This document shows positions 1 to 64,000 of a DNA stretch of 64,000 bases, piece by piece. The position numbers were made by a program, and so were the translations under genes. Below the pieces are notes generated by a model. It worked only from the letters and a program-made list of their open reading frames with translations. It was not told the DNA's origin and made no database searches. This DNA comes from Clostridium sp. 12(A) (GTDB lineage Bacteria > Bacillota > Clostridia > Lachnospirales > Lachnospiraceae), in the NCBI GenBank assembly GCA_000526575.1, contig JAGI01000001.1, positions 248,001 to 312,000 of the forward strand, written 5' to 3'. Each line of letters opens with the position of its first letter. The stretch's first letter is position 1.

Positions 1-2
1 CT

Positions 3-1112
3 GTTGCGGTACCAGTGGAGCTGCATGATTTTATGAATGGCCTTCAAAAAACCTTTGAAAGCTATCAAGAGAATCATAAAAGCAAGCTGTGGGTCTGGAA
101 CGAGTGCAACCGGCTTAAGGAAGATTACAGGGAGCAAACCGTATTTGGAATCCTTGGAGATGAGATTGTAATACCATTTCAGAAGCTGGAGAAAATGCTG
201 AAAGTCTGGATTTCCTATGTAGAAGAGGGCATACATGAAGTCTGTGACGGCAATGATCGGATTCCTACCTATTTTTCCTATGAATTTGGCCACTATGAGT
301 ACGAGGGGAAACATATAATTCCTGTCAATGTAAAGGCGGTACCCCTTCCATTATTCTTAGAGGGTTACGTTCGGTATTTTAAGCTTCCTGTTGCCAGAGA
401 AGATAAGACCGCTTTATACCACAAGGTAAAAAAATCAGGACTGTATGATTCAAAGCTTAAGATGTATAAGGTCAATGAATCCCTACAGGAGGCTTCCTTT
501 GAGATAGGAAGAGCCAAAGCATTCTCCCCTGGGTGGCTGGAGAATGAGTCCATCTGGCTTCATATGGAATACAAATATCTGCTGGAGCTGTTAAGATTAA
601 AGCTGTATCATGAATTCTTTGAGGATTTCCACAATGCCTGTATTCCTTTTTTGTCAGAAGAAATGTATGGAAGAAGCCTTTTAGAGAATTCCTCCTTCCT
701 GGCGAGCAGTGCCAATGCAGATGAAAAAATTCACGGAAAAGGGTTTGTAGCCAGGTTAAGCGGTTCCACGGCTGAATTTTTGCAGATGTGGCAAATTATG
801 ATGTTTGGAGAACAGCCGTTTCGCATGGAAAAAGAAACGCTTATCTGTAAGCTGGAACCGACAATCCCGCAGTATTTAATTCCTGAGAGCAAACGCATAG
901 AAGCCAGATTTTTAGGTAAGACCGTGGTGGTCTATCGCTTTGACAAAAAGAAAGATATCACACCCGGATCTTATCAGATTAAAAAGATCCGGATCGAGTT
1001 CTTGAATGGACAGATGAAAGTGATGAATGATGCCTTAATCACTGGTGATGATGCAAAAGAGCTAAGGGCTGGCAAGGTGAGAACACTTATAATAGAGATT
1101 CAGTTGAATTAA
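3..1112 (+). CDS. C-terminal part of a large protein, probably GH94 (cellobiose phosphorylase)-like; 5' truncated by window edge
   Basis: The reading frame is open back to the first bases of the window. The GTG at 15 has no ribosome site, so the true start lies upstream and only about 370 C-terminal residues are seen. The segment near 520-800 (WLENESIWLHMEYKYLLELL, later SGSTAEFLQMW) resembles the C-terminal helical-barrel region and tail of GH94-type phosphorylases. The tail from about 840 on looks like the small beta domain that closes such proteins. The family call is from memory of these motifs; another alpha/alpha-barrel glycosidase is possible. If correct, the enzyme would phosphorolyse beta-glucosides in the cytoplasm. 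No terminator hairpin directly follows it. Confidence 0.5.
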   Translation, partial: VAVPVELHDFMNGLQKTFESYQENHKSKLWVWNECNRLKEDYREQTVFGILGDEIVIPFQKLEKMLKVWISYVEEGIHEVCDGNDRIPTYFSYEFGHYEYEGKHIIPVNVKAVPLPLFLEGYVRYFKLPVAREDKTALYHKVKKSGLYDSKLKMYKVNESLQEASFEIGRAKAFSPGWLENESIWLHMEYKYLLELLRLKLYHEFFEDFHNACIPFLSEEMYGRSLLENSSFLASSANADEKIHGKGFVARLSGSTAEFLQMWQIMMFGEQPFRMEKETLICKLEPTIPQYLIPESKRIEARFLGKTVVVYRFDKKKDITPGSYQIKKIRIEFLNGQMKVMNDALITGDDAKELRAGKVRTLIIEIQLN

Positions 1113-1133
1113 GAGTCTTCCAATGATAAGTAG

Positions 1134-1469
1134 CTCACTACGGAATACCAGCCTTGTAGAAATCGGCCGACCTATGTTCCATTGATTTGCAGAGAAGCCC
1201 TTGATAACAACGGCTTTCTTTTATCCACACATAATTTTATAGCGGTAGTAGAACAGGGGAAAGAACTGATAGAGCTTGCACGGAATCGAGGAATTATCGT
1301 CGGCCAAGATAGTGAAAGCATTTTAATGTATTCTCTTTCCATTACCTGGTTTCCTTTTTTGCAGAAAGATTTGATTGCAAAGTCACTTAACATTAATCCT
1401 TTTTCAGAGGGTTTTCTACAAAGACATAAAGAATTTGTTGCAACTACTTTCATGCAGAGTCTATTGTAG
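1134..1469 (+). pseudogene. Remnant of a TetR-family regulator (C-terminal ligand domain only)
   Basis: The frame is open from just after a stop at 1131-1133 to 1469 and has no credible start or ribosome site. The translation reads like the C-terminal half of a TetR regulator: REALDNNGFLLSTHNF, then VEQGKELIELARNRGIIVGQD, then a hydrophobic stretch with FPFL, and a closing FLQRHKEFVATTFMQSLL. This matches the usual TetR C-terminal pattern (reduced-size helices, FPFL, ERHREF, LL.GL). The N-terminal DNA-binding domain is absent. It is probably a decayed gene. The assignment rests on pattern memory only. Confidence 0.5.
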
Positions 1470-1543
1470 CATGACTGATAATTCAATAATAATGTCTGAT
1501 GTAATAAGGGAAACGGTACCCTCTGTCAAGGACAAGGTAAAAG

Positions 1544-1580
1544 AAGGCGTTGGCTACATGTTAAGTGACCAACGCCTTTT
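1544..1580. terminator. Bidirectional terminator hairpin
   Basis: A perfect 10-bp stem (AAGGCGTTGG at 1544-1553, CCAACGCCTT at 1569-1578) is followed by T residues on the + strand and by a CTTTTA tract on the - strand. It lies between the TetR remnant and the 3' end of the M23 peptidase gene and probably stops transcription of the latter. Confidence 0.7.
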
Positions 1581-1598
1581 CATATGATATTTTTCCTG

Positions 1599-2768
1599 TT
1601 ATTCTTTTTCCTCAGCCACCGGCTCCGGCGGTACAAAATGATCTGGGATCCCGGGGTCTTTCATATCATAAATTCTGTCATATTCTTTGGTCGCCTGATC
1701 TTTCAGTGCCTCTGACCGGTTCATGGATAAAAACTTGGTCAGTTCATAGCAGCTGATCCAGATTTCATTGTTCCCTTCCTTCTGTGACTCATCAAAAATA
1801 AGCTGAAGGCCAAAATGAAGGTGGGACTGATTGATGTTATTGGTGTTTTCTGTCCGGCTGTAGCCGGTACGCCCCAGATATCCAATGACATCACCGGCAG
1901 TTACAATACTTCCCTGTTTTAATGATTTATGATAAGGATAATTTTTCCTCAAATGAGCGTAATAATAATACCGTTTCCCGTCAAAGCTTCGGATGCCAAG
2001 ACGCCAGCCCCCGTATTGGTTCCAGCCAATGGCCTCCACATATCCGCTTTCCACGGCAATCACAGGAGTCCCTACCTGACCCATTAGATCATGGCCCAGA
2101 TGCTGCCTTTTAAATCCATAGGATCTGGCAACGCCAAAGTCATCAAAGTCATTATAAGGATATCCTTTGGCAATGGGCGAAAAGCCTTTGAGTCCATATT
2201 TTTTCACCCAAACCTTATCCGGGTCAACGGATCCGTCAGGTAAAAGAGCAGGAGTCGCATAAAGGGGTGCATTGGCAGATGGAATCTGAATCTCATAAAC
2301 CCCTACAAGGCCATCTAAAACAGCGCCATAAGCTTCTCTATAATAATTATAATACTTCATCTTCTCTGTCAGCTCCGCCATGGTCTTTCCAGCTAAAAGC
2401 TGTTCTGCCAGTGCATCTAAGTCCTTGGTGGAATACTTTGAAAAGTCCCCACCGTACTTTCCACCCAGATAAGCGAGAAGATCCACCCAGTTTAAATGAA
2501 TCTCAGACTGACAGGTGTTAACGTCATAGCGGAAGGCTTCCTGCATGGCTCTTGCCGTGACACCAAAATCCACCCACTTAATATATTTTTTCGGTTCTGA
2601 AGCAGTTGATTTTCCGTCCTGATTGATTACGGGAAAGGAAAGACTTCTTACAGGAGAGATGAAAAAAAGAGATACTAAAAGAAAGGTCAGAATTATGACT
2701 TCTATGTATATAATCATATGATGCTTTGTTATCTGGGAATAGGTTAAGAATTTTTTGAATGGGTTCAT
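1599..2768 (-). CDS. Membrane-anchored M23 (LytM-type) peptidoglycan metallopeptidase
   Basis: A zinc endopeptidase that would cut peptide cross-links in peptidoglycan on the outer face of the membrane. The 389-residue protein starts with a short cytoplasmic stretch and one membrane helix at about residues 18-38. The LytM domain is in the second half: zinc motif HxxxD in HLGHD near residue 222 and the HLHFG motif near residue 318, both intact. An ATG at 2786 also opens the frame, but AAGGAGA lies between it and the ATG at 2768, so 2768 is chosen. Similar anchored M23 proteins act in growth or in engulfment during sporulation (SpoIIQ-like); which applies cannot be told here. It is a single gene, divergent from the alcohol dehydrogenase. 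Confidence 0.88.
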   Translation of the reverse strand: MNPFKKFLTYSQITKHHMIIYIEVIILTFLLVSLFFISPVRSLSFPVINQDGKSTASEPKKYIKWVDFGVTARAMQEAFRYDVNTCQSEIHLNWVDLLAYLGGKYGGDFSKYSTKDLDALAEQLLAGKTMAELTEKMKYYNYYREAYGAVLDGLVGVYEIQIPSANAPLYATPALLPDGSVDPDKVWVKKYGLKGFSPIAKGYPYNDFDDFGVARSYGFKRQHLGHDLMGQVGTPVIAVESGYVEAIGWNQYGGWRLGIRSFDGKRYYYYAHLRKNYPYHKSLKQGSIVTAGDVIGYLGRTGYSRTENTNNINQSHLHFGLQLIFDESQKEGNNEIWISCYELTKFLSMNRSEALKDQATKEYDRIYDMKDPGIPDHFVPPEPVAEEKE

Positions 2769-2891
2769 AAATGTTCTCCTTGTCATTCCATAAGAGGTAC
2801 AAGTGAAAAGGGAAAGAAGCTTTAAGCCTTTCCCATATAAGATATGCGAAGACAGGGAATTATATGACGAAAATCATAAGACACCTTACAG

Positions 2892-2920
2892 TTGGATTTG
2901 AAGTCTGTTCATGTTATAAT
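2892..2920 (+). promoter_or_regulatory. Promoter of the alcohol dehydrogenase gene
   Basis: TTGGAT at 2892-2897, a 17-bp spacer, and consensus TATAAT at 2915-2920. It lies 60 bp upstream of the alcohol dehydrogenase start and resembles a housekeeping sigma-A promoter. Confidence 0.7.
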
Positions 2921-2979
2921 GGAAGTATGATAAAAAGGTGCGGGAGGGGGAATACCGTACCGGAAAGAGAGGTTAAGAC

Positions 2980-4167
2980 ATGAATAATTTTGAATATTGC
3001 GTACCCACAAGAGTGCTGTTTGGCCGGGATACCCATAGGCAGGTAGGAACGGTCATAAAAGAATATGGTTATAAAAAAGTACTGGTCCATTTCGGCGGCG
3101 GAAGTGTGAAAAAGAGCGGTCTTCTTGATCAGGTGACAGACTCCTTAAAGGAACAGGGAATTGACTTTGTTTTGTTTGGTGGAGTGAAACCAAATCCCAC
3201 CCTCTCCCTGGCTTTGGAAGGTATGGAGCTTTGCAGAAAAGAAGGAATCGACTTTATACTTGCCATTGGAGGCGGAAGTGTACTGGATTCTGCCAAGTGC
3301 ATCGCTGACGGTGCCTTAAATCCTGAAACAGACCCATGGAAATACTTCTTAAAGGAAGCAGCACCTAAAAAGGCCCTTCCTCATGGAAATATACTGACCC
3401 TTTCTGCTTCTGGAAGTGAGACAAGCTTATCCTGCGTCATTACCAATGAAGATGGAAATTATAAGAGAGGCTTTAACAGTCCGACACACCGTCCTCTCTT
3501 TGCTATTTTAAATCCGGAGCTGACATATTCCGTGAATAAGTTCCAGACTGGATGTGGTACCGTAGATATTATGATGCATACTTTGGAACGGTATCTGGGC
3601 GGCAATACAAAAGATACTCCATTGACGGACCGGATTGCAGAAGGACTTCTTATTTCTGTCATGGAGGCAGGAGCTGTTGCAGATAAAAATCCACAAGATT
3701 ATGAGGCAAGAGCCACTCTTATGTGGGCAGGAAGCCTTTCGCACAATGACCTTACCGGCCTTGGCAGAGAATATATGATGCAGGTCCATCAATTAGAGCA
3801 TGAGCTCTCAGGCCTGTATCCCTGTATCGCTCATGGGGCTGGATTATCTGCCTTATTCTGTTCCTGGGCAAGATACGTATGTGAAAAGGATCCCATGAGA
3901 TTTGCTCAGCTGGCTGTCCGGGTGATGAAGGTTGAGATGGATTTTGAGGCACCTTTAAAAACGGCATTAAAAGGAATCGACCGTCTGGAAGAGTTCTTTG
4001 TAAGCCTTGGGATGCCGGTCAGCTTAAGAGAGCTTGATGATGCTGTAAGGGAAGATGATTTTGAATTGATGGCAGAAAAATGTTCCTTTTACGGAACCAG
4101 GAGTTTACCTGGAATCATGACTCTTGGAAAACAGGAAATGATGGAGATATACCGAAAGGCATATTAA
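2980..4167 (+). CDS. Iron-containing alcohol dehydrogenase (butanol dehydrogenase type, YqhD/BdhA group)
   Basis: A cytoplasmic NAD(P)H-dependent alcohol/aldehyde oxidoreductase, probably reducing fermentation aldehydes to alcohols. The 395-residue length fits the group. The N-terminal PTRVLFG is typical. The nucleotide-binding GGGSVLDSAK is at about residues 97-106. Metal ligands are visible: Asp in GTVDIMMH (about 194), His in HQLEHELSG (about 270-278) and His in AHGAGL (about 285). AGAGAGG precedes the start. It is monocistronic, with its own promoter and a strong terminator. Substrate and cofactor preference cannot be read from the sequence. Confidence 0.93.
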   Translation: MNNFEYCVPTRVLFGRDTHRQVGTVIKEYGYKKVLVHFGGGSVKKSGLLDQVTDSLKEQGIDFVLFGGVKPNPTLSLALEGMELCRKEGIDFILAIGGGSVLDSAKCIADGALNPETDPWKYFLKEAAPKKALPHGNILTLSASGSETSLSCVITNEDGNYKRGFNSPTHRPLFAILNPELTYSVNKFQTGCGTVDIMMHTLERYLGGNTKDTPLTDRIAEGLLISVMEAGAVADKNPQDYEARATLMWAGSLSHNDLTGLGREYMMQVHQLEHELSGLYPCIAHGAGLSALFCSWARYVCEKDPMRFAQLAVRVMKVEMDFEAPLKTALKGIDRLEEFFVSLGMPVSLRELDDAVREDDFELMAEKCSFYGTRSLPGIMTLGKQEMMEIYRKAY

Positions 4168-4181
4168 GACTGATTAACAGG

Positions 4182-4205
4182 GGGGGGCTTGATGCCCCCC
4201 TTTTT
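4182..4205 (+). terminator. Rho-independent terminator after the alcohol dehydrogenase
   Basis: A 7-bp GC-only stem (GGGGGGC / GCCCCCC) with a 5-nt loop, followed by TTTTT at 4201-4205. Confidence 0.92.
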
Positions 4206-4321
4206 AGTTGTATCATATACTTAACTCTAAGTAGGTATTATGTTATTTCAGCATTTGAATTTAGGATCACAAAATAGAAATAAATCAATAATATTTGTAA
4301 GACTACATTCGAATATTTTAT

Positions 4322-4747
4322 TTATGAAAAATATTCGCTATAAGCTTCCTCAGTCGTCTGTACGTTCTTTAAATATACAATCTGCCCCGCATCATTCATA
4401 CGAACAATGTCTATACCCGCTTTTGCATACACCGTGCCATCTGCCGCTTGACCGCATACTGCCCAGTTGGTTCGGTAGCTGCCGTCAGACTGAAGGACCC
4501 ATGCATCCCACATATGCTTAATGTCCTTGTTGTTCTCATAAAAGGTCTTAATAACCCCCTCAAATCCTTTACGGCTGCCACGGCTGGAAACAATTTCAGC
4601 ATCCTGCGTGAACAGGGACAATAAGTCCTCCATTGCCCGATCGTTAGTGCGAGAAGCATCATATAAACGGAAGTAGTTATTTAAGATCGTTATGTTTCTA
4701 TCCGTGTTTATGGAGTTGTTGCTGCTTTCTGTTGCTGCTATATTCAT
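4322..4747 (-). CDS. NTF2/SnoaL-like small protein
   Basis: A 141-residue protein with the cone-shaped NTF2-like fold pattern: an N-terminal helix pair (ILNNYFRLYDASRTNDRAMEDLLSLFTQDAEIVSS), then GFEGVIKTFYE and C-terminal beta strands (YRTNWAVCGQ, KAGIDIVRMNDAGQIVYLKNV). Family members bind small hydrophobic ligands or act as isomerases or hydrolases, so the fold alone does not give a reaction. AGGAGG-type bases (AGGAGGAAATACA) precede the ATG. It is transcribed divergently from an ArsR-type regulator; the gap between them holds three palindromes, so it is probably the target of that regulator. Confidence 0.8.
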   Translation of the reverse strand: MNIAATESSNNSINTDRNITILNNYFRLYDASRTNDRAMEDLLSLFTQDAEIVSSRGSRKGFEGVIKTFYENNKDIKHMWDAWVLQSDGSYRTNWAVCGQAADGTVYAKAGIDIVRMNDAGQIVYLKNVQTTEEAYSEYFS

Positions 4748-4766
4748 TGTATTTCCTCCTATGGTT

Positions 4767-4787
4767 TATACTGTCTGATACAGTATA
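4767..4787. promoter_or_regulatory. Perfect inverted repeat upstream of the NTF2-like gene
   Basis: TATACTGT, a 5-nt spacer and ACAGTATA form a perfect 8+8 palindrome 20 bp before the NTF2-like start codon. It lies in the leader or promoter of that gene and could be an operator. Confidence 0.5.
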
Positions 4788-4794
4788 GTTTTAT

Positions 4795-4814
4795 AGTTCG
4801 AAAAAATTCGAACT
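4795..4814. promoter_or_regulatory. Palindromic operator candidate 1 (AGTTCGAA-AAAA-TTCGAACT)
   Basis: A perfect 20-bp palindrome in the divergent region. A related near-palindrome lies at 4865-4882. Size and position fit ArsR-type dimer operators; that the neighbouring ArsR-type protein binds here is inference. Confidence 0.6.
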
Positions 4815-4864
4815 GTATAACATGAGTAGAACTATATCACACTTATTTAAGGAATGCAATAACA

Positions 4865-4882
4865 GTTTGAAAAATTTCGAAC
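4865..4882. promoter_or_regulatory. Palindromic operator candidate 2
   Basis: GTTTGAAAAATTTCGAAC is a near-perfect palindrome (one mismatched pair) that shares the TTCGAAC half-site with 4795-4814. It sits about 40 bp before the ArsR-type start, as expected for autoregulation. Confidence 0.5.
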
Positions 4883-4919
4883 ATTGAAAAAAATAATTTT
4901 ATGTGTTAATATTTACATT

Positions 4920-5231
4920 ATGAGAACATTAACAATACCTACAGCTTCGGAGATGAGTCTGACAATGGTCTGTAATGCACTAGGTGACCCGTTACGTATG
5001 AAGATTGCGTACTGTCTTGCCAGTTTTGACGAGAGAGACTGTTCCGCTTTTAAATTGGACCACATCCCCAAATCAACATTATCCCATCACATTAAAATAC
5101 TGCGTGAAGCTGGTATTATTCAGCCGCGCATCGAAGGCAAACACCACTTTTATTCGCTCAGAAAGGATGAATTAAATTCCCGTTTTCCTGGTTTAATTGA
5201 TATGATAGTGCAAACAGGAGGCCTGGAATAA
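4920..5231 (+). CDS. ArsR-family winged-helix transcriptional regulator
   Basis: A 103-residue regulator with the ArsR helix-turn-helix: NALGDPLRMKIAYCLAS, then PKSTLSHHIKILREAGIIQPRIEGKHH with the recognition helix (STLSHHIKILREAGI) and the wing (GKHHFYSL). It lacks the CxC metal site of classical metal sensors; the single Cys in the DERDCSAF segment alone would not bind metal. A TTG at 4884 would add 12 residues, but the ATG at 4920 gives the usual ArsR length; neither has a good ribosome site. It is divergent from the NTF2-like gene and probably represses both by binding the palindromes between them. Confidence 0.85.
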   Translation: MRTLTIPTASEMSLTMVCNALGDPLRMKIAYCLASFDERDCSAFKLDHIPKSTLSHHIKILREAGIIQPRIEGKHHFYSLRKDELNSRFPGLIDMIVQTGGLE

Positions 5232-5367
5232 TATAAAATAAAGCAGTTAAGAATCAGCTGAACCTATTATGTTAAGGCGGTTATGGAAAAAAGTATACAG
5301 GTTCTTTTTACATGATAATTTGTGAGGCTGGCAAATAAGAGGAATGATACAAGGGTGTTATAACAAA

Positions 5368-5403
5368 AAAACGGCTCTAGGTCTTGCTTCCTGGAACCGT
5401 TTT
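5368..5403. terminator. Terminator hairpin
   Basis: A 14-bp stem (5368-5381 with 5390-5403; one mismatch, one G-T pair) is preceded by an A tract and ends in TTTT, so it can act in both directions between the convergent ArsR and flavin reductase genes. Confidence 0.65.
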
Positions 5404-5417
5404 GTCTACAGTCTGTA

Positions 5418-5447
5418 AGGAGCTAAGAATTGTAATTCTTAGCTCCT
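5418..5447. terminator. Second strong hairpin between convergent genes
   Basis: A perfect 14-bp inverted repeat (AGGAGCTAAGAATT / AATTCTTAGCTCCT) with a 2-nt centre, 14 bp after the previous hairpin. It has no clear T tract; it may be a backup terminator or an mRNA end protector. Confidence 0.45.
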
Positions 5448-5524
5448 ATATTTGCATACTTGTTATCCCTGCAAACTGGAATTTGTAAGTTTAACTACAA
5501 ACTCATTTTATATGTTTTAAAACT

Positions 5525-6097
5525 TTAAAAAAATTTTTTTCCTTCGCCCCATGGCTTACCAACGATTTCTCCAAGAGAGATATAGTTTGTTCCGAATGGA
5601 TCATAAAGAATCATTCCAGTTTTTAAAGAATCAATTCCACCTCTGGCACTTACCACTGCCTCATCTGCAGCAATGTTCTTAATCTTTGCCAAGACAGTAG
5701 TGAAATTTGTTCCATTAACAATTTCTATTAATTCACATTCAATTACTACTGGACTACCTTCGATAATCGGTGCATCTACGAACTGGCTCTTCACAGCTTT
5801 TAGTCCGGATTTTGCAAATTTATCAGGCACATTGTAACCTGTTACACTGCCTAAATAATCGACTTCTGACATTAACTCCTGATTGACAAGAGCAACTGTA
5901 AATGCACGTCTTTTTTCTACATTTTCATGGGTCTTGCTGCGAAGACCAATACATAAAGCCAAATCTCCGGCATTCGTTCTCATTGCCTCATGTAAATTCA
6001 TTACATTGACGCTTCCATTATCATTATAAGTAGCGACCATAAGCACTGGGGCGGGATATCCGTAGCCAAATACTTTTGCACCTAAATTCTTCATCAT
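5525..6097 (-). CDS. Flavin reductase-like (FMN-binding split-barrel) protein
   Basis: A 190-residue protein of the flavoredoxin / DIM6-NTAB flavin reductase type. It opens with PAPVLMVATYNDNGSVNVMN (substrate and FMN pocket) and continues with LCIGLRSKTHENV and FTVALVNQELMSEVDYLG, the usual FMN-binding pattern. The C-terminus GTNYISLGEIVGKPW is also typical. Such proteins bind FMN and pass electrons or reduce small molecules in the cytoplasm. The start ATG at 6097 follows AAAGGAAATCC; a further upstream start would be out of line with the family. It is divergent from an AraC regulator and probably controlled by it. Confidence 0.87.
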   Translation of the reverse strand: MMKNLGAKVFGYGYPAPVLMVATYNDNGSVNVMNLHEAMRTNAGDLALCIGLRSKTHENVEKRRAFTVALVNQELMSEVDYLGSVTGYNVPDKFAKSGLKAVKSQFVDAPIIEGSPVVIECELIEIVNGTNFTTVLAKIKNIAADEAVVSARGGIDSLKTGMILYDPFGTNYISLGEIVGKPWGEGKKFF

Positions 6098-6251
6098 ACA
6101 TGGATTTCCTTTCTTAATCCTGACTTCATTGTAGTCAGAGTTTTTTATGCCCCTATTATAAACACAATATCTTGCCAAAATCAGCGCTATATATTAATAT
6201 TAAATGTGGCTTATTTTAGCTTTTCTTAATTTGTAAATGGAGGTCGTGACT

Positions 6252-7196
6252 ATGAGATTAACCTATGACAATGAAATTATGCTGGCTTTAGAGAAACTAA
6301 GCACAGACTTTCCTCGTCTTAATTGGAATTTCAGTCCCGATTCAAATTATGGAAATAATGAACTTGTTTCTCATTGGCTCGGTGAAGAAGATGAAGATGT
6401 AATGGTTTGCGTTTTCAAGGATAAACGACTCAATGAACAGTTCCACCGTCAGGATTTTTTCTTTCTACACTTTGCGTATCGTGGTGACTATGATGCATTA
6501 AGTGCAAAATATAATAATCGTATCACAATAAAAGAGGGAGACTGCTATATTGGACAACCCTATAGTGGTTATGCTGCCAAAAGAGATTCAGATGAAGATG
6601 GTATTATTGTCGGCGTGTTAATTCAAAAACAAACATTTATTCAAGAATTTCTTGCTTCTTTTTCCACAGACACCGCTATGCTGAATTTCTTTCTTGAACC
6701 GCATAAAAATCAGTATGCAGATGAATTCATTCATTTAAGAATTCCAGATTCTTCTCCTATCTGGAGACTACTTGGCCTCATGATTCTCGAATATGCGAAC
6801 AAGACGAATGACTCTCAAAAAATCATTAAACCGCTGGTGATGTCTCTATGCATGTATATTTCTTCAGAATATAAACGCCATAATCTTCCATTAAAAACAT
6901 CTATGGTTGATAAAATTGTGGAATATATTGAATCCAATGCTGACATGGTCACTTTATCTTCAGTTGCATTACACTTTGGCTATCACCCTGTTTATATATC
7001 AAAACTCCTGCCAAAGAAAACCGAAAAGACATTTTCCCAAATAGTCACGGATTCCAGAATGCGAAGAGCAAAGCTGCTCCTTAGTTACACAGACCTTTCA
7101 ATAGAAAAAATTGCCACTATACTAGGATATAGCAATAGCAGCAATTTCTATAAAGCGTTCAATCAGTATTTTGGAGCTTCTCCAAGACAGTTGTGA
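6252..7196 (+). CDS. AraC-family transcriptional regulator
   Basis: A 314-residue regulator. The N-terminal 200 residues form a cupin-like sensor region (FFFLHFAYRGDYD, KEGDCYIGQPYSGYAA). The C-terminal about 100 residues hold the two AraC helix-turn-helix units: VEYIESNADMVTLSSVALHF with HPVYISKLLPKKT, then LSIEKIATILGYSNSSNFYKAFNQYFGASPRQL. The ATG at 6252 is preceded at good distance by GGAGG; an ATG at 6237 overlaps that site and is less likely. It is divergent from the flavin reductase gene, its likely target. The effector is unknown. Confidence 0.92.
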   Translation: MRLTYDNEIMLALEKLSTDFPRLNWNFSPDSNYGNNELVSHWLGEEDEDVMVCVFKDKRLNEQFHRQDFFFLHFAYRGDYDALSAKYNNRITIKEGDCYIGQPYSGYAAKRDSDEDGIIVGVLIQKQTFIQEFLASFSTDTAMLNFFLEPHKNQYADEFIHLRIPDSSPIWRLLGLMILEYANKTNDSQKIIKPLVMSLCMYISSEYKRHNLPLKTSMVDKIVEYIESNADMVTLSSVALHFGYHPVYISKLLPKKTEKTFSQIVTDSRMRRAKLLLSYTDLSIEKIATILGYSNSSNFYKAFNQYFGASPRQL

Positions 7197-7298
7197 CATC
7201 ATCCTGTAATACTATTTTGTTATATAGTAATTTTTACCTCGTCCTTACCTCGATAAATCCCGATTTGTCGTTCTCTATAACTTATCCTATATATTAAA

Positions 7299-7335
7299 AG
7301 AACAGATGGTTTTCAAGTAAATCTCCATCTGTTCT
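7299..7335 (+). terminator. Hairpin after the AraC regulator gene
   Basis: A perfect 11-bp stem (AGAACAGATGG / CCATCTGTTCT), 100 bp after the stop codon. It is followed by AATAATT rather than a T tract, so terminator activity is only probable. Confidence 0.5.
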
Positions 7336-7426
7336 AATAATTATCATATAATTCCCTATTTACAGAAAAATTTTAACTTGTTTTTATCAGCATAATGTTT
7401 TAGTTATAATGTTTTATACCATAATA

Positions 7427-8422
7427 CTATTCGCCGATTTCAACAATAGTCCTTCCCAAATGAGTCCCCATTTGTAAGCTATTAAATGTTTCCGCTAATT
7501 GTTTTAAAGTTACTTTGTTAGTAAAAGCGTCACTGGAAATGCTCCACTCTTTACCAAATTTACTCCAGATTTCGTAACGTTCTTCCATTGGATAATTTAC
7601 TGAATCTATTCCTAATAAATTAATTCCTCTTAGGATAAATGGTAATACCGTTGTAGAGAATTTAATACCACCAGCATTTCCGCAAATTGAGATACTTCCA
7701 CCATAATATATCTGTGGAATTATAGTTGATATCAATTCACCGCCTACAGTATCTATCACATAGTGATATTTTTGTTTTGCCAGAGGTCTCGGCTTGTCAA
7801 GTTCAATATCGGCTAACGTTACAACATTGTCTGCACCTAAATCTTTTAACATGTTTGTTTGGTCACTTTTTCTTGTTAAAGCTGTAATATTAGTATAGCC
7901 ACTTTTCTTCAGTATTTGTAATGCTAAACTACCTACTCCACCGGTTGAGCCTGTTACTAATATTCTAGCTTCCTTATTAGAAGCCATTCCCATTTTTTCT
8001 AAGGCTAAAACTGATAAACCGGCAGTAAAACCAGCTGTACCGATAATCATAGAGTCTTTTAATGATAATCCTTCTGGTAATGGAACAATCCATTCAGCTG
8101 GAATACGGGCATATTCTGAGAAGCCTCCTGTATGTGTCATGCCCACTTCAAAACCTGTCACCAGTACATGTTGTCCCTCTTTAAACTTATCTGTTGAAGA
8201 AGAAACCACAATTCCACTTAAATCAATACCTGCTATCATAGGATACTTATTAATTACTCCACCCTTAGTTTTTACGGCTAAGGAATCTTTATAATTAATA
8301 GATGAATAAGATACTTTTATTAAGACCTCCCCCTTTGAAAGATCAGAAATACTAATATTCTCAATGCCAAACTCAACTTCCCCCTGAACATCTTTTACAA
8401 CTACAGCTTTAAATAAATCCAT
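7427..8422 (-). CDS. YhdH/YhfP-family NADPH-dependent quinone oxidoreductase (acrylyl-CoA reductase type)
   Basis: A 331-residue zinc-free medium-chain dehydrogenase. The opening FKAVVVKD, YSSINYKDSLA, the PMIAGIDLSG segment, and GTAGFTAGLSVLALEKMG are hallmark YhdH sequences. The NADPH-binding VTGSTGGVGSLALQILKKSGY is near residue 155. Characterised relatives (AcuI/YhdH) reduce acryloyl-CoA and may protect against it; others reduce quinones. It is divergent from a MarR gene 293 bp away, and such pairs often answer to electrophiles. The upstream TTGACA on the - strand at 8515-8520 may be its -35 box. Confidence 0.92.
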   Translation of the reverse strand: MDLFKAVVVKDVQGEVEFGIENISISDLSKGEVLIKVSYSSINYKDSLAVKTKGGVINKYPMIAGIDLSGIVVSSSTDKFKEGQHVLVTGFEVGMTHTGGFSEYARIPAEWIVPLPEGLSLKDSMIIGTAGFTAGLSVLALEKMGMASNKEARILVTGSTGGVGSLALQILKKSGYTNITALTRKSDQTNMLKDLGADNVVTLADIELDKPRPLAKQKYHYVIDTVGGELISTIIPQIYYGGSISICGNAGGIKFSTTVLPFILRGINLLGIDSVNYPMEERYEIWSKFGKEWSISSDAFTNKVTLKQLAETFNSLQMGTHLGRTIVEIGE

Positions 8423-8715
8423 GTTATGTTCCTTCTTTCTGAAAATATTCTATAAACGAATATTTCTGCAATAGAAATATATAATGTTGAAACTTTATCA
8501 TATTAATGTTAAGATGTCAATTGTAGCAACGGCAGTAAAATACTCTACATGCAGTATTTTTCCTTTATCAAGAATCTATGCTGTATTTCGCTAGCGTCAG
8601 TTATTTTATTTTTCAATTAATATAAATGTCTACGGGTTCTGGGAATTAATATAAAGGAGTACATCATACGATCAATCTTACAAATCAAGAAAAGAATAAC
8701 AAAAGGGGTCTTATC

Positions 8716-9150
8716 ATGGAATTAGAAAGTTGTATAAATTATTTATTAAGTGTTTCACAGAATACTGTTTTCCAGTACTTTAATCATCAGTTATCGGTGC
8801 ATAATATAACACCTGCACAGTATGGAGTACTGAATTGCTTATGGAATGAAGAACCTTTAACTCCAAAGCAAATTGGCGAACGATTACACCTGGAGGCGTC
8901 AACCATCTCCACGATACTTGATAAAATGCAAAATAATGATTTAATTGCACGTAGTATTGAGCCTAACAATCGAAGGAACATATTGGTATTCACTACTCCA
9001 AAAGCTATATTAATAAAGCCTTCTGTTGAAAAAGTTGTTTTGGAAATGAACAACTATTTTTTAGAGGAATTTACACCAGAAGAACGTGAAAATTTATCAA
9101 TGTTATTACTTTCTATTATCAGCAAGCATTCTAAACACTTGAAGAAATAG
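8716..9150 (+). CDS. MarR-family transcriptional regulator
   Basis: A 144-residue winged-helix regulator. ITPAQYGVLNCLW is helix 1-2 of the domain, LTPKQIGERLHLEASTISTILDKMQNNDLI is the helix-turn-helix, and ARSIEPNNRRNILVFTTPKA is the wing. The C-terminal helix carries the dimer interface (LEEFTPEERENLSMLLLSIISK). AGGGG precedes the ATG. It stands divergent to the YhdH oxidoreductase and probably represses it until an electrophile or phenolic ligand is bound. Confidence 0.92.
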   Translation: MELESCINYLLSVSQNTVFQYFNHQLSVHNITPAQYGVLNCLWNEEPLTPKQIGERLHLEASTISTILDKMQNNDLIARSIEPNNRRNILVFTTPKAILIKPSVEKVVLEMNNYFLEEFTPEERENLSMLLLSIISKHSKHLKK

Positions 9151-9197
9151 TACTCTTTAATCATTATAAAAAGCCAAAGGTAATATCTTAAGAATAT

Positions 9198-9235
9198 AAA
9201 AGCCCTCCAAACAAATTAGTTTGAAGGACTTTTTA
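9198..9235 (+). terminator. Terminator after the MarR gene
   Basis: The arms AAAGCCCTCCAAAC and GTTTGAAGGACTTT pair with two mismatches and are followed by TTTTT at 9230-9234. Confidence 0.75.
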
Positions 9236-9400
9236 CATTAGGGCCTTTATAAGCTCTGTTCTTTTATACACCCAATCACATCACTTTCCTTCTCGCTTGA
9301 GATGCGATGTTCAATCGGATAGGCATGAAATATTACACTCTTTCCCGTTAAGCACCGAAAAAAATCTTGTAGAAGGATAAAGGTTACCGCATTAAATATT

Positions 9401-9697
9401 TTATTTGTAGCACCCCATTTTGCAGATGTTGGTTACGTAAGGTCTTGATTTTTCTTTATCTTTTTCCTTATCCTTGCAAAAGGGTTTGAAAATAGATACC
9501 ATGGTAATCGCATTCTGCGGCGGTCTGGTCATGAAGGTGGAATTGCAGATGAATCGAAAGTTGATTCCGCAGGATTCCTGAGTGGATACCAGATAAGGCT
9601 TATAGGTGGTACCCCTTAGGTCCCTGGTCGCTTCATGAAAGATCACCAGGTCCTTGCAGTTAACGTCACGGTAGAAGGAATAGCCCTGGCAGCTCAT
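9401..9697 (-). CDS. Small hypothetical protein, possibly frameshifted near its end
   Basis: Not recognised. The 98-residue product is Cys-rich (NCKD, ESCG, FICN, KPFC, NICK, MGCY) and has a lysine/aspartate run near its end. A good ribosome site (AAAGGAG, 9 nt before the ATG) supports translation. It follows the MBL hydrolase gene on the same strand after 76 bp. Just before its stop, a second open frame on this strand continues from about 9412 to a stop at 9247 (WGATNKIFNAVTFILLQDFF and onward). A single frameshift would give a product of about 150 residues, so this copy may be truncated or there may be a sequencing error. Confidence 0.5.
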   Translation of the reverse strand: MSCQGYSFYRDVNCKDLVIFHEATRDLRGTTYKPYLVSTQESCGINFRFICNSTFMTRPPQNAITMVSIFKPFCKDKEKDKEKSRPYVTNICKMGCYK

Positions 9698-9773
9698 ACG
9701 ACGAAACTCCTTTGCGTGTTTTTATGTTATATGATATGCACTGCCGGGGACGAGAGCCACATAGATAGGCTTT

Positions 9774-10583
9774 TTAAGGCGTCAGAGGAAGGATTTCCCT
9801 GTCATCTGGAACAAAAAGCCTGCCATCATAATAAGGCGCACCTTCCTTTACGTATCTTTCCTTCCGATGTAAAATGTCAGAGTCCTCAGTATGCCATAAA
9901 ATCAAATTCTCAGCATGCAGCTCCTGAGCCAGCTCGCAGGCATCTTTTACCGTGCTGTGATGCTTTTCATATGGCTTAAAACGTTCCCTCTCTTCATATA
10001 AGCAAAATGCCTCATGTAAGAGCCAGCCGCAGTTTTTTGCATAAGAAAGGCATGCACTGCTTAGAGGCTCGTCCCCGCAGAAGGTCAGGGTCTTACCATT
10101 TTGAAGGACAGTGGTGAATCCGTATTGCTCTGCCTTTGTTGACTGGATATCAAAAAAGGTCACCTGGTTTCCAAGAATCGTTCTTGTTTCCCCATCTAAA
10201 ACCCCGGTAAGGTGGATTCTTTTTCCGATCAGTTCATAAAATTTCCCCTGTAAGGTCAAACGGCAGAGGGTATCAATTACAGATACCAGACGCTTATGAC
10301 AATAGATCATAAAGTCCCCTTCGTACTGGCTGGACTTCATTCGGGTGCCGATAAAACGAACCATCCAGACTACGCCAAGAATGTGGTCTGTGTGCTCGTG
10401 GCTCACAAACAAATGGTGGATATGGGAGAGCTCCACATTCATACTATTTAAGATTCCAAGAATACCGTTGCCGCCTCCGGCATCAATCATAAAGTACTCA
10501 TCCTCTTTTTTTATGGCAAAACACGTATTATAGCACTTGGACACGGCGGCATTTCCTGTACCGAAAATATATAATTGTTCCAT
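9774..10583 (-). CDS. MBL-fold metallohydrolase, RNase Z-like
   Basis: A 269-residue zinc hydrolase. It opens with EQLYIFGTGNAAVSKCYNTC, then FMIDAGGGNGIL, and has the metal motif SHEHTDHILG (HxHxDH). Other ligands are the Asp in TFCGDEP, the His in LLHEAF and the final His in LILWHTED. The layout, with the DxGG opening and GD in place of later motifs, is close to tRNase Z/arylsulfatase-type MBL proteins; a role in 3' tRNA processing is possible but not shown. AAGGAGCAAAAG directly precedes the ATG at 10583, so longer frames reaching into the fbp promoter are rejected. Divergent from fbp. Confidence 0.85.
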   Translation of the reverse strand: MEQLYIFGTGNAAVSKCYNTCFAIKKEDEYFMIDAGGGNGILGILNSMNVELSHIHHLFVSHEHTDHILGVVWMVRFIGTRMKSSQYEGDFMIYCHKRLVSVIDTLCRLTLQGKFYELIGKRIHLTGVLDGETRTILGNQVTFFDIQSTKAEQYGFTTVLQNGKTLTFCGDEPLSSACLSYAKNCGWLLHEAFCLYEERERFKPYEKHHSTVKDACELAQELHAENLILWHTEDSDILHRKERYVKEGAPYYDGRLFVPDDREILPLTP

Positions 10584-10683
10584 CTTTTGCTCCTTTTTCA
10601 CACGGGGGTTTTCTGTTGTCGTAAAATATGGTACTATATGATTCATACAAATGCAACAGTGTTTCAGGAGAGGAAAGCGTATT

Positions 10684-12621
10684 ATGAGAGATTTGGCATA
10701 TCTGAAACTGATGTCAAGGGAATACCCGACGATTAAAGCGGCATCCAGTGAGATCATTAACCTGACAGCTATTCAGGGCCTGCCTAAGGGTACGGAATAT
10801 TTTTTCAGTGATTTACATGGTGAGCATGAAGCTTTTATCCATTTGTTACGAAGTGCCTCCGGAATCATCCGGGAGAAGATTACAGAGACATTCAGCCACA
10901 TCATGCCGGAAAAAGAGGAAGTGGAACTGGCAAACTTAATTTATTATCCGGAGAAGGTGCTTAACCAGCTGGAATGTCTGGAAGCAGCAGACGATGAGTG
11001 GCAGAGAGTTACCATTTACCGTCTGGTACAGATCTGTAAGATGGTATCATCCAAATATACAAGATCCAAGGTAAGAAAGAAGATGCCTGCGGAATTTGCC
11101 TATGTCATCGATGAACTCCTTCATGTGGATTATAATGATGATAATAAACGTGTATACTATAGTGAAATCATACGTTCCATCATAGATATTGAGGTGGGAG
11201 ACAAGTTCATTGTCGCCCTGTGTGAACTGATTAAGAATTTAACCATTGACAGCCTGCACATCATCGGGGATATTTTCGACCGGGGACCAAGGGCGGATAT
11301 TATTATGAATGAGCTTCTTCATTTCCACGATGTGGATATCCAGTGGGGAAACCACGATATCTCCTGGATGGGAGCCGCTACCGGCAATCTGGCCTGCATC
11401 TGCAATGTGCTGAGGATTGCCATCAGCTACAACAGCTTTGATGTCTTGGAGGATGGATATGGAATCAATTTAAGGCCTTTATCCATGTTTGCAGCCAGAG
11501 TGTATAAGGAAGATACCTGTGAGCGGTTCTTCCCTCAGACGCTTGATGAGAACATATATGACGCAGTGGATCCCATTCTGGCAGCTAAGATGCACAAGGC
11601 CATAACCATCATTCAGTTCAAGGTGGAGGGACAGATTATAAAGCGCCACCCGGAATATGAGATGAATGACAGGATTTTAATGGAAGCCGTTGATTTTAAA
11701 CAGGGAACGGTAACCGTTGAAGGGAAGGAGTACCCCATGGTGGATACCTTCTTTCCTACGGTGGACCCGGAGCATCCACTGGAGCTTAATAAAGAAGAGG
11801 AAGAGCTTCTTCGGGTCTTACAACTGTCCTTTCTTCATAACGGGCTGCTTCATAAGCATGTGCGCTTCCTTTATTCCCATGGCAGCATGTACAAGTGCTC
11901 CAACTCAAACCTTCTCTATCATGGCTGTATCCCCATGAAGGAAGACGGTTCCTTTGAGGAACTGATGGTAGATGGTAAGGCCTACTGCGGGAAAGCTCTT
12001 ATGGATTATTTAGACCAAAAGGTACAAAACGCCTATTTCATGCCTGAGGATTCGCCGGAGGGTGCAGATGCCAGAGACTTTATGTGGTATCTATGGTGCG
12101 GTGCCAAATCACCGGTCTATGGAAAAGGTAAGATGACTACCTTTGAGCATTATTTCATCGATGATCCACAGACCTATAAGGAACCGATGAATCCGTATTA
12201 CCGTCTAAGCGTGAAAGAGGAGTACTGCGATAAGATTCTGGAGGAATTTGGCCTGTCCATTGAGGGCTCCCATATCATCAACGGTCACGTTCCGGTTAAA
12301 ATTAAGGAAGGGGAATCCCCGGTGAAGGCAGGGGGCAAGCTGTTTTTAATTGATGGTGGTCTCTCCAAAGCCTATCAGTCAAAGACCGGTATTGCCGGTT
12401 ATACACTTATTTATAATTCCAATCACTTAGCTTTAGCAGAGCATAAACCATTTAACCGGGAACAGGAAAGCACTCCCAAAGTATCCGTCGTGGAACACGT
12501 AAAACACCGGGTCATGGTAGCTGATACGGATAAGGGAGCAGAGCTTGCCGGACGGATATCAGATTTAAAAGAACTGGTGGCCGCGTACCGGGAAGGCATT
12601 CTCAAGGAAAATGTAGAATAG
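10684..12621 (+). CDS. fbp: Fructose-1,6-bisphosphatase, class III
   Basis: Dephosphorylates fructose-1,6-bisphosphate to fructose-6-phosphate in gluconeogenesis, a step this window's sugar genes would feed. The 645-residue length fits the Firmicutes class III family. Calcineurin-like metal motifs are clear: FFSDLHGEHEAF (about residues 40-51), IIGDIFDRGPRAD (about 195-207), QWGNHDISWMG (about 221-231) and INGHVPVK near residue 540, followed by IDGGLSKAYQ. The start at ATG 10684 follows AGGAGAGGAAAG; upstream codons of the same frame are untranslated leader. In Bacillus the class III enzyme is the main or backup gluconeogenic phosphatase. Confidence 0.97.
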   Translation: MRDLAYLKLMSREYPTIKAASSEIINLTAIQGLPKGTEYFFSDLHGEHEAFIHLLRSASGIIREKITETFSHIMPEKEEVELANLIYYPEKVLNQLECLEAADDEWQRVTIYRLVQICKMVSSKYTRSKVRKKMPAEFAYVIDELLHVDYNDDNKRVYYSEIIRSIIDIEVGDKFIVALCELIKNLTIDSLHIIGDIFDRGPRADIIMNELLHFHDVDIQWGNHDISWMGAATGNLACICNVLRIAISYNSFDVLEDGYGINLRPLSMFAARVYKEDTCERFFPQTLDENIYDAVDPILAAKMHKAITIIQFKVEGQIIKRHPEYEMNDRILMEAVDFKQGTVTVEGKEYPMVDTFFPTVDPEHPLELNKEEEELLRVLQLSFLHNGLLHKHVRFLYSHGSMYKCSNSNLLYHGCIPMKEDGSFEELMVDGKAYCGKALMDYLDQKVQNAYFMPEDSPEGADARDFMWYLWCGAKSPVYGKGKMTTFEHYFIDDPQTYKEPMNPYYRLSVKEEYCDKILEEFGLSIEGSHIINGHVPVKIKEGESPVKAGGKLFLIDGGLSKAYQSKTGIAGYTLIYNSNHLALAEHKPFNREQESTPKVSVVEHVKHRVMVADTDKGAELAGRISDLKELVAAYREGILKENVE

Positions 12622-12727
12622 CATTCCAACGAAATTTTTAATAATTATTTCAGATAAGGTTTATTTACGAAGCTTCCGCCGGATGGTACAATGGTCAGAG
12701 TGATTTACTTATAAGAAGGAGGCTCAG

Positions 12728-13195
12728 ATGAGCAAACAGGAATTTTTACAGCGCCTAAGGGAAACTCTAACCGGTGAGGTCCCTGGAAACGTAATTGAGG
12801 ATAATATCAGATTTTATGACGAATATATCAGTACGGAAGTAAAAAAAGGTTCCATGGAAGATGAGGTAATTGCATCCATCGGAGATCCAAGGCTGATTGC
12901 CAAGACCATCATGGAAGCCAATGAGAATGCATCAGCTTCAGGAAAGTCTTATTACGAGTCCTATTCTGGGTCCGCACGTAACGTTTATGAAGATCAGGAA
13001 GATACTGGACATGGTATGCATTACATTGATCTTAGTAAATGGTACTGGAAGGTCCTTGCTTTGGGAGCTTTGATCCTTGTATTCTTTCTGACAGCGACCA
13101 TACTGACTGGAATTTTCAGCCTTTTAATGCCTCTTTTAGGACCGTTGTTCCTGGTTCTTTTAATCCTCTGGTTTTTCAGAGGAATGAAACGATAA
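12728..13195 (+). CDS. DUF1700 / HAAS-domain membrane protein
   Basis: A 155-residue protein. The N-terminal 65 residues form the helical HAAS domain (MSKQEFLQRLRETLTG, then VIEDNIRFYDEYI and DEVIASIGDPRLIAKTIM). Two hydrophobic helices lie at about residues 105-150 (VLALGALILVFFLTATILTG and LLGPLFLVLLILWFF). HAAS-domain proteins are often paired with a PadR regulator and a DUF4097 adhesin-like protein; neither is next to it here. It has a very good AGGAGG site. The function in this organism is unknown; a regulatory membrane role is inferred from the family only. Confidence 0.85.
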   Translation: MSKQEFLQRLRETLTGEVPGNVIEDNIRFYDEYISTEVKKGSMEDEVIASIGDPRLIAKTIMEANENASASGKSYYESYSGSARNVYEDQEDTGHGMHYIDLSKWYWKVLALGALILVFFLTATILTGIFSLLMPLLGPLFLVLLILWFFRGMKR

Positions 13196-13239
13196 TGTCA
13201 AATATTGTTAACAATTCCAATAAAATATTACAAAAGTGT

Positions 13240-13280
13240 AACGGCAGTTGCGGCGTATAAACGTCACAACTGCCGTTTTT
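13240..13280 (+). terminator. Terminator after the DUF1700 gene
   Basis: A 17-bp stem with few wobbles (AACGGCAGTTG...CAACTGCCGTT) followed by TTTTT at 13276-13280. Confidence 0.9.
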
Positions 13281-13282
13281 GC

Positions 13283-13311
13283 TTGACAAAATCGAGAGAT
13301 AAATATATAAT
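13283..13311 (+). promoter_or_regulatory. Consensus promoter of NlpC/P60 gene 1
   Basis: TTGACA at 13283-13288, a 17-bp spacer and TATAAT at 13306-13311 match the sigma-A consensus exactly. A 20-nt element at 13320-13339 directly follows and recurs before the next gene. Confidence 0.9.
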
Positions 13312-13319
13312 CAAAAACG

Positions 13320-13339
13320 TAACAATTATGTAACATTTG
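13320..13339 (+). repeat. Shared leader element, copy 1
   Basis: TAACAATTATGTAACATTTG lies at the expected transcription start. It matches 14160-14179 at 18 of 20 positions; the central TGTAACA/CGTAACA core is conserved. Confidence 0.6.
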
Positions 13340-13388
13340 TTTTTAGGCTATTTTTTGGAGTCAGGAAAGGAACAACAGGAGAATCTAT

Positions 13389-14081
13389 ATGAAGAATAAA
13401 ATGTGGAAGGCGTTTGGGCTCTTAGGGCTGCTTGCAGGGCTTGGTCTGGCTACTCCAGCTCAGGTTCATGGAGCAGAGATTGCAGTGGAAACCAGCACAA
13501 CACTTTATGCAAAGATCGATGTGCCTGTTTCAGTTTTAAATACTGCCAATCCCTCAGGAAGCATACTTTCCAATGCGGAGGAAGGAAAGACTTATGAGGT
13601 CATGGAAGCACCAAAGGATGGCTGGGTGAGAATCAAGGTTCCCCAGGGAGAGGGCTACATAAAAAGCAGCTCTGCTACCTTGATTGAAAAGGCTCAGGAA
13701 AAGGTGGACAAGTCCGCCTTAAAGCGCCAGGAGGTAGTAGATTACGCACTTCAGTTTGTAGGAGGCCGCTACGTATACGGCGGAGTCAATCCCAATACCG
13801 GAGTGGATTGTTCCGGCTTTACCAGATACGTTTTGGGAAATGCTGGCGGTGTTAATATCAGCCGCAGCTCCAGATCCCAGTCCGTGGAAGGAAGGACGGT
13901 CAGCTACCAGAATGCCCGCGCAGGAGATCTGGTATTTTATGGTAAAAATGGGTCGATTAACCACGTCGCCCTATATATGGGAGACGGCCGTGTGGTCCAC
14001 GCTTCTACAGAAAAGACAGGAATTATCGTAACAAACGTCATGTATCGCAAGCCTGTGAAATTTGTTAGTGTTTTGAACTAA
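13389..14081 (+). CDS. Secreted SH3-domain / NlpC-P60 peptidoglycan hydrolase (copy 1)
   Basis: A 230-residue exported cysteine peptidase that would cut peptide stems in the cell wall. A signal peptide covers about residues 1-29 (LLGLLAGLGLATPAQVHGAE). A bacterial SH3-like domain follows at about 35-100 (VSVLNTANPSGSILSNAEEG, then WVRIKVPQGEGYI). The NlpC/P60 domain is at about 115-230, with Cys141 in VDCSGFTRYV, His about 192 in INHVALYMG and His in VVHAST. The ATG at 13389 follows AGGAGAATCTAT. The next gene is a paralogue with the same promoter layout, so the pair arose by tandem duplication. Confidence 0.92.
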   Translation: MKNKMWKAFGLLGLLAGLGLATPAQVHGAEIAVETSTTLYAKIDVPVSVLNTANPSGSILSNAEEGKTYEVMEAPKDGWVRIKVPQGEGYIKSSSATLIEKAQEKVDKSALKRQEVVDYALQFVGGRYVYGGVNPNTGVDCSGFTRYVLGNAGGVNISRSSRSQSVEGRTVSYQNARAGDLVFYGKNGSINHVALYMGDGRVVHASTEKTGIIVTNVMYRKPVKFVSVLN

Positions 14082-14116
14082 AAAATTAAGGTATTTGGTG
14101 CAGTTTTAAATAATAC

Positions 14117-14145
14117 TTGACGAAAAGATAAAATAAATGTATAAT
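14117..14145 (+). promoter_or_regulatory. Promoter of NlpC/P60 gene 2
   Basis: TTGACG at 14117-14122, a 17-bp spacer and TATAAT at 14140-14145, close to the promoter of gene 1. A second TAAYAATTAYGTAACATTTG element follows at 14160-14179. Confidence 0.88.
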
Positions 14146-14159
14146 AACCGTAATGAATT

Positions 14160-14179
14160 TAATAATTACGTAACATTTG
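14160..14179 (+). repeat. Shared leader element, copy 2
   Basis: TAATAATTACGTAACATTTG differs from the copy at 13320-13339 at two positions. It begins 20 bp after the start of the -10 box here, against 14 bp in copy 1. Confidence 0.6.
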
Positions 14180-14214
14180 AAAACCAAAAAGTAAAAACAG
14201 GAGCAAATTTCCCG

Positions 14215-14946
14215 ATGATGAAAAAAACATGGAAAACGTTAGGCCTTATGGCTTTCTGCAGTGCAATTGTAATTGCTAGACCTTCAGATGTAAGAGCAGA
14301 TGAGATATCCGGTCCAGGACTTAGTTATGGAAATTATTTAGTAACTGTTGATTCAGATAAAGTTACAATCAGCAAAGATGAAGATGGACAAGAAGCTTTG
14401 ATGACCGCAACCAAGGGTACTTCCTTTCAGGTAATGGAAGATATGGGTGACGGAACAGTCAAAGTTAAGGTTAATGATACATACGGCTATTTGCCGGTAG
14501 ATGGCAATGCAACCGTTACTCAGACAGATGAAAGCACTCTGGCAGCACTGGAAGTTAAGAATAAGGCAGATGCAACTGTTGATTTCAGACAGAGCATTGC
14601 AAATTACGGTTTACAGTTTGTAGGCGGACGTTACGCTTATGGCGGAACTGACCCAAGAACGGGAGTTGATTGCTCCGGTTTCACAAGATATGTATTGCAG
14701 CATGCGGCTGGAATTAATTTAAGCCGTTCCTCAGGTGGACAAGCCACTCAGGGAAGAGCCATCAGCGCAGATCAGATGCGCCCAGGCGATCTGCTTTTCT
14801 ACGGAAGCGGCAGATCCATCAACCACGTTGCCATGTACATCGGCAATGGACAGGTTGTACATTCTTCCACATACAGCACAGGTATTAAGACTTCCCCATG
14901 GAATTATCGGACACCTGTGAAAATCGTCAATGTAATCGGCGATTAA
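14215..14946 (+). CDS. Secreted SH3-domain / NlpC-P60 peptidoglycan hydrolase (copy 2)
   Basis: A 243-residue paralogue of the preceding hydrolase. It has a signal peptide at about residues 1-33, an SH3-like region (QVMEDMGDGTVKVKVNDTYGYL) and an NlpC/P60 domain with Cys153 in VDCSGFTRYV, His in INHVAMYIG and His in VVHSST. The catalytic residues are intact. A longer frame begins at 14137 but overlaps the promoter; AGGAG at 14199-14203 supports the ATG pair at 14215/14218. Linker and N-terminal sequence differ from copy 1 while the catalytic domain is close, so a distinct wall substrate or expression time is possible. Confidence 0.92.
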   Translation: MMKKTWKTLGLMAFCSAIVIARPSDVRADEISGPGLSYGNYLVTVDSDKVTISKDEDGQEALMTATKGTSFQVMEDMGDGTVKVKVNDTYGYLPVDGNATVTQTDESTLAALEVKNKADATVDFRQSIANYGLQFVGGRYAYGGTDPRTGVDCSGFTRYVLQHAAGINLSRSSGGQATQGRAISADQMRPGDLLFYGSGRSINHVAMYIGNGQVVHSSTYSTGIKTSPWNYRTPVKIVNVIGD

Positions 14947-14983
14947 TGAATAAGCGGATAACGGATTTTAGATAAGGGTATAG

Positions 14984-15019
14984 GACCTTCGGCATGGGAT
15001 TGCCGAAGGTCTTTGTTTT
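14984..15019 (+). terminator. Terminator after NlpC/P60 gene 2
   Basis: A perfect 11-bp stem (GACCTTCGGCA / TGCCGAAGGTC) with a 6-nt loop, followed by TTTGTTTTG. Confidence 0.9.
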
Positions 15020-16156
15020 GTATCATTAATTAAAAGGTTGTTTATTTTTTCATCAAAGATATTACCAAGGGAAGTATGAAGTTAAGCAGCCGGTCAAAAT
15101 TTAATATATCCTGATATTAGATAAAGATAAAGGTTCTTGCCATGCCATTTGTATCTGGTGATTATCTTCTCTCATATAAGAAAAACCAATTATAATAGTT
15201 CTCCTGTCAATAATAATGGAGGAAAGAATATCAATATAGATATCTTCCGAAAACATGAATTGAGTTATTATAATGAACCGATTGTTCTGTTAATCTTCTG
15301 CAACATACCTATTAATAAAAAAATTGTGATTCGAAGAAATGGCAGCATTATAAGCAGTATTAGGATGTTAAAGTCTGCTTTGTTTAAAACAATTTTTGAA
15401 TTATGATTTTTGTTTTTTTAGATATAATATAAGAAAAAAAATTATATATGGAACAAAAAATACAGGGCTTTCCATTCATTATAAAAATGATATTAGCTGA
15501 AATAACGTTAAAGTATTTTATCAATAATTCAATTTCATAGGCTCTGGCAAATTGCAGAAATATAAAGACTCAAGAAAAAAATCCATACTTTCTCTAAGCA
15601 ATATGCCTTCTTCTACTGTTAAATAACAAAGAGAGCAGGGGCGGCGAGTATAATATGAAACAGCATCTGATATTTCATAACGGTTTTTTCAAATGAAGCG
15701 AATCCTCTACTTATGTTAACGCATGCTATTATTATAGTTTTTGTTTAAACGATATCTGTAGTTCATTCTTATTATTATCCTTTCATAGATCTTTCCACCA
15801 AGTTAACAAAATATAAAACAGATATCTTTTATTGTTTTTTTAAATGATGGAAGATACCAGCAATCTTTCAATAATAAATCTATGAATGGGATATGCTAAC
15901 GTTGATAATCTTTATTGATAATTGTTTTGCTTTAAACCAAATGAAAACAGCCAGGATAGGGGAGCTATCCGGCTGCTTTCGAGGGGAGTATAAATAATTA
16001 ATAAGGATGAGGATATATCTCCTCAATTCAATTATAATATAGCCAGAATGAAATTGCAAAGTTAATTTTTATTAAGTATTTATAAGGATTTCTATATTAT
16101 AAAAAAAATAGGGGTCTCCTCTCTGAGATGCTCATAAACAGAGAATAATTAAATTT
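15020..16156. other. AT-rich stretch without a clear gene
   Basis: About 1.1 kb, very AT-rich. The longest open frame (15137-15406, 89 codons) has no ribosome site, no recognisable domain and an unusual composition, so it is not called. One GC-rich hairpin (15948-15975) stands out. The stretch could be decayed coding DNA or hold an unrecognised RNA. Confidence 0.5.
15948..15979 (+). terminator. Isolated GC-rich hairpin in AT-rich DNA
   Basis: CAGCCAGGATAG and CTATCCGGCTG pair as two stems around one unpaired A, then CTTTC follows. No gene ends here on either strand, so it may close an unannotated transcript. Confidence 0.4.
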
Positions 16157-16183
16157 TTGACAATTTTTTTAAATTAGAAATAA

Positions 16184-16212
16184 GTATAATCTGTCCTGTT
16201 TCCGCCATACTA
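16184..16212 (+). promoter_or_regulatory. Candidate forespore (sigma-G/F-like) promoter
   Basis: GTATA at 16184-16188, a 17-bp spacer and CATACTA at 16206-16212 fit the GnATA / CATnnTA pattern known for sigma-G in Bacillus. The housekeeping alternative (TTGACA 16157, TATAAT 16185) has an unworkable 22-bp spacer. The SRDS-repeat gene starts 39 bp further on. Confidence 0.45.
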
Positions 16213-16250
16213 GTCCATGTAACAAACAACACCTACAGGAGGTAAATACA

Positions 16251-16562
16251 ATGTCTAGAAATAACTACAATGATATGGACAACTCTTCAAGAAACAACAA
16301 CCAGAACAACAACCAGAACAAGAGCCAGAATAACAACCAGAACAAATCACAGGATAAGATGAACAACAACACAAGCCGTGATTCTTACCGTGACTCTTAC
16401 AACAACACAAGCCGTGATTCTAGCAGAGATTCCAGCCGTGACTCTTACAACAACACAAGCCGTGACTCCAGCAGAGATTCCAGCCGTGACTCTAGCAGAG
16501 ACTCCAGCAGAGATTCCAGCCGTGACTCTTACAGAGACACAAGCCGTGACTGCAACAAGTAA
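16251..16562 (+). CDS. Low-complexity Asn/Ser/Arg/Asp-repeat protein, candidate spore protein
   Basis: A 103-residue, probably fully disordered protein. Residues 10-40 are Asn/Gln/Lys-rich (NNNQNNNQNKSQ units). From about residue 41 to the end there are near-perfect SRDS or SRDSYNNT tetra- and octapeptide repeats, closing with TSRDCNK and a single Cys. An AGGAGG site lies 8 nt before the ATG. A sigma-G-like promoter is upstream and a terminator downstream, so it is a single gene. No domain is recognised. Similar small repetitive polar proteins occur in clostridial spores, but that role is inference here. The DNA repeats would make copy number variable between strains. Confidence 0.8.
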   Translation: MSRNNYNDMDNSSRNNNQNNNQNKSQNNNQNKSQDKMNNNTSRDSYRDSYNNTSRDSSRDSSRDSYNNTSRDSSRDSSRDSSRDSSRDSSRDSYRDTSRDCNK

Positions 16563-16585
16563 TTATTTCTGATTTTAAGAAAAAA

Positions 16586-16635
16586 CGAAAAAAGGCGTGG
16601 GAAAGAGACATGGTGTTCTTTCCTGCGTTTTTTTC
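16586..16635 (+). terminator. Terminator after the SRDS-repeat gene
   Basis: A long stem (AAAAAAGGCGTGGGAAAGA with TCTTTCCTGCGTTTTTTT, one bulge) ends in a run of seven T. Confidence 0.85.
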
Positions 16636-16713
16636 GTATCCAGGCTCATCCTCTAAAATTTTCGCAAACCGCAAAATCTGGAATATATTATTATAGAAAG
16701 GACAGGTGATAAT

Positions 16714-17022
16714 ATGTTCCAGACCATCCCCATTTGGGAAATTGATAATTATATTGATTATAAGGATAATATCATGATTATAGATCTTCGAAACAGGCAG
16801 TCCTATCAAAAAGCCCATATTCGAAACGCTGTTAACTATCCCTACGAAGAAATGGACCGTTGGATCGGCTCCCTGCCGAAGGATAAACTTTTAATTTTTT
16901 ACTGTGCCAGAGGCGGGCAGAGCATGATGGTCTGCCGGAATCTGGAGCCATATGGATATCATGTGGTCAACATTGCCAATGGAATTGCTTACTATCGGGG
17001 AAAATATATGACATGGGGTTAG
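16714..17022 (+). CDS. Single-domain rhodanese-like protein
   Basis: A 102-residue cytoplasmic rhodanese (persulfide/sulfurtransferase fold). IDLRNRQSYQKAHIRNAVNYP is the CH2A-type motif, and the active loop is FYCARGGQSMMVCRNL with catalytic Cys64. The closing NGIAYYRGKYMTWG is normal for the fold. AAAGGACAGGTG precedes the ATG. Likely job: sulfur carrier or persulfide handling; the partner is not shown by context. It is read separately from the operon that begins at 17092, which has its own promoter. Confidence 0.9.
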   Translation: MFQTIPIWEIDNYIDYKDNIMIIDLRNRQSYQKAHIRNAVNYPYEEMDRWIGSLPKDKLLIFYCARGGQSMMVCRNLEPYGYHVVNIANGIAYYRGKYMTWG

Positions 17023-17031
17023 GTAAATTCA

Positions 17032-17060
17032 TTGACAGAAATATCCCCTAGCTTTAAAAT
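17032..17060 (+). promoter_or_regulatory. Promoter of the 17.1-21.2 kb operon
   Basis: TTGACA at 17032-17037, a 17-bp spacer and TAAAAT at 17055-17060. It starts just after the rhodanese stop codon. Confidence 0.85.
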
Positions 17061-17091
17061 ATATCTATTATATACAGAAGGAGAGTAAATT

Positions 17092-17640
17092 ATGAAATAT
17101 ATGATTGCTTCTGACATTCATGGGTCAGCCTACTACTGTGGGCTCCTGTTAGATGAATATAGAAAGTCCGGTGCCAGCCGGCTAATTTTGTTAGGGGATA
17201 TTTTGTATCATGGTCCCAGGAATGACCTTCCAAGGGATTACGATCCGAAAGCGGTCATTTCTATGTTAAATGGCATAAAGGACCAGATCTACAGTGTGAG
17301 AGGAAACTGTGACACGGAAGTAGATCAGATGGTACTGGAATTTCCGGTACTGGCAGATTATGGACTGTTGGTAGTAAACGGTCTGACAATCTATCTCACA
17401 CATGGTCACATCTATCATAAAGATCATCTGCCGCCGGTACAAAAGGGAGATATTCTCCTTCATGGCCATACACACATCCTGACTGCAGAGCGGGAAGGCG
17501 ATATTACCATATTAAATCCCGGTTCTGTATCCATTCCAAAGGGCGGTAATCCGCCAACCTATGGGATACTGGAAGAACAGGTATTTCGTATCCTGGATTT
17601 TGAGGGAAATGTACAAAAAGAAATAGACTTAGGAGAATAA
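17092..17640 (+). CDS. yfcE: YfcE-family metallophosphodiesterase (copy 1)
   Basis: A 182-residue calcineurin-like phosphodiesterase. Metal motifs in order: ASDIHGS (DxH), LLGDILYHGPRND (GDxxxHG), VRGNCD (GNCD), LTHGHIYH and LLHGHTH, then LNPGSVSIPKGG. This is the YfcE pattern; E. coli YfcE hydrolyses bis-pNPP in vitro and its natural substrate is unknown. AAGGAG precedes the ATG. It is the first gene of a five-gene operon, and the operon's last gene is a second, more distant member of the same family. Confidence 0.93.
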   Translation: MKYMIASDIHGSAYYCGLLLDEYRKSGASRLILLGDILYHGPRNDLPRDYDPKAVISMLNGIKDQIYSVRGNCDTEVDQMVLEFPVLADYGLLVVNGLTIYLTHGHIYHKDHLPPVQKGDILLHGHTHILTAEREGDITILNPGSVSIPKGGNPPTYGILEEQVFRILDFEGNVQKEIDLGE

Positions 17641-17641
17641 G

Positions 17642-18811
17642 GTGAAAAGAACATTTGAATTAATCGCACCCTGTCATTTTGGCATGGAAGCGGTATTAAA
17701 AAAAGAAATAACAGATTTAGGATATGACATTACAACCGTTGAAGATGGAAGAGTGACATTTATTGGTGATGATGAAGCCATCTGCCGGGCAAATATCTTT
17801 CTTCGTACCGCAGAGCGTGTGCTTTTAAAGGCAGGCACCTTTCATGCGGAATCCTTTGAGGATCTTTTTCAGGGAACAAAATCCATTGCCTGGGAGGAGT
17901 ATATTCCCCAGGACGGTAAATTCTGGGTTGCCAAGGCTTCCTCGATAAAGAGTAAGCTGTTTAGTCCCTCTGACATTCAGTCCATCATGAAAAAGGCAAT
18001 GGTGGAACGAATGAAAAAGTCTTACGGTGTGGAATGGTTCGAAGAAAAAGGAAGCTCTTATCCTATCAGGGTATTTCTTTATAAAGATGAGGTAACTGTG
18101 GGAATCGATACCACAGGAGATTCTCTTCATAAGAGAGGCTACAGAACCCTTACCAGTAAGGCTCCTATTACAGAGACTCTTGCAGCAGCCCTCATTATGC
18201 TGACTCCATGGAATAAGGATCGTATTTTAGTGGACCCGTTCTGCGGTAGCGGTACCTTTTTAATTGAAGCGGCTATGATGGCTGCGAATATGGCTCCTGG
18301 CATGAATCGTTCCTTCCTTTCCGAAGACTGGAAGAATCTGATTCCAAGAAAATGCTGGTACGATGCTATGGATGAAGCCAATGATCTGGTGGATCAGGAT
18401 GTAAAAGTAGATTTACAGGGATATGATATCGATCCTGAGATCATAAAAGCAGCAAAATCCAATGCAGCCTCTGCAGGCGTAGAGCATATGATCCATTTCC
18501 AGCAAAGACCAGTGAATGCATTAAGCCATCCGAAAAAATATGGATTTGTCATCACCAATCCGCCTTATGGTGAGCGAATTGAAGAGAAAAAGAATCTTCC
18601 TGAGCTCTACCGTCAGATCGGCGAGCGTTACAAAGCCCTTGATGCCTGGTCCCTGTATATGATCACGGCCTATGAAGACGCGGAAAAATACATTGGAAGA
18701 AAAGCAGATAAGAACCGTAAGATCTATAACGGTATGATGAAGACCTATTTCTATCAGTTTATGGGGCCAAAGCCTCCAAAAAGAAAAACAGGAGATTCGG
18801 TTGAAAATTAA
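17642..18811 (+). CDS. THUMP-domain class I SAM-dependent RNA (guanine-N2-) methyltransferase, YpsC/RlmL type
   Basis: A 389-residue RNA methyltransferase, probably of 23S rRNA. It has an N-terminal ferredoxin-like/THUMP part (IAPCHFGMEAVLKKEI to about residue 160, with LFSPSDIQSIMKKAMVERMK and VGIDTTGDSLHKRGYR). The catalytic domain follows with SAM motif VDPFCGSGTFLIEAA (about 197-211), QGYDIDPE (motif II) and catalytic ITNPPYGERI (about 304-313). It matches Bacillus YpsC, which corresponds to the methyltransferase part of E. coli RlmL. The start is GTG, 1 bp after the previous stop codon. It overlaps the next gene by 11 bp. Confidence 0.92.
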   Translation: MKRTFELIAPCHFGMEAVLKKEITDLGYDITTVEDGRVTFIGDDEAICRANIFLRTAERVLLKAGTFHAESFEDLFQGTKSIAWEEYIPQDGKFWVAKASSIKSKLFSPSDIQSIMKKAMVERMKKSYGVEWFEEKGSSYPIRVFLYKDEVTVGIDTTGDSLHKRGYRTLTSKAPITETLAAALIMLTPWNKDRILVDPFCGSGTFLIEAAMMAANMAPGMNRSFLSEDWKNLIPRKCWYDAMDEANDLVDQDVKVDLQGYDIDPEIIKAAKSNAASAGVEHMIHFQQRPVNALSHPKKYGFVITNPPYGERIEEKKNLPELYRQIGERYKALDAWSLYMITAYEDAEKYIGRKADKNRKIYNGMMKTYFYQFMGPKPPKRKTGDSVEN

Positions 18812-20120
18812 AAAATGGATTGCCGTCATTTTTTTCGCAGTCTGTAGTATCGTGGGATGTCAATACAAAACTCCCGAACAACCAGCAGCAGGAAAGGTGA
18901 CGGAATATAACGGTGCCCTTCCTGCCTCCTATGATGGGAGAAAAAAGGGCAGGGTGCCAGCCGTTAAAAACCAGGGAAACCTTGGAACCTGCTGGGCCTT
19001 TGCCTCCCTTCAGGCACTGGAGGCCAGCCTGCTGCCAGGAGAATCTAAGGATTTTTCCGAAGACCATATGTCCCTCGGGAATGGTTTTTCCATCCCTCAG
19101 GAAGAGGGCGGTGAATTCACCATGTCTTTAGCTTATCTCCTCTCCTGGAAGGGACCGGTTCTGGAAGAACAGGATCCTTATGGAGATGGCGTTTCTCCAA
19201 AGGGATTAAAAGCGGTCAAGCATGTCCAGGAAGTTCAGATGATTCCCGGTAAGGATTATGAAAAAATAAAACAGGCGGTTCTACGCTATGGCGGGGTACA
19301 GAGTTCCTTATATACCTCCATGACCGATGAAAACAGCCGTTCCGCCTCCTACAATGAAAAGGCATATGCGTATTGCTATATTGGCTCTGAGCCTCCAAAC
19401 CACGATTCTGTGATCATTGGCTGGGACGATGATTATCCCAAGGAGAATTTTAATGAGCCGGTGAACGGAAACGGGGCATTTATCTGTTTGAACAGCTGGG
19501 GGAAAGGCTTTGGAGAGCAGGGCTATTATTATGTGTCATATTATGATTCCAATATTGGAATGAATAATCTGGTATATTCCCTGACAGAAGATACGGACAA
19601 TTACAGCCATATCTATCAGTCTGATTTAAGAGGCTGGGTAGGACAGTTGGGGTATGGAGAAGATACCATCTGGATTTCCAATGTTTACGAAACAGGAGGT
19701 GATGAGGCTTTGTCTGCAGTTGGCTTTTATGCAACAGCTAAAAACACCTCCTATGAAATATATGGAGTGGGGAAGGTAAGTGACGAGGCTGCAATCGTAA
19801 GCGGCGGGGATTTCGACCGGAAGGTGCTGTTAGCAAAGGGGAGCTTTATCAATGCCGGTTATTATACGGTTCCTGTTACCGGCAGCTTAAAGGAAGAGCA
19901 AAAGCTTAATAAGGGAGAACGATTTGCGGTTATGGTAAAGATCACCACACCAGATGCCATCCACCCTGCTGCCATCGAGTATGATACAGGAGATGGGCGA
20001 ACCCTTGTGGACTTATCTGATGGGGAAGGCTATTTAAGCCCCGACGGCAATCACTGGGAGCGGGTGGAGAAAAAGCAGGACTGTAATCTTTGCTTAAAAG
20101 CGTATACGACAGACCGATAG
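18801..20120 (+). CDS. Papain-family (C1) cysteine peptidase lipoprotein
   Basis: A 439-residue exported lipoprotein. The signal peptide ends in the lipobox SIVGC (Cys20), so it is anchored to the outer membrane face. The papain domain has Cys64 in GNLGTCWAFASLQALEA, His in NHDSVIIGWDDDY (about residue 198) and Asn in LNSWGKGFGEQGYYYVSY (about 233): a complete triad. The C-terminal about 170 residues form a beta-rich lectin-like region (ALSAVGFYATAKNTSYEIY and following), common in clostridial C1 proteins. The start is TTG at 18801 with AGGAG 6 nt before it, inside the end of the methyltransferase gene. The substrate is unknown. Confidence 0.92.
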   Translation: MKIKKWIAVIFFAVCSIVGCQYKTPEQPAAGKVTEYNGALPASYDGRKKGRVPAVKNQGNLGTCWAFASLQALEASLLPGESKDFSEDHMSLGNGFSIPQEEGGEFTMSLAYLLSWKGPVLEEQDPYGDGVSPKGLKAVKHVQEVQMIPGKDYEKIKQAVLRYGGVQSSLYTSMTDENSRSASYNEKAYAYCYIGSEPPNHDSVIIGWDDDYPKENFNEPVNGNGAFICLNSWGKGFGEQGYYYVSYYDSNIGMNNLVYSLTEDTDNYSHIYQSDLRGWVGQLGYGEDTIWISNVYETGGDEALSAVGFYATAKNTSYEIYGVGKVSDEAAIVSGGDFDRKVLLAKGSFINAGYYTVPVTGSLKEEQKLNKGERFAVMVKITTPDAIHPAAIEYDTGDGRTLVDLSDGEGYLSPDGNHWERVEKKQDCNLCLKAYTTDR

Positions 20121-20144
20121 GGCTGGTGATAAAGGAGAGTATCA

Positions 20145-20753
20145 ATGAACGAGGATAAGATAATTTTTGCAACTGGAAACGAAGGAAAGATGAGGGAGAT
20201 CCGGGAGATTTTAAAGGACCTGGGTATGAAAATCCTTTCCATGAAAGAGGCAGGAGCTGATCTTAACATAGTAGAAGATGGTTCCACCTTTTTGGAAAAT
20301 GCAGAGATTAAAGCCAGAGCTGTATGGGAAAAGACAGGAGGCATCGTACTTGCTGATGATTCAGGTCTTGTCATTGACTGTTTAAACGGAGAGCCGGGAA
20401 TTTATTCTGCCAGGTACATGGGTGAGGATACCTCCTACGAGATTAAGAATCAGAATCTCTTAAACCGTGCGGCAAAGGCCAGAGGAGACGAGCGTAGCGC
20501 CCGGTTTGTCTGCAGTATAGCGGCAGTTCTGCCAGATGGAAATGTGCTTCATACAGAAGAAACCATGGAAGGAATTTTGGCGGACAACCCTGCAGGAGAA
20601 GAGGGCTTTGGATACGATCCCATTTTTTATCTGCCTGAGTTTCAAAAAACAGCGGCAGAGCTTACCATGGAAGAGAAAAACAAGATCAGCCACCGGGGTA
20701 AGGCACTGGATGCGATGAAATGCAAGCTTATGGAATATTACGGGAGGAAGTAG
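20145..20753 (+). CDS. rdgB: XTP/dITP pyrophosphatase (RdgB/HAM1 family)
   Basis: A 202-residue house-cleaning enzyme that hydrolyses dITP, XTP and other non-canonical purine nucleotides to monophosphates, keeping them out of DNA and RNA. Family hallmarks are all present: FATGNEGKMREI (nucleotide-binding SxNxxK-type loop), EDGSTFLENAEIKARA, VLADDSGLVIDCLNGEPGIYSARYMG with the catalytic Asp, AGEEGFGYDPIF (GxGFGYDP) and ELTMEEKNKISHRGKAL (E.K...SHR). AAAGGAG precedes the ATG. It is fourth in the operon; the pairing with a phosphodiesterase gene next door is common in clostridia. Confidence 0.97.
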   Translation: MNEDKIIFATGNEGKMREIREILKDLGMKILSMKEAGADLNIVEDGSTFLENAEIKARAVWEKTGGIVLADDSGLVIDCLNGEPGIYSARYMGEDTSYEIKNQNLLNRAAKARGDERSARFVCSIAAVLPDGNVLHTEETMEGILADNPAGEEGFGYDPIFYLPEFQKTAAELTMEEKNKISHRGKALDAMKCKLMEYYGRK

Positions 20754-20754
20754 G

Positions 20755-21246
20755 ATGAAAGTACTGATCGTCAGTGACACTCACAGAAAAGATGACAGCC
20801 TCTATAAGATTATTACAGAATCCGGCCCTTTTGATATGCTTATCCATCTTGGTGACTCGGAAGGAAGTGAGGAGAAGATTACCGGCTGGGCAGGGGAAAA
20901 CTGTCAGGTCCATATGGTTCTTGGGAACAATGACTTTTTTTCCGATCTTGACCGGGAAAAGGAGATTACTATCGGTAAATACAGGATTCTTTTAACTCAC
21001 GGCCATTATTACAATGTTTCTCTTGGCGTGGAACGTCTGGAGCTGGAGGCCAGGGAGAGGAATCTTGATATCGTTATGTATGGTCACACCCACCGTCCGT
21101 TTTATGAGGTACATAACGGAGTTATCGTTTTAAATCCAGGCAGCCTGTCTTATCCAAGGCAGGAGGGGCGTAAGCCATCTTATATGATCATGGAAGTGGA
21201 TGAGACGGGTGAGGCCCATTTTACCCTTAATTTCCTGGGAGCTTAA
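20755..21246 (+). CDS. YfcE/MJ0936-family metallophosphodiesterase (copy 2)
   Basis: A 163-residue calcineurin-like phosphodiesterase. Motifs: VSDTHRKDD (DxH), IHLGDSEGSEE (GDxxG), VLGNNDFFSD (GNND), LTHGHYYNV and YGHTHRPF, then LNPGSLSYPRQEGRKPSYM. It starts 1 bp after the rdgB stop, so the two are translationally coupled. It is shorter than the copy at 17092 and differs in the metal-motif flanks, so the substrates may differ. It is the last gene of the operon. Confidence 0.93.
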   Translation: MKVLIVSDTHRKDDSLYKIITESGPFDMLIHLGDSEGSEEKITGWAGENCQVHMVLGNNDFFSDLDREKEITIGKYRILLTHGHYYNVSLGVERLELEARERNLDIVMYGHTHRPFYEVHNGVIVLNPGSLSYPRQEGRKPSYMIMEVDETGEAHFTLNFLGA

Positions 21247-21254
21247 GAAAGGAG

Positions 21255-21320
21255 AGAGATAACTGGAAATACCGCTTATTGCCGGATCTGGCATAGTAGT
21301 GTTCCGGTTGTCTCTTTTTT
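21255..21320 (+). terminator. Operon terminator
   Basis: AGAGATAACTGGAA and TTCCGGTTGTCTCT pair (two G-T pairs) around an inner TGCCGGATCTGGCA hairpin, followed by TTTTTT. Confidence 0.85.
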
Positions 21321-21373
21321 AATTGTGTAAAATGGTTCACATTTCTTTACTTTTATGAATCGTTTGATTTTTT

Positions 21374-21402
21374 ACTTTCGTTCAACCTTTTGCAGATATA
21401 AT
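21374..21402 (+). promoter_or_regulatory. Promoter of the two-component operon with conserved response box
   Basis: The -10 TATAAT is at 21397-21402. The -35 position is occupied by ACTTTCGTTCAACCTT (21374-21389), which recurs unchanged at 23223-23238 at the same distance (23 bp) from a -10 box. An activator site replacing the -35 box is the natural reading. Confidence 0.7.
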
Positions 21403-21430
21403 GTATATTAACTTTTAAAGGAGGGCATGT

Positions 21431-22126
21431 ATGGTTACAATTCTTATCGTAGAAGATGATCAGATGGTACGTCTTTTAACGAAAACAAAACTTAGTCACC
21501 TATATAAAATAAAAGAAGCTGCTGATGGCGAAGAAGCGTTAGAAGTTCTCGACCACGTACATGTTGATCTACTCATTGTGGATATTCAAATGCCAAACAT
21601 GAATGGATATGAGTTAGTACGTGCCCTGCGGGATGTGGGTGATATGACACCAGTCATTATGCTGACGGCGATGAATACCTTTACACACAAAAAAGAAGGA
21701 TTTGCATCCGGCGTAGATGATTACATGACAAAACCCATCGACTACGAGGAACTTATTTGGCGTATTAAGGCACTGATGAGGCGAGCACAGATTGCTAACG
21801 AAAACCGTATCGTTATAGGTGGTTTTACTATGGAACAGAACACTTTATCAACTCAGTATAACGGCGAAACGATCTCGTTGACAAACAAGGAATTCAACCT
21901 GCTGTACAAGTTTCTCTCCTACCCCAATGTGGTATTCACCAAACAGCAGCTAATGGACGGGATTTGGGGATGTGATTCTGAGACAGAGTACGATACTATT
22001 AAAACCTACATCAGCCGCCTGCGCAACAAGCTTTCGATGTGCAGAGAATTCGAGTTGGTATCCATTCGCGGACTGGGATATAAAGCTGTCATTCATAAGA
22101 TAGGAGGCAGCCATGAAACAGTATAA
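21431..22126 (+). CDS. OmpR-family response regulator
   Basis: A 231-residue regulator. The receiver domain spans residues 1-120, with acidic residues in VEDDQ, phosphoacceptor Asp51 in LLIVDIQMPNMNG and Lys in DDYMTKPIDYEEL (about 101). The OmpR winged-helix domain is at about 130-225 (LTNKEFNLLYKFLSYPNVVF, TIKTYISRLRNKL, RGLGYKAVI). It has an AAAGGAGGGCATGT site. It overlaps the kinase gene by 14 bp. The box in its own promoter recurs before the peptide/SnoaL-like genes, so it probably controls itself and them. Confidence 0.95.
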   Translation: MVTILIVEDDQMVRLLTKTKLSHLYKIKEAADGEEALEVLDHVHVDLLIVDIQMPNMNGYELVRALRDVGDMTPVIMLTAMNTFTHKKEGFASGVDDYMTKPIDYEELIWRIKALMRRAQIANENRIVIGGFTMEQNTLSTQYNGETISLTNKEFNLLYKFLSYPNVVFTKQQLMDGIWGCDSETEYDTIKTYISRLRNKLSMCREFELVSIRGLGYKAVIHKIGGSHETV

Positions 22127-23147
22127 AAAAGAATCAACCTTTAAACTGATTCAATTTAAGTGGGTTTTCGTTGCAGACTCAATCGTAGTTGTTGGTGCTG
22201 TGATGGCCTATGGGCTTATTGCTACATGCTGGCTTGGCATGAATTCGGAAAATGCGCTTTCTATGCTGGCAATCATACCACTTATGATTCTTGCAGTCAG
22301 TTTGGGAACGGTTTTCACACTGCGGTCTGTTCGCAGAAAAATGGATGATCTGTTAATTGGTATAAAAGAAGTATCCAATGGCAATCTGGACGTACAGCTA
22401 GACTGCAAAAAGGCAGATGAATATGCACCAATCTATGATGGGTTTAATCGTATGGCAGCAGAGCTTAAAAATACAAAAACAGAAATGCAAAACTTTATCA
22501 ATGATTTTTCACATGAATTCAATACACCTATTACTTCAATTTCAGGATTTGCACAATACCTTATTGACACAGGAGATGACATAGAAAACACGGAACGCAA
22601 TCAATATCTTCAGATCATTGCCGATGAATCTCTTCGTTTGTCCACCTTGTCGCAGTCCACACTTCTGCTTTCCAAGGTGGAGGCCTGCGAAATTATCACC
22701 GAAAAAGAAGCATACAATTTATCCGAACAAATAAAGCGGTGTGCTATCCTGCTGCTGCCGAAAATTGAACAGAAGAAGATAGAGCTGGAACTGGATGTAG
22801 ACGATATTTGTTATGTGGGCAATGCGGAGCTGATGGAACAGGTATGGATTAATGTTCTTACTAATGCCATTAAATTCACCCCTGAACATGGAGAAATTAA
22901 AATAGCCGCAAAGTGTACCTCTAATGAGATTACTCTTAAATTTTTCGACAGCGGTGTAGGTATGGACGAAGAAACCGCCGCACATATTTTTGAAAAATAT
23001 TATCAGCACGATACTACCTCTGCCGTAAGAGGCAGCGGTATTGGCCTTTCCATTGTTTCCCGCATTATTACTCTTTGTGGGGGTAGCATTTGCGTAGAAA
23101 GTAAACCTCAAGAGGGAAGTACCTTTTTAATCACGTTACCCATCTAA
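22113..23147 (+). CDS. HAMP-domain sensor histidine kinase
   Basis: A 344-residue membrane kinase, partner of the response regulator just upstream. Two membrane helices at about residues 17-40 and 47-70 enclose only a few extracellular residues, so it may sense a membrane-borne or intramembrane signal rather than a large ligand. HAMP follows at about 70-120. The HisKA domain has His134 in FINDFSHEFNTPITSISGFA. The ATPase domain has EQVWINVLTNAIKFTP (N box, about 247-262), FDSGVGMDE (G1), FEKYYQH (F) and GSGIGLSIV (G2). It is followed by a strong terminator, which separates it from the peptide gene. Confidence 0.95.
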   Translation: MKQYKKESTFKLIQFKWVFVADSIVVVGAVMAYGLIATCWLGMNSENALSMLAIIPLMILAVSLGTVFTLRSVRRKMDDLLIGIKEVSNGNLDVQLDCKKADEYAPIYDGFNRMAAELKNTKTEMQNFINDFSHEFNTPITSISGFAQYLIDTGDDIENTERNQYLQIIADESLRLSTLSQSTLLLSKVEACEIITEKEAYNLSEQIKRCAILLLPKIEQKKIELELDVDDICYVGNAELMEQVWINVLTNAIKFTPEHGEIKIAAKCTSNEITLKFFDSGVGMDEETAAHIFEKYYQHDTTSAVRGSGIGLSIVSRIITLCGGSICVESKPQEGSTFLITLPI

Positions 23148-23157
23148 GGAATGGAAA

Positions 23158-23199
23158 AAAAAGCGTAAATCAGACGTATGTTTGGTTTACGCTTTTTTT
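23158..23199 (+). terminator. Terminator after the histidine kinase
   Basis: AAGCGTAAA and TTTACGCTT form the stem, with A and T tracts on either side. Confidence 0.88.
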
Positions 23200-23222
23200 C
23201 TTTCATAATTTTTGCTTTTTTT

Positions 23223-23251
23223 ACTTTCGTTCAACCTTCGCCCATTAAGAT
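23223..23251 (+). promoter_or_regulatory. Second copy of the response box, promoter of the peptide/SnoaL-like genes
   Basis: ACTTTCGTTCAACCTT at 23223-23238 is identical to the box at 21374-21389. The putative -10 (TAAGAT, 23246-23251) lies at the same 23-bp offset. The AT-rich DNA before the box is also similar in the two places. Confidence 0.7.
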
Positions 23252-23303
23252 ATGTTCATAGCACGAAATCACAACAGCAATATCAAGGAAGGAGATTGAC
23301 TAT

Positions 23304-23399
23304 ATGGCATTTCAGCTGCAAAATATGTGCCACTGCAATAATCATGGATTTCCAGTCCTTGCCTTATGTATGACGGCAGATATAAAAGCAAGTATTTGA
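23304..23399 (+). CDS. 31-residue Cys-containing peptide ORF
   Basis: The first translatable frame after the response-box promoter. It has a strong ribosome site (AAGGAAGGAG, 9 nt before the ATG). The peptide begins MAFQLQNMCHCNNHGF and continues with a short hydrophobic stretch (PVLALCM); it has three Cys and two His. The start and stop are clear, but nothing similar is recognised. It could be a signal peptide-like pheromone, a leader peptide or a small metal-binding peptide; it could also be an untranslated leader with a chance ribosome site. The SnoaL-like gene follows after 42 bp. Confidence 0.45.
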   Translation: MAFQLQNMCHCNNHGFPVLALCMTADIKASI

Positions 23400-23441
23400 A
23401 AAAACAAACTTTAGATTAACATTTTGAAAGGAAGTACAATT

Positions 23442-23948
23442 ATGAATAATTACAATGTTAAAAATCAGATGGATAAGGCCGGCATTGTGGATACCTATGC
23501 CCTTATAGATGAAATGACTAGCCAGACCACGTACCAGACGGCACTAGAGGAAGCTATCCGCAACCGTTTAGAAAATGGCTTTAAAAACTGGAATGGTGGC
23601 TATGACGGCTGGCTTGAGTGGTGTAACACTTTATATGAGCCGGATGCATATTACAACATTCCTTATAATGGTACCCAGCGCCGCTGTACACTGGAAGAGT
23701 ACAAGAGCATGATGGGACAGCTTTTTCAACATTTCACAATGGAACTGGGCAAATTTGACAACATGATCATTAAAGATAACTGGTGTGCAATTCGCTATAC
23801 TGTGAAGGTGAAAAATTTAGACACTGGTACAGAAATCCTCCAGCATACCATGGAGTTCGTAAGATTCAAGGACAATGGTGATGAGCGCGGAGTCAGAGTT
23901 GTAGAGGGGTGGGCGTTGTCCGACAGTCCGTTATCCATAAAACAATAA
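23442..23948 (+). CDS. SnoaL/NTF2-like protein, single domain, cytoplasmic
   Basis: A 168-residue protein with no signal peptide. Its core follows the SnoaL/NTF2-like pattern: a helical part (EEAIRNRLENGFKNWNGGYDGW), a turn with LYEPDAYYNIP, and closing strands (DNMIIKDNWCAIRYTVKV, HTMEFVRFKD, VRVVEGWAL). The helical motif NGFxNWNxGxDxW also occurs twice in the next gene's lipoprotein, so the three domains are one local family. AAAGGAAG precedes the ATG at 23442; an earlier start at 23424 is less likely. It is driven by the response-box promoter. The ligand or reaction is unknown. Confidence 0.8.
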   Translation: MNNYNVKNQMDKAGIVDTYALIDEMTSQTTYQTALEEAIRNRLENGFKNWNGGYDGWLEWCNTLYEPDAYYNIPYNGTQRRCTLEEYKSMMGQLFQHFTMELGKFDNMIIKDNWCAIRYTVKVKNLDTGTEILQHTMEFVRFKDNGDERGVRVVEGWALSDSPLSIKQ

Positions 23949-23992
23949 GCCAATAGACTCGTTTAGATTATGAGAGGAGAATTATTACGAAA

Positions 23993-25093
23993 ATGAATAT
24001 AAAAAAGGTATTAAGAATGAGTGTAACAACCTTGGCCATCGGGGCTGCTGCTGTTGGATGTGGATCCAAAACCAATACGATTGTTACCAAAGAAGCCACA
24101 AACATAAGCTCCGATGAATCTGTGATCAGTATCTCCGATCGCTATGATAACACGAAAGAACTTTCTGCTGTTTTTCCAATCGTCAATCCCACCCCAATAG
24201 AAACAGACATGGAAAAAAATATTCAAAATAGATTATTAAATGGGTTTGAAAACTGGAACAGAGGCTATGATGCGTGGGAAAAATGGGGCGACATTCTGTA
24301 CACCGATGATTCCTTTTATAACGTCCACGGTGTAAGACTCACCTTGAAGGAATATCAGTCTTCCATGAATGCGACACTGAAGTCCAGCGATATTCAGATG
24401 GGTAATTTCAATAATATGATCATCTGCGGCGACTGGGCTGCAATTCGATATGATATATCAACCACCGACCGACAGACCAGAAAATCTTCGGATGGGAGTG
24501 TGATGGAGTTTGTACAATTCAAGGATTACGGAGAGGAACTGGGGACTAGGGTTGTGGAAGGCTGGGCTGGAACCAAGGGCGCGGACTTTGATGGTTTGAC
24601 TGGTTTCCAGACCGACGATGCGAAAGCGGCACAGCAGGAGGCATTAAATGCCATCGTCAATACAGTGATTCCTGATACATTAAATCTTAAAGACAAGTAT
24701 CCTGTCACCAATCCTACGCCGATTGAAACCGATATGGCTAAGAAGATTCAAAATGCTATATTAAATGATTTTGAAAACTGGAATCAAGGCTTGGATGCTT
24801 GGACGGCATGGGCAGACACCTATTATGACAGCAACCTGCAGTATCATACCAACGACGCTACCATGACCTTATCGGATTACAAAACATTGGAGAAGAACAA
24901 TGCCGAATCAACGAATGTAAAACGTATTCGCTTTGATAATATGCTAATCAGCGGAGATTGGGCGGCCATTCATTATAGAATCACTAAACAGGATTCAACG
25001 ACCGGAGAAAAGACTGCCGGTGATGTGATGCAGTTCCTGCATTTTAAAGAGGACGGCGACAGCGTGAAAGTGACTGAGTGCTGGACAAAATAA
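23993..25093 (+). CDS. Lipoprotein with two tandem SnoaL/NTF2-like domains
   Basis: A 366-residue surface lipoprotein. The signal peptide ends at lipobox AAAVGC (Cys23). Domain 1 (about 60-205) and domain 2 (about 235-366) each begin with the same phrase, NPTPIETDM(E/A)K, then NGFENWNRGYDAW or NDFENWNQGLDAW, and end in GDWAAIRYDIS / GDWAAIHYRIT and a (V)MEF or (V)MQF strand. The domains resemble the cytoplasmic protein encoded just upstream. Tandem NTF2-like domains on an anchored lipoprotein suggest capture of a small or peptide ligand outside the cell. AGGAG lies about 15 nt before the ATG, rather far. The gene is followed by a large palindrome. Confidence 0.82.
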   Translation: MNIKKVLRMSVTTLAIGAAAVGCGSKTNTIVTKEATNISSDESVISISDRYDNTKELSAVFPIVNPTPIETDMEKNIQNRLLNGFENWNRGYDAWEKWGDILYTDDSFYNVHGVRLTLKEYQSSMNATLKSSDIQMGNFNNMIICGDWAAIRYDISTTDRQTRKSSDGSVMEFVQFKDYGEELGTRVVEGWAGTKGADFDGLTGFQTDDAKAAQQEALNAIVNTVIPDTLNLKDKYPVTNPTPIETDMAKKIQNAILNDFENWNQGLDAWTAWADTYYDSNLQYHTNDATMTLSDYKTLEKNNAESTNVKRIRFDNMLISGDWAAIHYRITKQDSTTGEKTAGDVMQFLHFKEDGDSVKVTECWTK

Positions 25094-25117
25094 GCCCATG
25101 TATTTATGTTAATAAAA

Positions 25118-25215
25118 GGGGGTGTTGCAAGATGAAAAGAACCTACAAGACATGCTATTTAGACGTTTAATAAACACACGTGCCTTGTATGAAAATTTCA
25201 TTTTGTAACACCCCC
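25118..25215. repeat. 98-bp palindromic element, terminator or MITE-like
   Basis: The outer arms (25118-25137 and 25196-25215) pair at 18 of 20 positions (GGGGGTGTTGCAAGATGAAA with its partner). Inner bases (TACAAG / CTTGTA) extend the hairpin. A 12-codon frame starts at 25132 inside the arm. It lies between the convergent lipoprotein and GH4 genes, so it may terminate both; its size and perfection also fit a small non-autonomous element. Confidence 0.55.
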
Positions 25216-25272
25216 AGTTTTAAATATAGTTACTCCTGAGATAAAATAAACGCAGCCTGTTGTGCTTGGCTG

Positions 25273-26670
25273 TTATTTCCAGCCATCTGGCAGATATGCC
25301 ATGGTATTTGCGATCATATCATCGGCGAGAGTCTTGATTTCTTCCTCTGTGGCTCTTCCCTTTACCAGAGGATCGGCTAAAAAGGCATCGTAGACCAGAG
25401 AACGGTCGCAGGTAAGGGCAGCGTTTAAGATGCGCTCATGATTGTCTACGTGAGGCTTAATCAGCTCCAGAACATTCTCTGGGATAGCTCCGGCCACAAT
25501 AGGCTTAATGCTGTCACGGTCAAAGGCAGCGTTGGTCTCAACGATGGCATCTGCAGGGAGATTTGGAATCTGTAAATACGTATTGGGAATATTTACATTG
25601 CTGATGGTCCGCTCCAGGCCGCAGAGAGACTTGATTAAAAGAATTCCTTCCTCTCCCGATGGCTTTAATTCTATTTTTTCTTCTCCAGTGACCAGGCGGT
25701 GGCTCTTTTCCAGTCGTGTCTTTAAATCTTCTTTTCTCCATGCAACGGTAGTAAGATTGAATTTCCAGCTTTTTGTTGTTTCCGGATTTTTTAAATATTC
25801 ATCTCCTGGCATGAATTCAGCCAGGTGACGGTCACCGGCTGCTGCGATCAGGCCGTAGCGGCGGAATAAATCAAATTTCAGACGATGAGCACATTCAAAG
25901 GTACTGTTTGCCCAGTTCTTATCCGGCTCATTGTAGCCTTCTTCGTAATGAGAATCGATGTAATCGCGATAAACGGGGAATAAATCGATTCCTTTGTAGG
26001 AAGCCTGGTCAAACCATGTAAAGTGGTTGATACCAAGAACATTTACATGGATATCCTTTCGTTCCACATCCTTAAGACCGAGAAATTCTTCACAAATTCC
26101 CTTTAATACCTTCTGGGTGCCGAACACCTCGTGGCAGCAGCCAAAGGCCTTGATCTCCGGAAATACATGATACAGAGTTTTTACGCATAAGGACATTGGG
26201 TTTGTGTAGTTGATGACCCATGCCTTAGGTGCATATTCTTTTATGGCTTCGGCAATGGTAACAAATATAGGAATGGTGCGAAGAGCACGGATCATTCCGC
26301 CAGGGCCGGCAGTGTCGCCTACGGACTGATAGATGCCAAGTCTTTCCGGCAGATGAACGTCAGAAGCCATTTCATCAAAGGTACCTGGGAGAATAGAAAT
26401 CACTGCAAAATCGCATCCGGTCAAGGCATCCTTTAAAGAAGAGGAAGTTTCATACTTCCATTTCCCAATGGTGTCCTCTCTGGCTGAAAGCTGATTGCCG
26501 ATGATCTCGTTATTTTTAGAGGCAGACTCATCAATATCGTATAGCCGGATGGTACCGCTTAAGGAATCATCCATGGATAAGTCAGTCATAAAGGTCCAGG
26601 CCCAGCCTCTGGAGCCTCCGCCGATGTAGGCGATCTTTAAATCCGTGATCTTGTTATCAGAGTAATTCAT
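25273..26670 (-). CDS. GH4-family glycosidase, alpha-galacturonidase/alpha-glucosidase type (LplD-like)
   Basis: A 465-residue NAD- and metal-dependent GH4 enzyme. The nucleotide-binding motif is IAYIGGGSRGWAWTF (about residues 14-28). Other GH4 landmarks: DIDESASKNNE, GDTAGPGGMIRALRTIP, VINYTNPMSL and GCCHEVFG with the metal-binding Cys (about 177), then GINHFTWF with the metal His (about 208). Relatives such as LplD hydrolyse alpha-linked galacturonides; 6-phospho-glucosidases are other GH4 members. No phosphosugar transporter (PTS) is nearby, which favours a uronide-type substrate. It is divergent from an AraC regulator across a 28-bp palindrome. Confidence 0.88.
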   Translation of the reverse strand: MNYSDNKITDLKIAYIGGGSRGWAWTFMTDLSMDDSLSGTIRLYDIDESASKNNEIIGNQLSAREDTIGKWKYETSSSLKDALTGCDFAVISILPGTFDEMASDVHLPERLGIYQSVGDTAGPGGMIRALRTIPIFVTIAEAIKEYAPKAWVINYTNPMSLCVKTLYHVFPEIKAFGCCHEVFGTQKVLKGICEEFLGLKDVERKDIHVNVLGINHFTWFDQASYKGIDLFPVYRDYIDSHYEEGYNEPDKNWANSTFECAHRLKFDLFRRYGLIAAAGDRHLAEFMPGDEYLKNPETTKSWKFNLTTVAWRKEDLKTRLEKSHRLVTGEEKIELKPSGEEGILLIKSLCGLERTISNVNIPNTYLQIPNLPADAIVETNAAFDRDSIKPIVAGAIPENVLELIKPHVDNHERILNAALTCDRSLVYDAFLADPLVKGRATEEEIKTLADDMIANTMAYLPDGWK

Positions 26671-26720
26671 AAAAAGTTCCTCCTGTGGATTGGCTGTATG
26701 TTTGGGTATTTTCTTGGTCT

Positions 26721-26748
26721 CTATATTGCATATTATAATGCAATATAG
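26721..26748. promoter_or_regulatory. 28-bp palindrome between GH4 and AraC genes
   Basis: CTATATTGCAT, a 6-nt centre (ATTATA) and ATGCAATATAG form a perfect 11+11 inverted repeat about 50 bp upstream of the GH4 start. Its centre holds a TATAAT-like -10 in the + direction. It is probably an operator for one or both genes. Confidence 0.6.
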
Positions 26749-26820
26749 TATTATAAATCTTATATAATTGATGCTTTTTTAATAGAAATCGTACTTTTGG
26801 CTACTAATATGGAGGAAAGA

Positions 26821-27687
26821 GTGGATAAAATTATTTTTTCGGAAAGCATGGAAGGGGTCGCCATTGATCAGGTAGTGCGGGACCAGGAATTTTCCATGAC
26901 CATGAAGCATTTTCATGATACCTATGAGCTTTATTTTCTCCTGGAAGGAGAGCGGTATTATTTTATTGAGAAAGAAACTTATTTTGTGAAAGCAGGAGAC
27001 GTGGTCTTGATTAACCGGGAGCAGGTTCATAAAACAAGCCAGGCAGGAAGCGGAAAACATGACCGGATCCTGTTGCAGCTGAACGAAAAGGTTCTGGATC
27101 CCTGGTTAAAAAGTGCTGGCGTCTATACCCTGGGGCGTCTCTTTGGAGATTATTATGGCGTATTAAAGGTCTCGGAGCTGGAGTGGCAGGAGATGAACGC
27201 TCTTTTACTTGGAATCCGGGATGAGCTTAAGCAGCGTGGGGAGCGTTACGAGACCATGGTCCGCTTAAAGCTGTCTCAGATCCTTTTGCAAATTTACCGG
27301 ATTGGAAAGAAAAATGTGTTAAAGGAAATGCCGGCTCCCGTTCAGACAGCCAAGCATGGAAAGGTTCATGAGGTGGCAGAGTATTTGACCACCCATTGTG
27401 AGACTGGAGAGAGCTTAGAGGAGCTTGCCATGAGGTTTTTCATCAGTAAGTCCTATTTGAGCCGGATCTTTCGGGAGGTAACCGGGTTTTCCGTCAACGA
27501 ATACCGCAATCTGGCTAGAGTAAGAAAGGCAAAGGAGCTTCTTGGAAGCAGTGATTATTCTATTACGGAAATCTCAGGGCTTCTTGGTTTTGAAAGCGTG
27601 ACTTACTTTGAGCGGATTTTTAAAAAGCATGGGGATGAAACTCCATCTGCATACCGGAAAAAAGCCGGAAGAAGGGAATCCTTTTAA
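26821..27687 (+). CDS. AraC-family regulator with cupin sensor domain
   Basis: A 288-residue regulator. The N-terminal cupin is clear: MKHFHDTYELYFLLEGERYYFIE, GDVVLINREQVHKTSQAGSG and a helical linker to residue 180. The C-terminal HTH pair reads VAEYLTTHCETGESLEELAM, FISKSYLSRIFREVTGFSVNEYRNLARVRKAKELL and ITEISGLLGFESVTYFERIFKKHGDETPSAYRK. GGAGGAAAGA sits directly before the GTG at 26821; an ATG at 26809 would add four residues but its codons overlap that site. It probably activates the GH4 gene, its divergent neighbour, in response to a sugar. Confidence 0.9.
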   Translation: MDKIIFSESMEGVAIDQVVRDQEFSMTMKHFHDTYELYFLLEGERYYFIEKETYFVKAGDVVLINREQVHKTSQAGSGKHDRILLQLNEKVLDPWLKSAGVYTLGRLFGDYYGVLKVSELEWQEMNALLLGIRDELKQRGERYETMVRLKLSQILLQIYRIGKKNVLKEMPAPVQTAKHGKVHEVAEYLTTHCETGESLEELAMRFFISKSYLSRIFREVTGFSVNEYRNLARVRKAKELLGSSDYSITEISGLLGFESVTYFERIFKKHGDETPSAYRKKAGRRESF

Positions 27688-27715
27688 TCAGGACTCCCTT
27701 CTTTTTAGCTTTTCC

Positions 27716-28840
27716 TTATTTCTCCAAAGCCTCACATAAAGCAGTCAGGGCAAGCGCCTGGCCATATGCCATTGGCATAAGAAGAATATTCTTATAATGG
27801 TCTGCATCCATGCCGATTCCTGTTCCGGCTGATACGTTAAGAACGGTGCCGTCCTCGGATATATTATTACAGATGGCTTCAATTGCTTTGTCTGCTGCCT
27901 TTTTATAGGTATCGTCAAGGATGCCTGCTTTTACGCCCCGAAGCAGTCCGGCTGCAATGGCAGCAGAACCGGAAACCTCCTCATAGCTTGTCTCATCTGT
28001 AAGAACCGTATACCAGAGGCCGGAAGGTGCCTGAAGACGTAGCATTGCGTTTGCCTGAGCCTTAAAGGTATCGATGAAAAAGTCACGGACTCCCTGGCTC
28101 ATCTCCTCGCCGCAATCGTCTAAAAATTCCATAATTCCGTAAGTGAACCATGAGTTTCCCCGGCACCAGAAGATGCCTCCGAAGTTATCCATCTGATCAA
28201 AGCGGAAGCCGTGATGGAAGAGGCCGGTCCCTTTGTCAAATAAGTATTTGATATGGACAAGGAACTGATGGGTGGCCTCCTCTTTCCATTCCTTTTTATG
28301 TTCCTGGTGTCCCATATGATTTAAAAACAGGACAGACATAAACAGGGTATCCACCCAAATCTGACCTTCGTTTAAGTTAACTCCATTCCGGTCTCCGATG
28401 GCACTTGTGACGTGCTGGAAACCATTGTCCGGAGTCTTAGGAAGCTCATTCATCAGCCAGTCAGCCCGCTCCATTAGAAGCTTTTTCAAGTCCTGTGAGT
28501 TTGACAGTTTATCGCTGATATATGACAGAGGAAGAAAGGGAGCTGTCGTATTTATATTTTTTGAAGGAAGTCCACGCTCCATATGACCATGATACCAACG
28601 GTCAAAAAAGGGCAGATAACGGTCATCTCCATAAAAGTCCTGAAGTTTTTTCAGTCCATAAAGTCCAACACCCTGAGGCCAGTCCCACTCCTCGATTCCA
28701 AAGTCTCTTTGAATAATGCCTTTGCTTGTATCTGTGGAGCTGACAGTCTGGTCCTTGTCGTAATCACTGCCTCCCAGGTTCATAAGCTTTTCCACCACTA
28801 AATGGATTTTTTCTAGTAACTGTTCGTTTGACATTGTCAT
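27716..28840 (-). CDS. GH105-type unsaturated uronyl hydrolase (YteR/YesR-like), copy 1
   Basis: A 374-residue enzyme of the GH88/GH105 alpha/alpha-barrel type. It hydrates and releases the unsaturated uronic acid left at the non-reducing end of lyase products. Visible motifs: EWDWPQGVGLYGLKKL, EGQIWVDTLFMSVLFL (the conserved acid of YteR-type enzymes lies in this WVDTLFM segment), FWCRGNSWFTYGIMEF (RGNSW) and MPMAYGQALAL. There is no signal peptide. The ATG overlaps the stop of the YesN-type regulator (ATGA), so it is in an operon with the kinase and regulator. A paralogue is at 47269. The exact uronide is unknown. Confidence 0.92.
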   Translation of the reverse strand: MTMSNEQLLEKIHLVVEKLMNLGGSDYDKDQTVSSTDTSKGIIQRDFGIEEWDWPQGVGLYGLKKLQDFYGDDRYLPFFDRWYHGHMERGLPSKNINTTAPFLPLSYISDKLSNSQDLKKLLMERADWLMNELPKTPDNGFQHVTSAIGDRNGVNLNEGQIWVDTLFMSVLFLNHMGHQEHKKEWKEEATHQFLVHIKYLFDKGTGLFHHGFRFDQMDNFGGIFWCRGNSWFTYGIMEFLDDCGEEMSQGVRDFFIDTFKAQANAMLRLQAPSGLWYTVLTDETSYEEVSGSAAIAAGLLRGVKAGILDDTYKKAADKAIEAICNNISEDGTVLNVSAGTGIGMDADHYKNILLMPMAYGQALALTALCEALEK

Positions 28841-30375
28841 GATTCTCCTTTTTGTGTGTGATTCCTGTTTGTCTTTAATGTTTCAATATATTCGGTCGGC
28901 GGAAGGCCGGTATACCGCTTAAATACCTGACTGAAGTACTGAGGATTGCTGCCAAAGCCCACTTGTCTGGCAATGTGCTTTACGTTGTCATTATGATAAA
29001 AGGTCATAAGGCGTATGGCTTCTTCCATTCGCTCCTTATTAAGATAGTCGGAAAAGCGCATTCCTTCTTCCTTAATAAACTGCTTGCTTAAGTATCCCAC
29101 ACTTACGAACAGATAATTCTCAGCCAGCCATTTTAAGGATAAATTCTCAGAATCTAAGTGTTCCCTGATATAAGTTTTTAATATGGAGATGTTGGAGCTG
29201 ATTTTATGGGTGCCGGAACCTTCCGTTTTTTGCACCATGACTACGGAAAGAAGTTCTCTGATGCCCTGTACGGAATTGCAGGAATAAAGGCGTCTGAAAA
29301 AATCGCAGGCAGCATCCGTAGGAAGCTTCTCCTGTTCCACACCGCTTTGTAGAAACAGACCTAAGGCAAGATTTCTTGCAGTATTTAAGGGCATGGAATC
29401 TATGAAAACAGAAGCCAGGAGTGCTGTTTTTTGTAAGGTATTTTCAGCTGAGGTGATAGAGTCCTCCAGTCGGCTGATCATCCAGGGGGAAGCTATGTGA
29501 TTTTTGATCTCATGAGAAAAGCCATCCTCCTTTACCAGTAGAATGCGCTCAAACCGGGAGATCTTAGAAAGTATTTCATGGAACAGTTTTTCTGCAGATT
29601 CCTTATGAATAAATTCCGTTTCAAAGGTAACGGACTGACCGGGATATTTAAGCTTAGTGATCTGGCGTTCCATCTCCTCTTGAATGGCAAGGGTGGAAGC
29701 AGGGAAGATCATTACTGCAGTATTTTTTACGTAAAGTATGGAAAAAAACAGAGGAATCTTAGCCGCCTCCAAAATCCGTTTCATATCACAGGCAAAGCTT
29801 TTTAAATAGCTTTCCTCCACAAAAGAGCAGATGCAGGCATACTGGCATTCCTTTGGAAAGGATAGAAAGCCCTGATATTTGCGAAAAACAGGAGAGAAGC
29901 AGTCCTGATGCTCCAGTGCTTCCATAATAAAGCTCTGCTCCAGCGGGAAATGAAGGCTTTTTAAGAAATGATCCTGCTGGAGCTTTCGGTTCTCCTCTTC
30001 AATCAGCCGTTCCTTTCTCACAGAAACAAGAGATTCGATTAATTCATTTTTGTCTGTAGGCTTTAACAGATAGTAGCGGACACCGTATTTCATGGCCTGC
30101 TTTGCGTATTCAAAATCATTGTATCCGGAAAGGAGGATAAAGGTGATTTTGGAATCGGATTTTATGGAGCGGTCAATCAGGTCAAGTCCGTTTAAAATCG
30201 GCATCCGGATATCGGTAATCACTACATCCGGATACTCATCGCAAATAATATCGTATGCTTCCATGCCGTTCTTTGCCGTAGCGATCAGCTGATAGCCCAG
30301 GGATTCATAGTCGATCATCTGGGAGAGGGCTTCTCGAATAATCTGTTCGTCATCTACTATCATCAGTCTCAGCAT
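28837..30375 (-). CDS. YesN-type response regulator with AraC output domain
   Basis: A 512-residue regulator. The receiver domain (residues 1-120) has DDE acidic residues in MIVDDEQIIREAL, phosphoacceptor Asp in VVITDIRMPILNG and Lys in RYYLLKPTDKNEL. The long middle part (about 130-400) has no recognised domain. AraC-type HTHs close the protein (ENLSLKWLAENYLFVSVGYL, then VKHIARQVGFGSNPQYFSQVFKRYTGLPPTEY). AGGAGGTTTGAT precedes the ATG at 30375; an upstream in-frame start lies inside the kinase gene. It is 1 bp from the kinase stop, so it pairs with it. Confidence 0.94.
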   Translation of the reverse strand: MLRLMIVDDEQIIREALSQMIDYESLGYQLIATAKNGMEAYDIICDEYPDVVITDIRMPILNGLDLIDRSIKSDSKITFILLSGYNDFEYAKQAMKYGVRYYLLKPTDKNELIESLVSVRKERLIEEENRKLQQDHFLKSLHFPLEQSFIMEALEHQDCFSPVFRKYQGFLSFPKECQYACICSFVEESYLKSFACDMKRILEAAKIPLFFSILYVKNTAVMIFPASTLAIQEEMERQITKLKYPGQSVTFETEFIHKESAEKLFHEILSKISRFERILLVKEDGFSHEIKNHIASPWMISRLEDSITSAENTLQKTALLASVFIDSMPLNTARNLALGLFLQSGVEQEKLPTDAACDFFRRLYSCNSVQGIRELLSVVMVQKTEGSGTHKISSNISILKTYIREHLDSENLSLKWLAENYLFVSVGYLSKQFIKEEGMRFSDYLNKERMEEAIRLMTFYHNDNVKHIARQVGFGSNPQYFSQVFKRYTGLPPTEYIETLKTNRNHTQKGES

Positions 30376-30376
30376 A

Positions 30377-32137
30377 TCAAACCTCCTGTTCCTTTGGAAT
30401 GGACAGCATGACAACCGCCTTTCCACCCTTGTTGTAAAATTTCAGTCCGTAATTGTCTCCGTAAAGCAGTTTTAACCGGGAATTGATATTGAGGAGTCCC
30501 ACGCCAGAACCCTGGGGGGTTATTTCCCTGTTTTCTATTTTCTGTAACAGGTCCTCTTCAAACTGAGAGCCTGTATTTGAAACCTGAATCTGATAGTCCT
30601 TTTCCATTTCCTGAATGGTGACCCGTATCCGGCATAGCTCATCCGTATCCTCCATGGCATGCTTTAGAGCATTTTCCACAAGGGGCTGGATGCAGAGCTT
30701 TGGTACAAATATCTGAGAGGTCTTTTCCGGGGTATCCAGTTCAAAATGAAGCCTGTCCTTAAATCGTATCTCCTGAATCCTGATATAGTCGGACAGCACT
30801 TTTAGTTCCTCGGATAATGGAATGATATCCTTTTGATCTGCAATGGAAGCCCGGAACAAGTTACCAAGGGAACGTACCATAACAGAGATATCATCGGCAC
30901 CGTACTTTTGTGCCATCCAGTTAATGGTGTCCAGAGTGTTGTATAAAAAATGAGGATTGATCTGCTGCTGAAGCATCTTAATGGCAGAATCTCTCACAAG
31001 AAGCTGCTTGTCATAATTTTCATCCCGAAGGACCTTTACGCTGTGGGTCATCTCATCAAAGCTCCGATGAAGCTGTCCGATCTCATCCTGACGGCTGTCG
31101 TAATCATAGCATTTGATGTTGCAGGCAGGTGCTTCTCCGCTGCCAAAGCATTTGATTTTTTCAATGAGATAATCCAGGTGGCGGAAGATATGGCGGAAAA
31201 TAATATTTACCAAAACGCCGGTCACTGCTATGATGCAGAAGGTGAACAGGAATATCTGCATGCTGACCATACGGATTCCGTAAAACAAGGGGTCATAATC
31301 CCGGAAATACAGATAATCCCATTTGGTATAAGGAATTTGACCGTTTATGATAAATTCCTTATTGTTGTCAATGGTAGCTATGGTATAGGTATTTTCCAGT
31401 TTTTTGCTTTCTTCTATCAACTGGAGACATAATTCATCATGAAATGGCTTTGCCGGATAGATCCGCTTGTTTCCTGACATAAGGACAAAATTGGAGTTTT
31501 CCGATAAGCTGCCGGAATTCATCAGGCCATCTTCAATCATCTTATCCATATCAACGGTAATGTAAAGCTCTCCAATCTTTTTTAAGCTTAAATATTTCAG
31601 CTTTAGAATCTGTCTGGCACAGACCGTATTGGGACCTGGCTGTATGCTGGAGGCCCAGATGGATCTGCCTTTTAAAGAATCCAGTCTTTGATTGAGCCCT
31701 TTTACATCAAACTGAAGGATTTCATCAGAGCTTCCCATACAGATATTTGTTCCGTCCTTTAGGATAATATTGATGGAACGGATATAACTGCTTCGGTAAA
31801 TATAGGTATAAAGCTGCTGGTAAATATCCCTGCGGGCTAAGGCCCGCCTGTTGCTGTAAGGATTTTCAGAGAGAAATGACAAGTTGTTTTGTATGGTCTG
31901 ATCCCCAATGAGGCTGTCTGTAATATTCTCTACCATCTGCATCTCTGATTCCAAATAGGTGGTCACGTGGTTTAAGGAATTTGCATTGGTCTGATAAAGT
32001 TCCTCATTGTAACGGGACGTTAAAATTTTAATACTAAAAAAGAAAGTAATGCAGAGTGCCAGCATGGACATTAAAAAAACAGTCAGTATTTTTTTATATA
32101 AAGATAGGTTGTTAAACCATAGGATACACCGATTCAT
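30377..32137 (-). CDS. YesM-type sensor histidine kinase
   Basis: A 586-residue membrane kinase. Membrane helices at about residues 18-38 and 291-313 enclose a large extracellular sensor region. HAMP follows, then the His_kinase domain with INPHFLYNTLDTINWMA (about 388-404), the phosphoacceptor His in NPHFLYN, and an ATPase domain with VPKLCIQPLVENALKHAME and GSGVGLLNINSRL. This is the LytS/YesM type used by clostridia to sense extracellular oligosaccharides. It forms an operon with the YesN-type regulator and GH105 and is divergent from the transporter operon at 32321. Likely signal: a breakdown product of the glycan. Confidence 0.94.
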   Translation of the reverse strand: MNRCILWFNNLSLYKKILTVFLMSMLALCITFFFSIKILTSRYNEELYQTNANSLNHVTTYLESEMQMVENITDSLIGDQTIQNNLSFLSENPYSNRRALARRDIYQQLYTYIYRSSYIRSINIILKDGTNICMGSSDEILQFDVKGLNQRLDSLKGRSIWASSIQPGPNTVCARQILKLKYLSLKKIGELYITVDMDKMIEDGLMNSGSLSENSNFVLMSGNKRIYPAKPFHDELCLQLIEESKKLENTYTIATIDNNKEFIINGQIPYTKWDYLYFRDYDPLFYGIRMVSMQIFLFTFCIIAVTGVLVNIIFRHIFRHLDYLIEKIKCFGSGEAPACNIKCYDYDSRQDEIGQLHRSFDEMTHSVKVLRDENYDKQLLVRDSAIKMLQQQINPHFLYNTLDTINWMAQKYGADDISVMVRSLGNLFRASIADQKDIIPLSEELKVLSDYIRIQEIRFKDRLHFELDTPEKTSQIFVPKLCIQPLVENALKHAMEDTDELCRIRVTIQEMEKDYQIQVSNTGSQFEEDLLQKIENREITPQGSGVGLLNINSRLKLLYGDNYGLKFYNKGGKAVVMLSIPKEQEV

Positions 32138-32265
32138 AAAATATGACCTCTCTTCCTGACAGTATTATATAGTAAAAATGTAAAAAAATAAATTGAATTT
32201 CGACATATAATTACAAAAAGCTGTTTTTTTAACCACAAAAAGCCATATTTTAACTTTACCGTTGT

Positions 32266-32297
32266 GCATATTTGACATATGATGTGGTTACCATAAT
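32266..32297 (+). promoter_or_regulatory. Candidate promoter of the transporter operon
   Basis: GCATAT at 32266-32271 lies 26 bp before CATAAT (32292-32297), the same offset as GCATAG to TATAAT at two other promoters in this locus. TTGACA at 32272-32277 with TAATTA at 32294 (16-bp spacer) is an alternative housekeeping reading. Confidence 0.45.
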
Positions 32298-32320
32298 TAA
32301 ATCGAAAGGGAGGTTTTACA

Positions 32321-33667
32321 ATGAAAAAAAGACTTTTAGCAACAACTCTTGCTGCACTATTAGCAGCAACATCTTTAGCTGCATGTGGTTCCAAGACAGA
32401 GACCAAGGACACACAGACAACCGGAGCTACTTCTGCAGCAGAAACCACAAAAGCAGCTGACACAACCGCAGCAGCAGGTGGCAAGGTAACATTAAATCTC
32501 AGCTGGTGGGGTAACCAGACGAGAAACGACGTAACCAAAAAAGCAGTTGATCTTTACATGAGCCAGAATCCAAACGTGGATATCAAGGTTGAATTTACTG
32601 ACTGGTCCGGTTACTGGGATAAGCTTTCAGCAATGGCAGCTGGCGGAAATCTGCCGGATATCGTTCAGATGGACTATTCTTACTTAAACCAGTACCAAAA
32701 GAGCGGACAGCTTGCTGATCTTTCTGAGTTCATCTCAACTGGAGCCATCGACACAACAAAGATTCCAGAGAGCATTATTGAAAGTGGCTCCATCGACGGA
32801 AAATGCTATGCAATCAGCCTTGGAAGCAACGCTCCTATGATGCTTTATGATAAAGCTATCGTTGAGAAGGCTGGCGTAACAATCCCAGATCAGATGACTA
32901 TGGATCAATTATACGACATCTCCAAAACAATATACGAAAAAACTGGCACAAAAACTCTTTATGATGGTGGAATCAACATGATGCAGATCATGGCAAGAGC
33001 AAATGGTTCTCATCTGTTTGATGAATTAACAGCTGGAAAAGAAGATTCCATGAAGATTTACTTCAACACCATGGAGAAATTCGCAAAAGCTGATTTCAGC
33101 ATCTCTGCTGACCTTCTTGCTGAGAAGAACCCAGACGTTGTTGAAACAAAGCCAATCATTGATTCTTCCACATGGAACGACTTCTTATTATCCAACCAGT
33201 ATATCAGTGTATCCAAAACTGCTGGAAGAGATTTAGGAATTACCATGTTCCCAACATTAACCGATGCGAAATCACAGCCAATTTATTTAAAGCCAAGTAT
33301 GTTCTTCTCAATTGCTGAATCTTCCAAGAACAAAGAAGAAGCAGCGAAGTTCCTTGACTGGTTCACAAACAGCACCGAAGCAAATGACATTCTTCTTGCA
33401 GAAAGAGGAATTCCCATTAACTCTGCAGTAGCAGATGAAATCAAACCAAAGGCAGATGAAATCGCACAGCATGTATTTGACTACGTAGCAAAGGTTTCTG
33501 AAGTTGCAACACCAATTGATGCTCCAGATCCATCTGGTAAGGGCGAAGTAGAAGCATTAGGAAAGACAGTTGTAGAGGCAGTTCGTTACGGCGATGCCAC
33601 TGCAGACGATGCTGTTGCTCAGTTCGTACCGGAAGCTAAGAGAATTCTGGAAGAAGCAGCGAAATAG
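32321..33667 (+). CDS. ABC sugar transporter substrate-binding lipoprotein (CUT1)
   Basis: A 448-residue lipoprotein that would bind an oligosaccharide outside the cell and pass it to the permeases encoded next. The signal peptide ends in lipobox LAAC (Cys22); a Thr/Ala-rich linker follows to about residue 53. The binding-protein fold is typical: LNLSWWGNQTRNDVTKKAVD, GNLPDIVQMDYSYLNQY, then FFSIAESSKNKEEAAKFLDW. Among YesO-like binding proteins. GGGAGG precedes the ATG. No ATPase is encoded here, so a shared MsmX-type ATPase elsewhere is likely. Confidence 0.95.
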   Translation: MKKRLLATTLAALLAATSLAACGSKTETKDTQTTGATSAAETTKAADTTAAAGGKVTLNLSWWGNQTRNDVTKKAVDLYMSQNPNVDIKVEFTDWSGYWDKLSAMAAGGNLPDIVQMDYSYLNQYQKSGQLADLSEFISTGAIDTTKIPESIIESGSIDGKCYAISLGSNAPMMLYDKAIVEKAGVTIPDQMTMDQLYDISKTIYEKTGTKTLYDGGINMMQIMARANGSHLFDELTAGKEDSMKIYFNTMEKFAKADFSISADLLAEKNPDVVETKPIIDSSTWNDFLLSNQYISVSKTAGRDLGITMFPTLTDAKSQPIYLKPSMFFSIAESSKNKEEAAKFLDWFTNSTEANDILLAERGIPINSAVADEIKPKADEIAQHVFDYVAKVSEVATPIDAPDPSGKGEVEALGKTVVEAVRYGDATADDAVAQFVPEAKRILEEAAK

Positions 33668-33693
33668 CAGTTAGAAAGTCTGGAGGGGATATC

Positions 33694-34623
33694 ATGAAGA
33701 ACAATCAGATGACCCCTAAGAGAAAAGAGACATTGGCTCAGGTATTAAACAAACCGAAGGTTGCAGGATATGTATTTATCCTGCCCTTCATTATAGGATT
33801 CCTTGCATTCCTTGCCGTTCCAATGATTCTGTCCTTAGGGTTTTCATTTACCAGATACAACATATTGAAGACACCGGTTTTTATAGGTCTGGAAAATTAC
33901 AGAACCATGTTTTTTGGAGATCCAAAGTTTTGGAAAGTATTCGGAGTAACCATGTACTACGTTCTGTTTTCGGTTCCTCTCCGGCTTATCATGGCTCTTG
34001 CAGTTGCCATGCTGCTAGTAAAGAGTACTAAATTATCTGGTTTTTACCGGGCAGTTTACTATCTGCCTTCCATCATTGGTTCCAGTGTTGCCGTTGCAAT
34101 TCTTTGGAAGAGAATGTTTGCCAGTGATGGTGTTATCAATGCACTTATGAAAATTATTGGACTACCATCTGATATTGCATGGCTTGGAAGAACAGATACC
34201 GCAATCTGGACTCTGATCATATTGGCAATCTGGCAGTTTGGTTCGTCCATGCTTATATTCTTATCAGGTCTTAAGCAGATTTCAGTCAGTCTTTATGAGG
34301 CTGCTACCGTAGACGGTGCCAATGGTTTTCAGCGTTTCTTTAAAATTACGCTTCCCATGCTGACACCAACCATTTTCTTTAACCTGATCAACCAGCTGAT
34401 CAATGGTTTTATGGCATTCACCCAAAGTTACATTATCACTCAGGGAAAACCCAGAGACACCACACTGTTCTATACGGTTTATATGTATCAGAACTCCTTT
34501 ACTTATAATAAGCTGGGATACGGCTGTGCCATGGCATGGTTCATGGTGTTTGTAGTAGGGCTTCTGACTCTGGTACTATTTAAGACCCAGAAGAAGTGGG
34601 TACATTATGAAGCAGAAGGGTGA
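33694..34623 (+). CDS. ABC sugar transporter permease, YesP/LplB-like subunit 1
   Basis: A 309-residue integral membrane protein with six predicted helices. The inner-membrane EAA loop reads YEAATVDGANGFQRFFKITLPML (about residues 203-225), the contact point for the ATPase. AGGAGGGGATATC-type bases (TGGAGGGGATATC) precede the ATG. It belongs to the operon of the binding protein at 32321 and the permease at 34630. Confidence 0.95.
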   Translation: MKNNQMTPKRKETLAQVLNKPKVAGYVFILPFIIGFLAFLAVPMILSLGFSFTRYNILKTPVFIGLENYRTMFFGDPKFWKVFGVTMYYVLFSVPLRLIMALAVAMLLVKSTKLSGFYRAVYYLPSIIGSSVAVAILWKRMFASDGVINALMKIIGLPSDIAWLGRTDTAIWTLIILAIWQFGSSMLIFLSGLKQISVSLYEAATVDGANGFQRFFKITLPMLTPTIFFNLINQLINGFMAFTQSYIITQGKPRDTTLFYTVYMYQNSFTYNKLGYGCAMAWFMVFVVGLLTLVLFKTQKKWVHYEAEG

Positions 34624-34629
34624 TGAAAT

Positions 34630-35484
34630 ATGATGACAGGATATAAAGAAAAAAGAACAGCCATCACAGTAATATATCATGTATTTACCTTTTTCTTCGC
34701 ATGTGCTATGATATATCCGCTTGTATGGATGGTAATGAGCTCCTTTAAAGACACCAATGAGATATTTCGTACAGCTGCCAGTCTGTTTCCGGAAAACTTT
34801 TCCTTTACCAACTACACCGTAGGCTGGAAGGGATTTGCAGGCTACAGTTTTGCAATATTTTTTAAGAATTCCTTTGTCATTGCCGGACTCTCCACATTGG
34901 GAGCAGTTGTTTCCTCAGCAGTCATCGGCTACGGATTTGCCCGTATTGACTTTAAATTTAAAAGCTTCTGGTTTGCCTGCATGCTGCTGGCAATGATGCT
35001 TCCTTTCCAGGTCATTATGATTCCTCAGTATATTATCTTTAATAAACTGGGCTGGGTAGGCAGCTACCTTCCAATTATCGTCCCACAGTTTTTTGGACAG
35101 GGCTTTTTCATTTTCTTAAATGTACAGTTTATTAAAGGAATTCCCATTGACTTAGATGAGGCTGCAAGAATGGATGGCTGTACCGTTTACTCCATCTTCT
35201 ACCGGATTATTTTGCCTCTGATCAAACCTTCACTGGTTACAAGCGCAATTTTCTCCTTCATGTGGAGATGGGATGATTTCCTTGCGGCTTTGATTTACTT
35301 AAGTGATCCGTTGAAATATCCGGTCAGCTACGCCCTTAAGATGTTCTCAGATCCCACAGCTGGTTCTGACTGGGGCGCAATGTTTGCAATGGCAACCTTA
35401 TCCCTGGTACCGATTTTCCTTATTTTCTTGACCATGCAGAAATATCTGGTAGAAGGAATCGCATCCACAGGAATTAAGGGCTAA
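34630..35484 (+). CDS. ABC sugar transporter permease, YesQ-like subunit 2
   Basis: A 284-residue integral membrane protein with about six helices. The EAA loop is LDEAARMDGCTVYSIFYRIILPL (about residues 176-198). It starts 6 bp after the stop of the first permease. With that protein it would form the translocation pore for the sugar bound by the lipoprotein. A hairpin follows. Confidence 0.95.
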   Translation: MMTGYKEKRTAITVIYHVFTFFFACAMIYPLVWMVMSSFKDTNEIFRTAASLFPENFSFTNYTVGWKGFAGYSFAIFFKNSFVIAGLSTLGAVVSSAVIGYGFARIDFKFKSFWFACMLLAMMLPFQVIMIPQYIIFNKLGWVGSYLPIIVPQFFGQGFFIFLNVQFIKGIPIDLDEAARMDGCTVYSIFYRIILPLIKPSLVTSAIFSFMWRWDDFLAALIYLSDPLKYPVSYALKMFSDPTAGSDWGAMFAMATLSLVPIFLIFLTMQKYLVEGIASTGIKG

Positions 35485-35496
35485 TGATAGCTTTTC

Positions 35497-35534
35497 AGGC
35501 GGGAGACCAAGATGCTTTGGTTTCCCGCCTTTTT
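35497..35534 (+). terminator. Hairpin between permease and GH38 gene
   Basis: AGGCGGGAGACCAA and TTGGTTTCCCGCCT pair (one mismatch), followed by TTTT. It is only 28 bp before the GH38 start, so it may reduce rather than stop read-through. Confidence 0.75.
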
Positions 35535-35562
35535 AAAATTATGAAAAAGGCGGAATGATGTT

Positions 35563-38500
35563 ATGAATCCTATGAGAAACAGATTAAAGGCAGCAGCAGA
35601 TTCATTAAAAGCATTATGCTATCAGGATTTAAGAAGTGTAGAGCAGATGTTCATGAGTCCCGGAGATTACAGCTTTGAGGAAAGCTTTGACAGCAGTACG
35701 CTAGAGTGGACTCCCTTTGGAACCGACGAAACCTGGGGTGGAACGGATAAGCATTACTGGTTTCTGACAACTGTCACCATACCGGAATCATGGAGTGGAA
35801 CCCAGGTAAGGGCAACGTTAAATACAGGAGCAACAGATATCTGGAACACAGATAATCCTCAGATCCTGGTCTATGTGAATGGCAGATTGTCCGGCACCAT
35901 GGATATGAATCATCAGGATATCATTCTTTCCCATGATGCAAAGGCAGGAGAAATGTATGAGCTGGCATTTTACGCCTATTCAAACAGTACAGGTCTTACC
36001 AACTTCTTTCATCTGGAAATTGGGATGTATTCCGAACTTATGGCTCAATTTTATTATGATTTCACGGTTCCCTTTGAAGCAGCTGACCTTCTGGAAGAGG
36101 ACGATTTAGAGCGGATTGATACCTTTAAGGCCCTTAGCGAGGCCCTGAATCTGGTTGATTTAAAGCGCCCAGGTTCCGAAGCCTTCTTTGATTCCGTAAA
36201 GGAAGCTGACTCCTGGCTTTTGGAGCATTATTATAAGGACAGGCCGGAAAATCCCATCACGGTTCACAGCATCGGTCACACCCACATTGATGTAGCCTGG
36301 AAATGGCCCTTAAAGCAGACAAGACAAAAAACAGTGAGAAGCTTTCAGACCGTATTAAATCTCATGAAGCGTTATCCAGAATATAAATTCATGTCAAGCC
36401 AGCCTCAGCTTTACGAATTCGTGAAGGAAGAAGCACCAGGAGTATTTGAGGAGATCAAGGAAAGAATTAAGGAAGGCCGCTGGGAGACAGAGGGAGCCAT
36501 GTGGCTGGAGCCGGACTGCAACCTGGCATCAGGGGAATCCCTGGTGCGCCATATTCTTTATGGACGGAGATTCTTTGAAAAGGAACTGGGCGGAGCCGTT
36601 AACGAGGTGTTATGGCTTCCTGATGTATTCGGATACAGTGCTGCTATTCCTCAGATCATGAAGCAGTCAGGCCTTCCTTATTTCATGACAACAAAGCTTG
36701 GCTGGAATGAGTTCAATCAGTTTCCAAACGATGTGTTCCGCTGGAGAGGCATTGATGGAAGTGAGGTACTTACTTACTTAATCTCCACCAGGGACTATGT
36801 AAAGAACGGGGAACCGGTGAAGAATTTCAGCACCACTTATAACGGAAGACAGGATGCCAAACAGATTATGGGAACCTGGCAGAGATTCCAGAACAAGGAC
36901 GTAAGCAAAGAGGTCCTTACCTGCTACGGCTACGGAGACGGAGGGGGCGGTCCTACCGAAGAGATGCTGGAGCAGAGCCGCCGTCTGGAGCGAAGCGTAG
37001 CCAGAGCACCAAAAACAAAGCAGACCTTTGTCAAAGATTTCTTTCATATCCTGGAGGAGCGCATGGATCAAAAGCAGCTTCCTGTCTGGGATGGAGAGTT
37101 ATATTTAGAGCACCACCGGGGAACCTATACCTCCATGGCAAAGAATAAGAAATACAACCGTACCTGCGAGTTCTTAAACGCTGATACCGAGTTTTATTCT
37201 GTGCTGAACCTGCTCCTGACAAAAGATGGAGAGTATCCATCAAAGACTTTGGAGGAAAACTGGAAGCTCCTTCTCTTAAACCAGTTCCACGACATTCTTC
37301 CTGGTTCTTCCATTAAGGAGGTTTATGAGGATTCTCAGATTCAGTACGAGCAGATTATAAAATCAGGCAATGAGATCATTGAGACCTGTCTGAATCGTCT
37401 TCTTTCTGAGGCTGGCCTTAAAGAGACAAAGGATAAGGGAGATGCCTTGTCCGTATGGAACTCCTTAAGCTTTGGAAGAACGGGGATTGTATCCGTAAAC
37501 CAGCCAGTGAAAGACATTGGCCTGTTATCCCAGGAAGCAGAAAACGGAGAGATTCTTTATCTGGCAGAAGAAGTACCATCAAAGGGATATGAAGTGTATG
37601 GAAGCGGAACGAGAACATCATCTTATGATGATTCTCCTGTTATCTCAGACTTTGAAACAGACAAGGAAGGCCGTCCATGTAAGCTTACTACACCACATTA
37701 TGAAGTGGAATTTAGCTCAGAGGGTACCATGACCAGGCTATACGATAAGAAAGAGGACAGAAGTCTCTTAAAAGAAGGAGCACAGGGAAATGAGCTTCTT
37801 GTGTTCGAGGACCGTCCCCTGGAATTCGATGCCTGGAACATTGATGCCACCTACCGGGAAAAGGTATGGAAGGTGAATGAGGTGTTGGAGGCACGGCTTT
37901 TAGAGAATGGTCCGGTAAGAGGAACCATTTTGGTGAAGAAGAAATTCATGGATTCCACCATAGAACAAAAAATCAGCTTCTACAAACATACCAAGAGAAT
38001 CGACTTTAAGACATGGATCAACTGGACCGAACATCAGCTTCTTTTAAAGGCAGCATTTCCTCTGGATATTCTCTCCAAGGAAGCCAATTATGACATTCAG
38101 TTCGGCAATGTAAGCCGTCCTACCCACGAGAATACCACCTGGGATCAGGCAAGATTTGAGGTGTGCGCTCATAAATGGGCTGACATTTCAGAACCAGGAT
38201 TCGGAGCAGCTCTTTTAAATGACTGCAAATACGGTTATGACATCCATGATTCCAACATTCGGCTGACCCTTTTAAAATCAGGTATTTTCCCCAATCCTGA
38301 TGCAGACCAGGGAGAGCATGAGTTCACCTATTCTCTCTATCCTCATCAGGGTGATTTCCGTACCGGCGGTGTGGTGAGAGAAGCTTACGATTTAAATTGC
38401 CCTATGAGGGCAAAGAGTGTGACAGGAAAGGAAAGCCTTTCATACTCCCTTCTTTCTATTGAGGAAGAAAATATTTTAGCGGATACGGTGAAATTGGCTG

Positions 38501-38706
38501 AGGATGGAGATGGTATCGTAATTCGTATGTACGAAACCTATGGAATGCGGACCAGGGCTCATGTGAAATTGGCTGACATGGACGTAGTAGAAGCAGCCTC
38601 CTGTACCTGTCTGGAGGAAGAGTCTACGACCATTCCATGTAAGAATAATGAGCTATTAATCACATTTAAGCCATACGAGATTAAGACCATAAAGCTAAAA
38701 CGATAA
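35563..38706 (+). CDS. GH38 alpha-mannosidase, copy 1
   Basis: A 1047-residue cytoplasmic alpha-mannosidase. N-terminal beta region to about residue 225. The catalytic barrel has zinc-binding GHTHIDVAWKWPL (about 236-248) and nucleophile region WLPDVFGYSAAIPQIM with Asp about 352, then QFHDILPGSS (about 570). The all-beta C-terminal half includes WNIDATYREKVW and FSSEGTMTRLYDKKE. No signal peptide is present, so it acts on imported oligosaccharides. The start ATG follows GGCGGAATGATGTT, a weak site. The paralogue at 38821 differs in N-terminal length and in active-site flanks, so the two probably cut different mannosidic linkages. Confidence 0.95.
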   Translation: MNPMRNRLKAAADSLKALCYQDLRSVEQMFMSPGDYSFEESFDSSTLEWTPFGTDETWGGTDKHYWFLTTVTIPESWSGTQVRATLNTGATDIWNTDNPQILVYVNGRLSGTMDMNHQDIILSHDAKAGEMYELAFYAYSNSTGLTNFFHLEIGMYSELMAQFYYDFTVPFEAADLLEEDDLERIDTFKALSEALNLVDLKRPGSEAFFDSVKEADSWLLEHYYKDRPENPITVHSIGHTHIDVAWKWPLKQTRQKTVRSFQTVLNLMKRYPEYKFMSSQPQLYEFVKEEAPGVFEEIKERIKEGRWETEGAMWLEPDCNLASGESLVRHILYGRRFFEKELGGAVNEVLWLPDVFGYSAAIPQIMKQSGLPYFMTTKLGWNEFNQFPNDVFRWRGIDGSEVLTYLISTRDYVKNGEPVKNFSTTYNGRQDAKQIMGTWQRFQNKDVSKEVLTCYGYGDGGGGPTEEMLEQSRRLERSVARAPKTKQTFVKDFFHILEERMDQKQLPVWDGELYLEHHRGTYTSMAKNKKYNRTCEFLNADTEFYSVLNLLLTKDGEYPSKTLEENWKLLLLNQFHDILPGSSIKEVYEDSQIQYEQIIKSGNEIIETCLNRLLSEAGLKETKDKGDALSVWNSLSFGRTGIVSVNQPVKDIGLLSQEAENGEILYLAEEVPSKGYEVYGSGTRTSSYDDSPVISDFETDKEGRPCKLTTPHYEVEFSSEGTMTRLYDKKEDRSLLKEGAQGNELLVFEDRPLEFDAWNIDATYREKVWKVNEVLEARLLENGPVRGTILVKKKFMDSTIEQKISFYKHTKRIDFKTWINWTEHQLLLKAAFPLDILSKEANYDIQFGNVSRPTHENTTWDQARFEVCAHKWADISEPGFGAALLNDCKYGYDIHDSNIRLTLLKSGIFPNPDADQGEHEFTYSLYPHQGDFRTGGVVREAYDLNCPMRAKSVTGKESLSYSLLSIEEENILADTVKLAEDGDGIVIRMYETYGMRTRAHVKLADMDVVEAASCTCLEEESTTIPCKNNELLITFKPYEIKTIKLKR

Positions 38707-38754
38707 GTATCTCTGCAAAATATGCACAAACTGTACAAAGATTTCACAAAGAAT

Positions 38755-38786
38755 GCATAGCCTGTTCTCCTTTTATCCAATATAAT
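38755..38786 (+). promoter_or_regulatory. Candidate promoter of GH38 gene 2
   Basis: TATAAT at 38781-38786 has no good -35 box. GCATAG at 38755-38760 stands 26 bp before it, the same arrangement as at 41976-42007. Such a missing -35 suggests activator control. Confidence 0.5.
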
Positions 38787-38820
38787 GTACCCATAACTTT
38801 GATATCGTGGAGGGAAAACA

Positions 38821-41800
38821 ATGGTATTGGCGGAGGAACGGCAGCAACGAATTAAAATATGGCTGGAGGAAATGAGACATCACATGTTTAATAAGCTTTG
38901 TGATGTCCCAGTCTCCGGCTTTATGACCATGGAACGGCTCCCTTTGGAGGAAGCATTAACGAAAGAATTTACCCCTGTGCCCCCTGGAACTCCATGGGGC
39001 GCAAAGTGGGAATACGGCTGGTTTCAGGCAGAGGTCATTCTCCCAAAAGAAGCAGAAGGAAAGAGAATCTTTCTTCGCCCGGATGTAGGGGGAGAGATGC
39101 TTTTATGGGTCAATGGTAAGACTGCCGGCTCCAGGGATTTAAAACACGATGGAATTACGTTAACTCGCTGCGGGAGAGAGGGAGAACGCTTTCATATTGT
39201 AGCGGAAAGCTATGCAGGGCATGGGCCTAGGCTGGAAAACGGCGGACCATGTCCTTTTGGCAGTATCCCAGTGCCGGAGCCCCCTGCTCATCAGGTTAAG
39301 GTGGGAGTCTGTGACATTGGCATATGGAATGAGGAGGCGTTTCAGCTTTATATGGATGTATTTACGCTCTCTAAGCTCTATGAAGGGCTGGATTCCAAAT
39401 CCCTTCGTGCCATGAAGATAAGGGAAGGACTGTTTCGGTTTACTCAGATCGTGGATTTTGAGCTGGAACCGGAAGCTTTTCATGAGACTCTTTGTAAGGC
39501 CAGAGAGGTCTTAAGACCCCTTTTGGAATGCAGGAATGGTTCCACAGCGCCTGAGTATACGATTTTCGGACAATCCCATCTGGATCTTGCCTGGCTGTGG
39601 CCCTGGGAGGAAACAAAGAGAAAATGTGCAAGAACCATTTCCACACAGCTGGCTCTGTCAGAGGAATACGAAGATTATAAATTCCTATTATGTGAGCCTC
39701 CCATTATGGAAACCATAAAAGAGCTGTATCCGGAACTTTACGGACGCTTACTGAAAAAAGTAGAGGAAGGGGCCTTTATCCCGGAAGGCGGCATGTATGT
39801 GGAACCGGATACCAATCTGGTTTCTGGAGAAAGCCTTATCCGTCAGTGCCTTTACGGAAGAAGATGGTTCCGGGAAGAGCTGAATCAGGAAACCCTCATG
39901 GTGTGGATTCCCGACTGCTTTGGATTCAGCGGACAGCTTCCCCAGATCATGAAAGGCTGCGGCATCAAATATTTTGCCACCCAGAAAATGGCCAGGGCCT
40001 TAAAGGGCTGTGATGTATTTCCCTACAATATCTTCTGGTGGGAAGGAATTGACGGCAGCCGGGTACTGACCCATTTCTTTAAGAAGAATAATGCCAGACT
40101 GGACCCTCTAGACATGATTACCCGCTGGGAAGAGGACAGGGTTCAGCAGGAAAATATAGATAGCTTTCTATTTCCCTTTGGTTTTGGAGACGGAGGCGGC
40201 GGTCCCACCAGAGAGATGCTTGAAGTGGCAAGAAGAGTGAAAGATTTAGAAGGCGCTCCCCGCACCCGCATGGAAAGTCCGGTTCAATTTTTTAAAAGGC
40301 TGGAGGAAGCAGGTAATGTAAACGAGGTCTATCAGGGTGAGCTCTATCTTCCGTGGCACAGAGGAACCTATACCTCTCAGGCAAAGGTCAAAAAGGCAAA
40401 TCGTAAGGCGGAAATGTCCCTGCGGGAAGCAGAGCTTTGGAGCTCCTTAAGCTTTCTGGTAAGTGAGGGTAAGGACCGGAGAGAGGAACTTGAGATTCTA
40501 TGGAAAAAGCTTCTCTTTCATCAATTCCATGATATCTTACCGGGGACCTCCATAACAAGAGTCAATGAAGATGCCAGAAAAGAGCTGAACGATGTAATAA
40601 AAGGAGCCGGGGAGATATTAAAAGAGTCCCAGGAAACCCTTGTTCGCGGCAGAAAAGAAAGCTTCTCGGTCTTTAACTCTTTATCCTGGGAGCGGGAAGA
40701 ACTGATAGAATTGCCATATGAGGAAGGGAAATCATATGAGAGGAGCGGGGAAACGCTTGTCTCCCAAAGAATGGGGGATAAGGTCCTCATTCCGGTTAAG
40801 GTTCCCTCACTTTCATATATTCAGATAGATGTAAAAGGGAATGACGGAGAAGTCATAGAGCCGAATTCCAGTTGCAGTGTTTCTAAAAAACAGGATTCTT
40901 ACATACTTGAAAACCAATATGTGACCGTAGTGGTAAATTCCCGCGGAGAGGTTACAAGCTTCGTGGAGAAGGAAACAGAGATTGAATACGTCCAAGGTTC
41001 CTTAAACAAGCTCTGTATGTATCAGGATATAAATATAGACTACGATGCCTGGGAGATGAGCTCCTTTTATAAAGAGCAGCCTATAGCGCTTTTAGAACCT
41101 GTGAAAATCAGGGTCGTGGAAGAAGGTCCTCTCATGGCAGCTTTGGAGGTGAAGCGGATGCTTCATCATTCTCCCATGACCCAGAGAATTCAGCTTTCCA
41201 GTCACAGCAGACGCCTTGATTTTGTTACAGAGGTAGACTGGAGGGAGACTCATAAGCTCTTAAAAGCAGAATTCCCGGTCAATATCCGTACCAGCGAAGC
41301 CATACAGGAGATCCAGTTCGGTTACGTGAAACGCCCCACCCATCAGAACCGGAGATATGATGCTGACCGATTCGAGGTATGCAATCACCGTTATACCGCT
41401 CTTAGTGAGCCCGGGCGAACCGCTGCTGTATTAAATGACTGCAAATATGGAATCAGTACCAGCGGAAATTCCATGGAGCTCACCCTGTTAAAGGCACCGG
41501 TATGGCCGGATATGTATGCAGATAAAGAAATTCACCAGTTTACCTATTCCTTCTATGCCATTGGCAGGGATTTTACAGAGAGCAGAGTCATACAGAAAGG
41601 CATGGAGCTAAACCACAAGCTATCCCTATTTGGCCTTGGAGCAGGAGACCGGCAGTTCCTTTCCCTGTCGTCAGACAGTATAGTACTGGAGACCATAAAG
41701 TTATCAGAGGATGGAACCGGCCATATGATTATGAGGCTTTATGAATCCAAGGGAAGGCATGAAAACTGCACGGTAACAGCCAATTTAAAAGTCCAGGAGG

Positions 41801-41931
41801 CTTACGAAACCACAATGGAAGAAGGTCTTTTGGAGGGACAAAGAGTCGCCGTAACAGAGGCTTACGGAAAGAGCGAAATGCTCCTGGATTTTGCGCCATT
41901 TGAAATAAAAACCATCAGAGCTTCTTTGTAA
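38821..41931 (+). CDS. GH38 alpha-mannosidase, copy 2
   Basis: A 1036-residue cytoplasmic alpha-mannosidase. Zinc-binding FGQSHLDLAWLWPWEETKRK (His-x-Asp, about residue 252), nucleophile region WIPDCFGFSGQLPQIM with Asp about 363, FGFGDGGGGPTREMLE and HQFHDILPGTSI. It resembles the first GH38 in all these parts (for instance FGDGGGGPT) but the N-terminal 220 residues are different. GGAGGGAAAACA precedes the ATG. It has its own promoter after a 114-bp gap, so it need not be co-transcribed with copy 1. Confidence 0.95.
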   Translation: MVLAEERQQRIKIWLEEMRHHMFNKLCDVPVSGFMTMERLPLEEALTKEFTPVPPGTPWGAKWEYGWFQAEVILPKEAEGKRIFLRPDVGGEMLLWVNGKTAGSRDLKHDGITLTRCGREGERFHIVAESYAGHGPRLENGGPCPFGSIPVPEPPAHQVKVGVCDIGIWNEEAFQLYMDVFTLSKLYEGLDSKSLRAMKIREGLFRFTQIVDFELEPEAFHETLCKAREVLRPLLECRNGSTAPEYTIFGQSHLDLAWLWPWEETKRKCARTISTQLALSEEYEDYKFLLCEPPIMETIKELYPELYGRLLKKVEEGAFIPEGGMYVEPDTNLVSGESLIRQCLYGRRWFREELNQETLMVWIPDCFGFSGQLPQIMKGCGIKYFATQKMARALKGCDVFPYNIFWWEGIDGSRVLTHFFKKNNARLDPLDMITRWEEDRVQQENIDSFLFPFGFGDGGGGPTREMLEVARRVKDLEGAPRTRMESPVQFFKRLEEAGNVNEVYQGELYLPWHRGTYTSQAKVKKANRKAEMSLREAELWSSLSFLVSEGKDRREELEILWKKLLFHQFHDILPGTSITRVNEDARKELNDVIKGAGEILKESQETLVRGRKESFSVFNSLSWEREELIELPYEEGKSYERSGETLVSQRMGDKVLIPVKVPSLSYIQIDVKGNDGEVIEPNSSCSVSKKQDSYILENQYVTVVVNSRGEVTSFVEKETEIEYVQGSLNKLCMYQDINIDYDAWEMSSFYKEQPIALLEPVKIRVVEEGPLMAALEVKRMLHHSPMTQRIQLSSHSRRLDFVTEVDWRETHKLLKAEFPVNIRTSEAIQEIQFGYVKRPTHQNRRYDADRFEVCNHRYTALSEPGRTAAVLNDCKYGISTSGNSMELTLLKAPVWPDMYADKEIHQFTYSFYAIGRDFTESRVIQKGMELNHKLSLFGLGAGDRQFLSLSSDSIVLETIKLSEDGTGHMIMRLYESKGRHENCTVTANLKVQEAYETTMEEGLLEGQRVAVTEAYGKSEMLLDFAPFEIKTIRASL

Positions 41932-41975
41932 ACGCAAAAAATGCATACTAAACAGGAGAAATAAAAACAAATTAC

Positions 41976-42007
41976 GCATAGCTACAATTTACACAAAATA
42001 TTATAAT
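41976..42007 (+). promoter_or_regulatory. Candidate promoter of the HAD/transporter operon
   Basis: GCATAG at 41976-41981, 26 bp before consensus TATAAT at 42002-42007, without a good -35 box. It matches the layout at 38755-38786. Confidence 0.5.
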
Positions 42008-42062
42008 TCATTCAACAGCTTTAAGAGAAAAGCAACAAAATAAATTTTACGGAGTTTACAAA

Positions 42063-42605
42063 ATGCAGAAAAAACTAATCATTTTTACAGACAGCGGAGA
42101 CACAATTATTGACGAAGGCACAGAAATTCGCAATGAAGAAGATATTGTAACCCATGCTGAGATGATACCTGGTGCGGGTGAAACCCTAAAAGCTCTTTAT
42201 GATGCCGGCTATATTATTGCGATGGTGGCCGACGGTGAAGAGCAGTCCTTTACCAATGTATACGAAGAAAATGGGCTGGGATATTGTTTTCATACCAGAA
42301 CGATTTCCGAAATCGTTGGAGTCCAAAAGCCATCAGAATTGATGTTTCAGGATGCCATGGAAAAAAATCATCTAACGGAAGAGGATAAGAAACGCATCGT
42401 TATGATCGGCAATAATGTCCGCAAGGATGTGGCTGGTGCAAACCGTTTTGGCATCACTTCCATACTGATAGACTGGTCCCCCCGTTATGACATGACCCCG
42501 GCTGGTGAAGATGAAACGCCGGATTATATCGTACATGAGCCGAAAGAACTTCTGGCCCTCATTGAGAGTCTGGAGGAAGCGCTTCAAAAGGACGGGAATG
42601 TATAG
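42063..42605 (+). CDS. HAD-superfamily phosphatase
   Basis: A 180-residue HAD hydrolase. Motif I is FTDSGDTIID (residues 8-17), where the usual DxDGT reads DSGDT. Later motifs are recognisable: MVADGEE, GVQKPSELMFQDAM (Lys motif III), and IVMIGNNVRKDVAGANRFGITSILIDWS (motif IV, GNxxxxD). No cap domain is obvious, only a short insert. The DSGDT form is seen in some clostridial HAD proteins, so it is not necessarily dead. It heads a transporter operon and probably removes phosphate from a sugar phosphate formed from the imported sugar; that is inference. Confidence 0.85.
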   Translation: MQKKLIIFTDSGDTIIDEGTEIRNEEDIVTHAEMIPGAGETLKALYDAGYIIAMVADGEEQSFTNVYEENGLGYCFHTRTISEIVGVQKPSELMFQDAMEKNHLTEEDKKRIVMIGNNVRKDVAGANRFGITSILIDWSPRYDMTPAGEDETPDYIVHEPKELLALIESLEEALQKDGNV

Positions 42606-42624
42606 AAAAGAGGGAAAGTAAGCG

Positions 42625-43560
42625 ATGAAAAATGTAAAAGTGAAGGAAAGAGCGAAAAAAATACCGTTTAAAGTATACATTCGCAACACCTGGCAGCTGT
42701 ATTTGATGCTTTTGGTTCCAGTCATCTACATGTTGATGTTCCGCTACAGACCTATGATGGGCGGTATCATTGCGTTTAAGAAATTTAATGTATTTGCCGG
42801 TATATGGAATAGCCCCTGGGTCGGTTTTGCAAACTTTAAAGAAGCATTTGGTTCCAGTGATTTCTGGAATGCTCTTGCAAACACTCTGATTTTAAATGCC
42901 GGAGATTTAATTCTTGGCTTTCCGGTACCTGTATTGATTGCTGTTTTCTTATTTGAAATACGTAATTTAAGAATCAGAAAAGCAACTCAGACAATTTTAT
43001 ATCTTCCGAACTTCCTGTCCTGGGTTATTATTTCAGGCATCATCACACAGCTGTTTTCTACCAGCGGACTTGTCAATGACTTAATTCGCGGTGTTGGATT
43101 AAAAGAAATTAACTTCTTAAGCAGTCCTTTTATCTGGAGATTTGTATATTGGTTCTCAGGAATCTGGCAGTCTGCTGGTTACTCCCTGATAATTTATCTG
43201 GCAGCTTTATCTGCTACGGATCCTTCTCTTGGAGAAGCAGCTTATATCGATGGTGCCACCAGACTTCAGAGAATTGCTCATGTAACCATTCCGCAGATCA
43301 GACCAACCATTTCCATCATGCTTATCATGCAGCTTGGTAAGATCGTATCCATCGATTTCGATCGCCCTTATATGATGGGAAATACACTTGTAAAGAGTGC
43401 ATCCGACGTTATCAGTACTTATGTATACAGTGTAGGTCTTCAGGCAGGCCGGTTTGATTTTGCTACTGCAGTAGGTCTCTTCCAGTCTGTGGTCGGAATT
43501 ATTTTGATTCTGTCCGTAAATAAGATATCTAAGAAAATGGGAGAGGAGGGAATCATGTAA
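42625..43560 (+). CDS. ABC polysaccharide/oligosaccharide permease, LplB-like
   Basis: A 311-residue membrane protein of the LplB type, with six helices and the opening MMLRYRPMMG-like pattern (MLMFRYRPMMGGIIAFKKFN). The EAA loop is LGEAAYIDGATRLQRIAHVTIPQI (about residues 202-224). It overlaps the next gene by 1 bp (TAATG). With the LplC-like protein and the lipoprotein at 44470 it forms a transporter of the LplABC class, usually for complex polysaccharide fragments. Confidence 0.95.
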   Translation: MKNVKVKERAKKIPFKVYIRNTWQLYLMLLVPVIYMLMFRYRPMMGGIIAFKKFNVFAGIWNSPWVGFANFKEAFGSSDFWNALANTLILNAGDLILGFPVPVLIAVFLFEIRNLRIRKATQTILYLPNFLSWVIISGIITQLFSTSGLVNDLIRGVGLKEINFLSSPFIWRFVYWFSGIWQSAGYSLIIYLAALSATDPSLGEAAYIDGATRLQRIAHVTIPQIRPTISIMLIMQLGKIVSIDFDRPYMMGNTLVKSASDVISTYVYSVGLQAGRFDFATAVGLFQSVVGIILILSVNKISKKMGEEGIM

Positions 43561-44426
43561 TGGGTGAATTAAAGAGCAAAGAAGAAAGGCGGTTTCAGCT
43601 TTTCTGGAATACCTTTTTTATCGTAATCAGTATTGTGGCATTGATTCCCATCATTCGGGTATTTTCAATGTCCTTAAGCTCCAAGGATGCCATTTTAGCA
43701 GGTAAGGTATTCCTTTATCCGGTTCAGCTTACCACCGAGGCGTATGTAAGATCCTTCCAAAGCGGAAGTTTTGTTTCTTCTTTTATATTTTCCGTATTTT
43801 TAATGCTGGGCTCTACCATCGTATGCGTGGTCATGACCGTACTGGCTGCTTATCCCCTTTCTAAAAAGAACTTAAAGGGCGGAGCTTTTATTATGACCTT
43901 ATTTGTCCTTACCATGTATCTGGATCCAGGTATTATTCCGAAATACTTAAACGTGAAGGACTTTAAGTTAATTGATACCTTCTGGGCACTTATTATCCCT
44001 GAAGCCTTAAGTGCCTATAATATGATTATCATGTGTACTGCATTCCGGGGACTTGACTCTTCTCTTTATGAAGCGGCAAAGATTGATGGCTGTAACGAAG
44101 TTCAGACTTTATTCAAGGTTGCACTTCCACTGGTATATCCAACCCTTGCAACGCTCGCCCTGTTCTATGCAGTAGGCAGATGGAACCGTTTAAGCGATGT
44201 TCTTTATTATGTTAACTCTTCCAAGCTTTATACCGTACAGATGGTGTTAAAACAGCTGATTGAATCTGTAAAGCTATCCAATGATGAAGGAATTCAAACC
44301 CAGCTTGTAGCAGATAATATTAAGGCGGCAAGTATTGTCATATCCATGTCACCAATGGTAATTGCCTATCCATTTATCCAGAAATATTTTACAAAGGGCA
44401 TTATGCTTGGTGCAGTAAAAGGCTAA
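43560..44426 (+). CDS. ABC oligosaccharide permease, LplC/YtcP-like
   Basis: A 288-residue membrane protein with six helices. The EAA loop is YEAAKIDGCNEVQTLFKVALPLV (about residues 178-200). The C-terminus FIQKYFTKGIMLGAVKG is the typical LplC end. The ATG lies inside the stop codon of the LplB-like gene. Second pore subunit of the same transporter. Confidence 0.95.
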   Translation: MGELKSKEERRFQLFWNTFFIVISIVALIPIIRVFSMSLSSKDAILAGKVFLYPVQLTTEAYVRSFQSGSFVSSFIFSVFLMLGSTIVCVVMTVLAAYPLSKKNLKGGAFIMTLFVLTMYLDPGIIPKYLNVKDFKLIDTFWALIIPEALSAYNMIIMCTAFRGLDSSLYEAAKIDGCNEVQTLFKVALPLVYPTLATLALFYAVGRWNRLSDVLYYVNSSKLYTVQMVLKQLIESVKLSNDEGIQTQLVADNIKAASIVISMSPMVIAYPFIQKYFTKGIMLGAVKG

Positions 44427-44469
44427 TTATTTATTTAAATAATTATGAAAGAGAAAGGGAGGTTTTTCT

Positions 44470-46077
44470 ATGAGAAAAGCAAATTTAGTAAGATGCTGTC
44501 TGGCAGTTCTTACCGCAGCAGCTTTGGTAACAGGCTGTGGTTCCAGCAAAGGCGGAGACGCTACCACAGCAGCAGGCAGCTCTGCAGCAGCTGGGGGTGA
44601 AACAACAGCAGCTGACAAAGGAAAAGAAGAGACCATCAAAGTTATGGTTTGGGACAGAGGAGATGCTGCTCCTGGAACAACAGTTGAGAACAACACTCAG
44701 ACAGAATGGATTAAAAAGCAGATGAAGGAGAAGTACAACATCAACGTAGAATACGTTTCCGTACCAAGATCTTCTTCGGATGATAAGTTAAATATTATGA
44801 TGTCCGGCGGCAATGCACCTGATATCGTATTTACCTACAACCAGGGTATTTTCTATAACTTTGCGACCAACGGCGGTCTGACTGATTTAACAAAGGCATA
44901 TGAGAGCTATGGTCCAGACATCAAAAAGTATGTTTCTGACGCCCAGAACATGGGTCAGCTTGATGGACAGCAGTTCGCAATCATGAAACAGAGAGGCGTG
45001 GAATCTCCTCGTCATACTGCTTATATCCGTCAGGACTGGCTGGATAAACTAGGGATGCAGATGCCTAAGACAAAAGAAGAATTATTTAAATACTTAGAGG
45101 CTGTAAAGGAAAAAAATCCTGGCGGCGTAAGCAATGTAACTCCTTGGGGAATGAGCGGACGTAATGATACAGAGAAGGGGTATTTAAACTTTGTAGGTTC
45201 TTACGTGAATTTAAAAGATGATAAAGAAGCTTATATGTACAGCGAAGGCTACTTAGCCGTTGCTCCTGGAGCCATTGACGGTATCAAAAAGTTAAATGAG
45301 CTTTACAACAAAGGCCTCATCACAAAAGACTTTGCTACAGATACCAATGAGGATATTTACAAAGCTCAGGTAATTGCAGGCAATGTAGGTTTCTTCCTTG
45401 ATGATACAGAGAGCCCATGGAACTACATAACTGTTTTAAATCAGAGTGCTGGCGGAAGAACCTTCGTACCAGTACAGTGCTTTGAGCTTTCAGATGGTTC
45501 CTACCGTACACCTTTCGAGCCAAGATATGGTATGTTCGTAATGGTTCCAAAGACCAGCGAGAAAAAGGTTGAGGCATGTATGAAGTATTTAAACTGGATG
45601 GCAGATCCGGCTGTTGCTGAGAATATCGTTTTCACAGCAGAGCATCAGAGAGACGAAAATGGCGTTCCGATCAAATTATCTGAGGCGGATTTAAAGAGCA
45701 AGGGATACCCAGGAACTTGTGATGACTTAAACATTGTAAACCTTTCCATGGAATGGACCAAGAGCAAAGATGCTATCATCTCCAAGTGGATTAAAGATCA
45801 GTCTGTAAAATGGGAAAGCGATGACTGGTTCTCAAACTTCTATGATGTTCGTGCAGAAGGCAAATTCCGTTTCCCAGTGTACTCTAACATTTCTCAGCCT
45901 GAAACAGACTATGGTAAAAATGTAGAGAACCTGATGCTTGCTTATGTTTATAAGCTGATCAGCTGCTCTCCAGACCAGTTTGACAGTTTACAGCAGACAG
46001 AATACAACAACCTTGTAAATGCAGGACTTCAGAAGATTCTTGACGCAAGAGCAGAATACTTTGACAGCATAAAGTAA
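44470..46077 (+). CDS. ABC transporter substrate-binding lipoprotein (LipO/YtcQ-like)
   Basis: A 535-residue lipoprotein, longer than the binding protein at 32321 and of the LplA/LipO type. The lipobox is VTGC (Cys23); a Gly/Ala/Thr linker follows to residue 50. It has the type sequence VEYVSVPRSSSDDKLNIMMSGGNAPDIVF and the Trp-rich C-terminal region (EWTKSKDAIISKWI). AAAGGGAGG precedes the ATG. It is the last gene of the HAD-LplB-LplC-LipO operon, which ends at the hairpin 46107-46170. Large, complex oligosaccharide ligands are expected for the class. Confidence 0.94.
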   Translation: MRKANLVRCCLAVLTAAALVTGCGSSKGGDATTAAGSSAAAGGETTAADKGKEETIKVMVWDRGDAAPGTTVENNTQTEWIKKQMKEKYNINVEYVSVPRSSSDDKLNIMMSGGNAPDIVFTYNQGIFYNFATNGGLTDLTKAYESYGPDIKKYVSDAQNMGQLDGQQFAIMKQRGVESPRHTAYIRQDWLDKLGMQMPKTKEELFKYLEAVKEKNPGGVSNVTPWGMSGRNDTEKGYLNFVGSYVNLKDDKEAYMYSEGYLAVAPGAIDGIKKLNELYNKGLITKDFATDTNEDIYKAQVIAGNVGFFLDDTESPWNYITVLNQSAGGRTFVPVQCFELSDGSYRTPFEPRYGMFVMVPKTSEKKVEACMKYLNWMADPAVAENIVFTAEHQRDENGVPIKLSEADLKSKGYPGTCDDLNIVNLSMEWTKSKDAIISKWIKDQSVKWESDDWFSNFYDVRAEGKFRFPVYSNISQPETDYGKNVENLMLAYVYKLISCSPDQFDSLQQTEYNNLVNAGLQKILDARAEYFDSIK

Positions 46078-46106
46078 TTCCTTTTACGGGGACAGCAGGC
46101 TATAAG

Positions 46107-46170
46107 AAGCTCGTTACAGCTCTTTCCCATCCACGTATGGATGGCGCCGGGAAGCTGTAACGGGCTTTTT
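46107..46170. terminator. Nested hairpin terminator between convergent genes
   Basis: Outer stem (46107-46121 with 46153-46167, AAGCTCGTTACAGCT / AGCTGTAACGGGCTT) encloses CATCCACGTATGGATG, followed by TTTTT at 46166-46170. Confidence 0.88.
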
Positions 46171-46184
46171 CTGCCCATTTCTCA

Positions 46185-47099
46185 TCAAATCGGCGAATAA
46201 GGGCTGGTGGAATTGCTGGCTTTTCTAAATTCTGAGGGGGATTGGCCGCAGTATTTCTGGAAAATCCGGTTGAACTGGGAGAAGCTTGTAAACCCGCATT
46301 CTTCTGCAAGCTCTGAAATCTTCTTTTTCGTATTTTGAAGAAGATATTGCACATTTTTGATTCGCGTCATCTGTATGTACTGGGTCAGGGTGTACCCAGT
46401 CACATCTTTAAACTGATGAGACAGATAATAGGGACTGATAAAAAACTCCTTGGCTAAGGCATCTAACGTAAGTTCCTCGGAGTAATGGTTATGTATGTAG
46501 TTCGCGATGGAGTAAACCTTTCTGGAAGCCTCATCCTTTAGCGGTTCATTGGTATAGGTGTTATAAGGCGCAAGCTTCCTTAAGGTATATAAAAAATCCA
46601 CAAACATCCCGTGAACCATAAGAGATCTTAAATCCGGATCTTCATCGTGGAATGAGTAATGGTAAATCCGGTTCAGCTTTTCATTGATCAGCTGCTGTTG
46701 CTTGGAAGGGAACCGGTAAATGGGAACAGGAGCGTAAAATGGCTCAAAAAGCTTTTGATACGTTTCCGGTCTGTCCCAGAGTGAAGGGGGATATAAAAAG
46801 CTCATGATCAGCCGCTTGCCAGGAGCCCCTTTGGGGTACTCGGAGCGGTGAAGTACAGAAGGCCGTAAGAGTACCAGGTCGCCGGAACGAATGGAATAAG
46901 GAATTCCTTCCACCAGATGGCTGGCCTGTGGACTGATTAGAACCATGATTTCATAAAAGGAATGGAAATGCTGAAATGGCATGTTGATGTCAAAAGAACG
47001 CTCGTCATAATCAAAATAGTAGTAAAGCGAATGCTGAATGTCATTAATCGTAAGATTGTGCTGCTTTTTATAGTGCAATGTGTCATCGGGATTAGTCAT
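46185..47099 (-). CDS. AraC-family regulator with cupin domain
   Basis: A 304-residue regulator. The cupin part has FQHFHSFYEIMVLISPQASHLVEG, SGDLVLLRPSVLHRSEYPKGA and a helical linker. The HTH part is IANYIHNHYSEELTLDALAKEFFISPYYLSHQFKDVTGYTLTQYIQ, then ISELAEECGFTSFSQFNRIFQKYCGQSPSEFRK. AGGTGG lies before the ATG at 47099; a start at 47135 would lack a clear site. It is divergent from GH105 copy 2 and probably controls it and possibly the transporter operon that converges on it. Confidence 0.92.
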   Translation of the reverse strand: MTNPDDTLHYKKQHNLTINDIQHSLYYYFDYDERSFDINMPFQHFHSFYEIMVLISPQASHLVEGIPYSIRSGDLVLLRPSVLHRSEYPKGAPGKRLIMSFLYPPSLWDRPETYQKLFEPFYAPVPIYRFPSKQQQLINEKLNRIYHYSFHDEDPDLRSLMVHGMFVDFLYTLRKLAPYNTYTNEPLKDEASRKVYSIANYIHNHYSEELTLDALAKEFFISPYYLSHQFKDVTGYTLTQYIQMTRIKNVQYLLQNTKKKISELAEECGFTSFSQFNRIFQKYCGQSPSEFRKASNSTSPYSPI

Positions 47100-47268
47100 A
47101 ATGAGCCACCTGTATTCTTTCTTGAAAATCGTCATGTTTCGGATATCTATTATAGCAGAATGAACAAAATATGCAATGGATTAAGTAAAAAAATAGTAAA
47201 ATATTGTAGAGATTGCAAATGGTGCCTGTAAAGAATATTGAGGCACAAAGAAAGGAAGTGGCATAGGG

Positions 47269-48351
47269 ATGGATATTTTGAAGGAAAAGATTAACTTATT
47301 GGTATCCAGTTTTGAAAAAATTTTATATGATGAAGATGATATTTTTTTAAAAAATATGGAAACGAAAAATCTGGCTGGAGACAATGCTGAACGCTACCGC
47401 TACTGGGAGTGGACGCAGGGAGTAGGACTCTTTGGCTTATGGAAAATATATGAGGAAACCGGCGAAGAAGAGTACCTGAACAAGCTTTTAAAGTATTACG
47501 AAAGACAGATGGAAATCGGTCTTCCTGCAAGAAATGTAAACACCACAACACCTCTTCTTGCACTGACTTACGTGGCAGAAAAAAGTGGCAACGAAACCTA
47601 CAAGCAGATCTGCCGTGACTGGGCCGCCTGGCTGGTAGACGGACTTCCAAGAACAAAAGAGGGAGGCTTTCAGCATCTGACCTCCGATACCTTAAACGAG
47701 CAGGAGCTCTGGGACGATACCTTATTTATGTCCGTGTTATTCCTGGCACGTATGGGAAAACTGGAGGGAAATCAGGCATGGATTGATGAAGCCCAGTACC
47801 AGTTCCTGCTTCACATCAAATATCTTGCAGACAGAAAGACCGGTCTGTGGTATCATGGCTGGACATTTAACGGAAACCACAACTTTGCAGAAGCCTTTTG
47901 GGGAAGAGGCAACAGCTGGGCAACCATGGCAATTCCAGAGCTGTTTGAAATCATTGACTGCGATGAATCGGTAAAGAGATTTTTAACAGAAGCACTGGAT
48001 AAGCAGATTGAAAGCCTTAAGAAGTATCAGAATGAAAATGGTATGTGGCATACCGTGATTAATGATAGTACTTCTTATGTGGAAGCCAGCGCCACCTGCG
48101 GATTTGCCTATGGTATTTTAAAGGCAGTTCATTTAGGCCTTGTAGACCCCTCCTATGAAGAGTGCGCCAGAAAGGCTTTGGCACCAATTCTGGACTATAT
48201 TGACGCAGAAGGCGTACTCCATCAGGTTTCCTACGGAACTCCTATGGGAAGAGAATCTGTACAGTTCTACAAAGATATCGAACTTCGCCCTATGCCATAC
48301 GGACAGGCCATGGCAATGCTTTATCTTTTGGAGGCATCAAAGAATAAATAA
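47269..48351 (+). CDS. GH105-type unsaturated uronyl hydrolase, copy 2
   Basis: A 360-residue alpha/alpha-barrel enzyme with the motifs EWTQGVGLFGLWKIY, QELWDDTLFMSVLFLARM (conserved acid pair WDDTLFM), FWGRGNSWATMAIPEL and MPYGQAMAMLYLLE. It is a clear paralogue of the enzyme at 27716 but they differ widely outside these motifs, so they are not a recent duplication. No signal peptide. GGAAGTGGCATAGGG precedes the ATG. Two such enzymes in one locus suggest two different unsaturated uronide products. It ends at a terminator. Confidence 0.92.
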   Translation: MDILKEKINLLVSSFEKILYDEDDIFLKNMETKNLAGDNAERYRYWEWTQGVGLFGLWKIYEETGEEEYLNKLLKYYERQMEIGLPARNVNTTTPLLALTYVAEKSGNETYKQICRDWAAWLVDGLPRTKEGGFQHLTSDTLNEQELWDDTLFMSVLFLARMGKLEGNQAWIDEAQYQFLLHIKYLADRKTGLWYHGWTFNGNHNFAEAFWGRGNSWATMAIPELFEIIDCDESVKRFLTEALDKQIESLKKYQNENGMWHTVINDSTSYVEASATCGFAYGILKAVHLGLVDPSYEECARKALAPILDYIDAEGVLHQVSYGTPMGRESVQFYKDIELRPMPYGQAMAMLYLLEASKNK

Positions 48352-48357
48352 ATCCTT

Positions 48358-48387
48358 AGGACGGGGCGTGAGCTTCCGTCCTTTTGT
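48358..48387 (+). terminator. Terminator after GH105 copy 2
   Basis: AGGACGG (48358-48364) and CCGTCCT (48377-48383) pair, followed by TTTT. Confidence 0.8.
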
Positions 48388-48417
48388 GATTGTGGGGATT
48401 GTAAGAGGGCTTTTAGG

Positions 48418-48464
48418 AAGATTAACAAGAAGGCTAATAAGAAGATTTATAAGAAGAATATAAG
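48418..48464. repeat. Four degenerate 12-nt tandem repeats, purine-rich
   Basis: AAGATTAACAAG, AAGGCTAATAAG, AAGATTTATAAG and AAGAATATAAG stand in tandem. They are translatable in one frame (RLTR, RLIR, RFIR-like), but no complete gene with a ribosome site holds them. They lie in the leader of the gene at 48527. Confidence 0.6.
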
Positions 48465-48526
48465 TAGGCTTCTAGGAAGGGTTCTGGAAAGATTAGTAAT
48501 AAGAATATTGGAAAGAAGGTATCGGC

Positions 48527-49213
48527 ATGTTAGAAATTAATATAGAACTGATAAAAAAATATATACCCGTTGTTATGATGGATTTGAGAGAGCCATTTGA
48601 AATTGATGCCATGGCATATACCGTATTTCAGGAGACAAAGCGCAGCAGCTCTTTTCCTAAACGTATGGTGGAAATAGAACCAGTAAAGACTGCTTTTGCT
48701 ATCGAATATGCGATTTGGTACGATTATGATATACAACATCTGTATGATCTGGAACATGTGTGGGTATACGTAGGCCATGATGGAGCCGTACAGAAGGTGG
48801 AGGCCAGCTTTCATGGGAAATATTTGAATATGGTGGATCTGGAGACAGGAGAGGCGAATCTGTGGGAGGAGACTCATCCTGTGGTGTATTCTCAGCCTGG
48901 AAAACATGCCTTGGTTCCGGATAAAAGGGTGATTCCCATGATACCTGACTGGAAGGAAAGCTGTATGGAAAAGGCAGGTCTTGATGGGGTTCTGGTTCAG
49001 GATATGTTTGAGAGGGAGATTCATACTGATGAGGAGCTTCAGAGTATGACGGAGAGGTATATTAAGGAAGTGTATGGGTTTGTACCTTCTATGGAATTTC
49101 AGTCGTTTCTGCTGGAGGGGGATAAATTGATGACTTGGGAAGAGCTAAAGGAATCCATACCAGGAAGAGTGAATCGGCAGATTGAGGTGATTCGGGGGTA
49201 TTTTAATAATTAA
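48527..49213 (+). CDS. Hypothetical protein, 228 residues
   Basis: Not recognised. The protein is acidic, soluble and has no signal peptide or membrane helix. The middle is beta-rich (AFAIEYAIWYDYDIQHLYDLEHVWVYVG, KVEASFHGKYLNMVDLETGE), with HxWVYVGxDG and SFHG motifs, and the C-terminus is helical (ELQSMTERYIKEVYGF). The pattern of aromatic residues and the ribosome site (GGAAAGAAGG before the ATG) argue for a real gene. It is on the same strand as GH105 copy 2 but separated by a terminator and repeats, so a link with the glycan locus is unlikely. Confidence 0.65.
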   Translation: MLEINIELIKKYIPVVMMDLREPFEIDAMAYTVFQETKRSSSFPKRMVEIEPVKTAFAIEYAIWYDYDIQHLYDLEHVWVYVGHDGAVQKVEASFHGKYLNMVDLETGEANLWEETHPVVYSQPGKHALVPDKRVIPMIPDWKESCMEKAGLDGVLVQDMFEREIHTDEELQSMTERYIKEVYGFVPSMEFQSFLLEGDKLMTWEELKESIPGRVNRQIEVIRGYFNN

Positions 49214-49257
49214 GATTTGTAATAGACAGACTTCATGTACTGGGGTAAGTTTGAATG

Positions 49258-49289
49258 AGGGCGTTGATTTTCTATAAATCAACGCCCTT
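49258..49289. terminator. Hairpin after the hypothetical gene
   Basis: A perfect 13-bp stem (AGGGCGTTGATTT / AAATCAACGCCCT), followed by TATGTAT rather than a T run. A likely, not certain, terminator. Confidence 0.6.
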
Positions 49290-49413
49290 ATGTATGCTAT
49301 TTTTTCAAATATTAATAGTTATAGAATTCATATGTTGTATTATTTCGCTCTCTACTTCTCAGCAAGCCATCTACCAATAAATTTTGTAGAAAATCACATG
49401 CTTTTTAGTGGCA

Positions 49414-49442
49414 TTGACAGTGGGATAAGAGAGTACTATAAT
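49414..49442 (+). promoter_or_regulatory. Consensus promoter of the phage-tail-like gene
   Basis: TTGACA at 49414-49419, a 17-bp spacer and TATAAT at 49437-49442. It gives a leader of about 105 nt. The rest of the 341-bp gap shows nothing else. Confidence 0.85.
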
Positions 49443-49554
49443 TTAATTGTCGACAAATAGAACACATGTTCGAATTTATATGCTTTATGCAACAGTTATT
49501 TATTAATGGTTGATTGAAACAAATTAAAAGCAAAGTTGAAAGAGGAGAAATAAT

Positions 49555-49989
49555 ATGTCAAGTACAAATAAAACTTCACTAGGATTAAATATGTGGGAAG
49601 CTTCAGATAAGCCAGTAAGACAAGATTTTGTTAACGATAATGTTATTATCGATGATGAGGTAACTAAGCTAAAACAGGATATTGGTAGTAATAACACTGT
49701 TATTAATGAGAAAATTAATAAGCTAAGTAGTAATTTAGATACTATTAAATCAACTCCAGGTTTTTACGGAAATTATGGTAGTGTTGGACTAAATTCGCAG
49801 AACCCGTCTGGACCAGAGGGGAGTGAAATAGTTTTTAAAGGTTTAGGTGGAAATACTGGTGATAATACAGTAATAGATTGTTACAATAATATTTTTCGAA
49901 TTTTTGGTCATTTAGGAGGTGAAACTTTAGTTGTATATGAATTTAGACCTGATGGATTATATTTAAATGGTAAAAAAGTTACCATCTAA
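49555..49989 (+). CDS. Phage-tail-fibre-like N-terminal-domain protein
   Basis: A 144-residue protein. The N-terminus (TSLGLNMWEASDKPVRQDFV with NDNVIIDDEVTKLKQDI after it) resembles phage tail-fibre or appendage proteins, where LGLxxWxxxDxPxRxDFNxDNxIID precedes a coiled coil. A coiled-coil-like stretch (VTKLKQDIGSNNTVINEKINKLSSN) follows. The C-terminal half is Gly/Asn-rich beta. AGAGGAG lies 8 nt before the ATG. The DNA is more AT-rich than its surroundings. No other phage genes are nearby, so it may be a cargo or domesticated gene. Confidence 0.5.
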   Translation: MSSTNKTSLGLNMWEASDKPVRQDFVNDNVIIDDEVTKLKQDIGSNNTVINEKINKLSSNLDTIKSTPGFYGNYGSVGLNSQNPSGPEGSEIVFKGLGGNTGDNTVIDCYNNIFRIFGHLGGETLVVYEFRPDGLYLNGKKVTI

Positions 49990-50063
49990 ATTGCTATTTA
50001 CCCCAGATGCAATTTATTATAAACAGAAAAAAACAAGTAATAACGAAAGAATTTTAATTAAAA

Positions 50064-50095
50064 AAGACTGTCCTATTTTACAATAAGACAGTCTT
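50064..50095. terminator. Bidirectional terminator between convergent genes
   Basis: A 14-bp stem with one mismatch (50064-50077 and 50082-50095; AAGACTGTC / GACAGTCTT at the ends) with A and T tracts on both sides, between the tail-like gene and the small membrane protein. Confidence 0.75.
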
Positions 50096-50131
50096 AAATG
50101 GCTACTAATGATGTGAGATGAATAAGTATTT

Positions 50132-50347
50132 TTATTTTTTTCTAAGAATATAAAGTACAATTAAAATGGGTACTCCTATAATGAAATAAACCGGTGTAAA
50201 ATCGCTATACTTTCCAGCTATGAAAACTGAAGTGGGACCATCTGAATTTCCAATAACTGCTGTACGTATATACCATTTTTTTATAAAAAACAGTAAAAGT
50301 CCTAATACTCCTACTATTAATATTGAATAACTTATTAGTTTTTTCAT
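50132..50347 (-). CDS. Small membrane protein with a decarboxylase-beta-like GxxDGPT motif
   Basis: A 71-residue protein with two hydrophobic helices (about residues 4-22 and 49-66). Between them lies AVIGNSDGPTSVFIAG, which resembles the conserved GGADGPT loop of beta subunits of sodium-pumping decarboxylases. Short proteins of this kind in clostridia are often misnamed as that subunit; the whole enzyme is not here, and no function can be claimed. AAAGGAT precedes the ATG at 50347; an upstream TTG is possible but less likely. Transcribed alone on the - strand. Confidence 0.6.
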   Translation of the reverse strand: MKKLISYSILIVGVLGLLLFFIKKWYIRTAVIGNSDGPTSVFIAGKYSDFTPVYFIIGVPILIVLYILRKK

Positions 50348-50700
50348 TTTAACATATCCTTTCAAGTATACTTACTTTATTGTAACACATGTAATCTTGA
50401 GAGTGTAAATAATAAATGAAATTAAGGTCATTTTATTGTTTTTGCTTAAGTTAAAAAACAGTTAACAACACTTATGTATTTACAATTGCATAATATGAGA
50501 ATCAGTAAATAAAAAATGATAACTCCCCTAGGAATTAACTAAATCTACATCCAGCAGAAAAAACTTATCGTTCTAAAACGAAAAATAATAGTACACAGTA
50601 AATTGCAGATTCAATGAATCAGAGCAGAAGATACAAATACAATCAATTATAAAATATGAACAAAGATAACAAATAAAAAAGAAAGGAGAACCTACGATTT
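50348..50700. other. AT-rich spacer upstream of the Trp-repeat gene
   Basis: This 353-bp stretch is AT-rich and has no open frame of note. It must contain the promoter of the Trp-repeat protein, but no convincing -35/-10 pair is visible. Confidence 0.5.
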
Positions 50701-51756
50701 ATGAACAGACCTGAATGTTTGCATATCCCCCTCCTATACGAAGGAGAACGAGCAGAAATTTCTTGGGAAGAAATGGAACAAGATAAGAGTTATACGGTAG
50801 AACGAGCATTTAATGAAACCTTTTTACAGGCCCTATCTGGATACACTTGGGATAATTATGACAGTTCTGATGAACCTTGGAGCAGTCATGAGCAAGCTGC
50901 TCTTAACTGGAATCAAATCGAGACCAGAACAGGCAAAGGTCAGCAATGGGAACGCTTGGAATATGAACAGTTAAGCTGGTCACAGCTTGAGCAACAAGCA
51001 TGCACATGGAAGCAGCTAGAAAGCAGGGATATCAGCTTTGAAATATTTAAAGGCCCAGGTCTTGAACGGCCTGGCATTGAGCAGGGCTGGACCTGGCTTG
51101 AGCTGGACAAGCTTCATAATTCCTGGAGCAGCTTGGAAAAATCAGAGCACTCATGGGAGAAGCTTGAGAAAATAACGCTTCCTGGCATCTCTTGGGATAG
51201 TATAGACTCCAGATGGCTGACATTTAACGAATGGGAAGAAAAAGACCTGACATTTGATGAACTGGATGCACGGAATCAGGTAAAAGAGCACCGGGGAATG
51301 ACAGATTTTATTCCAATAGGTGCGTCTAACGCAATGTATCGGATCAAAGCATTTGATTCTAATGGGTATGAGTCTGAGTATTTGGAGACAGCACAAATAT
51401 CTGTTATTCCAGTATTTTACCGTAATAGCACTATGAAATACCCGGTAAAGTTAGGTAAACGTTACACCGTGCTTATGAAAGCTCAGGAAGTCAGCGGTCT
51501 GGATAAAATCCGTATGAACCTACGGTATGACCCATACTTACTGGAATTAGTCAGCTTTTCAGCCGGGGATATAAAAAGTATAAAAGAACCCGGAAATTAT
51601 CCGGAAGAAAATATAAAAATATACTCCAGTATTCCAGGAAACCTAAGGTTTCAATCAACCAGACAGTTAGATAAGAATGAGTGCTTTAGCGGTCCCATTG
51701 CAATAGTCCAATTTATTGCTAAGGGAACTGGAAACACACTAATATCATTATATTAA
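50701..51756 (+). CDS. Tryptophan-repeat protein with Fn3-like and cohesin-like end, RHS companion
   Basis: A 351-residue protein with no signal peptide. Residues 20-185 hold a regular repeat: Trp at 50, 60, 70, 83, 93, 103, 132, 142, 152, 165 and 172, each followed by about (S/N)x(L/I)(E/D), that is W-x-x-L-E (NWNQIE, SWSQLE, TWKQLE, SWSSLE, SWEKLE). An Fn3-like piece (YRIKAFDSNGYESEYLE) is at about 213-229. The C-terminus (about 245-351) resembles a cohesin fold (GLDKIRMNLRYDPYLLELVSFSAGD). It starts after a far AAAGGAG site and is followed within 17 bp by the RHS gene, so the two form an operon. Function is unknown; an assembly or carrier role for the RHS protein is a guess. Confidence 0.75.
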   Translation: MNRPECLHIPLLYEGERAEISWEEMEQDKSYTVERAFNETFLQALSGYTWDNYDSSDEPWSSHEQAALNWNQIETRTGKGQQWERLEYEQLSWSQLEQQACTWKQLESRDISFEIFKGPGLERPGIEQGWTWLELDKLHNSWSSLEKSEHSWEKLEKITLPGISWDSIDSRWLTFNEWEEKDLTFDELDARNQVKEHRGMTDFIPIGASNAMYRIKAFDSNGYESEYLETAQISVIPVFYRNSTMKYPVKLGKRYTVLMKAQEVSGLDKIRMNLRYDPYLLELVSFSAGDIKSIKEPGNYPEENIKIYSSIPGNLRFQSTRQLDKNECFSGPIAIVQFIAKGTGNTLISLY

Positions 51757-51773
51757 GACTAAGAAAGGATTAA

Positions 51774-54700
51774 ATGGACGATAAAAAGAATTTAGAGAAT
51801 CACATTGAGATAGATAAATGGGATGAGCCCGATACAAATACGGATGAGAACGTATTAGGTGAAGAAAAAATGGAAGAAAAAAGCCTGAAAACACAGTTGA
51901 GCCAGGCGGTGCTGTCTTCAGAAGAGGACGGATTTTCTAACATTAAACAGTATCCGGAATCCCCATTTACCTACTTTGAATCAAATAAGGTAAATATTCA
52001 GTTAAGTACTGGCAATCTCCAATATGAGACAACAGATTTTGTCTTGCCAGGTAGAGATGGTTTTGATGTAACCATTGCCAGGCGCTACGATTCCGGCTGT
52101 GCAAATTTAGTGGATATGGCTCCATATGTTATAAATTCAATGTTATTAACAGGTTCAATAGATAACTTTTTTTATACCTCGACATATGGACTCGGGCATG
52201 GATGGTCTTTTGTTCTGCCTTCCATTGAGACCGTGCAGAATCTTAGGTGGGCTTGGCTGCCATATTTAGTAGGAACTCGCAGCTATAATTATATTCTGCA
52301 TCTTGAAGATGGAAGAAATTTAGAAATAAGCCGATACTCAGACAGATTTGAGAATTATAACTTAAAAGATGTGAGTATCGTTACCAGATCAGGTACACTA
52401 CGACATCCCTATGCAATGGATATCACAAAACGTTATAATATTATTATTCAATACAAGAATGGAAATAAAGACTATTTTCAAAGTTCTGGTGGAGACGATG
52501 GAGATCGGGATACATCAAATGCTATTGATTTCTCACTGGTTGCACGTCAGGATAAATTTGGTAATACTATTTTCTATGATCTAAGAAAATACGGCGGTAT
52601 GAAAATTGTGGACACCTGGGGGCGTATAATCAATCTGGAGAAAAACGATTCCGGACTTATCTGGAAATTACCAGAAAGTGCAGCTGGAAAAGCATGTGAA
52701 ATTTCCTATGATATTGAAAGGCGCAACGCTTATAAACTCATCGCAGTTACTGACCCTGTAGGACGTATGACCCAGTACAGCTACTATAATTTAGATGAAC
52801 ATAAAGGTTCCATGAAGTGTGCTTCCCCGAGTGTAGCGGGAAACAACACAAAAACTCAAACGAGAAGGTATATGTTGCTAAAGAATGTTACATATCCCAA
52901 TAATGCTTCCACACAGTTTATATATGATAGAGACATTAGCATTGAAAATGATGTTGGTGGACAGATTACCCATTTTGCATTAACAATGAAAAGGGATATT
53001 GTTGACGGGACTGAATATAACCGGGGAGAATATAAGTACACGCTTGATTCTGGATCTGCCAACAGTGGCGAGTATATTGAATATGCGGAAGTAAAAACTC
53101 ATCAGGATATTATAGAAACTCATCGATTTGATAACGAGGGTCTGTTATTAAAAAAGGAAGTTCGACATCATAACTCCCTTATTTCAAAAAGCACTTATAA
53201 ATATAGTAATAAACTAGTAGTATCAGCAGTTGACCAGGTATTTGACAGGAACAATGAATCAAAGTTTCTGGAAAAGAAAACCTTATGGAAATATTCCGCA
53301 GATCAAAAAGCAAATATTATACAGCTCATAGAAGAATATCCGGATGACCCTTCCTGCAACCAGGAAATAAATACGACCTATGGAGACTACAGCATCGTTC
53401 TTGAAACGGGAAGAAAAAATGGCTCTGACCAGATCAAAGAAACAAACGAACTCTATGCGGAATTGGGAAATCGAGTAATAAAGTATCATCGTCTATATGA
53501 AAATGGAGTCTTAAAAGAAAAAATGGGATATGATTATAAAGATCCCCCAAACCCCTATTGTGTGACCAACGAAAGAAGGTATTTTCTGACAGACGGTGGG
53601 AATCTGGAACAGTCAGGTGATTATGCGGAAACAATTTATAAATACAGTACTCCTTTCAGTACAGACAGCAGATACACACATAACTTTATATCAAAAGAAC
53701 AAACCGGTATTATAGATGCAGACGGAAGACCTTGTGATTCAATAAAGGAAGAATTTCAATATGACAATTGGGGACGCCTCATTTCCAAAAAAGATTCGAG
53801 GAATCAGGTCAGTACCATCCGATATGACAGGCTTGGACGAGTGGAAGCAGAAACGCTGCCCCCAGTTGATGGTCAGCAGGCAGTAAATGAAACTTATTAT
53901 AATGACCGCTTAAACTATATCACGGAAACAGATGCGAACCACAATAAAAGACGAATTCAATACACACCGCTAGGACAGATTCAACAGGTCTGCCTGGCCG
54001 TATCCAATGAGCCGGCCTCCGGGGATGTCGTGCTGCAGGATTTCCGATATAATTCATGGGGCGAGCTGACAGAAGTAGTTACATATAATGGGAACGGCAC
54101 AGCAGCAGACCAAGTAAGAAAGACCGAGCGTTATACCTACGATTCATTTGGCCGGGTGCTATCCCGAACGATTCCACAAGTCGGTTATGAGGAGAGGTAT
54201 GAATACAATGAGGTATTTACCGATTTATCAGATGGCAGAAAGTACTATCGTGAACTGAAAAAAATCATAGGAGATGCCTCCGCTCCGGATCTGGTGACGG
54301 TATGTTATAAAGACCAGAAAAATCGGATCCGGAAGGAAACTTTAGCCGGAGACAGAATATTTACCTACGAATATGACAATGCAGGAAACAATATCCTCAA
54401 AATTGATGCCGGGAACAAAGCGGAACGTTGGGGGTACGATTATGCCGGCCGACCAGTAAAACACATACGGACTGACTCCGGCCAGGAGCGAATTACTAGC
54501 ATTCAATATGATGCGTTAGGCAATAAACGATTCCAATGGGATGAGGCTGGAAAGAAAACCGAATTTCAATACGATAAGGCAGGACGTTTGGTTCAAATCA
54601 CCACGCCGTTTGACCAGCGTAGCAGCATTGTAAAATATTACTATGATGGAAACGGGAATGTAATATGGGAAAAGAAAGCTCAAAAAGATGGCTGGCAGGA

Positions 54701-57107
54701 GAATCAGTACGTTTATGATGCCAGGAACCGTTTAACCGATACCTATCAATTCCTTAGTCCGAACAACTGGATTAGGACCACCTGCCGATATGATGCAATG
54801 AATCAGGTCATTTTGAGGAGAGCCGGAGATACCCCATCAGGTGAAGGGCGTGAGGTGACAACATACGCCTATGACCGCTTTGGAAATGTCACGGCAATGA
54901 CGGATTCCTGCGGCTATACGGAATACCATGAGTATGACAAAGCTGGAAGGCTGCAGAAAAAAATAGACAGAAATAAGGACCACACCGTTTATCAACATGA
55001 TGCTCTGGAACGCCTGATAAGAGAAAACGTGCAAAAGAAAACTCCTGATGGAATGACAGTAAGCGAGCGGGAGTATGCCTATGGTAAGAACGGAAAGCGG
55101 ATTAGTGAAGTCAGTCGGGAGTCAGGGGGAGGAAAACAAACCGTCCTCCTGGAGACGAAGTATTACTATAATAATAAAGGCCAGCTCACTCGACAGGAAG
55201 ATCCGGGAAATGCAGAAAAAGATTATACTTATGACATGTATGGAAACCGTCAATCCTTTCAGTTGGTTTGTAAAGGAAAAACAAATCCGGAGGTCAGTCT
55301 GTATTACATATATGATGACTTATCCCGTTTAAAGCAGGTAAGAAAAGACAATGCAACAGGGACTATAATGGCAGAGTACGAATACGATGAAAAAGGCAAT
55401 CGTAAAGCCCTCCGCTATCCCCAGTCCGGTATGGAAACCATTTATAAATATAATGATGGAAACAGGATAATATCATTGGAGAATAAACGGCAGGGAACCG
55501 TAATTTCTTCTTGGGAATACACCTATGATGTGTCAGGGAACATTCTAAGCAAGATTAATAAAGCTGGTTCTACCCCAACAATCATATCGTATCAATATGA
55601 TCGGCTAGGTCGTCTGACAGAAGAAGATTATTCCGACTGGAAGCGGACTCTTTATACCTATGATGCCTACTCCAACCGTATGAAAGTAATGGTGGAGGGA
55701 AGAACAAAGGATGAGCTCGTCAGTGTCACCAGTTATGAGTATGGTTTGAATAATAGGCTTGTAAAGGAAATAAAAAAGCAGGGAAAAATAACCGAAACTT
55801 ATCAGTACCGTTATGATGATAATGGGAATGAAGTCTTCCGCATATGGGAAAAAACAGCGCCAACACCGAATTATCCGGGAAATGTCAGGTTATCAGGGAC
55901 CTATCAAAGGGAGACTCCGTCAGTTTATGAGTGGAGACATTATGATGGATTCAACCAACTAACCCGAATAAATCAGGATGAGAAAGAAATTTCGTACCAG
56001 TACCGGGGAGATGGCCTGCGCCATAGCACTGAAGTTAGGAAACTCACTGAGAACCAGAGTAAAACGAATTTGTATTGCTGGGATGGAACGAATATTGTAG
56101 CGGAACAGATTGAAAACCAACAGATTAAAACCTATTTAAGAGGAGTCAATCTGATTGCCTGTGAAAAAGATAATGTGGTATACTATTATATATTTAATGA
56201 ACATGGGGATGTAACCCAACTGTGGAGTCAAAGCGGAATTTGTAAAGGTTCGTATGAGTATGATGCTTTTGGAATTGAGAAAACTCCAGATAAAGAGGAT
56301 GAGAATCCGTTCCGCTATTGTGGGGAGTATTTTGATTTGATCAGTGGTACGTATTATCTCAGAAATCGAAACTATAATCCAAACAGCGGCCGGTTCCTTA
56401 CAGAAGATACTCATTGGAATATAGAAAACATGATCTATAATGATAATCCTAAAAACATGAATAATATTTTGACCCCAGATATACGAGCAATTAGTCAAAG
56501 TATAAATCTGTATAACTATTGTACAAATAATCCAATAAGATACCTTGATACTACAGGAGATACAGCAGTTGAAGTTTTTAAGTGGAGTTGGATGACGGGA
56601 GGGATTGTCTCTCAAGCTGACTCACCAGTCCCCGGTCCAGCAGATATAGTTGGATTAGTAATTGGTGTAGTTGGTACTATAGTAGCAGGTGGCATTTTGG
56701 CTGGCGAAGCAACTTCGAATGCGAATGAAAAGGCCAAAGCACGTGAGGACTCTATAACAAAAGCTACGGCAATAACCATTTCTAAGACTGAGGAAAAAAA
56801 TCCTACCATAATTTATAGATTAGGAAATGGTAATGCTACTAATTTGACACCTCGGACAAAAGATTTAACAGGATTATCATATCAGCTATCAAAGCCTACA
56901 AGTGGTGAATTTACGATTACATCAATTCAACTTATAAACTCAACAGGAAAGCTTATTGCTATTAAAGATGGAAAGGACCATGTTTCCGTTATTCCGATTA
57001 ACATGATAAAAATGCAAGGATGGATTGATTCAAGACCTACAGCTTTAACAAATCCTCACGAATATACAATATTATTACAAAGCATATCAATAAAAATTGG
57101 TAAATAA
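51774..57107 (+). CDS. RHS/YD-repeat protein with variable C-terminal toxin-like tip
   Basis: A 1777-residue polymorphic-toxin-type protein. No classic signal peptide is seen. A DUF6531-like N-terminal part (about 60-130, NIQLSTGNLQYETTDFVLPG) precedes YD repeats from about 660 to 1500 (YDNWGRLISKKDS, YDRLGRV, YDAMNQV and many more). The RHS core reads YDAFGIEKTPDKEDENPFRY, then LRNRNYNPNSGRFLTEDTHW (about 1493-1545) and NLYNYCTNNPIRYLDTTGD (about 1578). The remaining 180 residues are the variable tip: a hydrophobic helix (about 1620-1645), then a domain with YRLGNGNATNLTPRTKDLTG and NHVSV-like GKDHVSVIPINM. That tip is not a family I can name. The next gene is the probable immunity gene. Confidence 0.92.
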   Translation: MDDKKNLENHIEIDKWDEPDTNTDENVLGEEKMEEKSLKTQLSQAVLSSEEDGFSNIKQYPESPFTYFESNKVNIQLSTGNLQYETTDFVLPGRDGFDVTIARRYDSGCANLVDMAPYVINSMLLTGSIDNFFYTSTYGLGHGWSFVLPSIETVQNLRWAWLPYLVGTRSYNYILHLEDGRNLEISRYSDRFENYNLKDVSIVTRSGTLRHPYAMDITKRYNIIIQYKNGNKDYFQSSGGDDGDRDTSNAIDFSLVARQDKFGNTIFYDLRKYGGMKIVDTWGRIINLEKNDSGLIWKLPESAAGKACEISYDIERRNAYKLIAVTDPVGRMTQYSYYNLDEHKGSMKCASPSVAGNNTKTQTRRYMLLKNVTYPNNASTQFIYDRDISIENDVGGQITHFALTMKRDIVDGTEYNRGEYKYTLDSGSANSGEYIEYAEVKTHQDIIETHRFDNEGLLLKKEVRHHNSLISKSTYKYSNKLVVSAVDQVFDRNNESKFLEKKTLWKYSADQKANIIQLIEEYPDDPSCNQEINTTYGDYSIVLETGRKNGSDQIKETNELYAELGNRVIKYHRLYENGVLKEKMGYDYKDPPNPYCVTNERRYFLTDGGNLEQSGDYAETIYKYSTPFSTDSRYTHNFISKEQTGIIDADGRPCDSIKEEFQYDNWGRLISKKDSRNQVSTIRYDRLGRVEAETLPPVDGQQAVNETYYNDRLNYITETDANHNKRRIQYTPLGQIQQVCLAVSNEPASGDVVLQDFRYNSWGELTEVVTYNGNGTAADQVRKTERYTYDSFGRVLSRTIPQVGYEERYEYNEVFTDLSDGRKYYRELKKIIGDASAPDLVTVCYKDQKNRIRKETLAGDRIFTYEYDNAGNNILKIDAGNKAERWGYDYAGRPVKHIRTDSGQERITSIQYDALGNKRFQWDEAGKKTEFQYDKAGRLVQITTPFDQRSSIVKYYYDGNGNVIWEKKAQKDGWQENQYVYDARNRLTDTYQFLSPNNWIRTTCRYDAMNQVILRRAGDTPSGEGREVTTYAYDRFGNVTAMTDSCGYTEYHEYDKAGRLQKKIDRNKDHTVYQHDALERLIRENVQKKTPDGMTVSEREYAYGKNGKRISEVSRESGGGKQTVLLETKYYYNNKGQLTRQEDPGNAEKDYTYDMYGNRQSFQLVCKGKTNPEVSLYYIYDDLSRLKQVRKDNATGTIMAEYEYDEKGNRKALRYPQSGMETIYKYNDGNRIISLENKRQGTVISSWEYTYDVSGNILSKINKAGSTPTIISYQYDRLGRLTEEDYSDWKRTLYTYDAYSNRMKVMVEGRTKDELVSVTSYEYGLNNRLVKEIKKQGKITETYQYRYDDNGNEVFRIWEKTAPTPNYPGNVRLSGTYQRETPSVYEWRHYDGFNQLTRINQDEKEISYQYRGDGLRHSTEVRKLTENQSKTNLYCWDGTNIVAEQIENQQIKTYLRGVNLIACEKDNVVYYYIFNEHGDVTQLWSQSGICKGSYEYDAFGIEKTPDKEDENPFRYCGEYFDLISGTYYLRNRNYNPNSGRFLTEDTHWNIENMIYNDNPKNMNNILTPDIRAISQSINLYNYCTNNPIRYLDTTGDTAVEVFKWSWMTGGIVSQADSPVPGPADIVGLVIGVVGTIVAGGILAGEATSNANEKAKAREDSITKATAITISKTEEKNPTIIYRLGNGNATNLTPRTKDLTGLSYQLSKPTSGEFTITSIQLINSTGKLIAIKDGKDHVSVIPINMIKMQGWIDSRPTALTNPHEYTILLQSISIKIGK

Positions 57108-57125
57108 CTTTTATAGGGAGATTCT

Positions 57126-57530
57126 ATGGGACAAGAAGATATATTTGCATTAATTCCAAAAGATAAATTTGATACAAGTACAATAGATGAGTTGATGAAA
57201 TTAAATGAAGATGAAGTGAAAATTATTTTGCCTGAGCTACTATATTGGATTGCAGATTTTAACTGGCCAATTGCAAAAGAAATGATAAATGTACTAAAAA
57301 GATTTTCCAATAACTTAACTCCACTTATTCAAAATGCATTAAGAGCAGATGAAAGTGATGATATGTTAAAATATTGGATTATTAGAGAACTTATACCGGT
57401 TTTATCAAAAGAAGTACAAAAAAACATATTAACAGATATAAAAAGGATTTGTGATAGCCCTACCGTGACAGAAGAAATAGAGGGGGTGTGTGACGAAGCA
57501 AAGGAATTTATTGAAAATTATAATTTGTAA
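57126..57530 (+). CDS. DUF5071-like immunity protein
   Basis: A 134-residue helical protein. It opens FALIPKDKFDTSTIDELMKL and continues with PELLYWIADFNWPIAKEMI, a pattern I know from DUF5071 proteins (PKxKxDTxxxxxL, ILPELLxWLxDxNWPVA). It starts 18 bp after the RHS stop with GGGAGATTCT before the ATG. Small proteins just downstream of RHS tips usually neutralise them, so this is the likely antidote of the tip at 51774. No signal peptide is present, so it acts in the cytoplasm. Toxin activity of the tip itself is not shown. Confidence 0.8.
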   Translation: MGQEDIFALIPKDKFDTSTIDELMKLNEDEVKIILPELLYWIADFNWPIAKEMINVLKRFSNNLTPLIQNALRADESDDMLKYWIIRELIPVLSKEVQKNILTDIKRICDSPTVTEEIEGVCDEAKEFIENYNL

Positions 57531-57682
57531 TTTTAGATAATTATATATTTCAAGAAATGTTAGAAACGAACTGTTTGTTTTTTTTATAAAGATTAGAAAT
57601 GAACTGTTAGCTAAATTGAGACATGAGAGCAAGTAACTTAGTCACAAAATTATATAGATCATAATTTCATAAGATGTTAAAG

Positions 57683-57722
57683 AAAAGCCTCAGCCTGTGG
57701 AGTAGACAGGAGGAGGCTTTTT
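57683..57722 (+). terminator. Terminator after the RHS/immunity operon
   Basis: Stem AAAAGCCTC / GAGGCTTTT extended by CCTGT / ACAGG around a bulge, followed by T residues. Confidence 0.8.
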
Positions 57723-57744
57723 ATGATATATATGATTTTTAAAC

Positions 57745-57816
57745 GGGGAGAATCCCAAAGTTTGAAGGTTTACACATACTTTGGGATTCTCCCCAGACAG
57801 TTATGACAAACTGTCT
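57745..57816. repeat. Two adjacent perfect palindromes, part of a direct repeat pair
   Basis: A perfect 16+16 bp inverted repeat (57745-57760 and 57779-57794, GGGGAGAATCCCAAAG) with an 18-nt loop, then at once AGACAGTT / AACTGTCT (57795-57816). The stretch 57759-57789 recurs at 59304-59334 with 29 of 31 matches, and the two copies flank about 1.5 kb. Confidence 0.7.
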
Positions 57817-57996
57817 GACCGGTTTTCCTTTATAGATATTCAATCAATCGTTCTGGATAAAACAGCATCAATGGGCTGAGTATCAAATCTCAATACCGGT
57901 ACCGCTGCGTTCATTTCTTTTTTACATCTCATCACTCATAACATGATTTCTTTCTACAGGTGTTATTTTAATTCCCTTATTTCTCAATATAGTTAA

Positions 57997-58860
57997 TTAT
58001 GATAATATTCGACTTGGTGTATATATATTAACTACAGATACTCCAGTATTAATTAATTGTGGACCTGTATCAAATCCCCTTAATGCAGCAACTGCCTCAG
58101 CCATACCCAAATAGCCCATTGTAAATGGATTTTGTACCAATGTAGCTTTTATAGTATTATCTCTTATCATTTCCTGAATTACAGGTGTAATATCAAATCC
58201 GATACCGATAATATTTATATCATTATCTCTCAAAGCGTACCCCATCCCTAACGTAGATCCCTCATTTGTTGAAAAAATACCAACAAGATTGGGATTGTCT
58301 CTTATATATTTTTCCGTTGCTTGTTTTGCTAACTCTGGGTCACCATTCGTGTATATTGTTTCTAATATTTGATATCTAACAAACAACTTAAAATAATCGC
58401 GAAATCCCATTTCCCGATTTACAGTCGTTCTATTTTCAGGAGTTACCCCAATGATTCCTATTGAACCATTTGTGAGACCAAACTCCTCTAATTCGTAAAA
58501 CATATTTTCTCCAGCTATCTTACCAGCTGTATAATTATCTGTAGCTAAAGTTGTGACTGCTTCTTCAAACGCTGGTGCATCAACATAAATGATTTTTACA
58601 CCCAATGCTTTCGCTTCTTCAACTGCGCTTGAAATCTTTAAAGGATCACTTGCTGCTAGCAATATTGCATCGGCTCCCGCTACTACGGCATTATTAAATA
58701 TTTGAATTTGTTTATATATATCTCTTGTTAAGGGGGCGTCCCATTCATATGCAACACCTAGCATAGAAGCCATTTCTCTAGCACCATTATCCATAACCTC
58801 CCAAAATTGATCACTTTTATCCATGGTTATTAAATAAATTTTATAATTCCCATTTATCAT
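57997..58860 (-). CDS. Periplasmic-binding-protein type I (RbsB-like) domain without signal peptide
   Basis: A 287-residue sugar-binding-type protein. It begins NYKIYLITMDKSDQFWEVM and continues with VAGADAILLAASDP, VKIIYVDAP, NPNLVGIFSTNEGSTLGMG and the closing FTMGYLGMAEAVAALRG. That is the mature part of a RbsB-like ABC binding protein. The signal peptide and lipobox are missing. The start is uncertain: GGAG lies before the ATG at 58860, while a GTG at 58917 adds 19 residues without a better site. It stands alone, without permeases, between direct repeats and next to a protease fragment. It is probably a decayed or relocated gene. Confidence 0.65.
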   Translation of the reverse strand: MINGNYKIYLITMDKSDQFWEVMDNGAREMASMLGVAYEWDAPLTRDIYKQIQIFNNAVVAGADAILLAASDPLKISSAVEEAKALGVKIIYVDAPAFEEAVTTLATDNYTAGKIAGENMFYELEEFGLTNGSIGIIGVTPENRTTVNREMGFRDYFKLFVRYQILETIYTNGDPELAKQATEKYIRDNPNLVGIFSTNEGSTLGMGYALRDNDINIIGIGFDITPVIQEMIRDNTIKATLVQNPFTMGYLGMAEAVAALRGFDTGPQLINTGVSVVNIYTPSRILS

Positions 58861-59032
58861 TTCTACAACATCTCCTATATTAATAATCAATTTTAAGGTT
58901 GGTCCAATTACATTCACACCTGGTGTTGAAATTCAGGCTTTACAACGAGTGTACTGATATATCATCGGCTTGCATAAAGATATATATTGTTGTTAACATA
59001 ATTATTGTCTGTAACAGTGGATATTTATCCAG

Positions 59033-59172
59033 TTAAATAAAATATCTGTAATCTATTCCCGTATCTACAATTCCTGTTAATACTTCATGCCCCTCAGGCT
59101 AAAATTTGCAACACTTCTAATTCTTGAAAGAAAATTGGAATCTATAGCCATAACTTGTAGATTTGGAAGAAT
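59033..59172 (-). pseudogene. Fragment of an S8 (subtilisin-like) protease, frameshifted
   Basis: On the - strand one frame reads ILPNLQVMAIDSNFLSRIRS then VANFSLRG before a stop. One frameshift later the reading continues as HEVLTGIVDTGIDYRYFI, which matches the catalytic-Asp motif of clostridial S8 proteases (compare GVLVGVVDTGIDYRHPVF in the gene at 61880). Nothing of the His, Asn or Ser regions follows. This is a clear remnant of an S8 gene of which only about 45 codons remain. Confidence 0.6.
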
Positions 59173-59303
59173 TTATGGATATTCGATTATATGCGAGATG
59201 GTTTCGTTATATTACTTCATAAAATTGCTGTATAACAGCATTAATCCCTTCTTCTTTCTGCTATAAAATAAAACCTCCAGACTGAGTAATTTTATTTTAC
59301 ATC

Positions 59304-59336
59304 AGTTTGAAGGTTTACATAAACTTTGGGATTCCC
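59304..59336. repeat. Second copy of the 31-bp flanking repeat
   Basis: AGTTTGAAGGTTTACATAAAC and the following CTTTGGGATTC match 57759-57789 with two differences. An upstream AAACCTCCAGACTGA (near 59273) pairs with the first 15 bases, so this copy also sits in an inverted repeat. Confidence 0.6.
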
Positions 59337-59382
59337 ACGTGTAAATAGTTCACGGGTATACTAACAGTAAGTTAAACGGTGG

Positions 59383-59431
59383 AGTTGCCGCTTTCATAGC
59401 TGATGTATAGTCATGAGAGTGGCAACTTCTT
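59383..59431 (+). terminator. Orphan + strand terminator
   Basis: AGTTGCCGCTTTCAT and ATGAGAGTGGCAACT pair at 13 of 15 positions, followed by TCTTTT. No + strand gene ends here, so it may belong to a lost gene or an unannotated RNA. Confidence 0.55.
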
Positions 59432-59518
59432 TTAACATGTCCATAATTATTGCTATGGTTGACTTTTTCAGCTGTGTTATAATAGTTAGGTACATTCTCT
59501 GTTTTTCCGAATCACATC

Positions 59519-61192
59519 TCAATAAGCCGCCGGAACCGCCCTAAGGGATATGGTATGCTCAAAGCAGGTAAAATCCGTAAAATAAACAGTAAAGCACTCA
59601 CTGGAGCGATTCTGGCTTCCAAACTTCCCAGCCACATAATTATGTTCCCCAAACCCAGGACCAGCCGTAATGGCATATTTCCCCTTTGTAGCGGTCACAG
59701 TGCCAGCCTTGGCTACCATACCCCCGCCCTTAACCCCTTCAGCAATAAAATGCTCAGATTCCAACCGACACCCACCATCAAAGGCCAATTCAACCCGTAG
59801 AGGCGCCCGGTCGATTCCCTCTGTTTTTATCTTCACATCAATCCCATTTTCAGCTTCTTCTATTACAATATCAAAAATCATATCCGGGCCATAAAGTTTA
59901 TCTCGTTTCGTATGGTCCATTTTCCACCAATCCGTAGTATCCTGTGGCTCATCAAAGGGAAGATAATACCAGCCAGTTTTCGTCTCTTTTAACTGAAAGC
60001 CTCCCGTTTCAGAAACACTGGTAATGCTCTGAGCAGTAAAATACCGATGCTCACAAAAGCCCGCCCCAATTTTCATGCTCACAGAAAAATCCCCATGCTG
60101 GAAGAACAGAAAGGTAGGACTGCCATTTAATATAGAAGCAGAATAATCTCCCCTGCGCAGACGCACGATACCAGAATCCTTATAATAACTGCAATAGTCC
60201 GTTAAAAGCCCACAAGTCTCATATTCAAACTCTAACAGCCTTGGCATGAGCATGAAATGAATAAGAAACCCCTCCATGCTAATTTGCTTCTCTTCCGCAA
60301 TATTCATAATAGAACAGGCAGCCTTTAAAAAGGTCTCATTTTCAAATATAATCCCCATATAAAGGTATTCTAGATAATATCCAACGGGATAAACTTTCAC
60401 CCCCCGATCCTGTCTTGTAGAGTTGTTGGTAAAGATACTCTGATCCGGCTCTATGTATGTAAGCATCATATTGAGATTCCGCTTTACAGGCTCATAATAG
60501 GAATCATCTCCCGTTGCAAGAGCCAGCATAATCATAGCATTATTATTTACCAAATTGTATCCCCCAGCAGAACGTTCCGCATATTCCCCATCCTCATTAC
60601 AGTCGCAAAATTCCACCATAAATACTTCCGCGCCTTTTTGAAAGGATTCATCCCCAGTGATGGAAGTAAGCATTTGAAGAACAGAAGCAATGGCCCAGCG
60701 GTGGTTAGGAGTATGAAATCCACTTCCAATCATTGCCTTTCCGCCCTTAATCAAAATGGCTTCCATCGTATCCATCAAAGGAACCAGTAAATCCATTTGA
60801 ACCGGACTTCCTATTTCATTTTCTAACAGTCGTTTTACATACAAATAGGCAGGCAAAAGCCCATCCAGACAGAATGCAGTATCCGCACCGGAATAGAAGT
60901 TGCAGTTAATGAGGTCAAAAAATCCATTCTCTCTCTGACCTCTTTTTATGTAATCCAGGGCAATGGTAATTCTTCTATAGATGTCCTTGCTTCCATAATA
61001 ACGGCTCTGGCTGTTTAAGAAGCTTGCAGTCATATTTGTAACCTGGAAGATGGCATATTTAGGCTCTACAAGACCGTTATGGTCTCTGAATCCTCCATAG
61101 AATTCACTGGAAGGGTCTGTAACCTGAAAATGGATTACCTGAGAGACCCAAAGGTCACAGTCCCATAGAATTTTTTCATAATGTTTTTTCAT
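59519..61192 (-). CDS. Predicted alpha/alpha-barrel plus beta-sandwich carbohydrate-active protein
   Basis: A 557-residue protein that I do not recognise by family. The first 330 residues are helical with repeated hairpins (HFQVTDPSSEFYGGFRDHNG, SGFHTPNHRWAIASVLQML, ERSAGGYNLVNNNAMIMLAL), a pattern of alpha/alpha-barrel hydrolases and lyases; the NHRW and YNLVNNN segments are active-site-like. The C-terminal 200 residues are beta-rich with charged surface (ASILNGSPTFLFFQHGDFSV). No signal peptide. GGAG lies before the ATG at 61192; longer frames exist upstream. It could be a polysaccharide lyase or uronide hydrolase; being alone it is not tied to the locus at 25-48 kb. Confidence 0.6.
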   Translation of the reverse strand: MKKHYEKILWDCDLWVSQVIHFQVTDPSSEFYGGFRDHNGLVEPKYAIFQVTNMTASFLNSQSRYYGSKDIYRRITIALDYIKRGQRENGFFDLINCNFYSGADTAFCLDGLLPAYLYVKRLLENEIGSPVQMDLLVPLMDTMEAILIKGGKAMIGSGFHTPNHRWAIASVLQMLTSITGDESFQKGAEVFMVEFCDCNEDGEYAERSAGGYNLVNNNAMIMLALATGDDSYYEPVKRNLNMMLTYIEPDQSIFTNNSTRQDRGVKVYPVGYYLEYLYMGIIFENETFLKAACSIMNIAEEKQISMEGFLIHFMLMPRLLEFEYETCGLLTDYCSYYKDSGIVRLRRGDYSASILNGSPTFLFFQHGDFSVSMKIGAGFCEHRYFTAQSITSVSETGGFQLKETKTGWYYLPFDEPQDTTDWWKMDHTKRDKLYGPDMIFDIVIEEAENGIDVKIKTEGIDRAPLRVELAFDGGCRLESEHFIAEGVKGGGMVAKAGTVTATKGKYAITAGPGFGEHNYVAGKFGSQNRSSECFTVYFTDFTCFEHTISLRAVPAAY

Positions 61193-61552
61193 AAAAGCTC
61201 CATTCTCCGCATGCTGCGGCTTCATGATGTCCAATATTCCCATTGTATCATGATGAAAAAACAGCAACAACTCGGTTATTGCCAACCTGCTTTAAAAATC
61301 TCCTGATAATTGCGGTCCATAACATAGAGGAAGCCGGCAAAATTACTTTGCCGGCAGGTATGAAAAAAAGTCTATTTAAAAGGTCACATGGGCCTGTTTT
61401 CAGATATTAATATAAGAAAAAAGTGTGTCTAATATTTGATAGAATTATGAAGAGTTTGTGAAACCAGAATATTTAAAACTAATGAAATAGTTTGTAAAAA
61501 AAAGACGAAAAAAATCATCATATGGGGAAGGGATGCAGAATTTGATACTTTT

Positions 61553-61690
61553 ATGAAAAATGAGGGGAAATGTATGCTTTTGGAAAAAGACAATAAAAAA
61601 TGGAGCACCGCAGGATTGGGGAAATACGGCACTCCTAAGAAGAGTTATATAAATTATAACGCAAGAAATCGTTTAAGTAAAGTAAAATAA
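61553..61690 (+). CDS. Possible 45-residue basic small protein
   Basis: A short frame inside a 690-bp gap, with its first Met at 61553 and an internal ATG at 61574 that has a GAGGGG site. The shorter form has 38 residues, is strongly basic and reads LLEKDNKKWSTAGLGKYGTP then KKSYINYNARNRLSKVK. Not recognised. The balanced composition is unlike the AT-rich surroundings, which argues for coding; the small size argues for caution. Confidence 0.35.
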   Translation: MKNEGKCMLLEKDNKKWSTAGLGKYGTPKKSYINYNARNRLSKVK

Positions 61691-61879
61691 GTAAATTTTT
61701 ATCTTTTTAATAAAAAAATTTGTAAATAAAAGTTATTTACGCCTAAATAAAATGAATAGTGATGTTTGTACCATATTGCCGTTATATTCTAAGGCATTGG
61801 TTGAATTCTTCTGCTCATATCCGACGGTTCACCGCATAAACTGTATCATATCTTCCTTTAAAAGACAGGAGGCTGATGC

Positions 61880-63553
61880 ATGGAGAAGATTCTGGACAAT
61901 CGATTTTATGATTTTATTATCAATAATGCATTGATACCCACCTATAATACAGGCGATAACATTACACCCGTTAATGATTTAACTTCCCTGGTTCATATTC
62001 CAAAGGACCAGATGGAGCCATGTGATCTGGGAAAAAATTCTTATCATTTGTTTCCTGCTTTATTCACTTTAGAATCCACCGTAAGCTGTGATGAGCCTGA
62101 TGTAAAAGCACTACAGGAAATTCAGGATACGACTATGTATGGAAGAGGTGTTCTTGTAGGTGTGGTGGATACGGGAATTGATTATCGTCATCCCGTCTTT
62201 ACGCACAATGATAGGACCACCAGAATCATTTCTATCTGGGATCAGACGCAGGAAGGAAGTGTACCACCAAGAGGATTTACCTTTGGTGCAGAATACACTA
62301 GAGAACTGATTAACTTTGCTTTAATCTCAGATCAGCCACTGACTCTGGTACCATCTGTGGATACCATAGGTCATGGAACTGCCATTGCAAGTATTATGGC
62401 AGGCCGTCGGGATGATGCCCATAATTTTGCAGGGATTTCCCCAGAGGCAGATTTGGTCGTTGTCAAATTAAAGGAGGCTAAGGCGAATTTAAAAGAAGTA
62501 TTTTTTGTCCCTCAAAATGCTCTCTGCTATCAGGAATCAGATATCATGCTTGGTATCCGCTACCTGACAGGTGTGGCAAGCCGGTTAAACCGTCCTATTG
62601 TCATTTGTCTGGCATTAGGCAGCAGCCAGGGCGGTCATGATGGGAGAGGGCCTTTAAGTTCGTATCTGGACTATCTGGTACAGCTTCCGCGGACAGGTGT
62701 GGTCGTATCGGCTGGCAATGAGGGAAATAATCAGAGACATTATTATAACAGAACAGACATTGCTCCTTTCTATAATAGCTTTCAGCTTTCTGTGGGAAGA
62801 ATTGACCAGGAATTTATGATGGAAATCTGGCCCTACATACCTTCCAGTCTATTTATAGAGATTACAACACCTACCTATGAAACCTCTCAGATCATAAATC
62901 CAACCGTAGAAGGATGTCAGAGAATTACCTTTCAGACGGTCAATGGAGAGATTTGGGTAAATAATATATTATTTGAGGAAGAGACAGGAGATCAGCTTAT
63001 ACTGCTGAGATTTCGAAATATTCCATCTGGAACATGGTATTTCAGAGTTGGAAGTATGACAGGGGAGCCATTTTCATTTCATTGCTGGCTTCCGTCAGGC
63101 AATTTAATATCAAATGAGACCTTCTTTATAAACTCTGACCCCAATACAACCATTACAGCAGCCGGTGATTCGGCACATCCTTTAACAATCACAGCATATA
63201 ATCAGCAAACTGGGGAAATTCTCCTGGAATCAGGAAGAGGGTATACGAGACTTGGTATAGTGAAACCAGATATTGGTGCACCTGGCTACCGGATTCCCTG
63301 TGCCATACCAGAAGGCCGGTATGGGACCATCACTGGAACTGGGGCAGCAGCAGCTCATACAACTGGAGTAGCTGCCACTATCATGGAGTGGGCCTACAGC
63401 AAAGGTAATTATACCGCTGTAACAGGGAATCAGGTTAACCGTCTGATCATCAGGGAAGCAGCCCGTGACGAAAATCAGACGTATCCCAACAATATTTGGG
63501 GGTACGGAAAGCTGGATCCCAGTGAAATGTACAAACGGTTATTAAGCCAGTAA
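61880..63553 (+). CDS. S8 (subtilisin-like) protease homologue lacking the catalytic serine
   Basis: A 557-residue S8-family protein of the clostridial Csp-like group, without a signal peptide. Asp97 (VGVVDTGIDYRHP) and His165 (TIGHGTAIASIMAG) of the triad and the oxyanion Asn (VVSAGNEGN, about 277) are intact. At the place of the nucleophile, normally GTS(V/M)A, the sequence reads ITGTGAAAAHTTG; residue 488 is Gly (codon GGG at 63341-63343). A frameshift does not explain it, since the frame continues normally. A Csp-like insert domain is at about 300-430. AGGAGG stands 7 nt before the ATG. Known relatives CspA and CspC of C. difficile are pseudoproteases in germination; a similar role here is inference. 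Confidence 0.92.
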   Translation: MEKILDNRFYDFIINNALIPTYNTGDNITPVNDLTSLVHIPKDQMEPCDLGKNSYHLFPALFTLESTVSCDEPDVKALQEIQDTTMYGRGVLVGVVDTGIDYRHPVFTHNDRTTRIISIWDQTQEGSVPPRGFTFGAEYTRELINFALISDQPLTLVPSVDTIGHGTAIASIMAGRRDDAHNFAGISPEADLVVVKLKEAKANLKEVFFVPQNALCYQESDIMLGIRYLTGVASRLNRPIVICLALGSSQGGHDGRGPLSSYLDYLVQLPRTGVVVSAGNEGNNQRHYYNRTDIAPFYNSFQLSVGRIDQEFMMEIWPYIPSSLFIEITTPTYETSQIINPTVEGCQRITFQTVNGEIWVNNILFEEETGDQLILLRFRNIPSGTWYFRVGSMTGEPFSFHCWLPSGNLISNETFFINSDPNTTITAAGDSAHPLTITAYNQQTGEILLESGRGYTRLGIVKPDIGAPGYRIPCAIPEGRYGTITGTGAAAAHTTGVAATIMEWAYSKGNYTAVTGNQVNRLIIREAARDENQTYPNNIWGYGKLDPSEMYKRLLSQ

Positions 63554-63560
63554 CCGCTTT

Positions 63561-63743
63561 TTACTTCCTGTGTTCCAGCTCTTCCCGGATTCTGGGCTTG
63601 ATCCCTCTTCGATTCATCTCCTTTAGAATGTTTTCGAATTCTCCGGGGGGAGCAGAGGGGGCTTTGATTTCCATGCTTGCGGCTTCTAGCTGGTCAAATT
63701 CATCGGCCCACTGTTTCTCGGTTTTCTTTACTCGATGTTTCAA
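63561..63743 (-). CDS. Small hypothetical protein, 60 residues
   Basis: A 60-residue, charged, probably helical protein. It begins KHRVKKTEKQWADEFDQLEA and ends with EFENILKEMNRRGIKPRIRE plus a few more charged residues. The TTG at 63743 follows a near-perfect GGGAGGTGATAA site, which decides the start; an ATG frame reaching 63818 would add a membrane helix but lacks any site. Not recognised. Its stop is 7 bp from the convergent S8 gene's stop. Confidence 0.65.
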   Translation of the reverse strand: MKHRVKKTEKQWADEFDQLEAASMEIKAPSAPPGEFENILKEMNRRGIKPRIREELEHRK

Positions 63744-63895
63744 ATTATCACCTCCCAGAAAATTATATAACGATTGTAAAGCCGCAATAAGGATTAAGCT
63801 ATATGAAAATATTTCCATATTTTTACAATGATTAATATTTAATTTTTCTTTTCCTATATTATAATAGGAAGGGATTAACTAATCCAACCAATAAA

Positions 63896-63939
63896 AAAAC
63901 ACCGGAACCCCTTGTGTTTACAAGGAAATCCGGTGTTTT
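63896..63939 (-). terminator. Terminator of the tRNA gene
   Basis: AAAACACCGGA (63896-63906) and TCCGGTGTTTT (63929-63939) pair; on the - strand the stem ends in TTTTTTT. It follows the tRNA directly. Confidence 0.85.
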
Positions 63940-63955
63940 CACCGTTTACCTGACA

Positions 63956-64000
63956 TGCGGGTAACAGGACTTGAACCTGCACGGTATCCCACCAGAACCT
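63956..64000 (-). tRNA. tRNA-Leu, 3' part only (cut by the window edge)
   Basis: Read on the - strand, the last 45 bases are the 3' end of a class II tRNA: a long variable arm (GGT GGGAT ACC), the T arm GCAGG-TTCAAGT-CCTGT and acceptor 3' strand TACCCGC, then discriminator A. A long variable arm plus discriminator A points to leucine rather than serine or tyrosine. CCA is not encoded. The anticodon lies outside the window. Confidence 0.8.

Follow-up and report, generated by a model that had tools for sequence, protein, structure and literature searches.

Gene content and insertion of the cassette

The window, a stretch of 64,000 nucleotides from Clostridium sp. 12(A), carries an inserted cassette of four genes, which encode a response regulator, a histidine kinase and two SnoaL-like proteins (21322-25272). 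The genes, the insertion, the operator footprint, the recognition helix, the predicted folds and the gene neighbourhoods were computed, and the features are as follows.

21322..25272 (no strand): inserted cassette, regulator/kinase operon plus SnoaL operon; missing at the same site in the three congeneric genomes examined
21374..21391 (+): operator 1; half-sites ACTTTCG (21374-21380) and ACCTTTT (21385-21391), 11 bp apart, covering the -35 position
21397..21402 (+): predicted -10 TATAAT of the regulator/kinase promoter; 23-bp offset common to 11 aligned sites
21431..22126 (+): OmpR-type response regulator; Response_reg 2.5e-27, Trans_reg_C 5.8e-18; recognition helix EYDTIKTYISRLRNK
22113..23147 (+): short-loop histidine kinase; two predicted TM helices (residues ~23-39 and ~48-64), then HAMP, HisKA and HATPase_c
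23153..23201 (+): likely terminator between the two operons; strong hairpin and T tail, -24.3 kcal/mol, z -7.3
23223..23240 (+): operator 2; half-sites ACTTTCG (23223-23229) and ACCTTCG (23234-23240), 6/7 identical, 11 bp apart
23246..23251 (+): predicted -10 TAAGAT of the SnoaL promoter; TAAGAT in 5/6 aligned SnoaL-side sites, TACCTT in L034
23304..23399 (+): 31-codon ORF behind GGAAGGAGATTGA, the first gene after the leader; unlikely to be a signal
23442..23948 (+): single-domain SnoaL/NTF2-like protein, presumably cytoplasmic; SnoaL_2 8.5e-5, 23.5 bits
23993..25093 (+): lipoprotein with two SnoaL/NTF2-like domains (residues ~54-192 and ~232-365); signal sequence ends AAVGC
25118..25215 (no strand): 98-bp fold-back at the cassette 3' end, with imperfect 20-bp terminal inverted repeats

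Aligned with genome G299, whose flanks are 93% and 95% identical, the window sequence ends at 21321 and restarts at 25273, with 17 bp between in G299, and G300 and G310 likewise lack the 21322-25272 stretch. Of 25 genomes of the genus, 2 have the lipoprotein, and these belong to the same species. This clean insertion, lacking in sister species, indicates that the cassette was acquired horizontally; plasmids gave no match for the lipoprotein and phages none for the single-domain protein.

The regulator combines a receiver with Trans_reg_C, and the kinase HisKA with HATPase_c, as in two-component systems of the OmpR/PhoB type. In intramembrane-sensing histidine kinases, the loop between the two TM helices is shorter than about 25 residues and there is no outside domain. 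By Pfam and hydropathy the window kinase is of this kind, as its helices lie about 8 residues apart by hydropathy, in agreement with the short loop described in the initial annotation, and Pfam finds no outside sensing domain. The hairpin at 23153..23201 was not listed by a simple terminator scan; comparable hairpins are present in loci L073, L080 and L077, and none in L078. Rfam gave nothing at the gathering score in 20900-25600.

A cytoplasmic SnoaL-like protein and a two-domain lipoprotein had been proposed, and the predicted models agree, with an NTF2-like alpha+beta fold appearing in all three domain copies. Relative to the gathering score of Pfam SnoaL_2 (PF12680), 27 bits, the lipoprotein lies above (30.5 bits, 5.8e-7, in one stretch only, the second domain) and the single-domain protein below (23.5 bits). 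The latter is 46% identical to one domain of the lipoprotein and 35% identical to the other. The motif NGFxNWNxGxDxW, previously assigned to all three copies, is exact in two; the third reads NDFENWNQGLDAW, and the assignment was thus slightly overstated. MBT repeats were considered as solved relatives and rejected: the 14 PDB hits of the profile were all L3MBTL proteins matched through a short aromatic motif (best single-domain i-Evalue 0.38), and, given the NTF2-like predicted fold, they were taken as chance matches. SnoaL2 (8r2b), AclR (2gey), IdmH (6hnn) and Lsd19 (3rga) show about 18% identity to the cassette SnoaL-like proteins. Unlike such SnoaL/NTF2-like small-molecule enzymes, the lipoprotein is predicted to be exported, and its modelled domain arrangement does not match that of Lsd19 (rmsd 17.6, TM 0.29).

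A predicted operator shared by two promoters

The 16-nt box ACTTTCGTTCAACCTT is exact at 21374-21389 and 23223-23238, and at both promoters its start lies 23 bp ahead of the -10, just as first annotated. It is a tandem repeat, ACYTT-N6-ACCTT, with an 11-bp period: over 11 aligned sites, lag 11 gave 52 of 77 matches, lag 12 gave 43, lag 4 gave 38 and the other nine lags at most 23. Such a period fits the expectation for an OmpR/PhoB-type regulator, and half-sites spaced by about 11 bp close to the -35 would form an operator of that type. Neither promoter was listed by a consensus promoter scan (12 sites found, 11.7 expected), which fits promoters without a -35; TAAGAT is a poor -10, yet it is retained in relatives.

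No further box place was found in the 64-kb window at up to 3 mismatches. Shuffled windows had a mean of 0.76 places at this threshold, and 17 of 100 had two or more, so the weight rests on the exactness of the boxes and on relatives. Across the whole 4.6-Mb genome, the 14-nt core at up to 2 mismatches has 14 places (2 exact, none with one mismatch, 12 with two), against 37 for the reversed control. That the two boxes reflect a recent duplication or low-complexity sequence with no regulatory role is scarcely credible: T-runs do precede both sites, but the flanks of the two sites differ, and relatives keep the box at both sites at a constant distance from differing -10s, which already contradicts such an origin.

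The initial annotation read the box as an activator-type site in the -35 position, through which the system would regulate itself and the SnoaL pair. In line with this, all six loci whose kinase scores 600 bits or more (the window included; L186 is close to L077, and L073 and L080 are close kin) have the box at both promoters, with the 23-bp offset in L073, L080, L077, L078 and L186; L034 has it at the SnoaL promoter only. Alignment of upstream regions across relatives, a check proposed at the outset, showed the box kept at this offset in 11 aligned sites, and the recognition helix is identical in the six box-sharing loci compared (L186 left out). The box is absent from related lipoprotein genes in four genomes that have no near-orthologous kinase. 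In these sequence comparisons, the box tracks the kinase and not the SnoaL gene, and control of both its own operon and the SnoaL operon by the two-component system is well supported.

When the genomes of five relatives were scanned with a degenerate box, three gave exact places at the two module sites and nowhere else. Of the two module sites in G325, one matches exactly and one with a single mismatch; a tolerance of one mismatch did not recover the module site of G327 (L034). Places outside the modules were no commoner in the five genomes than in the reversed control. A test for words shared between regulator and SnoaL upstream regions was only indicative, as it missed the box of L078 and L080 through its 260-base limit or the choice of start. 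Seven of 33 pairs beat all 60 shuffles, namely L027, L032 (with lipoprotein), L034, L041, L062, L073 and L077; the shared word is the box in L073 and L077, a gene-end copy in L032 and other A+T-rich sequence in L034 and L041. No common box emerged for the second kinase clade. In a position-weight scan trained on 11 sites, with the close kin L073 and L080 among them and with L041, L049 and L056 inside its own background set (L036-L068), the best site of L056 (8.0) points away from the SnoaL gene.

Kinase neighbourhoods, leader and downstream genes

In a search of gene neighbourhoods, a two-component gene is present in the stretch examined for 31 of 80 SnoaL loci (within 500 bp in 24 of these 31) and absent for 49, several of which are short contigs. 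Among 295 Paenibacillus-family genomes, with the 7 best candidates scored per genome, three have a kinase of at least 600 bits, each adjoining the lipoprotein, and the next best reaches 257 bits. Lipoproteins sharing 71-75% identity are also found where the kinase is missing. The outcome for the refuting condition named beforehand is mixed: relatives with SnoaL genes and neither kinase nor box do exist, yet the box follows the kinase.

Four kinases of the family (339-358 bits) adjoin SDR genes in genomes without a SnoaL match, and they fall inside the clade of the window kinase (12 rows, support 100/99), which in an enlarged tree mixes SnoaL-linked and SDR-linked members. The first tree, sampled by nearness to SnoaL genes, was biased toward SnoaL-linked kinases; the enlarged one gained 8 kinases and lost six own-genome rows and L102, 7 rows in all, which had long branches or lay near long-branched rows. 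L187 and L188 are apparently the same genomes as L071 and L072. The combination of SnoaL and SDR genes is found repeatedly next to kinases of two separate clades, and an SDR and a double SnoaL domain share a single ORF in 7 of 80 loci. The SDR is not part of the window cassette, and the best match to it in the host genome has 27% identity, so the SnoaL proteins would act here without that partner. In L213, L214 and L216, kinases related to that of the window adjoin, by eye, a transporter pair.

The initial annotation had the lipoprotein capture the ligand as part of the sensor, a reading weakened by these four kinases and by the lipoproteins without a kinase. It is unlikely, though still worth weighing, that the lipoprotein binds a ligand on the outside and either hands it to the short-loop kinase or holds that kinase in check, much as the auxiliary lipoprotein SaeP contributes to the restraint of SaeS, with the SnoaL operon as a feedback arm. 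The lipoprotein shares its regulation with a kinase whose outside loop is nearly absent, and analogies come from two sources: SaeP and SaeQ, made from an autoinduced promoter, induce the phosphatase activity of SaeS (PMC5083920), and SnoaL-like domains are regulatory parts of ECF41 sigma factors (PMC8999054). Against it, besides the occurrence of kinase and lipoprotein apart from each other, stand the SDR/double-domain ORFs and the 8 of 26 double-domain homologues that lack a lipobox-like sequence, start codons having been chosen mechanically. We consider the SnoaL proteins to be mainly an output, binding or converting a lipophilic compound, rather than an obligatory sensor, because kinases of the same clade adjoin SDR genes without SnoaL and because SDR/double-SnoaL fusions occur elsewhere.

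An ACYTT-N6-ACYTT-like site (at least 8/10) with TAnnnT 23 bp after its start was also found in SDR loci, in the kinase-SDR slots of L209, L210 and L211 and upstream of the SDR in L215. The expectation per slot is about 0.016 such sites, and no shuffle among 2000 had them in more than one slot of the four, for a criterion fixed after the sites were seen and with L209 and L210 close kin. A degenerate site precedes a classical SDR in L212 as well. The SDR-locus versions are weaker or degenerate: no repeat was seen upstream of the L209 and L210 regulators or of the L215 kinase, and the position-weight scan (11 training sites) scored no site of L209 or L215 higher than 4, the best value in L210 being just 7.0.

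Down to the ribosome site, the leader of the SnoaL operon is 97% identical to the window in L080 (over 37 bases) and 84% in L073 (over 83), and alike by eye in L078. The first gene behind it varies, being the 31-codon ORF in the window, the lipoprotein in L073 and L080 and an SDR gene in L078. It is rather improbable that a constant head of kinase, regulator, box and leader simply drives whatever genes are placed behind it, with SnoaL as one cargo of little functional link. This shared leader with differing first genes would suit such exchange, as would SDR genes alone behind box-like sites in L209-L211 and L215; however, the cargo is non-arbitrary, given the recurrence of SnoaL and SDR beside two kinase clades and in single ORFs, and the leader is different in L077 and L186.

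The leader also bears on the 31-codon Cys/His peptide, for which a role as a signal had been suggested. Its frame is open and has a good ribosome site, but this site belongs to the leader and serves the lipoprotein in L073 and L080 and the SDR gene in L078. No similar peptide was found in 80 loci (best non-own E about 1), and the fetched loci contain no similar DNA beyond 15-base words. A conserved signal was rejected on these grounds, and a functional signal or metal-binding peptide of this system is very improbable.

Proposed mechanism and relation to known systems

We favour, at a probability of roughly 0.7, a two-component system, acquired horizontally, that regulates itself and a single dedicated target operon, with the SnoaL products as its output. 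Stimulation of the short-loop kinase, probably within or at the membrane, would lead it to phosphorylate the OmpR-type regulator, a dimer of which would bind the two 7-bp half-sites head-to-tail, 11 bp apart, in place of the -35 of both promoters. The bound regulator would then activate its own operon and, beyond the terminator, the SnoaL operon; we infer the phosphorelay here, and activation rather than repression. The cytoplasmic NTF2-like protein and the surface double-NTF2-like lipoprotein may bind or convert a lipophilic small molecule, the ligand class and the choice between enzyme and binding role likewise being inferred, and these outputs may belong to the same functional group as the SDR oxidoreductases under sister systems.

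In BceRS-type systems, a cognate ABC transporter adjoins the kinase, and LiaFSR-type systems have a NarL/LuxR-type regulator and LiaF. Compared with these intramembrane-sensing kinases of Firmicutes, the cassette has no ABC transporter or LiaF: unlike the BceRS type, it has no transporter gene among its four, and unlike the LiaFSR type, it has an OmpR-type regulator and no further membrane gene. The regulator of SaePQRS in Staphylococcus aureus is OmpR-type, as in the cassette. An intramembrane-sensing-type kinase, a lipoprotein in the regulon and an autoinduced promoter are further common points (PMC5083920). The operator there is GTTAA-N6-GTTAA, 5-bp direct repeats 6 bp apart, a layout matched here by ACYTT-N6-ACCTT with a different sequence (PMC5083920). 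In contrast to SaePQRS, the cassette has no SaeQ-type membrane protein or second membrane gene, its lipoprotein is SnoaL-like and lies downstream in an operon of its own, and its targets seem confined to the cassette. A SnoaL-like domain is tied to signal transduction in ECF41 sigma factors too, where it is fused to the sigma factor as a regulatory domain, whereas the cassette encodes separate proteins behind a two-component system (PMC8999054).

The cassette looks like a real, self-contained and apparently undescribed sensing unit; as the initial annotation anticipated, no description of a system with this gene set was found in the open-licence literature (subscription papers were outside the scope). 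Tentatively, it might represent a portable class that moves between Clostridia and Bacilli, in which a constant head (kinase, regulator, tandem ACYTT-N6-ACCTT operator and fixed leader) carries exchangeable SnoaL/SDR cargo and the exported double-NTF2 protein is both a handler of lipophilic compounds and a feedback partner of the kinase. If the favoured reading is true, SnoaL-like lipoproteins would here be linked to a two-component system for the first time, as far as we know from the open-licence literature. The kinase family would gain a predicted operator, a regulon of two promoters and a defined output, which would allow its signal to be sought with a simple reporter, and the little-annotated NTF2-like proteins of gut and soil Firmicutes would become linked to SDR oxidoreductases.

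The acquired cassette and its two promoters

Clostridium sp. 12(A) has a genome of 4.6 Mb in three contigs. In genome G299, the flanks of the cassette (21322-25272) are 93% and 95% identical to those of the window, while the alignment ends at 21321 and restarts at 25273 with 17 bp between; genomes G300 and G310 likewise do not have the inserted stretch. The insert contains two operons and a fold-back, and no transposase was recognized by eye among its ORFs of at least 60 residues.

Features of the inserted stretch (window coordinates)
21431-23147: regulator/kinase operon
23304-25093: second (SnoaL) operon
25118-25215: 98-bp fold-back

Sequence comparison identifies the cassette as acquired from outside. 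The fold-back, which has imperfect 20-bp terminal inverted repeats (GGGGGTGTTGCAAGATGAAA) and a z of -6.9 when folded as RNA, is a candidate MITE-like relic or terminator; its ends have only two 2-mismatch matches elsewhere in the genome, with no adjoining transposase seen by eye within the 3 kb read. Upstream of the insertion site, two genes away, lies a cysteine protease of the papain family that carries a lectin-like domain (18801-20120).

By Pfam, the regulator is OmpR-type and the kinase has a HAMP-HisKA-HATPase architecture; both other proteins match SnoaL_2, the lipoprotein exceeding the gathering score and the single-domain protein falling short of it. Neither SnoaL protein matches an NCBIfam family, and the genome holds no additional copy of the domain, both at E up to 0.1. 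Within the genus, 2 of 25 genomes, which belong to a single species, have the lipoprotein; within the family, 4 of 299 genomes, the window's own included, have a match to the single-domain protein. Since the two operons are separated by a strong, T-tailed hairpin (z -7.3), the SnoaL genes probably require their own promoter; comparable hairpins are present in the related loci L073, L080 and L077, and none was seen in L078.

The initial annotation had described identical 16-nt boxes at the -35 position of both promoters (21374 and 23223), and this holds: the box occurs exactly twice in the window, and its 14-nt core has two exact places genome-wide, none at one mismatch and 12 at two mismatches (reversed control, 37). 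The annotation had also proposed the 31-codon peptide as a signal, which finds little favour here, as no similar peptide was found in 80 loci and the loci read share no more than 15-base words with the ORF's DNA. After the box, the window has a leader similar to those of L080 (97% over 37 bases), L073 (84% over 83 bases) and, by eye, L078, as far as GAAGGAGATTGA; L077 and L186 have a different leader. The first ATG past this leader belongs to the 31-codon ORF in the window; in L073 and L080 it opens the lipoprotein, and in L078 an SDR (an oxidoreductase family). Because the leader is common to relatives with other first genes, the good ribosome site of the ORF would most simply be inherited with it.

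Footprint of the box among relatives

In L073, L080, L077 and L078 the box (up to three mismatches) stands upstream of the regulator and of the SnoaL-side operon alike, and in L034 upstream of the SnoaL gene, other such places in these relatives being away from both promoters; L186 (genome G497) has it at both promoters with 1 and 2 mismatches. The -10 lies at offset 23 in all 11 aligned sites and also in both L186 sites. In the 11-site alignment, agreement reaches 8-11 sites for the three T preceding the box and for its 16 columns, and 4-7 sites for most of the remaining columns; within the -10, only the T, the A and the final T agree. The box is built as a direct repeat, ACYTTYG-N4-ACCTTYG, with 52 of 77 matches at lag 11, 43 at lag 12, 38 at lag 4 and no more than 23 at any other lag. 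The degenerate pattern has the two module sites as its sole exact places in the L073, L080 and L078 genomes; in the L077 genome one module site fits exactly and its partner deviates at one position, and in the L034 genome the module site is not matched at up to one mismatch. Leftover places are not commoner than in the reversed control. Such concentration at module sites suggests that the regulon is limited to the cassette.

The recognition helix EYDTIKTYISRLRNK is common to the regulators of six loci with the box (window, L073, L080, L077, L078 and L034). In L090, the helix has three changes and a weaker box (11.6, versus 28-47 for the training sites) precedes the lipoprotein. Weak sites also stand before the SnoaL gene of L041 (9.4), before a classical SDR in L049 (11.7) and, oriented away from the SnoaL gene, in L056 (8.0); the same scan found no corresponding site in L053 and L099. 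In L062, a word matching at 19 of 20 positions, AGCATATCCCAAAATYAATT, lies 146 bp upstream of the regulator and 135 bp upstream of the SnoaL gene; it is a possible different operator for a second kinase clade. The kinase-less lipoprotein genes of L071 and L072 have a similar upstream stretch, CTTTAGTTCCC..AAAAGG..GATGCCCTTTTGTACGATGC, which may be the remnant of a gene or a further control element.

Relatives with SnoaL genes but neither kinase nor box, which the initial annotation had held to speak against the system, do exist, yet the box follows the kinase. Among 295 genomes of a Paenibacillus-type family, six have the lipoprotein, and a kinase scoring 600 bits or more occurs in three, all within those six (best seven candidates per genome scored), the next-best kinase reaching 257 bits. 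The three lipoprotein genomes (71-75% identity) without that kinase have no box at up to four mismatches in the 6 kb read, and no box lies near the lipoprotein gene of L074. On these sequences, box presence is tied to the kinase.

Kinase lineage and the SnoaL/SDR gene group

In both trees the window kinase clusters with its counterparts from L073, L080, L077 and L078 (support 100/99). Hydropathy indicates exactly two helices, separated by 6-25 residues (8 in the window kinase), in 22 of the 27 SnoaL-linked kinases; of the other five, two show three segments and the remaining three fewer than two. In the window's own family, 20 of 299 genomes matched the kinase, its own at 757 bits and then four at 339-358 bits, and 8 of the 19 non-own loci were read. 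These four genomes gave no SnoaL match in the own-family search, and all four kinases adjoin an extended and/or classical SDR, as the G139 kinase adjoins an extended SDR. The window-related kinases of G173, G220 and G188 (252-264 bits; loci L213, L214 and L216) adjoin what by eye is an ABC transporter pair, an ATPase and an 830-894-aa permease. In an enlarged tree, the four SDR-side kinases fall inside the clade of the window, L034, L090 and L049 (12 rows, 100/99), and next out are L056, L215 and the three transporter-linked kinases (17 rows, 99/98), hinting at a transporter-linked origin of the family.

The repeat is also found at SDR promoters: ACTTTCGTTTTACTTT with TACACT at offset 23 in the kinase-SDR gap of L211, ACTTTAAATTTACCGA and ACTTTAAATTTACCAA with TATCCT in L209 and L210, respectively, and ACTTACAATTTACTTT with TATCTT upstream of the SDR in L215. 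Sites of such quality with TAnnnT at offset 23, a criterion fixed after the sites had been seen, were expected at 0.016 per slot and observed in 4/4 slots, L209 and L210 being close kin, versus at most one slot in any of 2000 shuffles. Upstream of the L209 and L210 regulators no repeat was seen; the L211 regulator is preceded by one that lacks a -10 at the offset. As SDR promoters carry the repeat, the kinases of the window's clade are, by their sequence context, tied to a SnoaL/SDR gene group and not to SnoaL proteins as such.

A named-genome scan with eight domains gave 87 related stretches, of which 80 were kept. A two-component gene (regulator >80 bits or kinase >60 bits, within the stretch examined) is present in 31, in 24 of them within 500 bp of the SnoaL gene; such closeness by chance in flanks up to 8 kb is about one in sixteen, a rough estimate without a control run. 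The 49 loci without one are an upper figure, several being short contigs. Relatives of the L032 extended SDR (E up to 1e-20) occur in 14 of the 80 loci, seven having SDR and SnoaL domains in one ORF (several records near-identical), and a classical SDR in two. Among solved structures, this SDR is closest to 3wj7, a 'putative oxidoreductase' (5.4e-34); its top NCBIfam model is HpnA (181 bits, cut-off 368), and the nearest SDR in the window's genome is just 27% identical to it. Another family of small proteins (C12, ~180 aa) lies beside or near SnoaL genes in nine loci, with no convincing match in Pfam (L032 copy) or NCBIfam (L032 and L090 copies).

Examples of the C12 family (locus coordinates)
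L032 14111-14662: C12 protein
L090 11806-12342: C12 protein
Seven further loci

In L075, L076, L079, L085, L086, L088 and L093, ORFs of 514-800 aa fuse SnoaL-like domains with an SDR of the NAD-dependent epimerase type (Pfam run on three), several having a two-component system downstream and several records being near-identical. A membrane-type protein of ~265 aa in 11 of the 80 loci (e.g., L032 11548-12336, directly after the kinase, and L093 10723-11520) gave zero Pfam matches for the L093 copy. In L032, a SnoaL gene-end copy upstream of the regulator gene (9566-9676) is seen as the trace of a local duplication.

Proposed circuit

In the literature reached by full-text search, no description of such a system was found; every component is of a known kind, and the combination and the operator appear new to us. 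In the most likely circuit, of which we infer every biochemical step, a stimulus would be received at the membrane, and the phosphorylated regulator would occupy tandem half-sites substituting for the -35, thereby activating its own operon by positive feedback and inducing the SnoaL operon. The lipoprotein may have a feedback role, after the example of SaeP. For the SnoaL products, whose biochemistry we infer, action on a lipophilic compound would be likelier than the role of an obligatory sensor.
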